Part shown: one piece after another, positions 1 to 64,000 of the stretch
Position numbering within the stretch: the stretch's first letter is position 1
Layout of the letters: every line of letters starts with the position of its first letter
Source of the DNA: Protonemura montana
Taxonomy: Eukaryota; Arthropoda; Insecta; Plecoptera; Nemouridae
Assembly: GCA_947568835.1 (NCBI GenBank)
Contig: OX387603.1
Coordinates: forward strand, 11,144,151-11,208,150
DNA: 64,000 nt
Direction: 5' to 3'
Program-made: the position numbers and the translations under genes
Notes under the pieces: model-generated
What the model was told of the DNA's origin: nothing
What the model saw: only the letters and a program-made list of their open reading frames with translations
Database searches by the model: none

Positions 1-920
1 GGCACAGAGGCAAGTTTAACACGTGGCAAAAACGTAGCATATTGATTAGCTGCGTCGCCGAGTGGGACAGAGACAAAAGAATACCAACCACCCACGAGTC
101 GAACAGAGAAAAAGTTAGCCAAAGTGTATGGGACGCCACCATGTAAATGCATATCTCCACACACCGTAAAGTGGCTGCGGCCGTTGTGGTTCGGGAGGGC
201 TGGGTTCGGTGCCCGCTAGCCGGCATCGGGACGTCCCTAGGGTCGTGGTATCCGCCGGGGACGTCGACTGGTCTCTGGGAAGAGGCGTCGTTAACGGCGT
301 CGCCGTCGTTGCGTTGGTAGAGTATGAGACATGCAATATGCAAGGCAATCTCGGCGAGTGGTGGACGCTGAGACCGACATCGTTTGAACATGGTTTGAGT
401 TTGTCCTGGACGGATAGCTGGCTTGCTTTATCTCTTTGTGGTGGCAATGGTTGGACAGTGAGCTGGCTATAGGGATGTGGGATTTAGGACGAAGGGAGGT
501 TAGGGGCAAAATTTTATTTGTTTTTGGGCTTCGAGTCACGTTCAATTTCAATTTCAGCGTTACCATGGGGAGAATTTGTAAATATATGTAGATAGAGGCA
601 ATGAAGAAGTTTCTTGTAAACGTTTCCGAATATTCGTTTTTCAAAGGCGCCTCTTATTTAATTTTTGTGCAAACAATTCCCTTTTCACTTTAACTTCATT
701 TTTCTTGGAACTATGAAAATGTTGATCAACTGTAGGTATTGTTTGGTTAAAATCACGTACCTACCCCAATCGGGTGCGATATTGGAAACCCCGCGCTAAA
801 TTCAGTTACGTAAACAGAATTTTTGATTGCCTATTCTCATCACCAACGACCATATTTAACATTTTTCGCGGAATTTTATAAATATATATGGTGTCCAGCG
901 TATATAAGTGTATATAAATA

Positions 921-940
921 TGTGTGTGTGTGTGTGTGTG
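921..940. repeat. (TG)10 microsatellite
   Basis: Ten uninterrupted TG dinucleotides, followed by an imperfect AGTGAGTG stretch. Simple sequence repeat in intergenic DNA. Confidence 0.9.
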
Positions 941-3900
941 AGTGAGTGTATATAGTGCTTAAACTTAAAAGTAGCCTTCATCTAATCTAATTGGTGTATG
1001 GTACCAGTAACTCTTTTGCCCCTCTGAAGGAGTGGCTGTGGTCTTTGCCGTACGAGGCTGCCTCATCTCTCTGCGGCCGTTTCAGAGCTCGAGGGTGGGC
1101 GAACGCCTAGATGCGTGTTTGGCACGTGTAACGAGCTAGCTGGAGAAACGCCTCCCCAACCCACCGCCGCCCGCCAAGCACGGCGCGTGAATAAATAAAT
1201 AGCTGGGCTCTTGGATATAGGTGGCAGTGTTTTATCAATTTTATGAACGCGCACTCTCGCAAAATTGCGACTGGCAAATTCTGGTTGCAAAGCGGGGCAT
1301 TGGGCGCGAGCTAGCGGGCGAGCGAGTTTTAGAAATGGCGTCATGAAGAAGTTGGACGTACGTTCGTACACGTCGTGTGATGCGAGGCAGCGGGCGGGAT
1401 GCACAATTTAGGGGCGCAATTTCAAACTCGGCGACCGTTATTCCATGACTCGGAGCGTTACTATGTATATATATAGATATATGCTGGCCGTGGTTCATAA
1501 AGAGGTCTCTCTGGCTTTTGAGTCTTGGTTAAAAAATAGAGAGTTGGGTTTATTTTTCCCGGCACGATCTGCTCCTAAAATTCAATCTCCGTCATTAACC
1601 CCATGCGCCGATACGCGTGAAATGAGAAATTACCGCTCGCTCGCCGTTGATTCGTGAGCCGATGGTGTGGGGCTGGAACCTCGACGTTCGGTTCCACATT
1701 CTATCGACTATCGAAAATTCTTGGGGTTCTTTTGGGAGGCAAACCGACATGACGCCAACGCCAGCACTTCCCTTAACATCTACCTTAAAGTAGTAGTTTT
1801 ATGATGATATATAGAGCACGTTCCAAAGTTCAAATCCCATGACTTCTACGCGAATTGCTTAGTCAGGGATTCCGAGCGAGGATAAAGGGGTTAGACTCGG
1901 AGAAATTGCACTCGACTAGGACGCTTGCCAAGATTCACTGCTGCCTTTTGATGTTAATATGAAGGCGGCATTAAACGGCATTAAACGTGTAAAACTAACT
2001 CAAAAATGTGAATCTATCTGACATTCTGTTTCGCTTATCGAAGAAAACCCTGATTCGGAAGTAAAGGTCGGGTTTCTTTCCCTTTATTACTGACTTTCTA
2101 ATTTCTGCGGAAATATCAATTTGCTGCTATGTGATGTATCAAAATATCTTTGCCACACGAACCCTCGAAATAACGTTGAACTAAAAACAAAGAGCTTCGT
2201 TTTCATCAAGAGAAACTATTCTCAAAATTCTAAATGTCCCATCCCAATGGGCCACCCAATCTTCTCGATCTGACCCTTTCCGCAACTTGCCTACACGCAG
2301 TCCACCCTCCTAACCACATTACAAAGTTTCTGAACTCTGCGTGCCAAAGGCGACGTTTACAACTCCGACTTCCCACTAACTCACTCGCCCTACGTCTCGG
2401 TACGTAACATTACTCCAATGGACTGAACACTGGTCGCGGGCGATTGCCAAGATCACAGAGAAATTATTCAGTCACAGGAGACTTCACCGTCGTCTGGATC
2501 GCCGCTTGACTCATCTTATTTACCATCGGCATTCTAGGAAGGCGGTGCTCTACCCTGCGACATGGGCCGGACCGGTGGAAGGGGGACACGACGTCACTCT
2601 GTCGTGCCAAACGTCGGAAATAGGTCTCCCGGACTCACCACTTGGCATAGAGAGCCAAGGCACCGTGTTTTTGTTTTTGTTTTCTGATTTAATGGGAACG
2701 TTTCGACAGTTAGGTCATTTCACGCGGCGGATGAGTAGGAGCACAGAGGAATTGCATCGTAATGAGAGCTTACTTCATACTGATACGATGAAGTTTGTGA
2801 TGGACCAATTGCTCATAGCTATCGTATCAACGGAGCGACATAAACCGTTGCAAGAGCGTTGAGAGAGGATTGATTAGATACCCCTTAACTCATGTAGAGC
2901 CTATCGATTAAGAGGTTAATTAGGGTTAACGTATGGTCGTTGGTATACCTACAACACGATTTAGCAAAACACGGAGGTCATAGATACACCTTACATTAAT
3001 TCCATATATAAATACATTATAAATAACGATTTCATGGGATAGGAAAGCACACCATTACCAACAAACTATCCGTTGGCTATATTCACAGGGATGTATACAT
3101 ATATGTGATGCGCATCGCAATTCAGAGTACGCTACTTTTCATTATAAACACGTACACTCTAATTAAGTGGTAGGACCCCTCAACTCAATGTGAGTCAAAC
3201 TCATAATCGATTAATAAATCCATCCAACTAAATGATGAGGGCGCCGTCACTGTCGTAGCTGACGGTCGTACCGGACGGAACGGCGGCTATATGGACCTCC
3301 CGAGAGAAATGTACCCGACGATAAAATGTAATGTGCGAAATTGCGCTCATTCCCCATGATATTGAACTGACATCGATCGCAAGGGACATGTGAGATATTT
3401 TGGCACTCAATGATATAGAGAGAGAAATCCGCTCACTCAGCTGAGAGTGTTTGCTGTGTATGGCTGCGTTTCCCCTGTGCGGGCAAACATTAACGCCACG
3501 GCATATCGCCCGGTGACCGCAGGCACTCCGAACGCGCCCCACTGCGCTGATAACGATGCTGAAGGGGCGCTTTGCGGTCAGTGTACACGCATGGGCTAAT
3601 GGCCTTATGCCTAACGGCACCTCCATCACGCAAATATTAGTGAATTCGCCTACGTTAAATTGGATAATGGTCGTAAAACTCTAAAGAAAACTCATAAAAA
3701 CTGTCGTAAACGTGCGTTAATGATCTTAGATTCCTTAAATATATAACCCATGGCGTGGTAAAATTACGCATTAACTATCCGAAAATTTAATAAATCTTCT
3801 GTAATAATTCTTGTGATTTTAGCGGAAATGTGTCCTCATTACATCACTCTTTAGGTAGAGGATGAGAGAAACCCACAAATATAATTTGCTATAGAACATA

Positions 3901-4481
3901 TGGGGGAGTCAACTCTTGTAGATGGCAATCGGAAAATGAACCACCCGGTGGTAACACGTTTCACGTCGGAGCCACAAATTTTCCTGGCTGTTCACACTGA
4001 ATATAACGAAGGGTGCGGTGGGGTGAGTTCCATAACTTTGTCCTCGAAGCTGAGACACATGATCAACCAACATTTCGTATAATTGGTCCATTGACAACAT
4101 TGACAAGAAGAGAAATATCTTACGACCACAGCCTTTCCTAAAGGCAAGAAAAGTTATGGAAAAACACTCTAGACCCCAGGGAGTTATTCACATGCCATGA
4201 CAGCTAGAGGCCGTATTTCCTTCAAATATTGCAAACCTCCCAAACCTAGAAATACGGCAAAGCGTGAAATTTATCGTGTGTCATAGAGACTTCACATATC
4301 GTCAATCCAATTAGCCGCCCCTATGAAAGCGTCATAAAATTCATTGCCATCGCATTTTCCCACTAAACATGTGCAGCAACTGGACATGCACCGTCTAAAC
4401 TGCACATGCACCGTCAGTTCACAATTTCCCTGCATAACATAATCGCATCAAATCGCCTCGCCATCTGGACGCAACAAAGAG

Positions 4482-4482
<1 letters not shown>

Positions 4483-4530
<48 letters not shown>
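4483..4530. repeat. (CGC)16 trinucleotide repeat
   Basis: Sixteen perfect CGC/GCC units in intergenic DNA. It reads as poly-Ala on either strand in short open frames, but no flanking exon or domain supports coding. Confidence 0.9.
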
Positions 4531-5060
4531 TAAATTCCTCACGCATTTTGTCTCAGGGTCACGCGCCGGAAGCGTCCCTTTGAATGACACCGGCACGGCA
4601 TGCGGCGACGTCGGCACGGCTCTCTTTTGACAAGACATGGTAAACAGGGCAAATGGGGAAAACGGGACACGGACGCTAGGTGCGCACGAAGTTGGTTATC
4701 AAGAGTCGACATCGGAATTAGTGATGACTTAGCTGAGGAGACTTGCTGACGAGACGTTAAGTCTGCGGAGTCGTCACGGGAGGTTTAGGTGCCACCCATG
4801 CTTTTTTTTTCAAATGTTTACAGTTACATCGGATTAATAGCATCGAGATGTGGTGACAATGCTTATTGTAACGTCGCCAAGGGATGGGCGCTGTTTTAAA
4901 TTGTTGTCCTTTTTTTGGAACCATGTCATCCGTTGCTGTGTGCATCTGAGGTATGCAATATAAATATAGTTGAACCATGGTCTAAGTGACAGTTATCAAG
5001 GTGTGTTTCATTCCAACATTTTTAACACCTACCACCCGGCCGCACTGAATTGTAGGGGCA

Positions 5061-5251
5061 TAACCAATCGGTGTCTAGAAAAATCATCTAAATTTCCACT
5101 TCAGCATTCTTGATTAAGAGTGAATTTCCTCTGCCATTAACATTTATTCCAGGATTAGCCAATCGGTGACGAGGAAAATCGTCTAAATTTCCATTTCAGC
5201 ATTATTGATTATGAGTAAATTTTCTCTGCCATTTACATTTTTAAAGGATTC
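5061..5251. repeat. Two-copy tandem repeat, 95-bp unit
   Basis: Two diverged copies lie head to tail: the motif ccaatcggtg recurs 95 bp apart (5064 and 5159), followed in both by cognate stretches ending in ctctgccatt-acattt. No known element recognised. Confidence 0.8.
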
Positions 5252-5611
5252 AAATAAAGTTCATGTCTACATCACGAACTAAAAAAAATAGAAACGATTT
5301 TAATAAAAGTATAGTGCATGCGATAAGCTACAACAAAGGAGTAGCAAAACACATAAAGAATGCAGGTTGCCATTCGTTTTTGCAGCAAGGGTATAACGAC
5401 CGACAGATTATGGGGTAGAATAAGGGTTGGCAAAACACGTGAAGAAATTGGGAATAACGTTGTTTATCGTGTCTACGGGAACGTAAGTTAATAATTCCAC
5501 ATTCTTTCAAACACGATTGTGCACCCCCATGCTATATTTTGCCACCACCCTTTACCAAACTCACTCCCTGGCCCCGTATGCTACACTGTGGCGACGACGA
5601 CAGTTAGGGGA

Positions 5612-5627
5612 GGGGGGGGGGGGGGGG
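5612..5627. repeat. G16 homopolymer
   Basis: Sixteen Gs, preceded by ggggA and followed by aataaaca. One of several long G runs in the left 25 kb; see findings. Confidence 0.9.
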
Positions 5628-6849
5628 AATAAACAGAAGTCAGCGAGCTAACTTTTACTTTTCCATTTCCACCCTCTACGCCTGCCAACACCGGTGACAA
5701 TAAATAAAAAAACGGGTAGCGCTCTGCGACATTTGAAATATCTGTTTATAGTATCAGAATGGGATTTTGCGGACTTTCCAGCATCGCATCCTCACGCCAT
5801 GCTGTTGACCTGTGTTGCCTATTATCAAGGGTACCGCGAGGAATATTCCCCAAAGAGAACTCTCACTGGGACTTAAAGGCTCCAAACCTCCAAGTGACCC
5901 AAGTCCTTGCGGGTGTAGAGATAACGCATACAACCAAATGCGGGTCCCAGGTGTAATTCTTAGCTCTTAAGTGAAAGACAAGGGAGCTTACGGGGATCAT
6001 CTCCATTCTCTTTACCAAGTGGTTCAACTTTGCTGGATTACTCCCTTCCGTTTTATAGTCTACGTCTCTACTCTTTACGCTCTGTAATCTAGATTGGATT
6101 GGCCGTTATAGGCGCCGGGAATCGCCACTTAACCGTAATGAAAGCCCACTCCACTCAATTTCTTTGAAAGGAATTCTCTTATCAGCAACCCCGGCTGGAC
6201 CCGGCTCTTGCCCGGGGGAAGCAGTCAATAGAAGAACACGGTCCACTGGGCAGAGAGACCCTTTCGCACGTTCGCCTGGCGCCCCACATACACGAAATGA
6301 AATCCATGTGGCGCTATGGTCGGGGCTCCAGATTCATGTTCCACGTTTGTGATGGAACGTCTTTGGTTGTGTCAGGAGGCGATGACAGCAAGATGGATGA
6401 ACAGGATGCTGGGACGAAGCTGGGTTGTTCCGTTTCGGGGCGAATGATTCCAGAAGGGGTGGGTTGTAGGAGCATTGAAAAGCATTAATTGTCTAGCATT
6501 TAGACGGGAGCCGTGTTTTTTTCGGAAAGCCTAGCACATTTGACAACGTCTATGGCTATGACAATGCGCTTTGCTATAAAGAGCAAATTCTATACAATCT
6601 GGACAAAGTCTCGCTGTCTGTAGAGAATTAGAGATTGACTTGCAATTCAATTTAGATTATCTCTTGTTCTGTTTTCAGATGAATTAAAATTTTCACTTTG
6701 TTAAAAAGAGATTGCGCCAGAATAATCCGGGTATAATGTCTTGACGTATTTCGAGATATACGAATCCTTTGGGAAACCAAAAATCACTCAGAATATGAAT
6801 AAACCGATGCAACATCCCTTAGGGCCACGGTTGTTGATAACCACTAGTC

Positions 6850-6876
6850 GGGGGGGGGGGGGGGGGGGGGGGGGGG
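6850..6876. repeat. G27 homopolymer
   Basis: Twenty-seven consecutive Gs followed by taaataaaca. Strong G-quadruplex potential. Exact length is likely uncertain because homopolymers are prone to sequencing error. Confidence 0.85.
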
Positions 6877-7239
6877 TAAATAAACACCGTCATCGCCTCC
6901 CCGCTTGACATACAGACAAAAGGATGACCCACGACTCCAATTCCCAACCAATCCTCATCTCCGACCATCCCGCTCTCTCCGACGTCAACAGCGACGCCGA
7001 CGCCCTCGGCTCGACGCTTGGCGCCGCCGGTACACCGCTATTAATAAACGTCGGCGTCGTCGGCGTCGGATCTCCTTTTACTTTCCGTGTGCCACCTGCT
7101 TGCACGACGTCGCGCCTGCGGTCGCGAGAGCGCGCTGAGCGCTAGCTACCGTTTTCGCATGCCGGCGCGAAATGGGATATTTATTGGCAATTTGTCGCCG
7201 CTTTGAACGATGGGACGAGCCACTATTGGCAACCTATAA

Positions 7240-7640
7240 CTTTGCCAAACTTGTTAATGAGTGTACGCGGTGCGCCTATTTTGGTTACTTTCAAGTTTCA
7301 AATGCAATTTGGAGCATTGCAGATCAAACGAAGACTGGCCTGTATAGTCACCACTGTGGCTACCAAGATGGTTTAAAACCAAAGTTCCAAACTTTCTTGT
7401 TTCCACCAAACTTTGGAGGACTGCTGATTGTTGATAGGCCTGTAGTCCCATGGTCTTACCAAATGGGTGAATCTGGTTATATCCATACTTTGAAACAAAT
7501 ATTGGAAAAAATGTAATTGCCTGCCAGCGTACAACCTTACCAAACTGTTTGTAATGTTCAGTAACTTTCAAATCAAATTTGAAGCACAGCTGATCGGTGA
7601 CTGGTTGGCCTGTCGTACCACCACGGTGGGATACTTGATT
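7240..7640. repeat. Degenerate repeat, about three copies
   Basis: Similar blocks recur at about 7290-7370, 7408-7450 and 7562-7640. Each runs from a caaa(c/t)ttgga(g)ca-like segment through a gctgat/gcagat core to ggcctgt followed by a ccac-rich tail. The copies are well diverged. They may be an old minisatellite or a decayed transposon interior. A 114-codon open frame crosses the block but resembles no protein I know. Confidence 0.45.
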
Positions 7641-8114
7641 GCTGTAAACTTGCCCGGTTTACGATAGACAATAAACGAAGAGGGTTTGAACAAACGCATC
7701 GTGGTACAAATCCGTGGGGTCCCCGCACGTGGTCTGCCCCCTGCCACCCACCGAGAATCTAGGGACCCCACCGTGCATTCCAGGGAGGTTCGACCGGGAT
7801 GCGACCGGCAGCACGCTCGATTGGCAACCACTGCACGATCACAGAGCGAATTCGGTAACTAGCAAATTAATTTCAGCGCACTTTCATTAAACACGTAGCT
7901 CTGTCTAAGATGATTCTCACCGTTTGGGGGAATCATTTTAATTATGCTACAAAATACAAAATCATCTAGACACATGGAAACGGGGTCGATGAGTATATTG
8001 CTTACAATGCAGCTTAGGACTAAGCATATGACAGAGGACTGCCAAAGCTACAATTACTCTGATAGTTTTTGACGTTTCCCATTCAGGATTCATACAGATG
8101 CGATTGGGACTCAC

Positions 8115-8298
8115 CAAACAACGGAGACCACTGCGCCGCTGGTCGCCACTCGGGAAAATGTCTAGGAAAGCGTTCCCGACTCCACGCCGTGTGCATGACA
8201 ACGCGGTAGACCAACAGCTGGTCAGGAGGACACCCCTGCTCACAGGACGCCGTTGTGACAGCTAGAGCGATCAGGACGAGGCTCCAGCGTGCCGTCAT
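8115..8298 (-). CDS. First exon of a secreted spondin-N-domain protein (partial)
   Basis: The minus-strand ATG at 8298 opens a 61-codon exon closed by a GTGAGT donor just below 8115, leaving phase 1. The product begins with a clear signal peptide (hydrophobic residues about 6-17, cut near Ala-Ser-Cys) and then reads into what looks like the start of a spondin-N domain: Cys-Gln-Gly-Cys, then LLVYRV, W, RFPRHFPEW, RPAAQWSPLF. The pattern x-Y-x-V, W, FP, P-x-W-R-P-x-A-Q-W-S-x-L matches insect spondin-only proteins. Known members are secreted extracellular-matrix proteins. The following conserved segment (Ser-His, Trp, Ala-Ser-Glu-Gly) was not found downstream, so later exons may lie in long introns toward position 1 or outside the window. 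Reading through the donor gives a stop shortly after. Confidence 0.6.
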
Positions 8299-9591
8299 GG
8301 CGACGACAGGATGACGACGACGGCTTTAATGACAGGATAGCGACGTGCGTCGGGATGGAAGGACGCTGCGCGAATGAGACGAGATCGGAGACGTCGACGG
8401 TGTCGGGGGCGTCGAGGGATCGGGAGGCGTCGGGTTGGTTCGGGTAGCGTCGCCGGCTTTGTCCTGCGAGAGACGTCGTCGGGATGTTGTGGGTGGGTGG
8501 GAGAATTTGATGGGTTGTCGACGATGAGAGGATTTCTGTTCGAGAGGAAAAAGGAAAATCTTTGTGTCGCTTGCATGATTTACAAGTCAAAGGATTTTGT
8601 ATCAATATTTAAGGTGGGCGGTCGGAAGTCAGTGGACTTTGACTTTTTTGTCTCAGAATGTCTCCTGTATAACTGAAATAGAGGTCGGGGCTTGATTGTT
8701 TTGGCTCCGAACCTATCCTTGGCAGCTCTCATAGAAGCAGTCAGCATTATAAGAGTCAGATTTCTTTATTGGAGGAGAAAAATGAACACTTTAGTTCATG
8801 GCATATATGCAAATTACGTTTGAAATTTGATAAGTTGTATCTGCCCTTAGCAGTGAGAGAATTCGACGCCGAATATTTTCCAAGACATGCCAAGAAAACT
8901 CGTCTGTTTTTTTTTCTATTTGATTCTCCATTTCGATTCATCGAAATTGGATTTGAAATTGAAACCTGAAAGAGTCCCGAGAAGAGCTTTCGGAGCGCGA
9001 GTCCACCTGCCTGTGAGCTAGGGCAGAGAAAAGCGTATACCTAATGTCGAGAGGCTTTGAAGGTTTTTTTCAAATTAAAATTAATTAAAGAACAAGTTTT
9101 TAATTTCCCTAGGGTAGCAGAGCTGTAGTTTGCTGGATCGCTACTAAACAGCTCAGCATCGCTGCAGGGGTTGTGAAACCGATGAAATAAAACGTGATGC
9201 GCTCAATGACGCATGTCTTTTCCGTCCTTCTCAATTCCGTCACCGTCAGCAAAACGACATCGCTGTCAGCATATTAATTATTATTTTTTAATGCAATGAT
9301 CCACCAAAGTACGGAGATATATAGCCATACTCGAGCTGATTGTCGGCACCATTTTCAGCGTAGAAATTGCAGAATTTTAGGCCCCAAAGAGAATATTTAT
9401 CTGTCTAAAATGACAGAGGGCTAGGTGTTATTAAAACATAAATAAGATTATCAAGAGCATGACTTCTTTTCTACCAACCATTTACAACAAAATACACGTC
9501 TTATACACTACAGCTACTCGGTCTAGGGTTCCCATTGCAAAGTTTCGTTGATGCGAATTGTTTGGTTCGTTTCTCGGCTCATATATGTGAG

Positions 9592-9594
<3 letters not shown>

Positions 9595-9623
<29 letters not shown>
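9595..9623. repeat. G29 homopolymer
   Basis: Twenty-nine Gs preceded by gaggga and followed by ataagtaaaacataaaca. It is the longest G run in the window. Confidence 0.85.
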
Positions 9624-9870
9624 ATAAGTAAAACATAAACACAGCGTCTCCAAGTAAATAGAGAGCTTTTCTCCAGGCGTCCTCTCTTCGAGGGCAATCC
9701 CCTCCTCGTAGGTACTGCACGTACCCCGCGTTTTGAATTGACTCGAGGGACAACCGAATGGAAAAGCCTACGTAATACCGTTCGTCATACCTTATACTTT
9801 TGTCAGATGTAACGATCGTAACTAATGACTCTGTGTGCGGTATTTCCTCCTCCCCCCCCCTTTTTTTCAG

Positions 9871-9920
9871 TTTAAAATCAGTAATGGATCAATTTGTTCA
9901 GTTCTCAACGCCAAATGGAG
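9871..9920 (+). other. Isolated exon-like segment with a start codon
   Basis: A strong acceptor (C10-T7-CAG at 9849-9870) precedes 50 bases containing ATG and the frame MDQFVQFSTPNG, which ends at a GTAGGT donor in phase 1. No partner exon was found, and the peptide is not recognised. It could be a cryptic exon or the first coding exon of an unidentified gene. Confidence 0.25.
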
Positions 9921-11729
9921 GTAGGTGATGGCGAACCAATTTTTGGTTTTTGATAATATCTATATACACTGAACCTGAACTGTTAGTTTTATTCGAAGTT
10001 AATACATCGAATATTCATGTGATTATTCTGAATTTGTATGCTTATTCTTTTTTAATGTTTTCTATAAATAACCACAATTGTAACTTCAATTCACTTTTTA
10101 GAGATTTACTAAAAAAATTAATAAAAAACGTCAATTTTTTGGTATTAATGTGGTCAATGCACATTGGTGGACGCACTCCTCATTCTACGTATTTATAGCC
10201 TTATAGACTGACAGATCGCTAGGGATCACGAGTGTTCAATGAAATTTAACCATTTCAACTTATTTCACTATATCTGTTGATGAAACCGGAACAGGGAGAT
10301 TGCGGCAGGGGTTTAGAATAGTCGCTATTTACAAGAATTCAATATCTTTGTGAAAATTAAAAAAAACTCCATCAGTCTGCTTCCACCTCCTACCCTCCCC
10401 AATAGTAAAAAAAACTTTGTGCTGCGCTAGGATACACACCTTCACTAATTTACTTTTTTCGCGAAAATAGCAGTGAAATTATGAGAGGGGAGTTACAAGC
10501 AAAAAATATTTGACGCTCAATTATCATTGCAATAAAAAACGAAATTGACCAAATAAAATTCCTGGGATATATCCTCGTAAATGTTATCGACGAAACCTTG
10601 TCCTTGGTCAGATTTAGCAATTAGCATTGAGAGAATGTCAGGCATATTTATACGACTGCGTCTAGTTATACTTGGAGTACATGTACTGTACTAAACAGTA
10701 CACGAGTAATTGAATCAGATACAATTAAACTGTTTTTTTTGTGTGTTGAAAAATTGAAAAATGATAAGGCTTAGTTCTCATTCCAAAACCATATTTAGCC
10801 GATGCAATAGGCAAAACACATCACAAAAATCAATTCACTCTGGCTCTTGCTGATCTGGCGAGCTAACAAGAAATAATGCATATCATATTTCATGTTTTGT
10901 CTTCTTCTTTCGTGGCGACTGGCGCAGTAATTTCTCCGGGTCTGGCGTGATAAATTTTTGCGCTAGCACAATTAATGTCGTCCTTATAAAATGATTTGTT
11001 ATTCTTTACTTGAGCAATAAATTACTTTCAACAGTATTATCTGTCATTGTGCCAGTTCATTCGGGGTATCCTACTATGTCGTGCGCATGCCAGGTTTAGT
11101 AATGGCTATTTTATATCGGTAGTAAAAAGCATTAGGTGAATGATTGTGACTATTGACCGATAATAAATAAACAACTGATAAGACACGTTCTGGATTTTTT
11201 TTACGTCTCAGAATGGGGTCTCTTTATATTCCAGAGTGAGCCTCAGTGTGTATTTTGCGCAGGGCGTAAATTGTATCCATCTGTATTTTTAGACAAGGGC
11301 GTATGGGTAAACCTAAAGCACTTTGAAAATAGTGGTTGACATCCATGATTGGGATACACGTAGGCCGAACTCTCACATGTTGAACACACGAAGGCCTCGC
11401 TAATTTTGTTTACTACGCAATACTTTTAGTTCCATTCTCTGCCACCACAGCGCTACTTGTATCGAAAAACAGGAATCGTATCCGACCTTGAAATCTGTCA
11501 CAAAACTCCGCATCAAATCGTCTTGTGTTTTTCGTAATTTACTGAAAACTCCTTTATTGTCAACTGATTCGTCCGTCTGGCACATCAGCGCCTATACACT
11601 GGGCTTGTCGTGTTCCAATTGTTTCGTTCCATCATCTCTTGAACAGAGCATCAAGTTGATTCGAGCTAACATCAACAGCGAGGCGGCTGTCCAAGGCTAG
11701 AAAGGGCCGCGACGCATCGCGTAGGTACT

Positions 11730-14700
11730 ATGATGGACCATCAGGACCAGGACGACAGCGTCGTTCCTCCCAGCCTAGATGCGGGACCCACTTCGGAACA
11801 GCCCATTGGGGGTCTCGAACACCCCGGTAGTGGAGACTCGCGAATCAAGCGAAGGGCTAAGCGGGTAACTAGGCAGTCAAGTCAGGAAGCTGTGCCCAAC
11901 GGGGCGGCTTCGGCTCAGTGCACTATTACGAAGATTCTGAAGAACAGCCGGCGTCCGCTGAATGGTTACGGCCGTGGACTGCCCAAGAAGGGTAAGGTCA
12001 TTTCAGGCATTAACTTGCCAATGCACTCAACGGTAAATTAGTGCCACCTAGTCTTGTAAACTTGGAATAGTGTGTACTGAGTGATTGCTCTCCTTCAGGT
12101 GGTGCTGGCGGCAAGGGCGTATGGGGCACGCCTGGATCTGAACTACTAGAGGCCGACGTTGAAATGGAGGACCCAAACTACGACAGCGACTCGCTCGATG
12201 ACAATGTCGAGCTCAAGTCTGTGGTACCTGTCCCTCCTGATGAGGAAATTCGTCGCTCTGTTGATTCTGTTGTGCTCGAGTACTTTGAGCATGGTGACAC
12301 TGCCGAGGCTGCTCTGAGCTTTGATGAGCTTAACTGTGGACCCAAGCGGTACATGGTAAGTGTGATGACTTGCTTTAAGGGCGACTATATTCTGATAATT
12401 CAAGTACCTTAATTCAAGCCTAACCTATGCCTTTGGCCAACAGATTCCGATGCTGGCTATTGAGACAGCGTTGTCGCACAAGCCCTCTCATCGCGAGATG
12501 ACTTCCAGGCTTATTTCTGACCTTTACGGGCGTGTAGTGAAGCAACGAGACATTGCTCGAGCATTCGAGTTGTTGCTTGAAAACCTTCCTGACTTGGTAA
12601 GCTTTTGCCACTAATCTTCTTTGCAAGGAATTTTAATTTTGTTTATTTTGACCCAAATTAATAACATCCGGGCATTACGTGAGTCAGTAAACAATACGTG
12701 GAAGCTAGAATGACATAGCTGGTTTTTTTTTATCTAGTTATGCATTGAAGTATTTCTTGGGCTCATAATTATTTCATCAAGTTTTAAACATATTTTTAAA
12801 CTCATATTTTTCAAAACTCACCACAAATTTCAACAAACTTTCACGGCATCTCAATTGGCCCCAAAAAAGCATCTCAGTGCAGCATGTTTGACTCTGTCTA
12901 AGGTCTTAGTCAAATCTTACGCTAAGGACATAAAATAGAAACCTCCAAATGTTGCTAGGCCCTATTGCTCAATGCAACACAAATACATTGTAGAGCAAAC
13001 CTACGTAAAATTAATTGACCACGTAACCATGTTCTTGACAGGCGTTGGACACTCCCGACGCGTCGTCACTGCTGGGTAACTTTGTGGCGCGAGCGGTGGC
13101 CGACGACTGCCTTCCGCCGCGGTTTGTGGCAGGCTGCCGCGATCGCGCCGAGACTGACGGTGCCCGCGCTGCTCTGGCCCGTGCCGACACGCTGCTCTCC
13201 ATGAAGCACGGTCTTGTACGCCTCGACAACGTGTGGGGCGTTGGCGGCGGGCTGCGACCCGTCAAATATCTTGTGAGTAGCAAATATAATTTAAAACTGA
13301 ATTTTATTAAACCAGCAATAAGGTTGGATACAGTTGACATGGAGTCTAAAAGCAATAATATGTTCATCTGTCTGACCCTTATCTGATTTTGAATATGTAT
13401 TTATTTAGTAAGTTCTTAAAAATTACATTTAAATTGGTTAAAAATGTTTAATAATTCAGAAAGACCTTTAAACCTTGCTTTTAATTTGTTATAAGCACCA
13501 TATATGAGGGCAATAGACCATGGATATAATGAAATGTTGCTTTTGTTGAGTTAATTTTTTAACAATTACTAACATATGTATCTAGAAGATTATGAAACTA
13601 TGAAGAATCAGGTAGAGATAATAAAGATAAAGAAATAAAACATGGGCAAGCAATTAAGATCATAATAAAAGTTAGTTAACAGCCCTTTCTGATAACATAT
13701 GTTTTGAAGTTATAAAATGGAGAATGGGAAAGAAGGAATGCAATGTACATGAGTTGAAAAGCTAGTTGGAAAAGATGAAAGTTGTTGTACAAAGTTTCAG
13801 CCATGTCACTGCCAGGATCGGAATCGAAAATAATCTGAATTTTTATTCTTGGATTGACAGAATCAAAATTGTTATTTTTTAACCGATGAAATTGGAATTT
13901 TTATTTAACGCAATTTCTGTTCATCACAGCTGACATAAAGGACCTATACTCTGATTCACATTGTTACGGGCTCACATTGTTATGGTATTTGCAGAGCCAG
14001 GAGTTTTTCATTTCTGCAAAAAACAGGATTTGTTTAAATACAGCTTTTTTCTTGCAGATGCTTATGTGTTAGATGTCATAGGCTCTGAAAACCTGTATTA
14101 CATTTTTGGCAATAACAATAGATTTTACTTTAGTTGAATAGTAAACATTCCTTAATCTCAAAGTGCCAAACTTGTAAATCTTTGTACAAAATAACTAATT
14201 TGAAGTGGAGGTCTGGGGAATTCCAAGAAAAAGGGTCTGCTGAGATATGCTAGAGATATGTGATGTGTGATATGTGATATGTTCTTAAAGACTTCACCAC
14301 TTGGTCTCAAGGTTGCTGCATCCTTGTTTATGGTCATATGGGGTAGGTACAGAGGAAAACCAATAGAGATATTCTTGGAGGGGAGAGTGAGTCTTGGCAT
14401 GTTAGTCATTTCACTTAGAAAGGAATAGGTATTGGACCTTTGTGTGGTTGTCCTTAATGGTCATTCACTTTGAAGATGGCCAGGAGGAAAGAAGTATCAG
14501 CTGCATCCAGAGCAGAAGAATAAAGGAAGGAAGGGTTTTATCTCCTGGATAGGACTACTATTTTGTGCAAGTTTTGCAATTCAAAAATAGAATGGGCTAG
14601 GTGGAATTCCAGCAATAAACACTTGAAGACTAAAATTCATATCCAGCAAAAAAACATCATGGTATAAAAACTTTGTTTTTTCATTCAACATCAAACAGCA

Positions 14701-15939
14701 ACTTTTTTCTAAATTTCCACTGCCAACTCACCACTTTTTGGTATTTATAATTATAATTTTTGGTTTTATTATCACCACAAACTCCTGGCTCTGGGTATTT
14801 GGTATTATGCTGCATTTGGACTTCATTGACATATTGCAATAACAAATTAGTGATTCCATTGATAAACACACAATTTGTTTGTAAGAAATCACCAGATTAG
14901 CCTTTTTTTCAAGCAGTTGGTGTCTGCTCTGTAGTAACATCATATTGACTTTAGTATGATTGAAATTAGAGATAGATATCATATGCCCTAAAACTAACCA
15001 CAACCTTTTCTACCCTTTTCTCAGGTGCGGCAGATGACGCTGCTCCTCCGCGAGTTCCTTTCGTCGGGTGACTTGCAGGAGGCTACACGCTGCCTGTTAG
15101 CGCTGGAAGTACCGCACTTCCACCACGAGCTGGTCTATGAGGCAGTGGTGATGACACTGGAGGCCATTAGTGGCCCTACGGAGGAGGCGATGGCGCGCCT
15201 GCTCAAGTCCCTGTCCGATGCGGTCATCATCACTCCCGACATGATGGACAACGTAAGGGACACTTGATTCTATTGCACTTTTTTATGCTGATTCCCATTT
15301 AACCATTGGTTAAATAATAATTATTCAAAATATCAATGCACGTACGATATTAACGCATTAATAAGATTATTGAAAGTAAGCCAGTCTCAAATGCTAGTAA
15401 TCCACAAGAAATAATACACTTAAATGACCGAGACTCTACCTCTGGATGAGCTCCACTTTGGTCTGTATGGTAGTCATCGACTGGCAATTTTTGCGAACAC
15501 AAGTGCTGATACTTGACAAAACCTAAAACCTGATGGTTTTACCTTGCGATAGGAAAAAGTACGCGGACTGGCTTTCATGGCAAGTCATACCTTAAAATGA
15601 CCAACAGCGTAGGTTAAAAAGACTCTTAGACTTTTCCCTGAACTGAATACAACTTGCTTTTTATTAGTTTGGTGTACTTGTTCATGTCAGTGTTTGCTTG
15701 CAATGACGATCACTATTTTCACGTCTTTCACTCAGGGCCTGCTCCGTGTCTACGAAGACATGCCAGACATCTGTCTGGATGTGCCGTTGGCATTCACGGT
15801 GCTCGAGCGCTTCCTAGTGCGCTGCCATGCGCTGGGCTTCGTTTCAGCGCCAATGCTGGCTAAGATGCCAGGCCGCGGACGCAAGCGCTTCGTCTCTGAG
15901 GGAGACGGTGGACGCGTCAAGACCCACGACCTCAAGTAG
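11730..15939 (+). CDS. PDCD4: Programmed cell death protein 4 (PDCD4), translation inhibitor
   Basis: Six exons: 11730-11991, 12099-12355, 12444-12596, 13042-13272, 15025-15252, 15736-15939; 444 residues (human about 469). PDCD4 binds eIF4A through two MA3 domains and blocks its helicase activity and its joining to eIF4G, repressing cap-dependent translation. Seen here: the conserved [20 protein letters not shown] linker (about residues 81-100), MA3-1 at about 135-250 ([15 protein letters not shown]), MA3-2 at about 300-420 ([23 protein letters not shown]), and the C-terminal [14 protein letters not shown] with an Akt-type serine at 431 (human Ser457). A basic site RVTRQSS (Ser50/51) resembles the human Ser67 site. 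The vertebrate beta-TrCP degron DSGxxS is not visible in the shorter N-terminus. Start chosen as the first ATG of a doublet in frame with the conserved linker. A degenerate transposon-type zinc finger lies in the 1.75-kb fourth intron. Confidence 0.96.
14476..14662 (+). pseudogene. Degenerate CGGBP1/hAT-type zinc-finger fragment in PDCD4 intron 4
   Basis: After an ATG at 14476, the frame reads [15 protein letters not shown], a stop, then a fragment with Cys-x2-Cys ([10 protein letters not shown]) followed by His-x5-His (HLKTKIH). This is the pattern of CGGBP1-like and hAT-transposase N-terminal BED-like zinc fingers. An internal stop and loss of frame afterwards show it is dead. It is probably a relic of a domesticated or free transposon inserted in the intron. 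Confidence 0.5.
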
Positions 15940-16064
15940 ACTACGTTTCGATCGGAACTGCTCCTGCCCGAACTGCCCACCTTACCCGGCTTTCTCTTTG
16001 GACTCGTTAGACTACGCCTCTGTCTTGATCTGTCTGCGCCTACATAGCGGCAGATCGGACGCGC

Positions 16065-16070
16065 AATAAA
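16065..16070 (+). terminator. PDCD4 polyadenylation signal AATAAA
   Basis: Canonical AATAAA 126 bases after the PDCD4 stop codon, followed by GT/T-rich sequence. Confidence 0.7.
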
Positions 16071-16970
16071 GACACGCTTCTGTCGATTTCATGGGTTTTA
16101 TTATTTTATGGTTTAGCTTGATTTCCTTAAAAGAAATTCCATCTGCTCAGCGACGGAAGTCAAAGTTGACACGAATGTAACAAGCTGTGTGGGAGAGTTA
16201 TTTGGTTTTCAAGAGTTATCAAGCGTTAACACATGTCAGCTTTTCACTAGACTAATTTTCTTTATTTTCGCTGTAAATTCTCTGCTCAACCACAAAGTAC
16301 AGAGAATTTTCAAAGACCACTGTTTGTGGGTTACGCTCTGATTGTAGAAGCAACCACAGTTAATTTAAAACCTAGATAAATTTGTTTTTTCTTAAACCTG
16401 TTCAAAAACAGGTCATACATGCTATTAATGCTCACTGTGACTTCCAAACTGATACAAGACTTGAAGTATTCTTTCTTACACATTCTCATAGTATTTGAAT
16501 TTCTTAAAATGGTTCTCAAGGTTTTTCACGATTTTTAGCAATCGACAGTATTGATTAGCGTTTAGAATAATACTAATGTAATACTAAAATGTACAAATAA
16601 TGCTTATTGTGCAATTGCGTGTGAGAACATGAGGTATTATGCAAGTGCTAAAAAAGTTTGACAAAGTTTTATTTGCTTTTAGGTCTGTTACGATTTAAAC
16701 AATGTTCAAAGCTGAGATTGCATGTAAACAAAAATGTTACATACATACTAAGTACAAGTTCTTATAATACTAATTACAGCCCAGTAGCTGATAGTTATAT
16801 GGCAAATTGGAGCCAGTATTTTGCAAGGATCTCGTTAAAATGATCTATTTCAACATGCCAACTCTGCCGGTGTGTAGGTCAATTACCCTATTGGCTCAGC
16901 CTCCCCTCCACCTCCTTCTTTGGAAGCAACTTGGACCAGTCTACCTCCAGCCTCCAACCAAGAGAGAGAT

Positions 16971-18988
16971 ATGGGTGCTCGGGGCGTTCTACTGTCGTTA
17001 CTCCTCGTCTCCGTGCTAGTAACGTTACAGGCACAGAGGCTCGCAAAACCAACCAGAAGTAAGTAGTAATCGTTCGAAAAACTTCTTTCCTTCGATTATC
17101 AATATGTACCTGCGGTTTTATTTTTGTTTGGTTCTTAACAGTGTACTTTGCTAAATGGAAATACATTTAAGTCACCTTTTTTGGATTTCCTGACAATTGG
17201 CACTATTTTTCTTGCTGATCATTTGTTAAGCACGCAGTTAAAATTGCTTGTTGGTATCAGGAAGTAAAAGGTTCAATGAACTGGAAACCAGTATGCAGAT
17301 TAGTAGGCTGGCAAATTCCTGCCTCTGGCTGTCAACAGGAGTGGGCAGAAAATGCTCGTGGGATCTCCTTACTGTCTTGCTCCTTGTGGGTCCTGAACTT
17401 TAGAAAGTAGAGATTGGAAGAGAAGTCCCCAAATTCATTTTTGTTTAATCTTTGCCAGACTTTTTAATGAGTATTCAAGGTTCATGCTGGTAGTTTCATT
17501 TTATTGCAAGTATCTCATTAATAATCATGTCTATGTAACTTCTAAAAATATTACATCATTGAATTCAATGGTTTATATGGCTGATTTCACCAAGTTGAAA
17601 TCCTGCTTGATCAGCATTTAAGAGCAGTTTTAAGCCAAAATTGACTGTTACAGTTAGCTGAAATTTTGAAAGGTTTGAAATCCTGCTTGATCAGCATTTA
17701 AGAGCAGTATTAAGGCAAAATTGACTTTTACTGTTAGCTGAAATTGTGAAAGGTTCGAATAAAGATTCTGGAAAATACACAAATAACTCACATTTAAATT
17801 TAAATTTGGTGATGATTCAGGAAGGCACTGTCACATAATGAAATTTTATTTGGCAGCCATCACTATATTCTCTCTGCCTGGTAGGATGGGGGCAAAGACG
17901 ATGGGGGCTTAACTTTTAAACCGAGATTTGGAGGTGAAAGTCAGTGGTCCCATTAATATAATGTTCATATTTATATTGCACCAAATATTCTGTTTCGAAG
18001 TAAACGCATTGCTAAAAACGACATTTTTCTTGTTCTTTGTTGTCTATATTTCTTGGTTTGCTACGATTAAAATATCAGATTTTTTTATAGAAAATTACTG
18101 TATATTATATAATCACTCCTAAACGTTGTTCCAGAGCATTTTAAAAGGTGTTGATGAAATCGGCCATTAAGACTGCAGAATGAAAATGCTTAAGCTGAGG
18201 AAAAAGAATCTGCAGATGTGTAGAATATTCCCATAAGATAGTAATGCACCAAGTTCAATGCTTTCCATATCTAAAGACCTACCCTTTTGTTCCATTGTGA
18301 CCGTAGAATTAACAAATGAATACACTTGAAAGTATTTGCCAACGGAGCATGAATTACTTTCAGCTGAAGCCCGCAGACGGCCGGACTGCCCTTTGTGCGA
18401 TTCTTCTGTCTTTTCGTACTGCAGCGACAAGTTGCTTCATGACGCTTGTTGCTGCTTGGACCCATACCGTACGTATGAAAAGTGTCTGTCTTAACTGGAA
18501 ATATTAATAAAGGAAACTCTTCTTCATTAGTCAGGACCATCTCCATCAAATTGTCACGAAAAAAAGGGAGACATTGAAATTCAGATCTGATTAGTTACTA
18601 TAATGCAGTTCACTGAATTATAGGTATTTTTTTCAATCAAATGCTCTTGTTTTTATGTTGCCAAAGTTTGTTGACCAATGGTCAATTTGTGGTGGTTATA
18701 ACCAGTTTTAAAGTCATTCATCATAATGGTAGGTACGAGTTGAGGGAGCAGACAATAAGAATGCATACGATCTCATTATCATTTTTTTTTTATCTACTCG
18801 AAAGCCACATGCTCATAATTGTAATGTTAATTGTAAATTATTGTTATGTGAAATGTGCTGATGAGGAAGGATTGGCTGCAGAGACCGCGCTACCATTACA
18901 CTGCCGGTTGGCCGACTGTACGTTTCTACACTCCAACACGTGTGCGGAGCACGAGCTCATCACCTCGTGCTGCTGTGACCGGCTATGA
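16971..18988 (+). CDS. Small secreted 12-cysteine protein with two CCC motifs
   Basis: Three exons: 16971-17058, 18364-18468, 18882-18988; 99 residues. Residues 5-21 form a hydrophobic signal peptide, so the mature protein is predicted to be secreted. The mature part has 12 Cys at 38, 41, 49, 58-60, 72, 77, 85 and 94-96. The series C41-x7-C49-x8-C58-C-C repeats exactly as C77-x7-C85-x8-C94-C-C, and each repeat sits in its own exon with a phase-1 intron before it, which points to exon duplication. I recall similar short proteins of unknown function in insects, but I cannot name a family. All splice sites are GT-AG (GTAAGT, GTACGT donors). It could be a signalling peptide or an extracellular structural or protease-inhibitor-like protein. 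The gene ends convergently with MRPS26, about 380 bp away. Confidence 0.8.
17595..17754 (+). repeat. Two-copy 80-bp tandem duplication in an intron
   Basis: The block beginning gttgaaatcctgcttgatc is repeated after 80 bp (tcctgcttga at 17601 and 17681) with only a few substitutions. It lies in the first intron of the Cys-rich secreted protein gene. Confidence 0.9.
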
Positions 18989-19331
18989 TCAGGAGCAAGA
19001 TCAACTTAAGTTCTTTCCTTAGCCTCAAATTTTGGACTTGTTTTAAGATTCTAGACCCTCAAGTTCACATTCCGAAAATAGATTGGCAAGGGAAACTTAG
19101 ATTTTATTGGCAGGTAATGCAAGCATCAATTTCTTTCTCTTAGATATTTGGTTCATATTTTTTATTGCTTTTTTAAATGATCATTTGTGTAATGCCAAAA
19201 GTACCTAGTTATTTTACATCTAGTATATTTCAGTTGTTTTTTCATTAATATCAAATATGTCACAGTAGTAGTGACTGTAAAAAATCTTCACCATAATGAC
19301 ATTAAAAATCTTACTGAAAAGGTGCCATTTT

Positions 19332-19344
19332 TTTATTCTTTATT
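19332..19344 (-). terminator. MRPS26 polyadenylation signals (two AATAAA)
   Basis: On the minus strand, AATAAAGAATAAA lies 28-40 bases beyond the MRPS26 stop codon: two canonical AATAAA signals one base apart. Confidence 0.65.
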
Positions 19345-19371
19345 TCAATCTAGTCAAGAACAGGTCTTCTG

Positions 19372-20249
19372 CTATGATGGCTGTTTTCTCTGATCGCCTG
19401 CATTTTCGGGAGCTGGTGGCTTGGTCTCCCTACCATGGAAGACTTGTCCAGAGAGATCGATACTGAAATTCGGATCCTGTGTCGAGGCCAGCGCAGCAGT
19501 GATCGCCTCATCCAGGTTACTAGCTGTTATAAATGTGGCTGATTTGGCCTGTGAAAGAAAAGAAAATTTAACTACCCATCTACAATCTAAAAGTAAGGTT
19601 TATAAGATATCCAATGCTTTAAAAGTTATTTTCACCTTTTCTTGTCGAACGAGCTCTTCTGCTGCTTCGAAGATCACCCTTTGTTTCCTTTCAGTTTCCA
19701 ACATTTTGTTCAAGGCTGCCTCCCTTGTTGCCACAGCCATAGCTTCGAGCCTGCTTTCCCTCAAAACAGCTACCTTCTGGTTCCATGCCAAGTTCAAGTC
19801 AGCGCACGACCTGTACTCATCTTCATTGGCTGCATCTGTGCCTGCAGCTTTTCTAGTCACATCTAAGTTGCTTTGTTCAGCTACTAGAAATCGACTGCAA
19901 GCAAACATGTTGAACTTTATTAATGGGGAAAGTGAATATCCTATTTTTGGAGACACTCGTACAACTTGACATGTAGTTCTTCCAGTGGCTTTTATGCAGA
20001 TTATAACATTCAGGGTTATGAGCGAAGCATATTTAACACTTACGTTATAGCTCGAAGTTGTGTTCGGTAATTGTTATGTAACCTCATCAGTTCAGCGGCC
20101 TCATCTGCTGGTATTACAGTTCTTTCAGGTACCCGAAACATCTTGCTTTTTGCAACTGGTAGCCAACGTGGCTTGCGACGCCAGCGTACACACTGAAGGC
20201 ATGTCGTAGTGAAGGATACGTCGAGATTTCGTGAGCTCAGACGAAGCAT
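19372..20249 (-). CDS. MRPS26: Mitochondrial small ribosomal subunit protein mS26
   Basis: Three exons on the minus strand: 20249-20044, 19894-19636, 19548-19372; 213 residues (human about 205). mS26 is a metazoan-specific protein of the mitochondrial 28S subunit with no bacterial counterpart. Diagnostic segments: a basic N-terminal presequence; RRKPRWLPVAKSKMFRVPER, corresponding to the RKTRHDPLAKSK region of vertebrate mS26; a HNNYRTQLRA segment; a long charged helix rich in Glu/Arg/Lys; and the C-terminal FITASNLDEAITAAL-x-NFSI motif, equivalent to FITRENLEARVEAAL. Start chosen at the ATG that gives the mitochondrial presequence. A 182-codon open frame on the opposite strand is a shadow of exon 2 and its flanks. 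It is convergent with the upstream Cys-rich gene. Confidence 0.92.
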
Positions 20250-21639
20250 TTTCCTTCGTATATGTACTTATGTGCTTATATATGTACTTTCAGGTGATTT
20301 CTAACAGCTTGTGCTTTATTATGTCCTTAGATCCCTTAAGACGACTGGATGTGAAGTTAGATCTTCGGGAACGGTCCTTCAAACTTCTTGAAATGTAATC
20401 CGTAAGAGCAGAATAGCACCTGTCTATGTAGATAAGGACTTGGTATAAAATTAAGCAAACGTGATCGACATGAGATTGAGACCAAAAATTAATAAAGCAG
20501 AAACCACCCAACCCGAAATGTTCGAATGGACGCGTAGCACCAAAATCCTACAATAGAATTAGGGCGTCTAGTCAACATGTCAAATCTATGAGAGTGCGTA
20601 CAAAGCTTTCAAAAAAGTCAGGAGCATTCAAACGTCGCAAATTAATTGCTTCATGTGAAAATGAAAGGGTTGAGAGGACACACGAAAATCACAACAGAAA
20701 GGAAAAGCTTAAATTATCTGAGTCCGACGTTTATCGCATTTGTGAAAATACATAAAATAAAATTGAAATATCTGACGAGTTCGGCAGCCCGCCATACAGG
20801 TGCACTACGCGGGATGCCTAACAAGCCATGCGTAATTGTAGCTGTCGAGTCGTGTACCGCATTCGTTTGTATTGTATTCTGAAGCTTGGGGCAAGTACAT
20901 TGTATTTGTATGTGCTTTTAAGATAATAATAAAATTAATGACAATATCCATAGCAAAATCAGTAATAATATTAAAAGTATGATAAAATTATATACATATG
21001 TAAGGGGCAGGGACTATGAGAGTGGTATATTTATTGTAGTGGGGCCAACAGATCATGATGTTGTTAATGCGAGGTATTACCTCGAGATCATAGAAGGGGT
21101 TTACCGTTTACGATGAGGAAGGGGAGTCTTTGATGTGGGAAGGGTGATTGTAGATATTGGTACATAAGTAGGGGGGGTTGTGTGTGAGGAGAGTGGTGTG
21201 GTGAGGTACCGAGCGAATTTCTATCTTCTTTCTGGTTTCGTGTGTGTGGACGGAGGAGTTGAGTGGAAAGATCGGACAAGGGTGCTAGATCTCTGGTGCT
21301 AGTAGCTATCTGTATGAGTGTACAGGTGAGACGGTGAGAGTGAGGATTTGGTGTGCAGTGAAATGTAGCATTCAGGTACATGCTACCTGAATGCATGTAC
21401 GTGCCCCTGATATTCGAGTTTGGCGAGTTTTGACTTGAAAGCTAAAAAAGAAAAACGATGGACGATTGAAAATTAAGCTTACCGGTTTTTGACGGAAGAA
21501 ATTATTTGACCGGAAAACAATTCCTCGCAGTCTACTTGCTGCACTTTCAGCAGAGAAATGTATGCATGATGTATGTAAATGATTTTTCCGCCCTGGCCAT
21601 GGCGGAAACGTCAAATTTACTCAAGAAGTATAGTCTCCC

Positions 21640-21806
21640 AGTGATTGGTTAATATTTGACCCGCCCCTGGTAATGAAGGTAGTCTAGCGGAGCGACTGCT
21701 GATCGGTCAGTCTGCCCTAATTCGCTCTTTGAGTAAGTCAGTGCCGAGTGTATTGTGAAGTTCTGTGCATCGTCAAATAACATGGGCCAAAATAATTCAC
21801 ATAAAG
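21640..21806 (+). promoter_or_regulatory. Candidate promoter and first coding exon (N-myristoylation signal)
   Basis: An inverted CCAAT box (attgg, 21643-21647) and a GC box (ccgcccc, 21661-21667) precede a GC-balanced 5' leader. Then comes the ATG at 21782: MGQNNSHK followed by a GTGAGA donor after 21806 (phase 1). Met-Gly plus Ser at position 6 fits an N-myristoylation signal. A phase-compatible downstream exon-like frame begins at about 25256 (ETDDTSPEREL). The parent gene is not identified. Confidence 0.35.
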
Positions 21807-23057
21807 GTGAGAGCAGAGCTTGATTAATATATTCGGCGCCCAAAGGCTGCAACTTTACGGCCTCTTCCCTTAACCCAAAATCCTAAGAAGTGAAGTCCCA
21901 AGAAGTAAATTTCGCAAAGCTGACAGTAACAATGCAAGAGTGTGCAACTTTGAATGAATTAATACTTGTCAAGTCGCGAACTGCACTTTTATTGTGATCC
22001 CTGGAAGTAATTGAAGCCACTGACAAAGTGTCGTGCTCAATAACGTGCTCAGCAGTTTGAACTAAACCTAAACCTCGTTACACGAATTTCTAGATAAGAT
22101 CCGAGCTACAGAAAATATGCCAGAAGCTTTTTGCCCGCCATTTTGACCAGTTGCAATAAAGTGAATCACAAAAAAGGGAATTTCTATGCTACCAGTATTC
22201 ATTAAATTTAATAAACATCTAGATACCATGCTCCATTAATATTGGGCCGCTTCCAACTTCAACTGACCCTCGCCGCAAGAGTTGTGTCCCGAGTGGCCGT
22301 CAGGATTACCTGGATGCCTCGATTTTTGCCACAACAATTTTAATAATTTGGACTTCTCTTTTACCTCACGTGCCTCTTAAGACAGATTTCTTTCCAGCCG
22401 AATCCTTTCACTGTTACCGCTTCCTATCCATTGCATACCCCCGTTGCGTGAACTTGTAAGTGCGATGGTGTGCTCATATGGTGCCTACTAGTGTTAAGTC
22501 GAAGTATTTCATCCGGGTAGGCGTTCCCCGAAATTATCACCCAAGCTACACGAAAATGGGATAAAATATGCCATCAGAAAAGATAGCTCATCGCTGAGAT
22601 GCTGGTATGCTGCCTCAACAATTTTGTGTTCTATCACTAGACTCCGTGTGGCTGCTAACGTGCACTCAAAGTGCAACCACACTCTTTGGGTTGTGGAGAA
22701 ACGTATTGTAATTCTTATAAAGCTGCCATAAGAAAAAGCAGAAGATTTTGTTTTTCGTTGAAGAGCACTTCGTTGAAGTGCATGTATTCTAGCAAGCAAT
22801 TACTTTATCTACTATGTTTCTTAAAAGCCAATTTGCCTATCGTTGCCTATCGAGGGTTTCTGGGAACACTGGTACATTTGGTTGGAATGGAAATGGACCC
22901 CTTGAAATTCGGCAGTGTCTTTCCAAATGCGCGCGGGGGGGTCATAACGCAAGGGTCTGACCGGTGCCGAAAGTCTTTTTAATAAAAGGCGAACTTTGAT
23001 GCAATGAGGTGCGAAAATGAACGCAGGGGCGCGTGTTAATTGATGGACGACTTCTCT

Positions 23058-23077
23058 CCCCCCCCCCCCCCCCCCCC
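23058..23077. repeat. C20 homopolymer
   Basis: Twenty consecutive Cs preceded by cttctct. On the opposite strand this is another long G run. Confidence 0.85.
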
Positions 23078-24151
23078 ATACACAATTTTTCTACGAAATA
23101 TTTGAAATATTATTTAGAGACACATGCAGAGACCTCAGGTGGCTGTATCTAGGTGTGGTGAAGACGGCGGCGCAATTGTTGCCTTCTAGCAATTGTTGCC
23201 TTTACCGTTAAATCCATTTCCGCGTATCGAATTCGAACAATGGTTTTATTTTCTGTTTCTACTTGCGACTTCTTAGTAGTAATTTTGTTGAACTAGAACT
23301 AAATTTTACTAACAATTACATACTTTCCCGATTTTTCCCCAACGTATCTCTATTTCGTTTTGTAACGAACTACCTCCACACAAATCCTCGACAGCCAACC
23401 CAACAATGCTCGTATATTATGATTCATACCCTAGTCGCCAAACCCCGCAAGAACCATTTCCATTGGATGAGACCTTAGTTGTATTTCTAAATTGTCAGTA
23501 CGATAATTGACAAGTAAAACAAATACAGCTTCTTATGAAAACAATAATTTTAGACCACTACCACTTACTGTCTACAACCTAACTTTATCACAAACACCGG
23601 CGGGGCAGGCATGGCGATCGCCCCCGGGCCCAGATGTTTTTCCCTGAAGGGGCGCTCACGAGCGAAGGCTCGAGGGGCCCGCGAGGAGGGAAAAACGTGG
23701 CCAGCCGACGAGCCAGGGCCAACTACCCTGTTTTCTGTTTTTTTCTTCAAATCCATCGGAACCAGAGCGGATCTAACGGTCAGCATTTCAGAAAATGCCG
23801 ACTAGACCTCTGCCCTGTTCGTAGAACATTTTTGATACAAGAAAATAAATGTTCATACATTTGATGAAATTAAAAGTAAGTTAATAACACCTTATTTTCG
23901 AAAAATGTGAGATTGACCACTAGGAACCCAAATAACCACTACATTATTATTTAAAGTTCTTGGTAAAACCATGGTATAAGTGGTAGAACTACTTTCGGCT
24001 ATGATCTGCTACTATCGTCAAATAAAATTAAATATTTTCTATGGTTGACATCGGTGATAGAGGAATGTTAAGAAATTTCAGCTGCAAACTCAACCTGCGA
24101 GCTGTAACTTGTAACGTTAGGTCCGTTAGCTTGGCTAACAGCGTAATCGTA

Positions 24152-24187
24152 GATTCTCTTGAATATCCATAGATATTCAAGAGAATC
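24152..24187. repeat. Perfect 16-bp hairpin with 4-base loop
   Basis: GATTCTCTTGAATATC (24152-24167), loop CATA, and its exact complement at 24172-24187. A second short hairpin (GTTAGC-TTG-GCTAAC) lies just upstream at 24125-24139, and CAGCG occurs on both sides. This could be a transposon end, a structured RNA or a young foldback. No product is assigned. Confidence 0.8.
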
Positions 24188-24615
24188 GCGCTGCTATCCT
24201 TCGTCGGTCAGCGCCGCTTTCAGTATGGAACAAAGACAACTACTGGGTATTGGGTGGATTTTTTCTAGTTACTGAATGAGAAATTGTAAGCAAAATAGAA
24301 CATTTATGATTTTGCACTGGGTATGCTGAAGGGTATTAAAGTAGTAATTCCAAGGCAATTTTCGCGTTTTGCGCACATAGAAATTCAAAAATTAACCCAT
24401 ACAGTCAGTTCGGGTTAGAATTTCTGCTTCGAACGTTGTCACATGCAGAAGTCAAGTAGCACGCGAACACATTACTAAAAAAATATCTTTTCTTCACTAA
24501 CGATTTAGCATCCGAAATAAAAGCATTTCAAACCTATTTCTTTCGACCCGATGAAGCCTAAATTTCCGACGTTTCAAGTAGTGTTAAAAATCACCTGCAA
24601 TTCATAATAACCAAC

Positions 24616-24877
24616 AGCTTCGATGACATCCTTCCCGAATTCGAGATTCTGTGCCGTGTGTTCTTAACTCTGCCTATTGGCATCCCAAGAGCGGAGAGAG
24701 CGATGAGCTCGTTGCGCCGTCTGAAAGACTAACACCGTTCGACAATGTCCCAGCAGAGGACAAGCAACATTGCTATCCTGTCCATTGAAATGGAGGAAGC
24801 CAAAAAATTGAACTTTTCAACCCTGATAGACACTTTTGCCAAGGCAAAAAGCCGCCGTTGTGCCACATTACGCCGTG
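24616..24877 (+). pseudogene. hAT transposase C-terminal dimerisation-domain fragment
   Basis: The frame reads FDDILPEFEILCRVFLTLPI, then AERAMSSLRRLKD, a stop, then HRSTMSQQRTSNIAILSIE. The series hydrophobic-x-LP, A-E-R-x-x-S-x-L-R-R-L-K, R-S-T-M-x-Q-x-R is the signature of the hAT/P52rIPK-ZMYM1-like C-terminal domain. The in-frame stop and the absence of the rest of the transposase make it a dead fragment. Confidence 0.75.
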
Positions 24878-25223
24878 CACTACGAGAAAATGCGGTAAGA
24901 ATAGGTTAGATTTTATTTATAAAATGAGGGGGTTAGTCAATAATAATTCCAGTTTCAGTTATACTCAATCAAATTTGGCGCAAGGTGTCTTGTTTCATTT
25001 TATCCTATTTAAAGTATAGGATGCCGATGCGGTCCCTTCGATCTTAAGTATATCATTCTTTCTCAATCTGTAATTACTTTGATGTGTAATATCACTGCAA
25101 ATTGAGTTTGATGTAGTGTTTCAGAACGCGTATGAGACTGAAATATTTGCGTTCTCGTCATGTTGAGACAGCCCAAATTTCAAAATTTGTGGTTAGTTTG
25201 TGTTCGTATGTCATTGAATAACC

Positions 25224-25436
25224 TTGTTGTTTTTTACATTCTTCACCAAAGAAACTGACGATACAAGTCCAGAACGAGAGCTAGCTCAGACCATGGACTA
25301 CTACCACCGTTCGTCTAATACCGCCTCAACCGCTACTACTGAAGAGGGGACTTTTATCCCAGAAAGAGAGCTCGATCAGACCATGGACCATGGACCAACC
25401 GCTACCACTAGAGAGGCGACTTTTATCCACGGGTAA
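25224..25436 (+). other. Unknown open frame with internal peptide repeat; duplicated at 27096-27308
   Basis: The frame encodes two related blocks, PERELAQTMDYY...TTEEGTFI and PERELDQTMDHG...TTREATFI. A pyrimidine-rich stretch and AAG at 25251-25255 could be an acceptor, and CACGG|GTAACT a donor, which would make an exon of about 180 bases starting in phase 1 (ETDD...). The family is unknown. The second copy is identical and part of the 1,872-bp tandem duplication. Confidence 0.3.
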
Positions 25437-25882
25437 CTTAAAATTTAAAGTCACTATCAACTTTTTTCTTGAACATAATAAAAACTTAATACAGGAAAGG
25501 CCAGATAGATGTACCTTCATGTACTTGAAAATATTGAAGACATTGAGGAAAGAAAACACACTAGAACTATTTCTAACTACTACTACTACTTCTACTACTA
25601 CTACTACAACTACAACTATACTACTATTTCTAACTCAAACTATAACTATAACATAACTATACTCTTAACAACTCATAACAGGAACACAAAACTACAGTGT
25701 GTGTGTGTGTATTTTTTTTCAAATTAATTCGATTGATGTTAGCCGGTTTGAGTTAGAGACTGGGCCAAAAAATGGGACCAGCACGGTTCGTTTGCTATTA
25801 TACCTGCACCTTTAAAGGAGATTACCGCGTACGCGATGGAATTGATTCGCAATTTTAGCCCGAGTTGATTGAACTTGGCACC

Positions 25883-26064
25883 AAATGGTTTGGCGTGTTG
25901 GAAACGCTGGTTTCGCATGAGATCACCGAAGTTAAGCAATATTACGCTAGGTCAGGTATTGGATGGGTGACCATCATAAACACGACCAGTTCTGTTTGGG
26001 AGAGAGGCTGGAGGGATGAAAGTTAGCACATAACTTTCTTTGCCTTGGTTATCAACCTCTCGAC
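25883..26064 (+). mobile_element. 5S rRNA-derived SINE head, copy 1 (truncated by LINE)
   Basis: The segment carries the 5S internal promoter pattern: gagatcaccgaagttaagca (box A region) and ttggatgggtgacc (box C region), preceded by gttggaaacgctggtttcgc. It matches the intact SINE at 34823-35235 up to about ttatcaacctc, where LINE sequence takes over. Confidence 0.8.
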
Positions 26065-26073
26065 AACCTTGTG

Positions 26074-26285
26074 AATAATTACAAGTACTTAGGAGTGGTT
26101 ATCAGCAATAATCTGGCGTGGAAAGATCAAATCGAAAGAGTGATCAGAAGAGGCATACGTACCTACACTAAATTTTGTTATTAGGCAGTTAAGAGGAATG
26201 GGAAGTGAAGTAAAAGAAAAGGCATATTTTGCTTTGGTGAGACCAGGGACAGAATACGGTGCCTCGGTACATGGGTCCGCACTTG
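26074..26285 (+). mobile_element. LINE reverse-transcriptase fragment, sense (N part)
   Basis: The frame reads NYKYLGVVISNNLAWKDQIE, then after a stop or frameshift RQLRGMGSEVKEKAYFALVRP and EYGASV. The pattern YLG(V/I)xI-x-W-x-I and V-K-x-x-A-Y-x-x-L-V-R-P-x-x-E-Y is the end of the reverse transcriptase of CR1/Jockey-like LINEs. The same fragment is repeated in copy 2 at 27946-28157. Confidence 0.7.
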
Positions 26286-26544
26286 CCTTTACCATGAATC
26301 TAAATGCACGCTTCTGCAGTGTAAACAATCTTTTGCATTTCGATGCACTTCCCCATAGGATCACCCCGTGGGATAGTCTCGATTCTATGTTAGAGAAATA
26401 CACAAGCCTTGCAGTTTCCAGTGTCGTTGCTTGCATCAACCTTTTTATGAGGTAGCAGTCGGAACTTTCCCAATTGAGAGATTCATCTATTATAATTCCC
26501 AGGAACCTAGTCTCCGTTTTCAGGGAAATGCTTTTATTTTTCAA
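26286..26544 (-). mobile_element. Second LINE reverse-transcriptase fragment, antisense, nested
   Basis: On the minus strand the frame reads TRFLGIIIDESLNWESS, then ARLVYFSNIESRLSHGVILWG and LFTLQKRAFRFM. This is the same RT region but a different LINE family from the flanking sense fragment, which it interrupts. It is repeated in copy 2 at 28158-28416. Confidence 0.7.
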
Positions 26545-26559
26545 TCTAATCAGTGGACT

Positions 26560-26875
26560 TTCGTTTGGGTATCGCTAGAAAAAAGAAGAAAAATTGATAG
26601 ATTGTGCAATTTCTTCAGAATAATGACAGGAAGCAGTGGATGGAAAGAGTTGGGTGTAAAGATAGAAATAGATGAAAACAAGTTTGGGTGCCGAAGAAAA
26701 CATGAAATAATGTAGTTATAAAATATATGAAGAAAGACACAGGCAAATACTCTTTTTTAAATAGAACGGGTAAAGATTGGAATGGAATGAAGAAAAGTGC
26801 AATGGAAGGGACTGAAAACAATGTTAACATTTTCAGAAGACATGTTAGAATTAGTATTAGAAAATAGTTTAGGTA
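26560..26875 (+). mobile_element. LINE fragment, sense (C-terminal part)
   Basis: The frame reads SLEKRRKIDRLCNFFRIMTG, then GWKELGVKIEID and RRKHEIM; after frameshifts, F-x-N-R-T-G-K-D-W-N and N-I-F-R-R-H-V appear. W-x-S-L-x-x-R-R-x-x-x-R is the conserved LINE ORF2 tail. It continues the sense fragment broken by the antisense insertion. Copy 2 is at 28432-28747, followed by an A-rich (AAAT)n-like tail at 28812-28844. Confidence 0.65.
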
Positions 26876-27754
26876 AATAGTTTTAGTATATTTTTTCTGC
26901 CACCTGTATGTTACATGCAAATTGCAATTCTTTCTCAATCTGTAATTACTTTGATGTGTAATATCACTGCAAATTGAGTTTGATGTAGTGTTTCAGAACG
27001 CGTATGAGACTGAAATATTTGCGTTCTCGTCATGTTGAGACAGCCCAAATTTCCAAATTTGTGGTTAGTTTGTGTTCGTATGTCATTGAATAACCTTGTT
27101 GTTTTTTACATTCTTCACCAAAGAAACTGACGATACAAGTCCAGAACGAGAGCTAGCTCAGACCATGGACTACTACCACCGTTCGTCTAATACCGCCTCA
27201 ACCGCTACTACTGAAGAGGGGACTTTTATCCCAGAAAGAGAGCTCGATCAGACCATGGACCATGGACCAACCGCTACCACTAGAGAGGCGACTTTTATCC
27301 ACGGGTAACTTAAAATTTAAAGTCACTATCAACTTTTTTCTTGAACATAATAAAAACTTAATACAGGAAAGGCCAGATAGATGTACCTTCATGTACTTGA
27401 AAATATTGAAGACATTGAGGAAAGAAAACACACTAGAACTATTTCTAACTACTACTACTACTTCTACTACTACTACTACAACTACAACTATACTACTATT
27501 TCTAACTCAAACTATAACTATAACATAACTATACTCTTAACAACTCATAACAGGAACACAAAACTACAGTGTGTGTGTGTGTATTTTTTTTCAAATTAAT
27601 TCGATTGATGTTAGCCGGTTTGAGTTAGAGACTGGGCCAAAAAATGGGACCAGCACGGTTCGTTTGCTATTATACCTGCACCTTTAAAGGAGATTACCGC
27701 GTACGCGATGGAATTGATTCGCAATTTTAGCCCGAGTTGATTGAACTTGGCACC

Positions 27755-27936
27755 AAATGGTTTGGCGTGTTGGAAACGCTGGTTTCGCATGAGATCACCG
27801 AAGTTAAGCAATATTACGCTAGGTCAGGTATTGGATGGGTGACCATCATAAACACGACCAGTTCTGTTTGGGAGAGAGGCTGGAGGGATGAAAGTTAGCA
27901 CATAACTTTCTTTGCCTTGGTTATCAACCTCTCGAC
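27755..27936 (+). mobile_element. 5S rRNA-derived SINE head, copy 2
   Basis: Identical to the segment at 25883-26064, as part of the 1,872-bp tandem duplication. Its missing 3' half is found beyond the LINE at 28846-29098. Confidence 0.8.
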
Positions 27937-28845
27937 AACCTTGTGAATAATTACAAGTACTTAGGAGTGGTTATCAGCAATAATCTGGCGTGGAAAGATC
28001 AAATCGAAAGAGTGATCAGAAGAGGCATACGTACCTACACTAAATTTTGTTATTAGGCAGTTAAGAGGAATGGGAAGTGAAGTAAAAGAAAAGGCATATT
28101 TTGCTTTGGTGAGACCAGGGACAGAATACGGTGCCTCGGTACATGGGTCCGCACTTGCCTTTACCATGAATCTAAATGCACGCTTCTGCAGTGTAAACAA
28201 TCTTTTGCATTTCGATGCACTTCCCCATAGGATCACCCCGTGGGATAGTCTCGATTCTATGTTAGAGAAATACACAAGCCTTGCAGTTTCCAGTGTCGTT
28301 GCTTGCATCAACCTTTTTATGAGGTAGCAGTCGGAACTTTCCCAATTGAGAGATTCATCTATTATAATTCCCAGGAACCTAGTCTCCGTTTTCAGGGAAA
28401 TGCTTTTATTTTTCAATCTAATCAGTGGACTTTCGTTTGGGTATCGCTAGAAAAAAGAAGAAAAATTGATAGATTGTGCAATTTCTTCAGAATAATGACA
28501 GGAAGCAGTGGATGGAAAGAGTTGGGTGTAAAGATAGAAATAGATGAAAACAAGTTTGGGTGCCGAAGAAAACATGAAATAATGTAGTTATAAAATATAT
28601 GAAGAAAGACACAGGCAAATACTCTTTTTTAAATAGAACGGGTAAAGATTGGAATGGAATGAAGAAAAGTGCAATGGAAGGGACTGAAAACAATGTTAAC
28701 ATTTTCAGAAGACATGTTAGAATTAGTATTAGAAAATAGTTTAGGTAAATAGTTTTAGTATATTTTTTCTGCCACCTGTATGTTACATGCAAATTGCAGT
28801 TTTTTCTAGGAAAAAATGAAAAGAATAAATAAATAAAATAAATAG

Positions 28846-29098
28846 ATATGTGGAGAAATTCTGTTGTTCGCGGTGTACCCTCCTTCAGAAAGGCCACTGA
28901 GCCGGTGATCCCCTTGGTGCTCTTTGACAGGAGTAGGCTACGACCCGGCACCGGGTTTTTCCTCCTCTCTTCTAGCCATCTAGTGCATCATCATCATCAT
29001 CCTTATCATCACCCACTTATTCACCGACGCCATTTGACCAGAGCAATATGACCCGTTGTCAAAAAGTGCTTCGTCAAACCCCACTAATCATCATCATT
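28846..29098 (+). mobile_element. SINE tail, separated from its head by the LINE insertion
   Basis: It corresponds to the 3' half of the intact SINE at 34823-35235: tgtggaga-aattctgttgttc, gtaccctccttc, a cctc(t/c)cttctag block, a cat-cat-cat stretch and the ending ttgtcaaaa-gtg-ttcg-aaaccccactaatcatc. The head lies before the LINE fragments. Confidence 0.75.
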
Positions 29099-30061
29099 GA
29101 ACTTTGCCAAAAGATGAGACCATAGTTCGAAGCAATGTAGTTCGAAATTAATCTTTGTTATTCCTGACATTTTCACAGTAGGCCTACCTACCTTTTGACG
29201 CAAATTATTGAAGATTTTTTTGATGACAGTGCTTGTGTATATATACTTTTTGCTGCGATATTTTAATATGGTTTTCGGGTGCTCGACAAGAGCTAGATTT
29301 CGCTAATCGCCAACTTCGTGCACAGCCGAAAGCAAAGTTCTTGGCTGTTAGGGCTGTGGGACAACTGCTGGGTGTGCAACAATAGCGTACAGGTTGTCTA
29401 ATATCTATGATTTTGGACGTTCGATTTTAGAAAATCCTTTTTTTTCATCCCCTCGTCCTTTTTTCATATCCTTCTTAAGGCACTTCAACCCAAGATCTTC
29501 ACAAGTCAATGTAGTTTAGTTTCCTATACTGACATTAGACAGTGGATTTTCAGGTTATACAACTCCTAAGCTTTTGTGAACTTTGAACACGTTTGTATCA
29601 GATATTGAAAGAAACAGTATTATCGAACACACATATGAATGTTTTCCAAGTTGATCTTAGCTCTTAGAAATGAAAGATATGTCCATATTTTTACAATGAA
29701 GTAGTTACCTACCTAGGTACCTATCTTACTGTTGTTTGTCTCAGAATCAGGTTAGAGGAATATATCTACGTCAACTAAACTCCCTCTGCAGATTGATTCT
29801 GTCACATTATATAATGTTTTCACTTAACTGTTATTAATTTATTTTTAATTATTTTACTGTGGCCCCCATGGTTCGTTAAAAGCCATAATCCATAACCATA
29901 GCCAGAACCAAAATCAGTGGCTGGGTGATACAGCTGCAAATAATGATTTATAACAAATAGTTTCATGCTCCCGTGAATTATATATTACCACGAGACATTA
30001 ATAACTCGAGACTCAAATTATTTTACTGTAATCTAACCAGGCTTTTGCATGTTGCAGAGGA
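29099..30061. other. Region upstream of RBM33
   Basis: AT-rich DNA with no recognised element. A splice acceptor (tgcatgttgcag ending at 30057) directly precedes the first coding ATG of RBM33, so at least one untranslated exon must lie farther upstream; I could not place it. Confidence 0.5.
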
Positions 30062-33000
30062 ATGGATGACGACGGCCTCTTAGACTGCGATGGTGACATC
30101 GAGTTGGGCGAAGACGACGAGGATGCTCTGCTTGCAGACGATTTGTTGGTGAGCAGCTGTGTATATCAAGTCTCTTCAAGTGGTCTTACAATTAAGATAA
30201 TTTTTAACAAAAATGTTCCCTTTTTTTAAGGATTCGGGTCGATACGGACAACCTGCCGAGGACGTCCTCGATCTTAATCCTGAAAATGATCTCGAATGTG
30301 AGCTGACTACAGGTCTGTCCAAGCATTATCAACGTAGGTACCTTCTTAAGCTCACTGCTTGACTGCAAGGATTGAATGCACAGTGTGCCCCAAGTGTGTC
30401 TTAACTAGGCCTTGTGTAGCGACTGTGCATTTGGGCCTCAATAAGGCCTGTATGTTAAAGGTTACCTTCGGCCTGTAAGGGTGATCTGATCTGAGAGCTG
30501 AAAGGGCTTTATGGCATAATTGACTGGCTGCCCTGATTTGCTCTGGGAGCGAACAGCGTGCCAGCTGAGCTTGTGTCTTATGTACAACAGCTTGTGACCA
30601 CGTGTTTGGGTGGGAGAATTCTCACTTAAAGGTTGTACAATCTCAGTGGAGAGCTTGGGATTATGGGGAAAGTTTTCAATTCAATCCATTGCAAGCCAGT
30701 CACTACAGCATTGGCTTATAATCATATGTAATGATGACAGTTTAAAAAACGTTGCTTTGTGCCATATTTCTTTTTTATGTCATCTAAAAAGCCAGTAAAT
30801 TTGTTTAAAAATAAAAACTCTAGGTATAGACAAATATCTACATGAAAACTGTTCAAGCAGGCACAAAGCTCAGCAAGATTTTGTTGCAGAGAGTGACAAG
30901 GCACATGCTAAAGTGATCTTGCAATATAAAACATACCATCTTTGTTGGCAGCAGACCAAGATTCCGCCTTCGATAATACCCACGAAGAGGAGTCGGACAC
31001 CAACCGTCAAGATAACTCGTTTAACGTACTTCAAGATGAGTCTGATGATGATGAGGATAAAGATAACTCAAATCGAGATCGATTTAAGTCGGAGCGATCA
31101 CAGATTTTACCTCCGATAAGTTCCATCGCGATCCCGGACTCTCTCGGTATGTGCTAACCACTTTCAGAGAATATGAATTAAACAAAGCTAATACTCATGC
31201 TGTGTGGAGTTTGGAGGATTTCATTGGCATATTCTGTGGTTTTGTTTTTAATTTCAGTCACTTGCAATAGAAATAAGAATTACTGATATCTCGGTCACTG
31301 TAAAAGACGAGAAAACTTACCTTTTTTTGGATAGTGTTTCTGGTGTTCTCGTATCTAGTAGGTAGCTAGTCTAATTTACATGTTTCATCTTGCATGTTCA
31401 GTTGTGAAATAATCTTGGTTTGATCACTGTTGAAATAGGATTGGACCCAAATCAATTGCTCGTCATCTATAATTTCCTATTGTAACACATTTTAGAAAAT
31501 CAGACTGTTAATCTTGTGGCATTTTAGGTTTGTGAAGTTATTTTTCTTCTATTAGTTCATACAATTTGTTCGATTCAATTGAATGCAGTTCTTGTCTGGT
31601 TGCCTGAACTAGAATTAATATTCTTTTCTTGTTTTCCTGTCTCCCTGATAACTTATCGAAAAGGCAAGGTTTAAAGCTGCAAGTAAGCTAAGCTGCATTT
31701 TGCCTCCCACTTTAACTCTGAAGTCGGCATATTGTGAACTTGATTTTCAACCGCTTTGTGCAGAAAACGTGGTGCCCCGAGTCTCATCGCCTGAAGCGCC
31801 GCGAGACCGATGGCAGCATGGCCGACGCGGGAAACGTGGGGCCGGCGGCCGACCAATGGGCCAGATCCGGCCAAGCTGCCAGCTGCCGTTTGCGCAACAG
31901 AACCAGAACCGTGGAAACCATAACCAGCGCGGCGGATACCGTCCGCGCTTCCAGCACAGGGGCGGACACGTACCCAATGTCACTGGGCCCAAGAGGATCC
32001 TCATTAACCCACACTTTCAAGGAGCTGTGCAGCCACAACCGGGCAGTGGTGAGTTGAAATAAACCTGATTTAAACTTGGTTATGGGTAGTGGCATAAAAA
32101 GTGAGTATGCATGCCAATTAGTCCCCCTCCCAACCTCCTACCTACCCAAACCCTGCAGCAAATATCAAATATTGTGCTTTCTGTGCATTAATTAACTGAG
32201 ACAATTAATGAGGTTGACAGGATGAGTACCCTAAAACATTTTGCGGGCCTAATGTCATTTTGAAAAACATTACAAATCATCTACGCTGATGTCTGTCATT
32301 TTCCTTTTAGTCGTGCCAAGATGTGTTTTTTTCGAGCCGACATTATTTCTTATTATTTATTGTTTCTTATTTACTACTTCAACTAGTTTTAATCAATTCA
32401 AGTATCGCCGTCATTGCTCAGCTAATTATAAACTGCTCCGTTGAAATTCTTGGAGCAAGAAAAGTGCACTGGAGGTGACTCAAGAGAGAGCAACTCTGCC
32501 AGCCGACCACGCTTAAGTTTTACTGGGGCAGAGCAACACGCCCAGTCAAACACACGGATCGCTCCCAGTGCGCACCCAGAGCACTCTGGGGCAGCCAGTC
32601 GTTGCCACTAGTCGAATGGAGCCATTGCGTTGTTGCTATGGTCAATAATTAATTATCATTATTTTGCTGATAAATTGTTATTTGCTGCTTCCAGGGCGGC
32701 TCGTTTGGGACACCGCCAACTATCAAGATCCGCCCATGAACACATTTCAACCCCCGGCTGTGGATCATTTTCAGCATGTGAGTAATCCCAGCTTTGTTAA
32801 ACCGTGATAAAGTATTTTAAACCATATTCTCACAAATCGGCTCATTGAGGTTTTAACAATTTGAGTTATTGTGCAATCGTGGGCTTCAGGGTTTATTGTC
32901 TGTGTTTTGGTCTTGTTCCTAGCTCTTGTGTCTTTGCTACTCTAGAAGCATAAAAATAACAGTCAACTAGAGTTTCTTACTCTGTCATGCCTAATGTGTT

Positions 33001-36000
33001 TTATTATTGGTGCTGATCCAAGCTATTTACCTGGATTGTTAAACTTCGTTTTAATTGATCATTCTGCACGTGTTCGTTGGCATTTTGCCAACATCAAAAT
33101 TCAATTGAAGGTATGATATGCACGCTACGCTTAGGAAATAGATGAGGTTATCTGGCTTTTATTGTAGATGGCTGACATCAGTCTTGGTGGAACCCTTTTT
33201 AAAAAAATCTGACACATTTTGGTGGAATTTTTAATATGAATTGTGTGATATTATCTATAATAACTGAGGAGATAATTGGCAGTTAATATTAATATCAGGG
33301 GAAGGGAACAGAAAGAAATGCCAGGTGGCAAAATGTCAATTGATAACATTTTGGTGTCTTGTCTTGTTTACGATGGACTAAGATGAACTTCTTCTGCCTC
33401 TATCACCTATATACAAATTATCTACTATTTAGATCTACTTCAAACGAGACACACAGCCAAAATGTTACCAACATGCATCTTTGCTCATCTCCTTCTTTCT
33501 TCTTCTCCAGTTATTATTATATTATACATTTTTTTTATGAAGCGTCTTTATGGCGACTGGTGAGTAGCAACCAAAGCACAACTGATGTATTGCTCAACTT
33601 AAATCTGTGTATCCTCATGCAGTGCGTCTTAATTCCATATGTATCAGTGTTAGAAAACGAAAAGTATTACTCATTAAACTTCAAAACAGATGTGATATGT
33701 ATATAAATATACTCGGAGGTATAGGTATATGAGGTTTTATGGATTCTTAAAGTAGAATACGTATGCTGAGTACTTGGGGAACCGTTAGTTTTTACTTTAT
33801 CCCATTATAGAATTTGACTTTTCGAGGATATTTATATTTCATTCTACTATTAGTAGAATGCCACTTGAAGGTTGAAAAAATAAAATCATTCTTTGTTGGT
33901 ATTCCCCTGATTTCACTCCAAAAAAACAAAACCGCAGGCAAAACCCATTCTTTTCCCTAAGCCGCAGGTAGGAATGCCACTAACCAACAGTAGAATTGTG
34001 ATAAAATGAATATGTGTTATCTCCAGGTTTTCTCGTGCCAAAAACCAAAAATTTCATGTCACCTGACTTAATTTTAGACCGGTCGCGAACCTCGCCCGTT
34101 GCAGGGTCGTTCGGACGAACCAGCGCCGTGGATGTACCAGGAACAGGCTCTGCCGTCGCCGTGGTTGGAAGGATTTGGCCCCGGATCCGATCCCAACACA
34201 CATTATCAGCAGAACCAACTGCAACACCAGCAAGAGCACCATCTACAAAACCAACAGCACCAACAGCCGGTAAGAATAAATAGATATCGGTTTTAGAACG
34301 TTCAACAATGGAGCTTTCGAGATAAGTTTCTCATTCCTGTCAGTGCCTGTGTTTCAATGGCACATTAAGAAATAACAGATCATTGACAAACAAAAAACAT
34401 CTTCTGGCTGATTAGTTAGCTTGCTTGGCTGGTTTGGCTGTTGCCAAGCAAATAACAAGTTAATGGACTGTTAGGTTCTTAATGGACCACTGAAAAACTG
34501 GCCATTTGATTTTTTAGCTGCTGTTTTTTTTATTATTTGATTTTTTTGTAGCAGCGTTATATCTGTATTGCACTAAGAAGATGATAAATCAAAATATAAA
34601 ATCAATGAGACTTGGCTATCTTTTTTTTAAGACCCTTTATTAAGGTGAGACTATGTGCTTCATTAGTTGCTTTCTGGAACTAACTGGGTCTTCTTGCCCA
34701 GTGAACAAAATCTTACTAGACCCATCCCGTGAAGACAGTAATGTACTGAACTGGGCGTTCCAAAACCTACCGTCACATCAAAAACAGTTTTCTGGGAGGT
34801 ATTGGACCTACCTTCTGTAACCGAACGGTTTGGCATGTTGGAAACACCGGTTCTCGTGAGATCATCGAAGTTAAGCAACACTGCGCTGAAACAGGCCTTG
34901 GATGGGTGACCATCATACACATGACCAATTCTGTTTGGGAGAGAGGTTGAAGAGATGACATTTAGTATAGCAACTTCATTAGCCTTGCTTATCAACCTCG
35001 CAATAGCATGGATTTGTGGAGGAATCCTGCTGTTCACGTTGTACCGTCCTTCGGAAGGGACTTTAAGCCGGTAGTCCCCTAGTGCTGGCACTAGGTTTCC
35101 CCTACTTCCTTCTAGGCTAGGTTAGGTTCATTATCATCCTCATAATCATCCGCTCTTTCACCAACACCATTAGACCAGTGCCGCAGGGCCAGTTGTCAAA
35201 ACAGTGTGTCGTTAAACCCCAATAATCAATCATTACCATCTGTAGATTTTACTGGCAGTCTACAGGAGTCAGTAAATCTAGGTCGCTTTGATTGACTTAG
35301 ATTTCCTGGATCCAGTAACCGATATTGTTCTTTGGTTATTACATGGGAGAATGCTATCTTGTACAACAGAGTTAAGCAGTTTGTTTTTTATCTTGTTTAT
35401 ACATGGGTTTCTCACCTATGTGAGCATACCTCTTTCAATTCAAAATGTTAAACCATGGAATAAGAGACAATAACAAAAGATAGGAAGGATATATGTTTAT
35501 GTTATGTTTTTTTATATATGTTTTTTTTTTTTAGATACTAGAATATAAGATTCAGTGAAAATTGCACCAGATCGTATCGAGAACTTTGAACCTCTTTCCA
35601 TAGGATATGCGATATCAGCAGCCGAACACGTTCGCAGCGCAGCCATTTCCACAGCCCGCGTTCAACTCTCAACCGATCGGCTCGAACGAGGCAGAATTGG
35701 AGCAATTACGCTTCGAGGAACAGCGGAGGATCAGCCATGAGCAGCTTAGGATCAACCATGAGCAGCTGGTAAATTTAAATCTTGAGCTAACTTGTTAATG
35801 AAAAGTTCTTCAGGCACATTCACAATGAGGTTCTAAAAGAAGCAATTTAAAATCGATTCTAAATAAGTATTACCATGTTAACTAAGAAATGCAAGGGACA
35901 CGAGCCCCGAGTCTTATCTAACCTCGAGCTAACAGCATATTGCTGGCTGTGGCAGTTCCATTAAAAGAGGAACAGATTTTTAAGCTAAGGCTATTAACAG

Positions 36001-39000
36001 AATTTGGTTATTTTTATAGGAGTAAACAATATTGTTTGAAATTTAATTAAGAAACTCGAAACCGACTGTTCCTAGAAAGACACGGTTATTAATGTATGAA
36101 AATTGGAGCTGTGACTTAAGAAATTAATATTTAAATGTCTTAATATGTGTCCTGATTCAAGTCCCTAATAAACCAGCAGGAAGAAGAGAGACAACTCGAG
36201 ATGGACTTCCAGGCTCGGTGGGCCGAGGAACAGAGGCATGAGGTGATGATAGTAATAATTTAATTTTACTTAAAACAATGTGTTATAGAAAGGTTGCATT
36301 ATTTTTTAATTATTTACATGGCTGTATGTTACATTTGTACACTTTTATCACATACATCACTTATATACTACATATTCAATATACAACAAAGGCATATTTA
36401 TTTTCTTTTAAAAAATTATGCGTCAGGCAGCTAAAAATTCTTTCTCTGAATAAAAGCTGTTAGAGACTAAGAACGTATAATTAAATTGGTTATGATTTAT
36501 GAAACTTATCTTAGAGCAATGCGTTGCGTTGAACAATACAAATTCAGCGTGAGACTTTTCTATTTTACAGGCATTGATGCGGATGGAAGACTCGATGGCA
36601 CCGCCTGTACAAAACTACGAACGACAAGTTATGTTCACCAGAAATGCCAACACTTTTGACCGTCACGAGCGAGAAATGGAGGTTAGTAAATCGACAGTTT
36701 TAATGACATCAGCGGATCTTAGCACACTTGGTTTTGGGCTTGGCTTTTGGTTTTACTTTGGGCTTAGATGCTGATAAAACATTCATTTTTTTGGGATTCC
36801 TAATTTTTTCTGTACAATGAACACTTATAAAACTTATTAGGTTTCTTATTTTCATGTGTTACATTGGATATAGAGCATGAATTTTATAAACAAAAAATCC
36901 TATTACACTTTATTAGGCAAATATATTTATGCATTCAGGAAAACCATTGCATTTCTAGTGTGCATGCTCGTTTAACGGCAGAAAAATTAACCTTTTGCAG
37001 GAACCTCCTGCACGGACATTTGCTGGACAGCCACACTTCTCTGCTCCACCTCCACAGAACGCAGACTTCTATCCCAGGCCCCCAACAAACTCTGCGTTTG
37101 AATCGAGCGACTCGTTCCCTTATCGAAGTCCCGCTCGGCAATGCCCTCCTGGCCACCAGCTGCCTCCCCTTTTCAGCCAACCTCCTCCAATTCTTCCCGT
37201 GCCTCTGGGCCAACACAACCAAGCACCGCCATTACTAAATAAACCTCCTCCCATGCACGGTCAAGGTGTGCCTGGTTTCAACAGGCCTCAAAATTTGAAC
37301 AATCTAGGACCTGCCATGCACAACAAACTTCCCAGCTTTAACAACTTCATCCATCCGTATCATAGTCCAAGCCACTCTTCGTCGAGAGACGAACGACCGT
37401 TTCGCAGCTTGGTGCCACAGTCACCATATCAGAGCCCCACCCATTCCGTTTCATCTGGTTTGCCAGATTTTGATGCGAGACAAACAATTGGTAGACCGAT
37501 TCGCCATGTTTCACCACCTCCGCAGCAGTTGTCGATGAACCCATTCGTCCAGCCAAACCGCAATCAACCCCAAACTCACCAGCAAAACCAACAGCAAACG
37601 ATGCAGAATCGTCGACAAGTCTTGCAAGTCGGTCAACAGTCACAAAAAATGCGACTGGCGGCCGAAAACGGACAGCAAGCTGAGCCCAATCGTCGTGTCG
37701 TGTTATCTAGCAATCTTCAGCAAGTGCGGTCTGCCAATGAAAGCTTGCGGGCGAACCTGCAACAGGTGCGGTCGATTAGTGCTGCTCAGGATCCTGCACT
37801 GCGAGCTCGGCCAATCCAAGAACAAGGACCTAGAATGTCACGTCAGCAAATTACGACACAAAATAAAGCAGCCCCACTAATTAGGCAACAAGCCCCATCA
37901 ATACGCTTGCAGTCCTCATCAACACGACAACCTGGCCCAAGTCGCCAACCTGGCTCTACCTTTAGGCACCCAGGGCCTGCTGCCAGACAACAGCGACCTA
38001 TTCGTCAGCAAGGACCCGCTCTTCGGCAGCAAGGACCCTCTGTCCGCCAGCAAGGACCTTCTGTCCGCCAGCAAGGACCCTTTGTCCCCCAGCAAGGGCC
38101 CTCAATTCGTCTACAAGGACCCTCTGTTCGTCAACAAGGACCCTCTGTACGCCAACAAGGACCCTCTGTTCGCCAACAAGGACCCTCTGTACGCCAACAA
38201 GGACCCACTAACCGACAACGAGGGTTGAACCAACCAGACCAGCAGGCACAAGCGCAAGTAGGGCCGTCTTTGCGTCTTGTATCGGCTACAAAGCGTCACC
38301 AGGGTCCTTTCGAAGATGAGGCGAAGAGAGCAAGGGTGAGTTGCTGTAATTCTATGTATGTTGGTGCGTCCTTTTCTCAGGGTGCTGCAATCTCCTGTTT
38401 TTGGTTTTATCAAAAACTCTAGTTAAATTGGTTGAAATGGTAAAATTTAATGAAACACCAGTTCTCTAGTGTCCCCTATGTTGTAGAAATAGCATTGCGG
38501 TCCATAAATAACTAGTGAGTGGACTGCGGCCTCGTCCGTGCAGTGTCCACTTCATCATTGGTTATTAATTACTGATCAACACGGATTCTGCCTACCTACC
38601 TTACACTTACGGTGTGAATTGTCTGCAGTTGGCTGCCCCAGAGCTGGCCTCTGGTGAAGCTGAGAATCCTTACATGGAGGAGGCAGAAGAAGGCGACGAC
38701 GAGTTGCGCAATTACCGCGCACAGATTGCGAAGCAGAAGAAGCTTCGCGATGCCGTTTTGTTGGCGAAGGAGTCTCGACGGCAACAGGGGGTCAGAGACC
38801 GACTGCTTGCACTTGAGCAGCAGCAGCAGGCAGAGGTCGGAGGTTAGTGAGCATGTTACTACTGGTGTTTTCTGCGGTTATGTTTCTTTCCACGCTAATT
38901 GCTAATGTTATATCTTGGGTTTTAAATGCTGAGAACCTTTTTTGGTCTATATATATGTCCTCTCCTGGTGCTTTCTTCTGAAGTTAACTCACTAGGAAAC

Positions 39001-39982
39001 AGGTTATAAGGCAGCATTATAAAATATTCCTGTTTGGAAGTAGCTTTTCTAAGTTACGGAGAGAAATTCCATACAGCAACACAAATATGTTCAACACTAG
39101 TTGCAGGTTTCAAAATTTAAATCGTTCCATTAAGTCGTTCCAAATGCCTTTTTGTTACATTTTGTGTTTGTAAATGATTTATCCAATGGGTAGCACAAAT
39201 ATTATGGAGTGCTTCCTTTATTGCATTTAAATTTTATTTGTTGTGCTTTTATTCCCAGGTTACCTTTCCAGACAATCCTAAAAAGTTATTTCAATCAAGC
39301 TTAGCGCAGTGCCCTAGAATTGCCCTAGAATGCCCTAGAATTTTAATAATTTGTAAAAAAAGACTGGGAGACAGGATAGAACGTAACTCAACTTTTCGAA
39401 AACAAAAATGCCGGTTGTAAACGATGTAGAGAGTTGCGGTGCAGCCTTGCTCATATTGGTTGCAGAATAAGTGAGCAAGGCTGTAGCGGAAACCATAACA
39501 ACTTTCGCTACAAGCTTTTTTCATTATCATGCATCTGTGAGTTAAGATTCGTTCTATCGACTCCCCAATACTTATGTCTTTAATTAGAGGTTTTTGTTGA
39601 CCTCTGAAGCCAAAAAGGGATGTTAAATTCCTTTGCTTTTCCTCTAGAATCTCATTTATTCTGTTCTTCTTCATGCACTTAAAATATTGTCCTACTAATC
39701 TTAAATTTGAAAAATAAAAAAAAAAACTTGTAAGTTGATTTAATTTGCAACAACAACTTAACTGAAAAATATTCAGTCGATCAAGCCGCGTCTTTTCATT
39801 CTCGCATTATTCTAAAACCTTACCTTACCTCGTCCTTAACAAATTTGACCAGGATCCAGCTTTTGACTATTAATTTTGTTGCAGATCAAGATGCACTTCA
39901 AGTCGGCGAGGCTATCGCTACGATAGTTAACGCACCGTTGATTCAGCGCAGGATGGGACAGAATGGAAACCAAAGGAGGTAG
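30062..39982 (+). CDS. RBM33: RBM33-like RNA-binding protein
   Basis: Twelve coding exons: 30062-30148, 30231-30312, 30952-31146, 31764-32048, 32695-32777, 34105-34269, 35604-35768, 36180-36242, 36571-36681, 37001-38335, 38629-38842, 39885-39982; 960 residues. Vertebrate RBM33 binds GC-rich RNA, promotes nuclear export and recruits the m6A demethylase ALKBH5. Matching parts: the acidic N-terminus (ELGEDDEDALLADDLL), RDRFKSERS followed by IPDSL (human RLRFKTER...IPETL), an RGG-type stretch with GPKRILINPHFQG, long Pro/Gln-rich low complexity, and the coiled Lys/Arg segment RNYRAQIAKQKKLRD...LLAKESRRQQG. Exon 10 holds ten QQGPSVR heptads. No RRM is visible before the stop or downstream, unlike human RBM33. 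Exon 2 has an alternative donor 21 nt downstream and exon 3 a NAGNAG acceptor. A SINE sits in intron 6. Confidence 0.85.
34823..35235 (+). mobile_element. Intact-looking 5S rRNA-derived SINE in RBM33 intron 6
   Basis: The head, about 120 bases (34823-34945), aligns with 5S rRNA: accggttctcgtgagatcat, cgaagttaagcaacactgc and ttggatgggtgacc, with internal promoter boxes in order. The unrelated body runs through ttatcaacctcg, gtaccgtccttcgg and a catcctcataatcatc stretch to gtcgttaaaccccaataatc. It is the reference for the split copy at 25.9-29.1 kb. It lies in the same direction as RBM33. A 142-codon minus-strand open frame across it is incidental. Confidence 0.8.
38006..38215 (+). repeat. 21-bp coding minisatellite, ten units (RBM33 exon 10)
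   Basis: Ten in-frame units encode QQGPSVR variants (ALR, SVR, SVR, FVP, SIR, then LQGPSVR, three SVR, TNR). The later units alternate gtt-cgt/cgc and gta-cgc, a 42-bp higher-order pattern that indicates recent slippage or unequal exchange. Confidence 0.95.
39442..39483. repeat. 12-bp perfect inverted repeat in RBM33 intron 11
   Basis: CAGCCTTGCTCA (39442-39453) pairs with TGAGCAAGGCTG (39472-39483) across an 18-base loop. Nearby, gccctagaat is repeated three times at about 39311-39340. No known element identified. Confidence 0.7.
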
Positions 39983-40179
39983 CTTATGATGGCCAACTAA
40001 TCAACAGTGACTCACGTGCTTCAATTTGTTTGGTAACAATTCTCTGTACCTATAAATTGTTCTGGGATCAGAGACTGAAAATTAGGATATTTGTTTGTGG
40101 TTGTTGCTCTGCAACTAAGCTAAACTTATTGCAGTAGATGAGGCAAGCTAAAACAAGCTAAGACAAGATAAGCCATAAT

Positions 40180-40185
40180 AATAAA
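40180..40185 (+). terminator. Likely RBM33 polyadenylation signal AATAAA
   Basis: First canonical AATAAA after the RBM33 stop, 198 bases downstream, within an A-rich run. Confidence 0.5.
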
Positions 40186-40344
40186 ACATAAAAATATCAG
40201 GGCTTGCTAAAATATCAGTTTAGCTAAAGAAATGTCAAGACATTGATGAAAGGTGGCTTTCAGCTACTAGTTAGCCAGTTCTTACGTAATGTCGCAAGGT
40301 TGCTAATTTTTGTAGTTAAGAGAAAAAGAGTGCACCAGCCATGT

Positions 40345-40884
40345 TGCTACTACCGTTGAGTGTGCAGGTTATAGGTAGAGAGAGAACATTAATTTTCATA
40401 CCTTGATAGAGAAACCGGCACAAGTTACAAAATGTTAGGAGATTTATTTATTTGTCACTTAGCATTCAAACCCCGGTTTAAATAGTTTTTGTCAAAACTA
40501 GTGCCAATATTAGATAAAGCAGACATGAGTCTAAAAACCAAAATAGTTAATGTTGAAGTTTCTGCGTGAACGATGGCCACCAAATGACTACCGTCAAAGA
40601 TGGATGGTGCTGGAAGACGCCGGTAAAAGAAAGAGGCGCAGTTGTTCGGAATTCCCTATTTCTCGAAAGTTACACGCCTTTGAGACTGTTTACGCTAAAA
40701 ATAAACTTTATTAATTTTTACTTCGACGATTAATATTCATGTAACGGTTTGTTAAAAAGGACGGACAAAAGCATCATCTGTATTTGTCTTCCATTACCAC
40801 ATGTGGCCGGCTTCTTTGCTCAGCAGATACCTCAACATTAACATTCTCTCTCCAACTACAACCTGCACACTCAATGCTACTACC
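40345..40884. mobile_element. Non-autonomous DNA transposon with 10-bp target duplication (MULE-like)
   Basis: Direct 10-bp repeats TGCTACTACC at 40345-40354 and 40875-40884 flank an element of about 519 bp. Its ends are inverted repeats: TTGAGTGTGCAGGTT at 40356-40370 is exactly complementary to 40860-40874, and the similarity extends to 32 of 38 bases. Mutator-like elements usually make 8-10-bp target duplications, so this is called MULE-like. The interior has one 54-codon open frame and no transposase. Confidence 0.75.
40550..40714 (+). other. 54-codon open frame inside the MULE-like element
   Basis: ATG at 40550 to TAA at 40712-40714. The product starts MLKFLRERWPPNDYRQRW and is rich in Lys/Arg in its middle (AGKRKRRS). 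No family recognised. It could be captured host sequence, a transposase remnant or chance. Confidence 0.2.
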
Positions 40885-42912
40885 AAAGCCGTCTCCACTT
40901 CATAAAGAACTACATTAACTAACATAAAGAAGCATTACTTTAGCCACCGGCCAAATGGCAGCTGAAGGCTATCCTCAATCAATGGTTGAGGCTTTCAAAC
41001 AATTCAAATGTGAAATCTGACTCTTTCAGGTTTGAACTTTTATACCTTTATTTATTTTCTGTCTGGAATGCCATAGAGAGCACCATCAGTAACATTTTAA
41101 AGACATTGTAACCTCTAAAGCATAATACGAGCGTAGAGTTTTTCTTTTCTGGGTGGGTCTGCAAATGCCTGCTGTGGCCACCTCAATTTTCCTTTTTCAT
41201 ATTACACCCTTGGGTGTTGAGATTTTGAGGACTACTATGTAAATACTAAACTCATCTAAAAGTCTTAATTATAGTGACTTTATGCTAAGATTCCTGATAA
41301 TGATTAGTTTCTGCTACGCACATCTAATAGAGCAAAGCTAGTGCAAAGTGTGGCTCTGTCTACTAAAATGCCAACCACAACAATTTTGGATTTTGGTTAT
41401 AAAAAACCCCCATTTAAATTTGAATGCTTGCAGGTTTTGGTAGCAAGTTGATTTAGGAGTGAGGCATGCTAAAGGACCATTCCTGAAATTAGGCTCATTT
41501 TAGTGTCGTATGCTTGGCAATCATTTTTGAACAGTTCTTCTTTACTGCTTAACTTTCATAAATGAACTATATGTTGTTAATAAAAGTTAAGTTACCGACC
41601 ATAGCCTTGCGAGATACCTGCAAATAACAATTTCTGATTATACTATGTTGAATTTGTAATGCTATAAAGTACAATTTTCATTGCAGGTCTGGTGTTTACT
41701 TTTTACCAGTCCTTTCCGTCCTTTTATAAGAGGTTGGTTGCCAAGTGACATGGTCCTGCCTCGGTATTAGTTGGACGGTAATGAGGTTAACATGTGAATT
41801 GAAATGGAAAGGTATTCCTACAAAAAATGTAGAAGGGTTTGTGAGTAGTAGACAAGCTTGTCACTGTAGGTGTGGAAATTAATAGATTGTGCAGTGGATA
41901 TCTCCAATCTGACAATATTTTTCTTTTATCTGGCTTAAACAGTCCGCATTATGACATTTCAAAAACTAATTGGGAATTGAGCTTTGTATTTTCTCTCGTA
42001 CATGAGCCTAATTTATCCCAGGAAATTGTTCGGCAATCACGTGAAGATAATCTCATGCTCGGTGTTTTGTAGTTGTTTAATGGACTGCATTGATCAGAAT
42101 ATCCACACATAAAATACACAGTTGTACCAATCTGTGGTTGTACGTTGTTATAAGTCTGCTTACACTTATTCGACTGTTTGTTTTTGCCATGAGTGCTTTC
42201 ACAGTAAAAAATATCAATCGATTTTTGGTAGCGTTTGTTGATAGTACTCACTTGCCCTCTCAATTCCCTCCTTCAAGATGAGCATAGTGATGGGATGGTT
42301 CCACCACCGGCGGCTACGGCCGATTCCTTTCCATTCCTAGCCGCCCTAAAAAATTAAGAAAAATAGGGCAAAGATTGTAACTCCGTGTGAAGCGAAGTGA
42401 AGAGAGAGAGAGATGGAGAGAGAAATTCTTTCCGGATTAACTTAAAAAACTTGTAGGCCATATAGGACATCCACAGTCAACATGTACAATGTACCAAACA
42501 AAAAATACCAAATTTCTTGCACTGCCTAATGTCGTGAGAAGGTCCAACAACGGGGTGAAGGCTAAGCGAATTAACATCCTAGCTTTAAGAGTTGAGAGAA
42601 ATCATATCAATGCTAGGTAAATACATACGAGCAGTACTTATTTTTTATAGTATTTTCTCCATAAAAACCAGGCGATACGCATTTTAATTGTTTATCGTGC
42701 CTGGCCTGTGGATCCATAGTGCGCAAGCATTAGCAATTGATACAATTACAGAATTGGCGCCTGCACAGTGACCACACTGTATACACCGAGACGTGGCCAC
42801 CTCAAATCAATTGATATCGCGCTCCATTATGATAAGACACTATATCGACGGATACCAAAAGTGATATCACCAATCTGACAATCACTGCCACAGCGACGTG
42901 TCCCCAGTGATC
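40885..42912. other. Intergenic region between RBM33 and the esterase-like gene
   Basis: AT-rich sequence with no recognisable exon, RRM or repeat family. An imperfect (GA)n stretch lies at about 42400-42422. The promoter of the esterase-like gene should lie in the last few hundred bases; no convincing TATA box was identified. Confidence 0.5.
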
Positions 42913-45900
42913 ATGTTGTTCATCACAGTGCTCCTCGTCATCTTTTCAACGGCAACCTCATCGATGCCGCCGCGACCAGTCGTGACTACCTCGGATGGCG
43001 CTCTTCGGGGTACAACGATGACCACCCTCGGGGGTCGTACCGTGTACGCTTTCCTTGGTGTTCCGTACGCGCGACCTCCGTTGGCTGAACTCAGGTTTCA
43101 GGTATGCCACGACGGCGACCCTACGAGTTCAGTGACGGACTTGCAAAATTGCGAAGGACGTATACACAGTGTTAATCTCATAGCTACGGCATACTCCACA
43201 GACTTCTGAAATTTGCGTCAATTCTAATGAGAAACAAACTGGATGGGGTTTTGAAATTGTCTTTTCCACAATCTTACATCATTCACGATTAAGTTGAACA
43301 GTGCGTTTCAGTAAGATTGTGGAACAGGCCGGTTCATCTTGGACAGCTGCCTTATTTCGCCCCTTAGCAATATTTTATGAAAAATGTTGCGTTGCACTGG
43401 CCTCTCACTGGCGCTGGGAAAGAAGAGCCTCATCTTGACTACAGAGTTAAGAAATATACTATTTCGATTACTTTTTAACAATCTCCAAACTCAATACCCA
43501 ATTGACGATTGCAGCTACACTAATTTCGAGTGATCCGTTCGGGAAATCTGCACGAAAATTACATCACTAACCCCTACCCATTGCCAGGAAGTTATTTTTT
43601 TCCGGTACCCTCGCTAACGCGTCTTGTGCTTGTCTTACAGCCGCCAAAGAGGCCAGAGCCTTGGGAAGGTGTGCGCGACGCTGCGAAGGACGGCGACCGC
43701 TGCGCGCAGCTCACCTTTCCGGAACGAGATTTCGATGGGTCAGAGGACTGCCTATTTCTCAGCGTCTACACGACCCAAGTGAGAAGGGACTCGATCTATA
43801 CCCAGACTCAACGAACAACCGCTTGTTGATCCCATTCTCCTGGCCAATATAGTTATTTAATTAAAACGATGTATACCTACCTAGATAACTGCTGATGCAC
43901 ATGCTTATATCGTATGTAAGCACTCCTTATCGTATGTACACCCCGCTATGCACTATAACTGTGATTTTACTCCTTATCAACAACCGATTTTATCCAGTTC
44001 CAACTTACAACCATCTTCCTATATTTGTTTTATATGATCTGACATTGTGTCACTTTTTCACTTTTTTTGGTTCGTTCCTCCCTTGTCCCTACTGAAACAG
44101 GCAACGGGCTGCAACTGCAATGTCTCACCATGGAATGAAAGGCACTTATGACATAACCATGCCTGCGGCTGATTTGTTACGACTAGAGTTGAGATCGTTC
44201 TCTTTGTCGTCCAATTCTGAATAAATGAGCCTCAGTGCCCAGTGGCAAGAGGCATCTGATCAGATTTTTAGAAAAAAAAACATTGGTTGGTGTCCCCTGT
44301 CATGTACACGCGAGTAGAATGCTTCCACACATCTAAAAGTGCAGCATGAAGACAGGTCAATATTGTCCAACAGCTTCCCACGGAGGGCACAGACCTGCCT
44401 CAAGAGGACCTTCATGACGTCGTTGTACTGTTACACGGAGGCAGCTTCCAAAATGGAGCAGGGGACAGCCTTGCTTTCATGCCCGACCACCTCCTCGACC
44501 ACCCTATCGTGCTGGTCGGCGTCAACTATCGCCTCGGGCCCATTGGTAATACTCGCCGTTGATGTCCTGTCTATCAATCATTCGTGGGACACTCGATGAA
44601 AAGTTACTCTGTTGCTCACTCAAATCAATTTTGAACTATCGCTGGTAAAATTATTGTTGTTTCTCCCCGAGGCCTCAAGACATGGACTATTGACCTCTGT
44701 GATCTATTGACTCTCATCTGCATATAATGGGGGTTGGGGAGGAGGGGAAATAACGTGCCATGTAAATTCCCGAGGATATCATGGGTAGGTATCGATGAAA
44801 ATCCTCCCTGACTTAACCCTTGACCGTCACCCACAGGCTTCCTGGCCACCAATGACGAGCACGCCCTCGGCAATGCGGGACTGAAGGACCAGGTAGAAGC
44901 ACTGCACTGGGTACATCGTCACATCCACGCATTCGGGGGCAACGCGGGCTCCGTGACCCTTCTGGGCGCCCAGGCTGGGGCGTCTTCGGCCCATCTACAC
45001 GTATTGTCGCCACTCTCGAGGGATCGCTTCCACGGCGTCATATCGATGTCCGGTACCGCGCTCTCGCCTTCTGCGCTTGTGTCAACGCCCGTTGCCAAGC
45101 AAAGGGCCATCCAGTTGGGAAAACTCGTCGGATGCGATAAAGAGGTTGGTCGGAGGAAGACACTGAGAAAGAGAGGAATTGTTGTTTTTCACCAATGTTC
45201 ATAGCCCTAATATTGTATAATATCAGGCAGAAGCAAGCTAGTTGTACCGTTGTACTAAAACTTTTATATGGGCTTTGCAAGTAAAAAGTCGAGCCGAAAT
45301 TGACCCAAATAAAGAATACGACCAAGTAGATCAAGGCTGCACGCATCACTATTGCCCTGATTCCAACTACGTTAATCTACGCCTTCAACTTTGCAGACTG
45401 GTCTAGTAGAGTGTCTGAGGCGCGTGCCCGCTAAAGAGCTGGTGGAGACAGCCCCGAAGACGTTGGAGTGGCCGACTGACTACTCGCACGCGTTTGGCCC
45501 CGTCGTCGAGCCCCCCGTCCCCGGAAAGAGGGCCTTCCTGCCCCTGGATCCAGTACGCATGATGACCGACCTGCCGGCAGGGCCGCACGGCAGGTGGCGT
45601 AAGCCCTGGCTTGTTGGGGTAGCCTCGCACGAAGGCCTGCCGTTTGCACTGCGTGAGTCACGAGTCTCGCCCTACGCTGATTTAGTATTCAAAGTTTCTG
45701 AATGTGTATTGATGCAACCCGATGTGTTTTTACCCGCTTGAAAGCGTTTTTGTTGCATACCACAAAGATTAAGTCGAGTAGAGAATTGCAAGTAATTCTT
45801 TACTGTAAAGCCAGGTTAAATCCAATTTTTCTTAAAGGAATGGGGGTATTCCAGAATCTGAGAGTATTTCTTTTCTCTAAGGTATAACAGCGGTATAACC

Positions 45901-47643
45901 CTTTCTGGCCACCCCCTAATGTAGCCCCCGGCTCCTTTGCCGCCCTCTCCCTCTTTCTGGGAGTATTGGGACAAGTGTTTGGCAGAATCTTCATTAATCC
46001 TTTCGCCTTTCATCCTGACAGAGGCAATGGTGTTCCCGTACATCATGACAGCGCTCAAGTCTGACCCCGGCAAGTACGTGCCTCTTTTCCTGGGGATGGA
46101 GGAGGCCGACGAAGCTCTCGGACTACGCGCCTGGGATTTCTACCTTCGCAACAAGACGCTGGCCTATGGGACGATGTCGGAGCTGGCTGAGGTCAGTGCA
46201 GCGTGAAAAGAGGGGATTACAATCTTCTTGATTGACCCCTGCGTGTTTTAGGGTACAGGGTAGAATCCCATTTATTCCTGTGTTGCTTTGGCTACTTGAA
46301 ACTAAACAAGTAGTTGCTGTTAATACTAGAAATACCTAAGGTAGTACTATTAACCTTCCCAAGTTCCTAGTTTTCTTCAGAAAAGCCTCTCTGGTCTAGC
46401 CTCTCTGGAATTATCTTCTTTGTTCTTTGTTGTTATCTTCTCCGGTAAGTTTGATTAAAATTGTAGCACAGAATCATCGTGTGAGCAGCATAAGCCAAAG
46501 TAAGTCGATACCTAATCTATTTAGCCCATTTTTTGTAAAGTAAGCTCGTATCGTATCACGTGTGTAATGATTAACTGATACAGGTTATTTTTATGAAAGA
46601 GAAAAGCTTAGAGCACCGACTGTATATAATCATTCAAATTATTATCATTAATCAAAAGTCGGCTTTTCTCAATGCCAAAACTCAGGTAGGTAAACTAATT
46701 ATGTTTAGAAAAACACCAAGGAGAATGTATTGCTTTTCAATGCCACCTAGCACTGTTTGCTGCCAACTGAAAGTAAGTCTAAAAGGAAAGAAAATTAGTC
46801 TCAAATTTTTGATTGCCCATAGATGGTATCCGACTACACAGTACTGCGTGGGGTGTGGCGAAGCGTTGCCCTGGTCGGTGATCGGCTGCCTGTGTTTGCA
46901 TACCGCTTTTCATACGACCGTCGTTCAGCACGTATGTCGTTGGGCGTTCCACAAGGAGACGACCTCGAGTACCTGTTCCCTAACATCCTTGCTGGCAAGA
47001 AGCGAACATATCGCGAGAGTGAGCTGCCAACAGTGCGCAGACTCGCCAAAATAGTAGCAACATTTGCCAAGCACGGGTATGTGAATGGCTGGATTTGGGA
47101 AGGTTTTGGAATCCAAGTTCTTAAGAGCTTTTTATGTTCTAACTAAAGTTGCTTTTATCTAACGATGAGAAATGAAAGACAAGATCAGATGTGGTATCTG
47201 CGTAACTCACAGAGACAATTCTTAGGGAGATATTAGAAACCAATCTATCTTAAATTAGCAAAAGTTCCTCACTTGACAAGATTAATCAAGATATTGGCAA
47301 TGCATTTGGCAACTTGTTGTTCCTAATACTCCTCTCTCTCATTGCCCAAACACAACAAAAAATAAGACTCAGATCAACAAACAAGTTTAATGTATAACGA
47401 AATAAAAAAAACACTAGGGTATAATACATGTTCATGACAATGTGAGTGTTTTGCAGGGACCCCACACCAGAGGGCAGCACTCTCCTCGGAGCTGACCGGC
47501 TCTGGCCACAAGCCACTGCAGAGAGTTTCGAGTTTGTCGACATTGCCAGCGAGTTCACAGTGCATGAGGGATTCTACCCCGATCGCATGGCCTTCTGGGA
47601 GGACGTTCTCCCGACCACCAAGACAAAACATGACGAACTTTGA
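42913..47643 (+). CDS. Catalytically dead, ER-retained carboxylesterase-like protein
   Basis: Eight exons: 42913-43101, 43641-43778, 44374-44545, 44837-45144, 45397-45652, 46022-46191, 46823-47076, 47457-47643; 557 residues, the usual family length. Signal peptide at residues 1-18. Type-B carboxylesterase hallmarks are clear: GGRTVYAFLGVPYARPP, RFQPPKRPEPW, SEDCLFLSVY, oxyanion-hole HGGSF (130-134), GNAGLKDQVEALHWV, FGGNAGSVTLLG. The nucleophile elbow reads GAQAG (210-214), so the catalytic Ser is Gln212. The acid is kept (HEG, Glu348), but the catalytic His in the usual GxxHGDDLxYLF motif is Gln455 (GVPQGDDLEYLF). The chain ends KHDEL, a canonical ER-retrieval signal. It should therefore lie in the ER lumen without hydrolase activity, perhaps as a binding or chaperone protein. 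Start chosen at the first ATG; an upstream in-frame GTG is not used. Confidence 0.92.
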
Positions 47644-47916
47644 GTCTGATTTTCGAGTTATTAAACCTCTTTTACACAAAAAAAAAATGCAATTGCCGTG
47701 GCAATTACCGAAAAGCTTACCTAATTGACTCCGAGATTTGTCTCGCTCATTTTTCTCCCACGTTCCTCACCACCTTTAACCCGCAATTATTTAATAACTT
47801 TTATAAAGAAAAATGCTGCTTGCAAGTCTGATTGGTAATTAAAGTATGGTAATACATTTTTTTAGTACTGCCACTGTAGCTCGTTTTTTTCTGTGAGCCT
47901 CATAGCATGACAAGAT

Positions 47917-47922
47917 TTTATT
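47917..47922 (-). terminator. Likely CCDC50 polyadenylation signal AATAAA
   Basis: Minus-strand AATAAA 187 bases beyond the CCDC50 stop codon, in the 465-bp gap between the convergent esterase-like and CCDC50 genes. Confidence 0.5.
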
Positions 47923-48108
47923 TTCTAATTGAAGGTATTGTATAAATTTTACATTGAAAACAGCTGCATTAGTTGCCACACATCCTATAGTTCTTGATGT
48001 TACATTTGTTCTCATGACTCAGCCTCTCAGTCAACACTTGTTCCACTGATCCAGTATTTCTCAATAACAATAACAAATCACTTCCATGCCCAGCAAGGCT
48101 GGTCTAGG

Positions 48109-51100
48109 TCATTGTTGCTTGCAAGAAGAGTCTCGTGACTTGACTTTCTTGATCGTCTTCTCCTCAGAAGTTCGTCTTTGCCCCTGAACGGGCATGTACG
48201 GTGGTGCAGCTTCCTCCGACTCTGAAGGAAAAATGTTACTTTAGACATAGTTGTGAAATGAGCCAAAATATGAGTTTTACCACCACATAAAAACATCACA
48301 ATGGACTAACAAACCCAATTAATTGATGCTGAATGTAGTTTTTGACAACCTAATAAAATAGTAATTCTTACGAACCTGGTGACGAGACGGGGCTCTCGAC
48401 TCTTCGCCTCGGGTAAGTAGGATCTATCGCGATGGCGATGTTACTACTTGGGGAGTCTAAAGTCTCGATACAGTCAAGGTCGGCTAGCTGAGCCCGTCTG
48501 CAAAGAAATATGATGTTGATTGGGGCAAACCATTCATGGGTTCACAACATATTACTTTTAATATTCAAATGATACAGTGCACCAGAATACTTGAATTAAG
48601 ATATGCTGGAGATGGATGCTATTGCAAAATTTTCTATTAAAATGACAGTCGCATAAATGGCATTAATTTGGGGTATTTGGCTTGAGCACCACAAGTTCAC
48701 AAGCTGAATTATTTTGTCAAAAAAGGTACTCAATCAGGGCTAAGGCTCAAAAAAAAAACTGCCTTAATTACATTAAAATTGTAACTATTTACTCACTTCT
48801 TTTAAGCAGTCCCCACCAATGAAAATTTGTTACGTGTTTATAACTCTATATCAATTTTACTTCAAAGGAATGTTGTTCAGCGATTGGGACCCACCTCAGA
48901 TCGAGATCCGTTGGCCTAATCGCTGGCTCCTGCTCTGTGGTAAGCTGCTCTTCCTGCTGTCTGATTAGCTCCTCCTCCTGCTGTTTGCGAAGCTGTGCCT
49001 TCTGCCGCGAGCGTTCACGTGCCCTTTTAGCTTTGGCTCGCTCCTAATAACAAAGTCGTAGTGTTAAAATGATGAGTGTAGTTTGTCATGGGTGTTTCAG
49101 CAGCAGTTGGTAAACTCTACTAAGTGTTTCTATTAGTGCCAAAAGAAACTATCTTATTATTAGATTAGAATAACACATGAAGGCAAATGTAATCTTACAA
49201 TCTTACATTACTACGAAAGCATTTAAGTATTATGAGTAATATTATGAGTATTATTAACAGTAAATCAGACAACATAGAAGGCATTGCAGTTTGGGGCTAA
49301 AGTGCATTAATGGCGACTGACCCTGTCTTGCAGCATTCGGGCAAGCTCCTTATCTTGGGCCTCGATGGCCATCAGCCGGTCAGCATCTTGCCGGGCCAGC
49401 TCCGGGTCCACCCCATCCTGTGCTTGCAGCCGCCTAGCAAACTCCTGCAACACACATTTTTTTAATTCTTGCTCATGAACACATTAACTGTAGGGTCTAT
49501 ATATCAGTAAAGTAGGTACTGATATAGGAATCCATTTACCTACAGGTTCCTAGGTACAGGAACCGCCAGTGATTTTTAAGTCGCTGAAGCATTTAATGTT
49601 TTTCAGTTAAGAGAAAACCACAACCGGGATAACCTGAAGAGAGGTAGGATGAAACAGAGACCCATTAGCAACCATGTAAGCAAAATGATAAGGTAGACTT
49701 TTTTTTATGACATGAGTCTAAAAACCATCATAAAGCTTAATCTTTGCTTTGCTCAAACCTATTGAAGTGATCATGTATGGTCGTCTGTGGCAGACCAATT
49801 AACGTGGTGTCAGTTTCACACATGACTTTTGTTTATTTGTAGCTGTTGCCGCCAAACGATTGTCTGTTTATTTCACCGCCAGTGGCTGGCTAAACCGTGA
49901 TCGACGAGTGTCACTCTAGTCATGGCACAAACATGAGCATGTCCCAAAGAGTCACCCGCCAACCACAAAACAGCTCATAGCCCGCAAACGTTGACCTTTG
50001 CTAATTTCACTTATCTGATGCTAGTTGAGTTGACTTGCTGTACTCACAGTCAAAGCATAGATGATTTTATTACCCCCGTCATGAGTGAGTCTGTCCCTGA
50101 GCAGTGATTTATTGGCATGTATTGATTGAGTTGTTATATAATATATACATAAGATAATAATATACACTAAATATAATATATAATAATATAATATGGCAGC
50201 ACGTTAGCCTTGTCACTATTATTTTCATTAATTATTGCCAGGTTGATAGTTGCAAGTATGCTACATAATGATGATAAGAAGTACACCTTCAGATAATATA
50301 ATATATTATATATTCTTGCGCAAATGAAAGGAAACAAAATTCTGCCAGGCTAGTAAATATAGCATATTAATACTACATATTACTGGACATGACTGACATA
50401 TTACATATTACATATTACTGACATATTACTAAATTACTTGCCTAGAGCAGCAGAAAATGCAACAGAGAGAATGAATTCAAGTTAAGAACTAGTAAAAAAC
50501 ATTTGTGTCCCTCTCAAAAACAAACCATTGGCATTGCCCTAAGAAACAGCAAACATGAAGCTTTATCTTCTAAATTAATTTCCTTCAGCATCATGCCATT
50601 ACATGATAAAATGTGTAAAAATTAAAACTAAAAACATCTTCCTTCCTTCCCCTTCCACTCACCGCGTCCTGTTCCTCCTGCCGCCTGCGCGCTTCTATCT
50701 CCTGACGTGCACCATCCTCTAGACTCAGTGCTCGCACCTGCTGTGCTAATATCAGTGCAGCGTCTGCCCGGCGGTTGGCTGCCTCGTCGCCGTCTTCTTC
50801 AGCCGTCTCTACTTCCCAAGCTGCCTCGGTTGTAGGCAGACCCACACGATTCATCTCAATACGCTCGCGCTCTCGCTCCTAGGCACAAGGACAGGTGGCA
50901 GTTAAGTGTGGTGTTTGGATAAGCTTTTAGAGTTGCTTGCAATTTTTTTCCATGTAACTTGTCAGAGAGTAACTTGTCTGCATTTTTTCCCGACGATTTC
51001 GGGCATTTCATCTCTATTAACTACTATGGTTTGTAAGTAAACATATTTGTTTGTATTAATGTATTAAGTCATGCTTTGAATGCTAGCAAGTTACTTTAAT

Positions 51101-53631
51101 ATAAAGAAGGACACTCTTGAAAAATGGTAGGAAACTGGAAAAAAAGTTTAGCTCTTGACATTATGAGCTGTGATTGATCTCTAGATAAATTGTTCCTAAT
51201 GTCCTCAATTTGGTTTTGAACAGGGACTAGAATCGGAATTAATCGATTTTCTTTTGAAATCAGAATCGGAATTTGTATTTCCTGGTAAATGGAATTGGAA
51301 TCAGAATCGAAATTTTTACTTTTAGTCAATTGGAATCAGGATTGGAATTTTTTATTTTATCGAAAAAATTCTACTCAAAATTAACACTTTGTCTATGTGG
51401 TCTGTGGGCTGAACTAGCTGAGAATAAAACAGGTAGGTTGGTCGGTAAAAATGTAACTTGGTTTTATCATGGCTATTAGTAGTATTTTTGTTTCTAGTGC
51501 GAATTCCATTCTTTGCAGCCCATGGGTACTTTCGATGGTTTGATTTTCAGTGGAAAGTCGTGTAAGAAGGCTGTGGACTTACCGAAGTGATGACACTATA
51601 GTTTTATTCTTGTAGGCGGCTTTTTGACTATTTGCATTTCTAACTAGTTCAGTTCGACTATTTGTCGCTAGAGACGCTAGCGTCGCAACTCGCAATACAC
51701 ATTTTTATAATTTGTATTTTGATAGAGACTGAACAGAACAATTAAAATCAAAATCAACATTTTTATTGCGCGTTTTCTGGAATTGGAAGTTTTCTTATGA
51801 GCTTTTCGGAATCGAAATTTTTATTATTTTGTGTGAGGAATCGGAATCAGAATTTGTATTATTTTCCAGGTGGAATCAGAATTTATATTTTGTGTAACAT
51901 GGAATCGGAATTGAAAAACATAAAAATTCCAGTCCCTGGTTCTGAAGAAAGTAAGCAGGGTCACTGATCGATTGTCAAGTAAGTGGTGGCTGTGCTGGCT
52001 GTAAGTAATTGGTTAATGTAGTTAATTTACCCATTTTCACAACTTTTCTTTTCTAATTAGCTTATGCTTGCTTAATATTCTGAGCATTCCAAATATTTGA
52101 TGAGGAGATTAAAAAGAAATACAAGACAGATTTCATGCCTGGAATACCAAGATGAGAGAGCCTTACCTGCAACCTTCGAGCCACCTCCTTATCCCGGGCC
52201 TCACGTTCCTCCCTTCGCCGTCTCTCATTGTCCTCAAGGTTTCGGGCAAGCTGAGCATCCTGTAATTCTTGAGCGCGAGCCTGTGCACGATGCAGTGAGG
52301 CCGCGGCCTCCGCCTCTCTGCGCTGCTCATCTCGCGCTCGAGGGATGTCTTGGCGCACCATTTGCGTGCGCCAAACATTGCCTGCATGGTGCTGAGCAAC
52401 TGGAAGAAATGCAGTCAATGTTGAAAAATCATTGCACTGTAGTTTTCAGGAAATTATAGCTTGAATCTGGCTTCTTAAGAATGGTGACTGCTGATCTAAT
52501 GTGAGTTATAATGATTAGAACAAGCTTTCATGGCCTAGTTTTGATCAATCCTCAGCCCAAACATGTTGGCATCCTTGGCTATTTTCAAGCGTAGGAATAT
52601 TTTGGCATTAGAGAATCCATTTGGCATTTGGTCCCAATCAAAGACCATAGATAGGGTCCCAATGGTATTTGGACCCTGGGTTATTTCCTGCACAACTTTA
52701 TTTCTTTATAATAAATTAGAAAAAATTCAGAAAATTGTAAATGATATATTTATATATATTGTTACCGGATGGAATTTAACTTAACCCTGATTCTTTGCTT
52801 TGCAAAAAAAAAGTATTTTGAAAATGTAAATTGCTTTTTATATTTTTTATGACAAGTAAAAAAATGTTATTATTCACCTTTCAACACTACTAACGATTTG
52901 GTGCTCTTTCTTTGATCCATCAGTGATGAGAGAGGATTGCTAACACAAAAGACAGCAAGCCAGGAGCAGTATCAATAACACAATCACAATAAAAACTAGT
53001 GAAACGTCTCTACTTGTAGCAGGGAGATGCGATTCAAACGAGGTCAACTTGAGGAAGCTGCGCGCCTAAAAAACGCGCATCACGTGTTGAATTTTGCCGT
53101 GACACTTATCAACACTGTGCCATGACAGTTGTCATTCATCGAAGAAATAATCGCCATGCACTGCTAAACACAACTCTCTACTAGATGGCTCGCGTCTAAC
53201 GAGACTAATTGAGGTCAAGCCACTAGTGCAACTCGACAAACTCCGAACGCCCCCATGAGAAATTAACGAACACAAAGGGTGCCATGCACGCAATTGCACG
53301 CAACAGGTGATAGAAATTGAGCAGACAGGTACTTACTCTCTTCGGTCTGTAGTTTGTGCGCCAGAGCACCGTCCTCTTTTACAAGCCACTCGCGACAGAC
53401 TGCAGACAAACACGACACTTTCATGTACACACAAGGCAACGAAAATCCAATGGCAAAGCACACAAAAAACGAGAAACCAGGTGCCACTGCGAGCAGTTCA
53501 GAGTCAGAGCAGGAGCAAAGGTGGGTACCCACTTCGCGGACACAGCAACGCACGAGATGTCACTTACCCTCAGTGACTCGACCCTGCTTTGGTAGAGTGT
53601 TGGTCGTGGTCCCTTCCTCCGTCTCGGACAT
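48109..53631 (-). CDS. CCDC50: Coiled-coil domain-containing protein 50 (ubiquitin-binding adaptor)
   Basis: Eight exons on the minus strand: 53631-53568, 53399-53337, 52399-52167, 50878-50663, 49444-49322, 49043-48895, 48497-48376, 48221-48109; 360 residues (human short form about 306). Vertebrate CCDC50 (Ymer) binds K63-linked polyubiquitin and damps NF-kB and innate signalling. Identity rests on TEVCREWLVKEDGALAHKLQ (human [20 protein letters not shown]), the repeated (D/E)x(E/D)xAR-x-LQ motifs of the coiled coil (DKEVARRLQ, EFARRLQAQ, DKELARMLQ), the basic KAKRARERSRQKAQ segment, and the C-terminal PPYMPVQGQRR. The middle is a long Arg/Glu-rich helix. Introns are GT-AG; a hAT-type MITE sits in intron 3 and an AT-rich low-complexity block in intron 4. 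It is convergent with the esterase-like gene and downstream of GOLIM4 on the same strand. Confidence 0.93.
50130..50440. repeat. AT-rich low-complexity block in CCDC50 intron 4
   Basis: Runs of ataatata-type sequence and several imperfect copies of acatattac(t) near 50370-50432. No element ends identified. Confidence 0.7.
51213..51946. mobile_element. hAT-type MITE in CCDC50 intron 3, with 8-bp target duplication
   Basis: A 718-bp element (51221-51938) has terminal inverted repeats CAGGGACTAGAAT and, on the other end, CAGGGACTGGAAT. It is flanked by 8-bp direct repeats gttttgaa (51213-51220) and gttctgaa (51939-51946), differing at one base. CAGGG ends and 8-bp duplications are typical of hAT. 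Inside are many imperfect ggaatc(a/g)gaatt units near both ends and a central non-repetitive part without transposase. Confidence 0.8.
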
Positions 53632-54405
53632 TGTGGTCGAAGACCTCCTCAAGATGAGGGTGTCAGGATGTCGACGTCGATAGCTTTCAGGACGCTAAAT
53701 GTAAACAACACGGCACCGCGTCACTCAGGCATCTGGCTCTTTGTGTCATCTGGCAGCCGTCCTTCCGGCGTTGTTGCCAGTTCGACTTCTCTGGAAAGAG
53801 CGAGTCCAAGGACGGAGGTCGCGAGTCTTTGGTCGCGGGTTTAAGCGTTATTTTAAGTAAACTGGCCACGAATCAAGCGGATGCCGTCTTCCTGATGTCG
53901 TGACTAGAAATGACATGTTGGTTTGCCAACATACCAAAACCACAAAGGACTTGAAAGATTTTATCTCTTCTAAACTTTCGAATTGCTCTCGAACAATTCT
54001 CGGCAAACAAGATAGGCAGACCACAGTACATTGAACTTGCCATTTCACAGTGGTGGGCAAAGACGTGGTGGGTTTACATTTAACATTCTAGTATTTTGCA
54101 GATCGTCCTTAGGCTTCATAGTTTCAGTCTGGTTACATGCAGTCAACGTGTAACCAGCTTTGCTTCTTCATATGAAAATATTGTACATTTATGTCCCAAA
54201 CCTGCTAGCAAAGAAACTAATGTGTTTTGCATTCTAATGGTGTTTCAAGTAACATACCACAGTTTTTCTTAGAAATCCAAATTCATTAAAATTGTTATAA
54301 AATAATAAAATTACAAAACAGCCTGGAAAACCCTCCAGAACAAAACACCACACTATTTATAGAACCAGATCTTGAAGAAAATCACAACGCAGAGCTCTCT
54401 GTCTT
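53632..54405. other. Promoter region of CCDC50 / 3' region of GOLIM4
   Basis: 774 bases between the CCDC50 start and the GOLIM4 stop on the minus strand. No open frame or repeat of note. No canonical minus-strand AATAAA was seen near the GOLIM4 stop. Confidence 0.4.
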
Positions 54406-57400
54406 TCACTTGGGGTTAACCATCACCCCATCTCTTTTCTCTTCCTTTTTCTTGTTGTTGTCATTGCCATAGTCAATTTGGTCAACGTCATCGTCCTCTG
54501 AAACAATCAAAACTCATTAGTTCATATTATAGACATGGCCAAGTCCTAAGTTGACAAATTTTAGGGACGGCAAAGATTAGAATGATGAGAGATGAGAAGC
54601 AAAGATGAGAAGAATGAAAGAAAAGAAAGTCCCTTGTAAGTTTCAAGTGTATTTAAGTAGCAGCAAAATGTTTAGAATTTCGAATTAATTGGAATTAATT
54701 GGAATTGGATCTGAGTTAACTAAATCTGTGTAGAATGGATCCAAGTTAATTAATAATTGGGTCTGAGTTTGGTCAACGGTATCTGAAATCAGTACATGCA
54801 ACCTGTCATTCAGGATCATCATGTGTGTTGCACTAAAAAAGTTAGCTTTCTGCAAAAAAATCAAATGACAGAGGCATTGTAAACCATCTAGTACAGCCAA
54901 TGATTGGACCCCTCCCCCCACCCCTGAATAAAAACATTCAATTGGAACTACAATAACTACAACAAACCTACCCACTTATTGCAAGTTACAACTATCATAG
55001 GCTTGGCAGTACATTGTAGACAGCCACTTATGCAAGAAAAAGAGTATATAGCCTCAAATCCATACAAATCTAGCATCTATTAGTTCTGCAGTGTATTACA
55101 GTACAGGAAACAAATGTAAATTACAAGTCTGGCAACTAGTAAGCATCTAAGTATCAGTCCTGTCTTTATTATTTAGACCTTCAATGGCTTCACACAAAAA
55201 ATGTAGACTGATCTAGAAGACTTTATGTGTCATGGACAGCAAAAAATGCTTGAAGTATCATGGCAAGGGTTAGAAGCATTCAAAATCCACAAAAGGTTCA
55301 AATACTGCCAGTGGAAAGTGGGATAACTAGCTTGCAAGTAATGTTCACATGGCTAGAAGCTCAATGGATTTAGAATGCATTTCTTCACTCTCTACTCCCT
55401 CTATTTTTTTTACCTAACTAGATTTTCAACTAGCCTATTTGTTCAGTTTGTAACCAACTGGACGCACCTTCTTCCTCGTTTTCTTCTAGCTGCAAGTCGT
55501 TACGCTGCCCATCTTTTTCGTAGTCCCCGTTGTATGGATATGCTCCATTTTGATTGGCTGCCGGCCGCCCGTTGGCCAAATCATTGGCTAGAAATGCTGC
55601 ATTGTGGTTGGCTGGCCGTGCCACATTTTGCCTCTGATTGGCTGCGTTGAGATGTTGTAGGTGGATCAGGTTGTCATGTTGACCAGCCTGATCGGGATCA
55701 TGCTGTGGAATTGTTGAATGGAATCAATGTCAGATCTTATCAGATGCATTTAATATTTAGCTCACTGCAAAGGAGGCATGGTTTTTGCCATTAGATTCAG
55801 ATGGGATACCGAAGTGAGGTACATTCGAAAACGTATAGACCTGCGAAATCCGATTGAAATTGCAAACGCTTGCAATGCGTGGGGTATTATATTATTAGGA
55901 ACACTAGTAATTAGGACACTATACCTGTTACAGTGAGGTATTAAAACTTTTGCTGATAATTATGTATAATGGTACTTGAACCAGATTGCTGTTTAACTAG
56001 AGAAACAGCGATAATGTTAAAAATAAAAATACATTTTGTAAGGTCTCACTACTTGGAGAAAATGTTTATTTCATTTAGTTCTGGATCAGATTTTTTTTTA
56101 ATTTCTTCAATTTAAGGTGACCAACAGAGTTTTGCAAATGTTTTTGAAGTTAATTCATCCTTGGCAGCAGCTTAACTTCACAAATTGTTGCAAACATAAA
56201 CTGTTACAACTTAGAAAAATATATGTCTGAGTGTGTGTGTTTTTTTCATTGTGGTACCTGGTTTCGTTGAAGGTGAATTGGCTGCTGGTTATTCAACTGG
56301 TTGAACAACTGTTGTTGGCCGAAATTATTTGCTGGCTTTTGGTTATGTCCAAATTGATTTCCTTGCAAGTCGTTGTGACGAAACTGGTTCACCGGTATTT
56401 GGTTTCGAGCAAACTGGTGAATCGGCAAATGGTTTCTATCTACCTGATTCACTGGTATTTGGTTTTGGTTGAACTGGTTCACCGGAAAATGATTTCGGTC
56501 TATCTGATTCACAGGAAAGTGGTTGCCAGCAAACTGATTCAACGGTTGATTCTGGTACTGGTTCATTGGCAGTGGATTGCGTTCAAATTGTTTTGCTGGA
56601 AGCAGGTTATGCTGGAATTGTTTCTCTGGGATCTGGTTGTCTTCAAAGTGGTGTCCTGGTTGAACCTTGTGCCATCCCCAAGGGCTATCTAGTTGATTCA
56701 CTTCCCGAACCTCCTTCAAAGTAAAAAGAGAGACATTACTTACTTATAATGGGACGACTCTATAAAAGAGAATTAAGATCATTGAAGATAAAGCCTACAC
56801 TCTGGTCTCCATTAAAATTTCCCTGTTTGTTGAATAGATATCCCCATAAATGTTCTTTTATAACTGGCCATAAATTATTAAAAAATACCCTTGCCAAAAT
56901 GCCAAGACACTCCAATAGTTCCCTAGTTCAACTGTAGGACCTGTATTGACTATCCAATGCAGTAAAATTCTACCTCAACTGGAAAGTCTTGTCCCCTGAT
57001 CTTACCTTGCGTGTTTCATCTGCAAAGCCCTCGGGGGCAGGTACGACCCCGTCAGGTAACCGCAGGGCCTGTTTTTGCGGGGGCGGTACTGGGAGAGCTG
57101 CCCCCCGCTCCTCTGGGCTTAACGCATCCGGGTTGATCTGGGGTGTTGTGGACTTGATGTGCACTGCCAGCTGCGGAATAGAAGGTCTTTATTGATGCCT
57201 ATAGCTCGTTGCTGTCCCGATGAGATCAGAAACAAAGGACTGCACCTTGTCGGGGTCGTCAATATCTGGTAATAATGGTAGGCGACCGGACTCTGTCGTC
57301 TTGGAAGAAACAAGGACTGGCTTCTCTAGTCTGCCTCCCGAGTCAGGTTTCAACGGCTCGTGGCGTTGGCAAGCTTTTAACTTTTCCTGTAAAAGAACGA

Positions 57401-59225
57401 CACTTATGCTGGTCAAATCATCTCCTCTTTTAAAGTATCTCTCTCAAAGGTTTTGGAAATGGCTTCTTAGTGATCTGACTGCAAATTATAACTTAAGACC
57501 TAGGAATATCACAAGCAAGCATTTTGGCTCTGAAACATTTTGCCAATCCATTCAATCTTGTGTAGAAGTTGATTCTCAGCTAACTATTAGGCTTCTTAAG
57601 AAAGTTTAGACAAATTATAGCAAATCTTCATATACCAAGTGTTCAGTGTATTTAGTTGTTGGAATGTTACATGTGATTTTTAGTACATTTTTCGGTATAC
57701 CTTTACGTATACTTTTATGTTTACCTCATAAAGGTACCTTAATGTACGAGTCTGAGATAAATTTGTGTTCAAATTAGCAGCACGGTTAAAGAAAGATTTT
57801 TTTCTGCCATCAACCAGATAAAAAAATCAATTTCTCTTATTTTTTTAATTATAAGTTCGAATAACAGAATGTATGCTTTTTGGTGTGCTCCACCAGTTGC
57901 TGAGAGGTAAGGTTGTGAGTGGCTATGCTTTTTAATTCATATCTAGTAGAAGCTATGCATTCCTCTTTGAAGCTGTACCCATTACAGCATTTACAGGCAA
58001 TTTGAATCTCGTGCCAACTGAGCTTATCTGCACGTAGCTCACCTCTGCCAGCGCCAAATCTCTCTCTAGCTGTTTGTTCTTTTTTTCGAGATGACGACCG
58101 GCATTGGCCAGCGGTGCCTCTTTGGCCACTGAATCCGCGTGCAGTTTTCGCTCCGTCTCCAGCGCAATTTCCAGCTGCATGAAGTTTGTCTGCAAAACAC
58201 ACAGAGTATTATCAGTATTTGACAGCTTCACACATCCAATCATTGGAATTCAAACTATTAAGGTTCAATGGGTTGGCATGCAAAGAGGTCACTTATTTTG
58301 CCAACTGATTTTTTAATTTTCTCTAGCAAATTTTATTATATCTTGACACCATTCCTCTCTTCTTCCCAGGGAATCACCATCATACAGTGTACTTGAAATA
58401 TAATAGTTCAAATGTAGGTAACTTGCCTTTAACTCCTCCAATTGTGTGCCGCGAGCTGCCTGCGCTTGCTCCAATGTTGCCTGTGCATCGCGGGCTCGAC
58501 GACACTCTTCATCAAGGTCCCCATGCTGACTCTATTAAAAAGAATATAGTTATTTTATTATTATGAACACTATAACCGTCTCAAAAATTGATGCCCAAAA
58601 ATTAAAATACCCCGCGCATTGGAAGCGTTTGCAATTAAAACAAGATTTCATCTAAGAATATAGTAATCAAAAAGACTCGATTTTATACTACATTCAACAG
58701 GTTAACTTCACTTTCTGAGCAAGATTAACAATAGAGAGTCAGAGAAGAATGGCATTTAAGTGAGAAGCCTTCAGTAGCCTGCCTTCAGTAGCCTACCTTC
58801 AGAAGTTTGTGTTGTTGCTGTAGTGAAGTATACTTGTTCATAGTTTCCTGCATTTCTTTATCGCCTTGCAATTTCTCAACCGTCGCTTTGGCCTGGAGTT
58901 CATCTCGCGTCTGCCGGTGCTCATTCTTCTCTTGTTGCAGAGACTTTTCCAACCGCAACTTGTATTCGAAGATAACTGAAACCAGCAAAATTACCTTACA
59001 CTGGTTGATTTAAGCCCTGGAACCAATTCTTGACAGATACAGACCTTGCAGTTGAGCACTCAGGGACTCCTGCTGTTGCGAACATTTCCCAGCTGCCCGT
59101 TTGGCATCGTCTAGTTGCATTTGGGCACCATGGTATAAATAGACAGTGAGCCCAACCAAGGACAGCGCACCCAAGTACAAGAACAAGCGGCTTTTAGAGC
59201 CCCGCACCAGCCGCGGTGAATTCAT
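54406..59225 (-). CDS. GOLIM4: Golgi integral membrane protein 4 (GPP130-like)
   Basis: Nine exons on the minus strand: 59225-59045, 58975-58797, 58531-58427, 58189-58043, 57386-57246, 57170-57006, 56713-56258, 55702-55468, 54497-54406; 566 residues (human about 696). GOLIM4 is a type II cis-Golgi protein that cycles through endosomes and helps traffic cargo. Seen: a short basic cytosolic tail, one membrane anchor at about residues 14-31 (FLYLGALSLVGLTVYLY), then the lumenal coiled coil with the family signature QQQESLSAQLQVIFEYKLRL (human QHQESLSAQLQVVYEHRSRL) and RLEKSLQQEKNEH. Exon 7 encodes an Asn/Gln-rich run of decapeptides (consensus FxxNxxPVNQ); the C-terminus is acidic (EENEEEEDDDVDQIDYG). 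Intron 3 uses a GC donor. The start lies 665 bp from the divergent DHHC gene. Confidence 0.92.
56324..56647 (-). repeat. 30-bp coding repeat in GOLIM4 exon 7, eleven units
   Basis: Eleven decapeptide units (one shortened to eight) follow the consensus F-x-x-N-x-x-P-V-N-Q, e.g. FAGNHFPVNQ, FNQNQIPVNQ, FARNQIPVNQ. Outer units are more diverged than inner ones, as expected for unequal exchange in the middle of an array. Confidence 0.9.
58425..58426 (-). other. Non-canonical GC splice donor, GOLIM4 intron 3
   Basis: Exon 3 ends ...TTAAAG followed by GCAAGT on the minus strand. Phase 0 on both sides requires this site, since the nearest GT alternative would break the frame to exon 4. GC-AG introns with a strong AG|GCAAGT context are a known minor class. 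Confidence 0.75.
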
Positions 59226-59890
59226 CCTACCAACTGAAGAAAAATCTCTGAAAGAAGTTGTTTGTAAAAGGTCACTATTGGAATTCGAATTTAAACCAGA
59301 TATACTTACGCAAGTAAAGGACAGGGCATTGAGGCGTTTGACCGGTTCGAATAGAGGTTAGCTACGATTCCATTGACGTGTTATCAAACAAAATACCACA
59401 CGCGATTAATGTCGAGTAGTTCAGGATCCCCGAGGAATCTAGTGAAGGGGAAACTTCAACGTTGTAACAGTAAAGACGGCTTTTTAAAGAGATTCTGTCA
59501 AATGTGGTAATTTAGTAAACGACTTTGTTTTTAGTTAAATGCCTGTTTTTCATGAATGAAGATCGATTTTGACGTTTCAGTCGAGATTCGCGTAACATGT
59601 CATTGTTTCCATTCGATCATATGTTATCGTGCCAACTTCATACCGGGTCGTTTCAACCAATCACACAAGTTCCTTTACTTTGAGGTTTGAGAGTGCACCC
59701 AAATCTACATCGACCTTGACTTGGCAGGCTCTTGTCTACAGATTGTAACCTAGGAATGTCAGCGGTCGTAATGAATTCTTTAATCTTTATTTGTTTTGAT
59801 ACAGTGTAGATTGAAGTACAATAGTGATTTTTGTGGTTAGTGTAGTAATGTAGCTAGTGTTGAGCATTATTTAATGATCAGTAATTCATA
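59226..59890. promoter_or_regulatory. Divergent promoter region of GOLIM4 and the DHHC gene
   Basis: 665 bases separate the two start codons on opposite strands, so both promoters must lie here or in the 5' introns. No TATA box stands out. An open frame of 71 codons inside it has no motif. Confidence 0.5.
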
Positions 59891-62800
59891 ATGGCTTCTG
59901 TTACCGAGAATAATAGACGGCCGAAGGGACCATGTATTTGGTGTGTAAATGCTATGAAATGGGTCCCAGTACTTTTCATCGTCACAATAGTGCTTTGGTC
60001 GTATTATGCGTATGTAGTTCAGCTGTGTTTCCGTAAGTAACAAATGTTGTAAGCTTAACAATGAAGAAATCACACTTTTCATTCAATTGTATTAAATGAG
60101 TGTTGAATATGTGCCACACCCCCTTAGTTCGGCTGTCAAATCTTCTTTTCACTTTTCTTTATTTGCTGGTACTTCCAGTCACAAGAACAATATCAATACT
60201 TTTTCTATTAGCATTCCAGCAGCATGAATGTTTAATTCGCCATTTCTCATAATGGTATTAAACTTAAATTATCTGTCTACAGTTACGGTGACAGGCGCTG
60301 CTGAAAGAGGTACTGTCAACTTACCTGCATAGGTCTACTTATACTTATAAAGCTAAAAAATAGGTAGCTTTAGACTTGGCTAAATACCAGTAATTTTCTG
60401 TTGGCTCACTCTTTGATTTATTTCCAGTATTTTACCTAATCGGTTACCACATACTTTTTGTGATATTTGTTTGGGCTTACTGGCAAACAATATTCACGAC
60501 ACATGGCCGTGTACCTGCGCAGGTAATTTTGTGATAGATCATTTTTAATTTTTTACATTGTTTTAACAATTATTCTTCTAATGCTGCCATGCTTTCTTTC
60601 AGTTTAAATTGACAAGAGCAGACATTGACAAGTTTGAGCAAGCTGAAAGTGAAGAAGCCCAGAGGCAAGTCTTGCAACAATTCGGCCAACACCTTCCAGT
60701 GACGAACCGTACGGTTACTTTTTGTAAGTTACTATTGCTTCACTATAAGGTGTTTTATATGGCTCTTATAATTTTGTTTGAAAATGAATCGTTATGTGGA
60801 TTCGGTTTTTTGGGCTATTGTAACTAGGCCAATTTGTTTCAGCTATACGTTACTGTGAGAAATGTCTGCACATAAAGCCGGATAGAGCCCACCATTGTAG
60901 CGTCTGCGGCGATTGCATACTTAAGATGGATCATCACTGTCCTTGGGTTAACAACTGCGTAGCATTTTCAAACTACAAGTTCTTTATTCTATTCTTGGCA
61001 TATGCCCTTTTGTATTGTGTTTTCATTGCACTTACTTCATTGGCATACTTTATAAAGTTTTGGCAGGTGAGGTTGATGAATGTATTATTCTATTTGAATA
61101 TTTGTCTTGATATTTAGGCTTTTTTTCCCCCCAGATCTTAGAATTTTGAAATGTATTCAATCCCGATCCCATGGTGGGTCATTTTTTTCTCTATTTTATA
61201 AATAGGCTCATTAGTACTCTCATTATTACCAGTGGACCTTAAGGACCTAATATAAGTTTTTTCTAAATAGAGGCAGCTTAATTTCTCTAATTTTGTAGAT
61301 ATCAACATAGTTGTTATTTTATAGTACCTAGTTATAATGAGTATTGATTTTGTACAAAAAATATTAATCTATTTTTTTTCTTCCTACTCTTTATTGCTCA
61401 TTTAGGCTGATGGTTTTCAGGGAGACTTAGAAGGAATGGGACGATTCCATATTCTATTTTTGTTTTTCGTTGCGGTAATGTTTGCCGTAAGTCTCGTGTC
61501 TCTCTTCTGCTACCATGTTTATCTCGTGCTGCATAACCGATCCACTTTAGGTTTGTACCTGTCTGACAGTCAAAAAGTCTGTTACCAATATTATTCCTAT
61601 GGTTTTTTTAACTTGTGCCTACTAGTGAACCTCTATGCTCTATGTGTCTTAAAGCTAAAAAACCACAAATACTAAAAATATTTTGTAAATCTCTACTTTT
61701 TTATTTGTCCATTTTTTAAAATAATATTTTACAATAATACTTGTTAATAATAATATTTGCAGAGGCCTTCCGAGCTCCGATATTCCGTACTGGCCCAGAC
61801 AAAGATGGCTTTAGCTTAGGGAAGTACAATAACTTTCAAGAAGTGTTTGGAGACAATCCACGAACATGGTTTTTGCCTGTCTTCTCTAGGTGAGTAAGAT
61901 CTCTCATACTTATCTTAACTCTTCTTTAATTTTGTAATTTGACAAAGGTATATTGTCTTTTTTCTATGGAGTTTAGTGACAAGTAATCTAATCTTATCTA
62001 TAGGGTGGTTGGTAGAAAATACAACATTGTTCATTTACTATTAAAAAATTGCTCAATTCAAATGCATAGTAAGTACTTAACAGGCATTATAAATGATACA
62101 TTAATGAGACAGAAAGTGTCCAAATACTGGATAATTGGCATAAGAAGGAGAAAGAAAGAGGCAAGCCCAAATTACCGGAATTGTCGAGAATGGCATTGGT
62201 GCATTTAATTTTTGACGTTAAAAGTTAATGTTGTAACATCTTAGGATACGGAGAAATTGAGGATCACTTTTTAACGCTCCTGCATCATATTAAGCGTTCT
62301 AGATTTTCTCTTTAGTGGTTATTTTCTTCTTAATTAGCCAGTCTGAATATCTGAGACATCTGATGGTACTAGGTTACTTTTAACTGTGAAAACATAAATC
62401 AATAGATATTTAGGTACATCATTTTGATTTTTAGCACAACCCATATTTTACTTAATTTATAAAATTTTTGTGTGCAGTGTGCCAAAATGCTGGATATGTG
62501 TAAGGGGAAGAGGAAAGTGTAGTGGAGAAACGTAACAAACCGAGACAAGCGATGCCATGGTGGCAGTCTGCGATTGTTCAAAACAGTTTTGTCAACGTTT
62601 CGGCTAATTCCATTGTCACTTGAGTCTCTATAAAAGTAACAAACACATTAGCAAAAACGTTGACCTTTTATCTATTGCAGAATCGCTTCTCTCGGTAAGT
62701 ACCAAACTACGCCTCACTTTCTTCTTCAACTCAACACAAATTTATAACATGTATAACTCCTACCAATATTCTACCTCCTTTAAAATGTGACAAACAATCC

Positions 62801-63588
62801 TTACACACCATCCCATTGTCATCTTAGTTCTGATTTTAGTGGAAGGTAGATTATATCTGATTGTTGGTACCTAGCCAAACACGTGGTTTTATTTTTTTAG
62901 GCATCCATTGATTCGTTTGTGAATTACATGCACCCTTGCTGTGTAGCCTAGATTCCTATCACTATGTTTGTATGATTAGTAAATATGATGGTCACAAGGT
63001 AGCACTCAATTGCAAGTTTATGTACACTGCTAATGAGAATTATATAGCTACATAAAAAATACCAGGAATTTGGTGTCTCGTAGTTATTTTGTGCTGTGCA
63101 TTTCACTTTATTACCCTATTATTTTGTCATTTGTTGACTGTTGTAGAATTTTGAGCAGTTTGCTATCTGTTTCACACCACTTTTACGTCTTGGGCATTTA
63201 TTTTTACGTTAGCCGAGTCGTAAGTCAATGGAAAGTTATTCACAGATTCTTCAGAACCGTGGAGTCTTAGCTCAGTACAAATACCGGCCCTTTAAATAAA
63301 CAACCCACATGTTTTCGAATAGTTAACATTAAAGTAATTAATTTAAAACACATACTAACACTCACTAACAGTAGCAAATTATCTCATCTATGGGTCGTTT
63401 TTTTTTCGTTTATTTGACCACGACGGACCCTTTGAATCGTAACTCGGGATTCTGTTTCTAGTTTGGGCGACGGAGTGGTTTATCCCGTTCGTGCACAACA
63501 CCAACCCAGCTCTTACAACTCGATGGGTTCGACGCAAAACAGGTCAGACATCGATGAAGTAGAGACCGCCAAGTCGCATGTAGTTTAA
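59891..63588 (+). CDS. ZDHHC2/15/20-like: DHHC palmitoyltransferase, ZDHHC2/15/20 group
   Basis: Eight exons: 59891-60032, 60283-60309, 60428-60522, 60603-60723, 60843-61066, 61421-61550, 61763-61889, 63462-63588; 330 residues, matching ZDHHC2 and ZDHHC15. The enzyme transfers palmitate to cysteines of Golgi and plasma-membrane proteins. Four membrane segments are visible: [55 protein letters not shown] and [20 protein letters not shown]. The cysteine-rich domain (about 130-175) has all zinc ligands, the catalytic DHHC at 158-161, and [15 protein letters not shown]. The later [28 protein letters not shown] is diagnostic of the 2/15/20 group. Exon 6 also has an in-frame acceptor 15 bases earlier (61406), and the last intron contains a 14-base micro-exon candidate. 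Confidence 0.95.
62681..62694 (+). other. Candidate 14-base micro-exon in the DHHC gene's last intron
   Basis: The acceptor tttatctattgcag precedes 14 bases, and the donor GTAAGT follows at once. Inclusion would shift the frame of the last exon and give a different tail of about 39 residues, with Val-Trp-Ala-Thr-Glu-Trp early on. Skipping it gives the conserved SSLGDG tail used in the main model. Confidence 0.3.
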
Positions 63589-64000
63589 CTGCCCCGATTC
63601 GTTAGGGTATTATACTTTTGCACCTTGCATGGAAGCACGATGATTGCATGAGAGATAGTGGTAGACGGAGTATTTCTTTCCTTAGGTCGTAGCTCTCTTC
63701 TCTCCTATTCCTGGTTATCTACATGCAAGTAACCATGCACCTGGAGTATCAACTGATGACCTGGGCTTGTATACTAAAGGTTGTTGAATCCATGTATAAT
63801 GCATTTTATAAACCCAGAAGGTATGAATTTTTTGTACTGATAACAATTTAAATTTAAACGCCATCATTATAGTTCTGTGGTGACCTGTTGAGGAGTGTTT
63901 TTATATTGTAAACCTCAATACATTTTCTAACTGAACTGCATTATTTTTTACTCTGATTTTTTAGTGTTATCAATTAGCTTCCAATTGCTAAATTAGTAGA

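Follow-up and report, generated by a model that had tools for sequence, protein, structure and literature searches.

The carboxyl/cholinesterase (CCE) gene at 42913-47643 (+) of a 64,000-nucleotide stretch of the Protonemura montana genome (contig OX387603.1, hereafter the window) raises the question of what an esterase-fold protein does when two residues of its catalytic triad have been replaced and its C-terminus carries an ER-retrieval signal. The gene belongs to family PF00135 and has 8 exons, which join into 1674 nt encoding 557 amino acids. Its features are as follows.

42913..43101, + strand: exon 1, signal-like N-terminal sequence, then the first part of the CCE domain
42916-42945, + strand: hydrophobic core (residues 2-11) of the signal-like sequence in exon 1
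43641..43778, + strand: exon 2, C84 and C100, first conserved CCE disulphide pair, by homology
44374..44545, + strand: exon 3, oxyanion loop HGGSF, residues 130-134
44443..44445, + strand: Ser133, at oxyanion Gly137 of LcαE7
44837..45144, + strand: exon 4, nucleophile elbow GAQAG, residues 210-214
44971-44973, + strand: Gln212 (CAG), at the nucleophile Ser site (LcαE7 S218)
45070..45072, + strand: Ser245, at Trp251 of LcαE7
45397..45652, + strand: exon 5, triad acid Glu348 retained
45631-45633, + strand: codon of the retained triad acid, Glu348
46022..46191, + strand: exon 6, N-glycosylation sequon N398-K-T
46823..47076, + strand: exon 7, VPQGDD motif with Gln455
46952-46954, + strand: Gln455 (CAA), at the catalytic His site (LcαE7 H471)
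47457..47643, + strand: exon 8, C-terminus and stop
47626..47640, + strand: KHDEL, K/HDEL-type ER-retrieval tail
47660..47665, + strand: ATTAAA, polyadenylation-signal-like hexamer, 16 nt 3' of the stop codon

The intact 557-residue frame claimed by the sequence-only reading was borne out. All 7 introns are GT-AG, the reading ends in KHDEL-stop, and the 1674 nt and 7 introns contain none of the frame breaks or lost splice sites of a pseudogene. The GC3 of the coding sequence is 66.8% versus an intron GC of 40.1%. The COesterase (PF00135) match spans residues 21-543 at 407.3 bits (cut-off 27), which places the protein in the family, and the NCBIfam search gave weak matches only, all under their cut-offs. 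When the window was aligned, with splicing, to a profile built from two solved esterases alone, whose rows came from an alignment (A1) that also contained the window protein, exons 1-7 of the eight were recovered. Splice ends matched the gene model, the one exception being the exon 4/5 junction (shifts of 4 and 10 bases). This alignment ended at the end of exon 7 and missed the divergent exon 8. A tblastn search of the window at E values up to 10 returned just the eight exons and no alternative esterase exons. The idea of tandem esterase genes within the window was thereby rejected, and one copy of the gene was found in the genome.

Residue numbers of LcαE7 were transferred via the alignment row of PDB 9d1j. 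As had been read from the sequence, the Ser and His of the triad are both Gln while Glu348 is kept, and the codons of Gln212 and Gln455 both lie mid-exon. The 11 comparison paralogues from the same genome and both solved-structure rows each have Ser, Glu, and His, whereas the Gln-Glu-Gln (Q-E-Q) arrangement of the window protein is not the Ser-Glu/Asp-His triad with GxSxG of an active CCE. Lacking both the nucleophile (Ser) and the base (His), the protein would be unable to hydrolyse esters in the CCE manner. The replacement of both residues by the same amino acid, to which the sequence-only reading gave importance, carries little weight because a single base change turns His into Gln; Ser to Gln takes at least two. 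The oxyanion motif HGGSF had also been called fully conserved, which is incorrect: of the oxyanion-hole residues (G136, G137, and A219 of LcαE7), the equivalents G132 and A213 are retained and the G137 site, the third position, is Ser133. This change alone need not inactivate the protein, since paralogue L013, with the nucleophile motif GHSAG (its His column was not read), also has Ser there. Ser245 replaces a Trp that is found in all other rows but L014 and that we take to line the acyl pocket. The claim of a conserved fold holds, with the COesterase domain running end to end and 49 of 56 columns identical in the other 13 rows (the 11 paralogues and the two solved structures) retained; through Ser133 and Ser245 the active site is altered more than the sequence-only reading had held. 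The near-invariant losses showed no significant enrichment at active-site positions, a set of seven chosen by us (Fisher p = 0.065).

The C-terminal KHDEL is present in the gene model, as first noted, and by composition the chance of a C-terminal [KRH]DEL is ~3.5e-5. The single strong hydrophobic stretch is N-terminal, and the later 19-residue hydropathy maximum is 1.24, both by a hydropathy count. A signal-like sequence, an xDEL end, and the lack of a transmembrane-like stretch are the sequence features of K/HDEL ER-lumenal proteins, and we infer that the window protein is located in the ER lumen. A membrane-bound CLAM was rejected because there is no transmembrane-like stretch after residue 30. 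Both CCE cysteine pairs (C84/C100 and C266/C275) were found. Among the ~27 CCE loci of the genome, three intact-triad paralogues (L019, L021, and L025) have xDEL tails; the ER tail is therefore a family trait, and the predicted loss of catalysis, rather than the tail, is the standout feature.

We propose, tentatively and with a probability of about 0.4, that the gene product is a soluble ER-lumenal pseudo-esterase most likely acting by protein binding. The signal sequence would take the protein into the ER, where the α/β-hydrolase fold would form with two disulphides, and KHDEL would retrieve it. Its role would most likely be that of an escort, a folding partner, or a heteromeric subunit for secretory cargo, and its partners may include the xDEL esterases in its own genome that look active. 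The sequence itself points to no particular partner.

Whether the gene is maintained or decaying bears directly on this proposal. Under a neutral model conditioned on the two changes to Gln, using endpoint probabilities and ignoring indels, which is generous to decay, the probability of no stop and at most 5 losses at the 54 other invariant positions was 7.4e-5 with a log-uniform time prior. Old neutral decay is thus unlikely as the source of the gene, and this part of the earlier claim of a selected non-enzymatic lumenal role stands; selection for the Q-E-Q state and a binding role is something we infer. Constraint may have been relaxed recently: the gene may be that of an ER-lumenal CCE that lost catalysis a short time ago and is drifting with its frame still open. 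With neutral divergence of no more than 0.05 per site after the loss, the joint probability in the model rises to 0.095. The window protein has lost 7 of 56 invariant positions, including G58, N195, P203, G229, and L523 besides the triad sites, compared with 0-3 in each paralogue of the genome and 9 of 63 in 9d1j, which has an intact triad. Its branch lengths of 1.34, 1.46, and 1.65 are two to two-and-a-half fold the medians (0.69, 0.70, and 0.65), as drift would predict. Against drift, a change that takes at least two bases (Ser to Gln) has been accommodated in 557 codons without a stop, and no damage shows in introns, splice sites, or GC3. We regard recent relaxation as possible, though on the doubtful side.

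The origin of the gene gives no close parent. The best identity with a near-full-length paralogue is ~36%, the partial model L015 reaches 40.5% across 343 columns, and the best single exon has 59%; a close intact paralogue as the direct parent was rejected on these values. The protein sits on a long branch. In three trees it grouped with α-esterase-like rows (supports 97/96, 99/96, and 99/97), and in a fourth it fell on the secreted side (87/83), with the α-like grouping not rejected (p-AU 0.106); placement between the two groups differs among the four trees. AU tests rejected sisterhood with the xDEL paralogues L019 and L021 (p = 0.0003; 0.027 when PDB 7mp4, 'Carboxylesterase-24', was added) and with L025 (p = 0.013). 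Scans of viral_contigs and genome_contigs returned no relative, the genome of the window being the sole animal genome compared. Five separate loci of that genome, neuroligin-like by their motif, have GHGTG (four) or GHDTG (one).

In the ER lumen, the protein could instead act as a non-covalent binder or sink, with the old gorge holding an ester, hormone-like, or lipid ligand uncut. The fold framework needed for this is retained, but three replacements change the pocket itself: Gly to Ser in the oxyanion hole (Ser133), Ser to Gln at the elbow (Gln212), and Trp to Ser at position 245. Covalent trapping of organophosphates requires the catalytic Ser, which speaks against a sink. Sequestration has been proposed for amplified silkworm α-esterases in the same passage that describes triad-altered ones (PMC2784812), and overall we consider ligand binding unlikely. 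An enzyme of other chemistry, for example with Glu348 acting together with Gln212/Gln455, or with Ser133, is compatible with the sequence and with the retention of Glu348; the CCE positions lack a general base and a nucleophile, no CCE is known to work without them, and such activity is highly improbable. Finally, a gene-model or assembly artefact masking a true Ser and His was rejected on the tblastn and two-esterase-profile evidence, as the profile without the window protein gives the same exons around both mid-exon codons, the gene is single-copy, and at least three base changes would need to be errors.

Compared with known systems, the closest in sequence are the intact-triad insect α-esterases and secreted CCEs (the LcαE7 group, 7mp4, L010, L019, L021, and L025), with PF00135 end to end, shared introns, and 32-36% identity; L019, L021, and L025 also share the tail, and the window protein differs in its Q-E-Q and Ser245. 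Triad-altered CCEs have been reported in several insect genome surveys, with their functions left open. Outside the neuroligin-type clades, the triad is altered with the CCE frame kept, as in the window protein, in 15 of the 55 α-esterases of the silkworm (PMC2784812) and in 5 of 39 CarEs of the locust (LmCesE11/E12/D3/F1/I1) (PMC3983256). LmCesE12 (GIHAG, H220-E358-Q472) has likewise lost Ser and His, kept Glu, and gained Gln at the His site (PMC3983256). The passages on them discuss no ER tail and show no Ser-to-Gln change (PMC2784812, PMC3983256). Passages of PMC8956072, PMC7071726, and PMC7930282 mention neither ER tails nor triad loss for CCEs. Honeybee D-AP1 (GB15327) and clade A α-esterases have a signal sequence and a C-terminal ER-retention signal, but D-AP1 is described with active-enzyme motifs (PMC1761136). 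Salmon louse clade O carboxylesterases are predicted to be soluble with cytoplasmic or ER targeting, and three clade O and E sequences lack triad residues; the passages on them name no single protein with both ER targeting and triad loss, and one triad-altered clade O protein is described as cytosolic (PMC8387733). Given these reports and the xDEL paralogues of its own genome, the combination is not as unusual as the sequence-only reading had held.

CLAMs (neuroligin, gliotactin, neurotactin, and glutactin) also combine the CCE fold with a usually altered triad, and are mostly membrane-bound or matrix adhesion molecules (PMC9958613, PMC1761136). The window protein differs from them in having an ER-retrieval tail instead of a transmembrane-like stretch. 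The ChEL domain of thyroglobulin is non-catalytic. This CCE-like fold acts by binding inside the ER, also in trans: expressed separately, it binds the rest of thyroglobulin and rescues its ER export (PMC9657758). ChEL is part of a very large protein that vertebrates secrete, whereas the window protein is a free KHDEL protein. An independently evolved counterpart, i.e. a dedicated KHDEL-retrieved escort or regulatory subunit that pairs with the xDEL esterases of its genome or other cargo and controls their folding or release, is an improbable version of our proposal in so specific a form. If merely relaxed, the gene is one more dead copy. If selected, it would be a clear-cut example of how a detoxification-type enzyme of the ER became a non-enzymatic lumenal protein, its three intact-triad xDEL relatives would serve as possible partners and controls, and whether triad-altered CCEs act as ER escorts or subunits would become testable. 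The window protein is probably a further case of the known triad-altered insect CCEs, an ER-lumenal pseudo-esterase with a binding role.

The 64-kb window holds one gene of the carboxyl/cholinesterase (CCE, PF00135) family. The following features were assigned.

42913-47643, + strand: CCE gene; eight exons separated by GT-AG introns only, with 1674 nt encoding 557 residues
52065-52445, - strand: CCDC50 N-terminal domain (PF15295, 3.9e-12), downstream of the esterase gene on the opposite strand
19603-20073, - strand: mitochondrial ribosomal protein S26 (PF14943, 6.5e-11)

The CCDC50-domain gene perhaps also includes 50594-50878 (-) and 48849-49043 (-). Pfam COesterase matches the CCE protein over residues 21-543 (407 bits), and its top matches among the best 60 of 155 solved sequences are esterases, with 'Carboxylesterase-24' (7mp4) first, followed by a group including 'E3 alpha-esterase-7' (4fng) and then by cholinesterases. 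Together with the α-esterase-like paralogues described below, these matches suggest an insect source. GC3 of the coding sequence is 66.8% vs an intron GC of 40.1%, and ATTAAA lies 16 nt 3' of the stop codon. The sequence-only reading of a CCE gene with Gln at both the Ser and His sites of the catalytic triad was borne out. A purpose-written spliced aligner recovered exons 1 to 7 with a profile of only two solved esterases, whose rows were drawn from an alignment (A1) in which the window protein also stood. The splice ends agree except at the exon 4/5 junction (shifted 4 and 10 bases), and the alignment ended at exon 7, the divergent exon 8 not being recovered by this profile. Both Gln codons are internal to exons 4 and 7 and distant from splice sites, tblastn of the window found no spare CCE exon, and a DNA search found one copy of exon 4 in the genome.

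Elsewhere in the window, two head-to-tail copies of a 1.88 kb block are 99.84% identical (25055-26935 and 26927-28807), reflecting either a very recent duplication or an assembly artefact. Each copy contains an identical 161-aa ORF, which looks like the terminal part of a jockey-type reverse transcriptase; the one copy tested gave no Pfam match. A 21-bp tandem repeat (9.8 copies, 38001-38206) inside the ORF at 36959-38419 (+) encodes successive RQQGPSV units; the protein is rich in Q and P and has no Pfam match above its cut-off.

The active site was mapped from the window protein through the row of the solved structure 9d1j to the reference α-esterase LcαE7 (catalytic numbering from the excerpted text of PMC9958613). 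Ser218 and His471 of LcαE7 correspond to Gln212 and Gln455, and Glu351 corresponds to Glu348. The oxyanion motif, earlier read as intact, is so only in part: Gly136 and Ala219 are retained as Gly132 and Ala213, while the position of Gly137 is occupied by Ser133. Ser133 alone is not decisive because the paralogue L013 likewise has Ser there and its elbow reads GHSAG (His column unread); judged from the sequence, the decisive change would be the absence of Ser and His. Trp251 of LcαE7, located in the acyl pocket, is replaced by Ser245.

The genome holding the window (258.5 Mb, 34 contigs) has at least 90 exon-level PF00135 matches, and its CCE counts are lower bounds because 84 of 140 candidates were scored. 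The nucleophile column was read in 27 loci, namely 22 loci and five others called neuroligin-like by their motif, each cluster being taken as one gene. It is Ser in 17 of them. The ten exceptions have Gln (window gene), Arg (L004), Asp (L022), or Gly (L024 and L027), or are the neuroligin-like loci, of which four read GHGTG and one reads GHDTG. The His column, readable in 15 of the 22 loci, is His in 14 and Gln solely in the window gene. All 11 comparison paralogues (L009, L010, L011, L014, L016, L018, L019, L020, L021, L023, and L025) keep Ser, Glu, and His. L014 (G000:C1:21740500-21748000) combines its intact triad with an odd oxyanion loop (PGGTF vs HGGGF) and has Tyr where the acyl-pocket Trp stands. 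In a low-scoring gene model, L022 (G000:C12:4786000-4795500) is a second, differently altered CCE with GQDTG, Asp for the nucleophile, and Glu and His in the other two columns.

The C-terminal tails were counted in 13 models that extend into this region with a stop codon, including the window gene, the low-scoring L022, and L028, and leaving out L018, L027, partial models, and the neuroligin-like loci. Four end in xDEL, an ER-retrieval type of tail: the window gene (HDEL), L019 and L025 (RDEL), and L021 (ADEL). Since the other three have intact triads, the tail is a family trait in this genome, and lost catalysis is what distinguishes the window gene among the xDEL members.

The window protein is 32-36% identical to the comparison paralogues and 40.5% identical to the partial model L015 over 343 columns; the top exon-level identity is 59%. 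Most intron positions are common to the window gene and the comparison paralogues, which additionally have introns at profile columns 222 and 458; the window gene also has an intron near column 263 that differs from one at ~288-292 in the paralogues. In three trees the window protein groups with α-esterase-like rows (97/96, 99/96, and 99/97) on branches of 1.34, 1.46, and 1.65 vs medians of 0.69, 0.70, and 0.65, and in a fourth, with two longer paralogue models included, it falls on the secreted side (87/83). Long-branch effects on this placement are likely. The AU test rejected its grouping with L019 and L021 (p = 0.0003), with these and 7mp4 (p = 0.027), and with L025 (p = 0.013); neither the α-esterase-like placement (p = 0.106) nor pairing with 9d1j (p = 0.18) was rejected.

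The window protein is probably a functional pseudo-esterase, and relaxed decay of its gene is a possible alternative; the long branch is compatible with relaxed constraint as well as with an altered role. The protein retains 49 of the 56 columns identical across the other 13 rows, having lost G58, N195, P203, S212, G229, H455, and L523. This share is high for this genome, where losses per paralogue are 0 to 3 (of 54-57), yet within the range of a divergent intact-triad esterase because 9d1j, with its triad intact, loses 9 of 63 (7mp4, 4 of 57). Active-site columns are not significantly enriched among near-invariant losses (3/7 vs 10/80, Fisher p = 0.065, for seven self-chosen columns). A neutral null was computed from endpoint probabilities, with indels ignored, given the two replacements by Gln, that of His and that of Ser (which takes two or more base changes). 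The probability that the frame stays free of stop codons and that no more than 5 of the 54 other invariant columns are lost was 7.4e-5 under a log-uniform time prior, 0.012 at a neutral divergence of ≤0.1 per site, and 0.095 at ≤0.05. Old decay is unlikely and recent relaxation is possible.

The N-terminus has a strong hydrophobic core (MLFITVLLVIF) with no transmembrane-like stretch downstream, and the protein has a single N-glycosylation sequon and the two cysteine pairs of CCEs. Because of the signal-like sequence and the terminal KHDEL, the protein is predicted to be soluble and ER-lumenal. Ester hydrolysis should be absent because the nucleophile and base are gone, and it is only remotely conceivable that the protein is still an enzyme with another chemistry. 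It may instead act by binding in the ER lumen, escorting other proteins, helping them fold, or joining them as a subunit, and the xDEL esterases of the same genome, with their intact triads, are possible partners; ligand sequestration is a rival to this role. We favor binding by analogy, because the thyroglobulin cholinesterase-like domain binds and ERMO3 works regardless of its catalytic residue. According to the excerpted text of PMC9657758, the former, made as a separate secretory protein, binds the remainder of thyroglobulin and restores ER export, and the CCE fold is thus a proven binding module. ERMO3, a plant pseudoenzyme of the GDSL-lipase/esterase type that is synthesized in the ER and transported to the vacuole, sustains ER morphology with or without the catalytic residue (excerpted text of PMC3498303).

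Triad-altered insect CCEs are frequent. In the excerpted texts of the surveys, 15 of the 55 α-esterases of the silkworm have an altered triad, with expression evidence for 11 of the 15 (PMC2784812), as do 5 of 39 locust CarEs (PMC3983256). The full triad is kept by 12 of 19 members of one predatory-mite clade and by 12 of 15 of another, and by none of three unplaced CCEs (PMC4965064). CCEs with ER-retention signals are reported in the honeybee (PMC1761136). Salmon louse proteins of clade O are predicted to be cytoplasmic or ER-targeted, and triad residues are missing in three clade O and clade E sequences, including a clade O protein described as cytosolic (PMC8387733). The excerpted literature gave no description of one insect CCE combining lost Ser and His with an xDEL tail; one could well be present, unremarked, in these surveys. 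Triad loss and the ER tail have each been described before on their own, and the tail is shared with intact-triad paralogues. The locust LmCesE12 (GIHAG, H220-E358-Q472) resembles the window protein in having lost Ser and His, the latter to Gln, while keeping Glu (excerpted text of PMC3983256).
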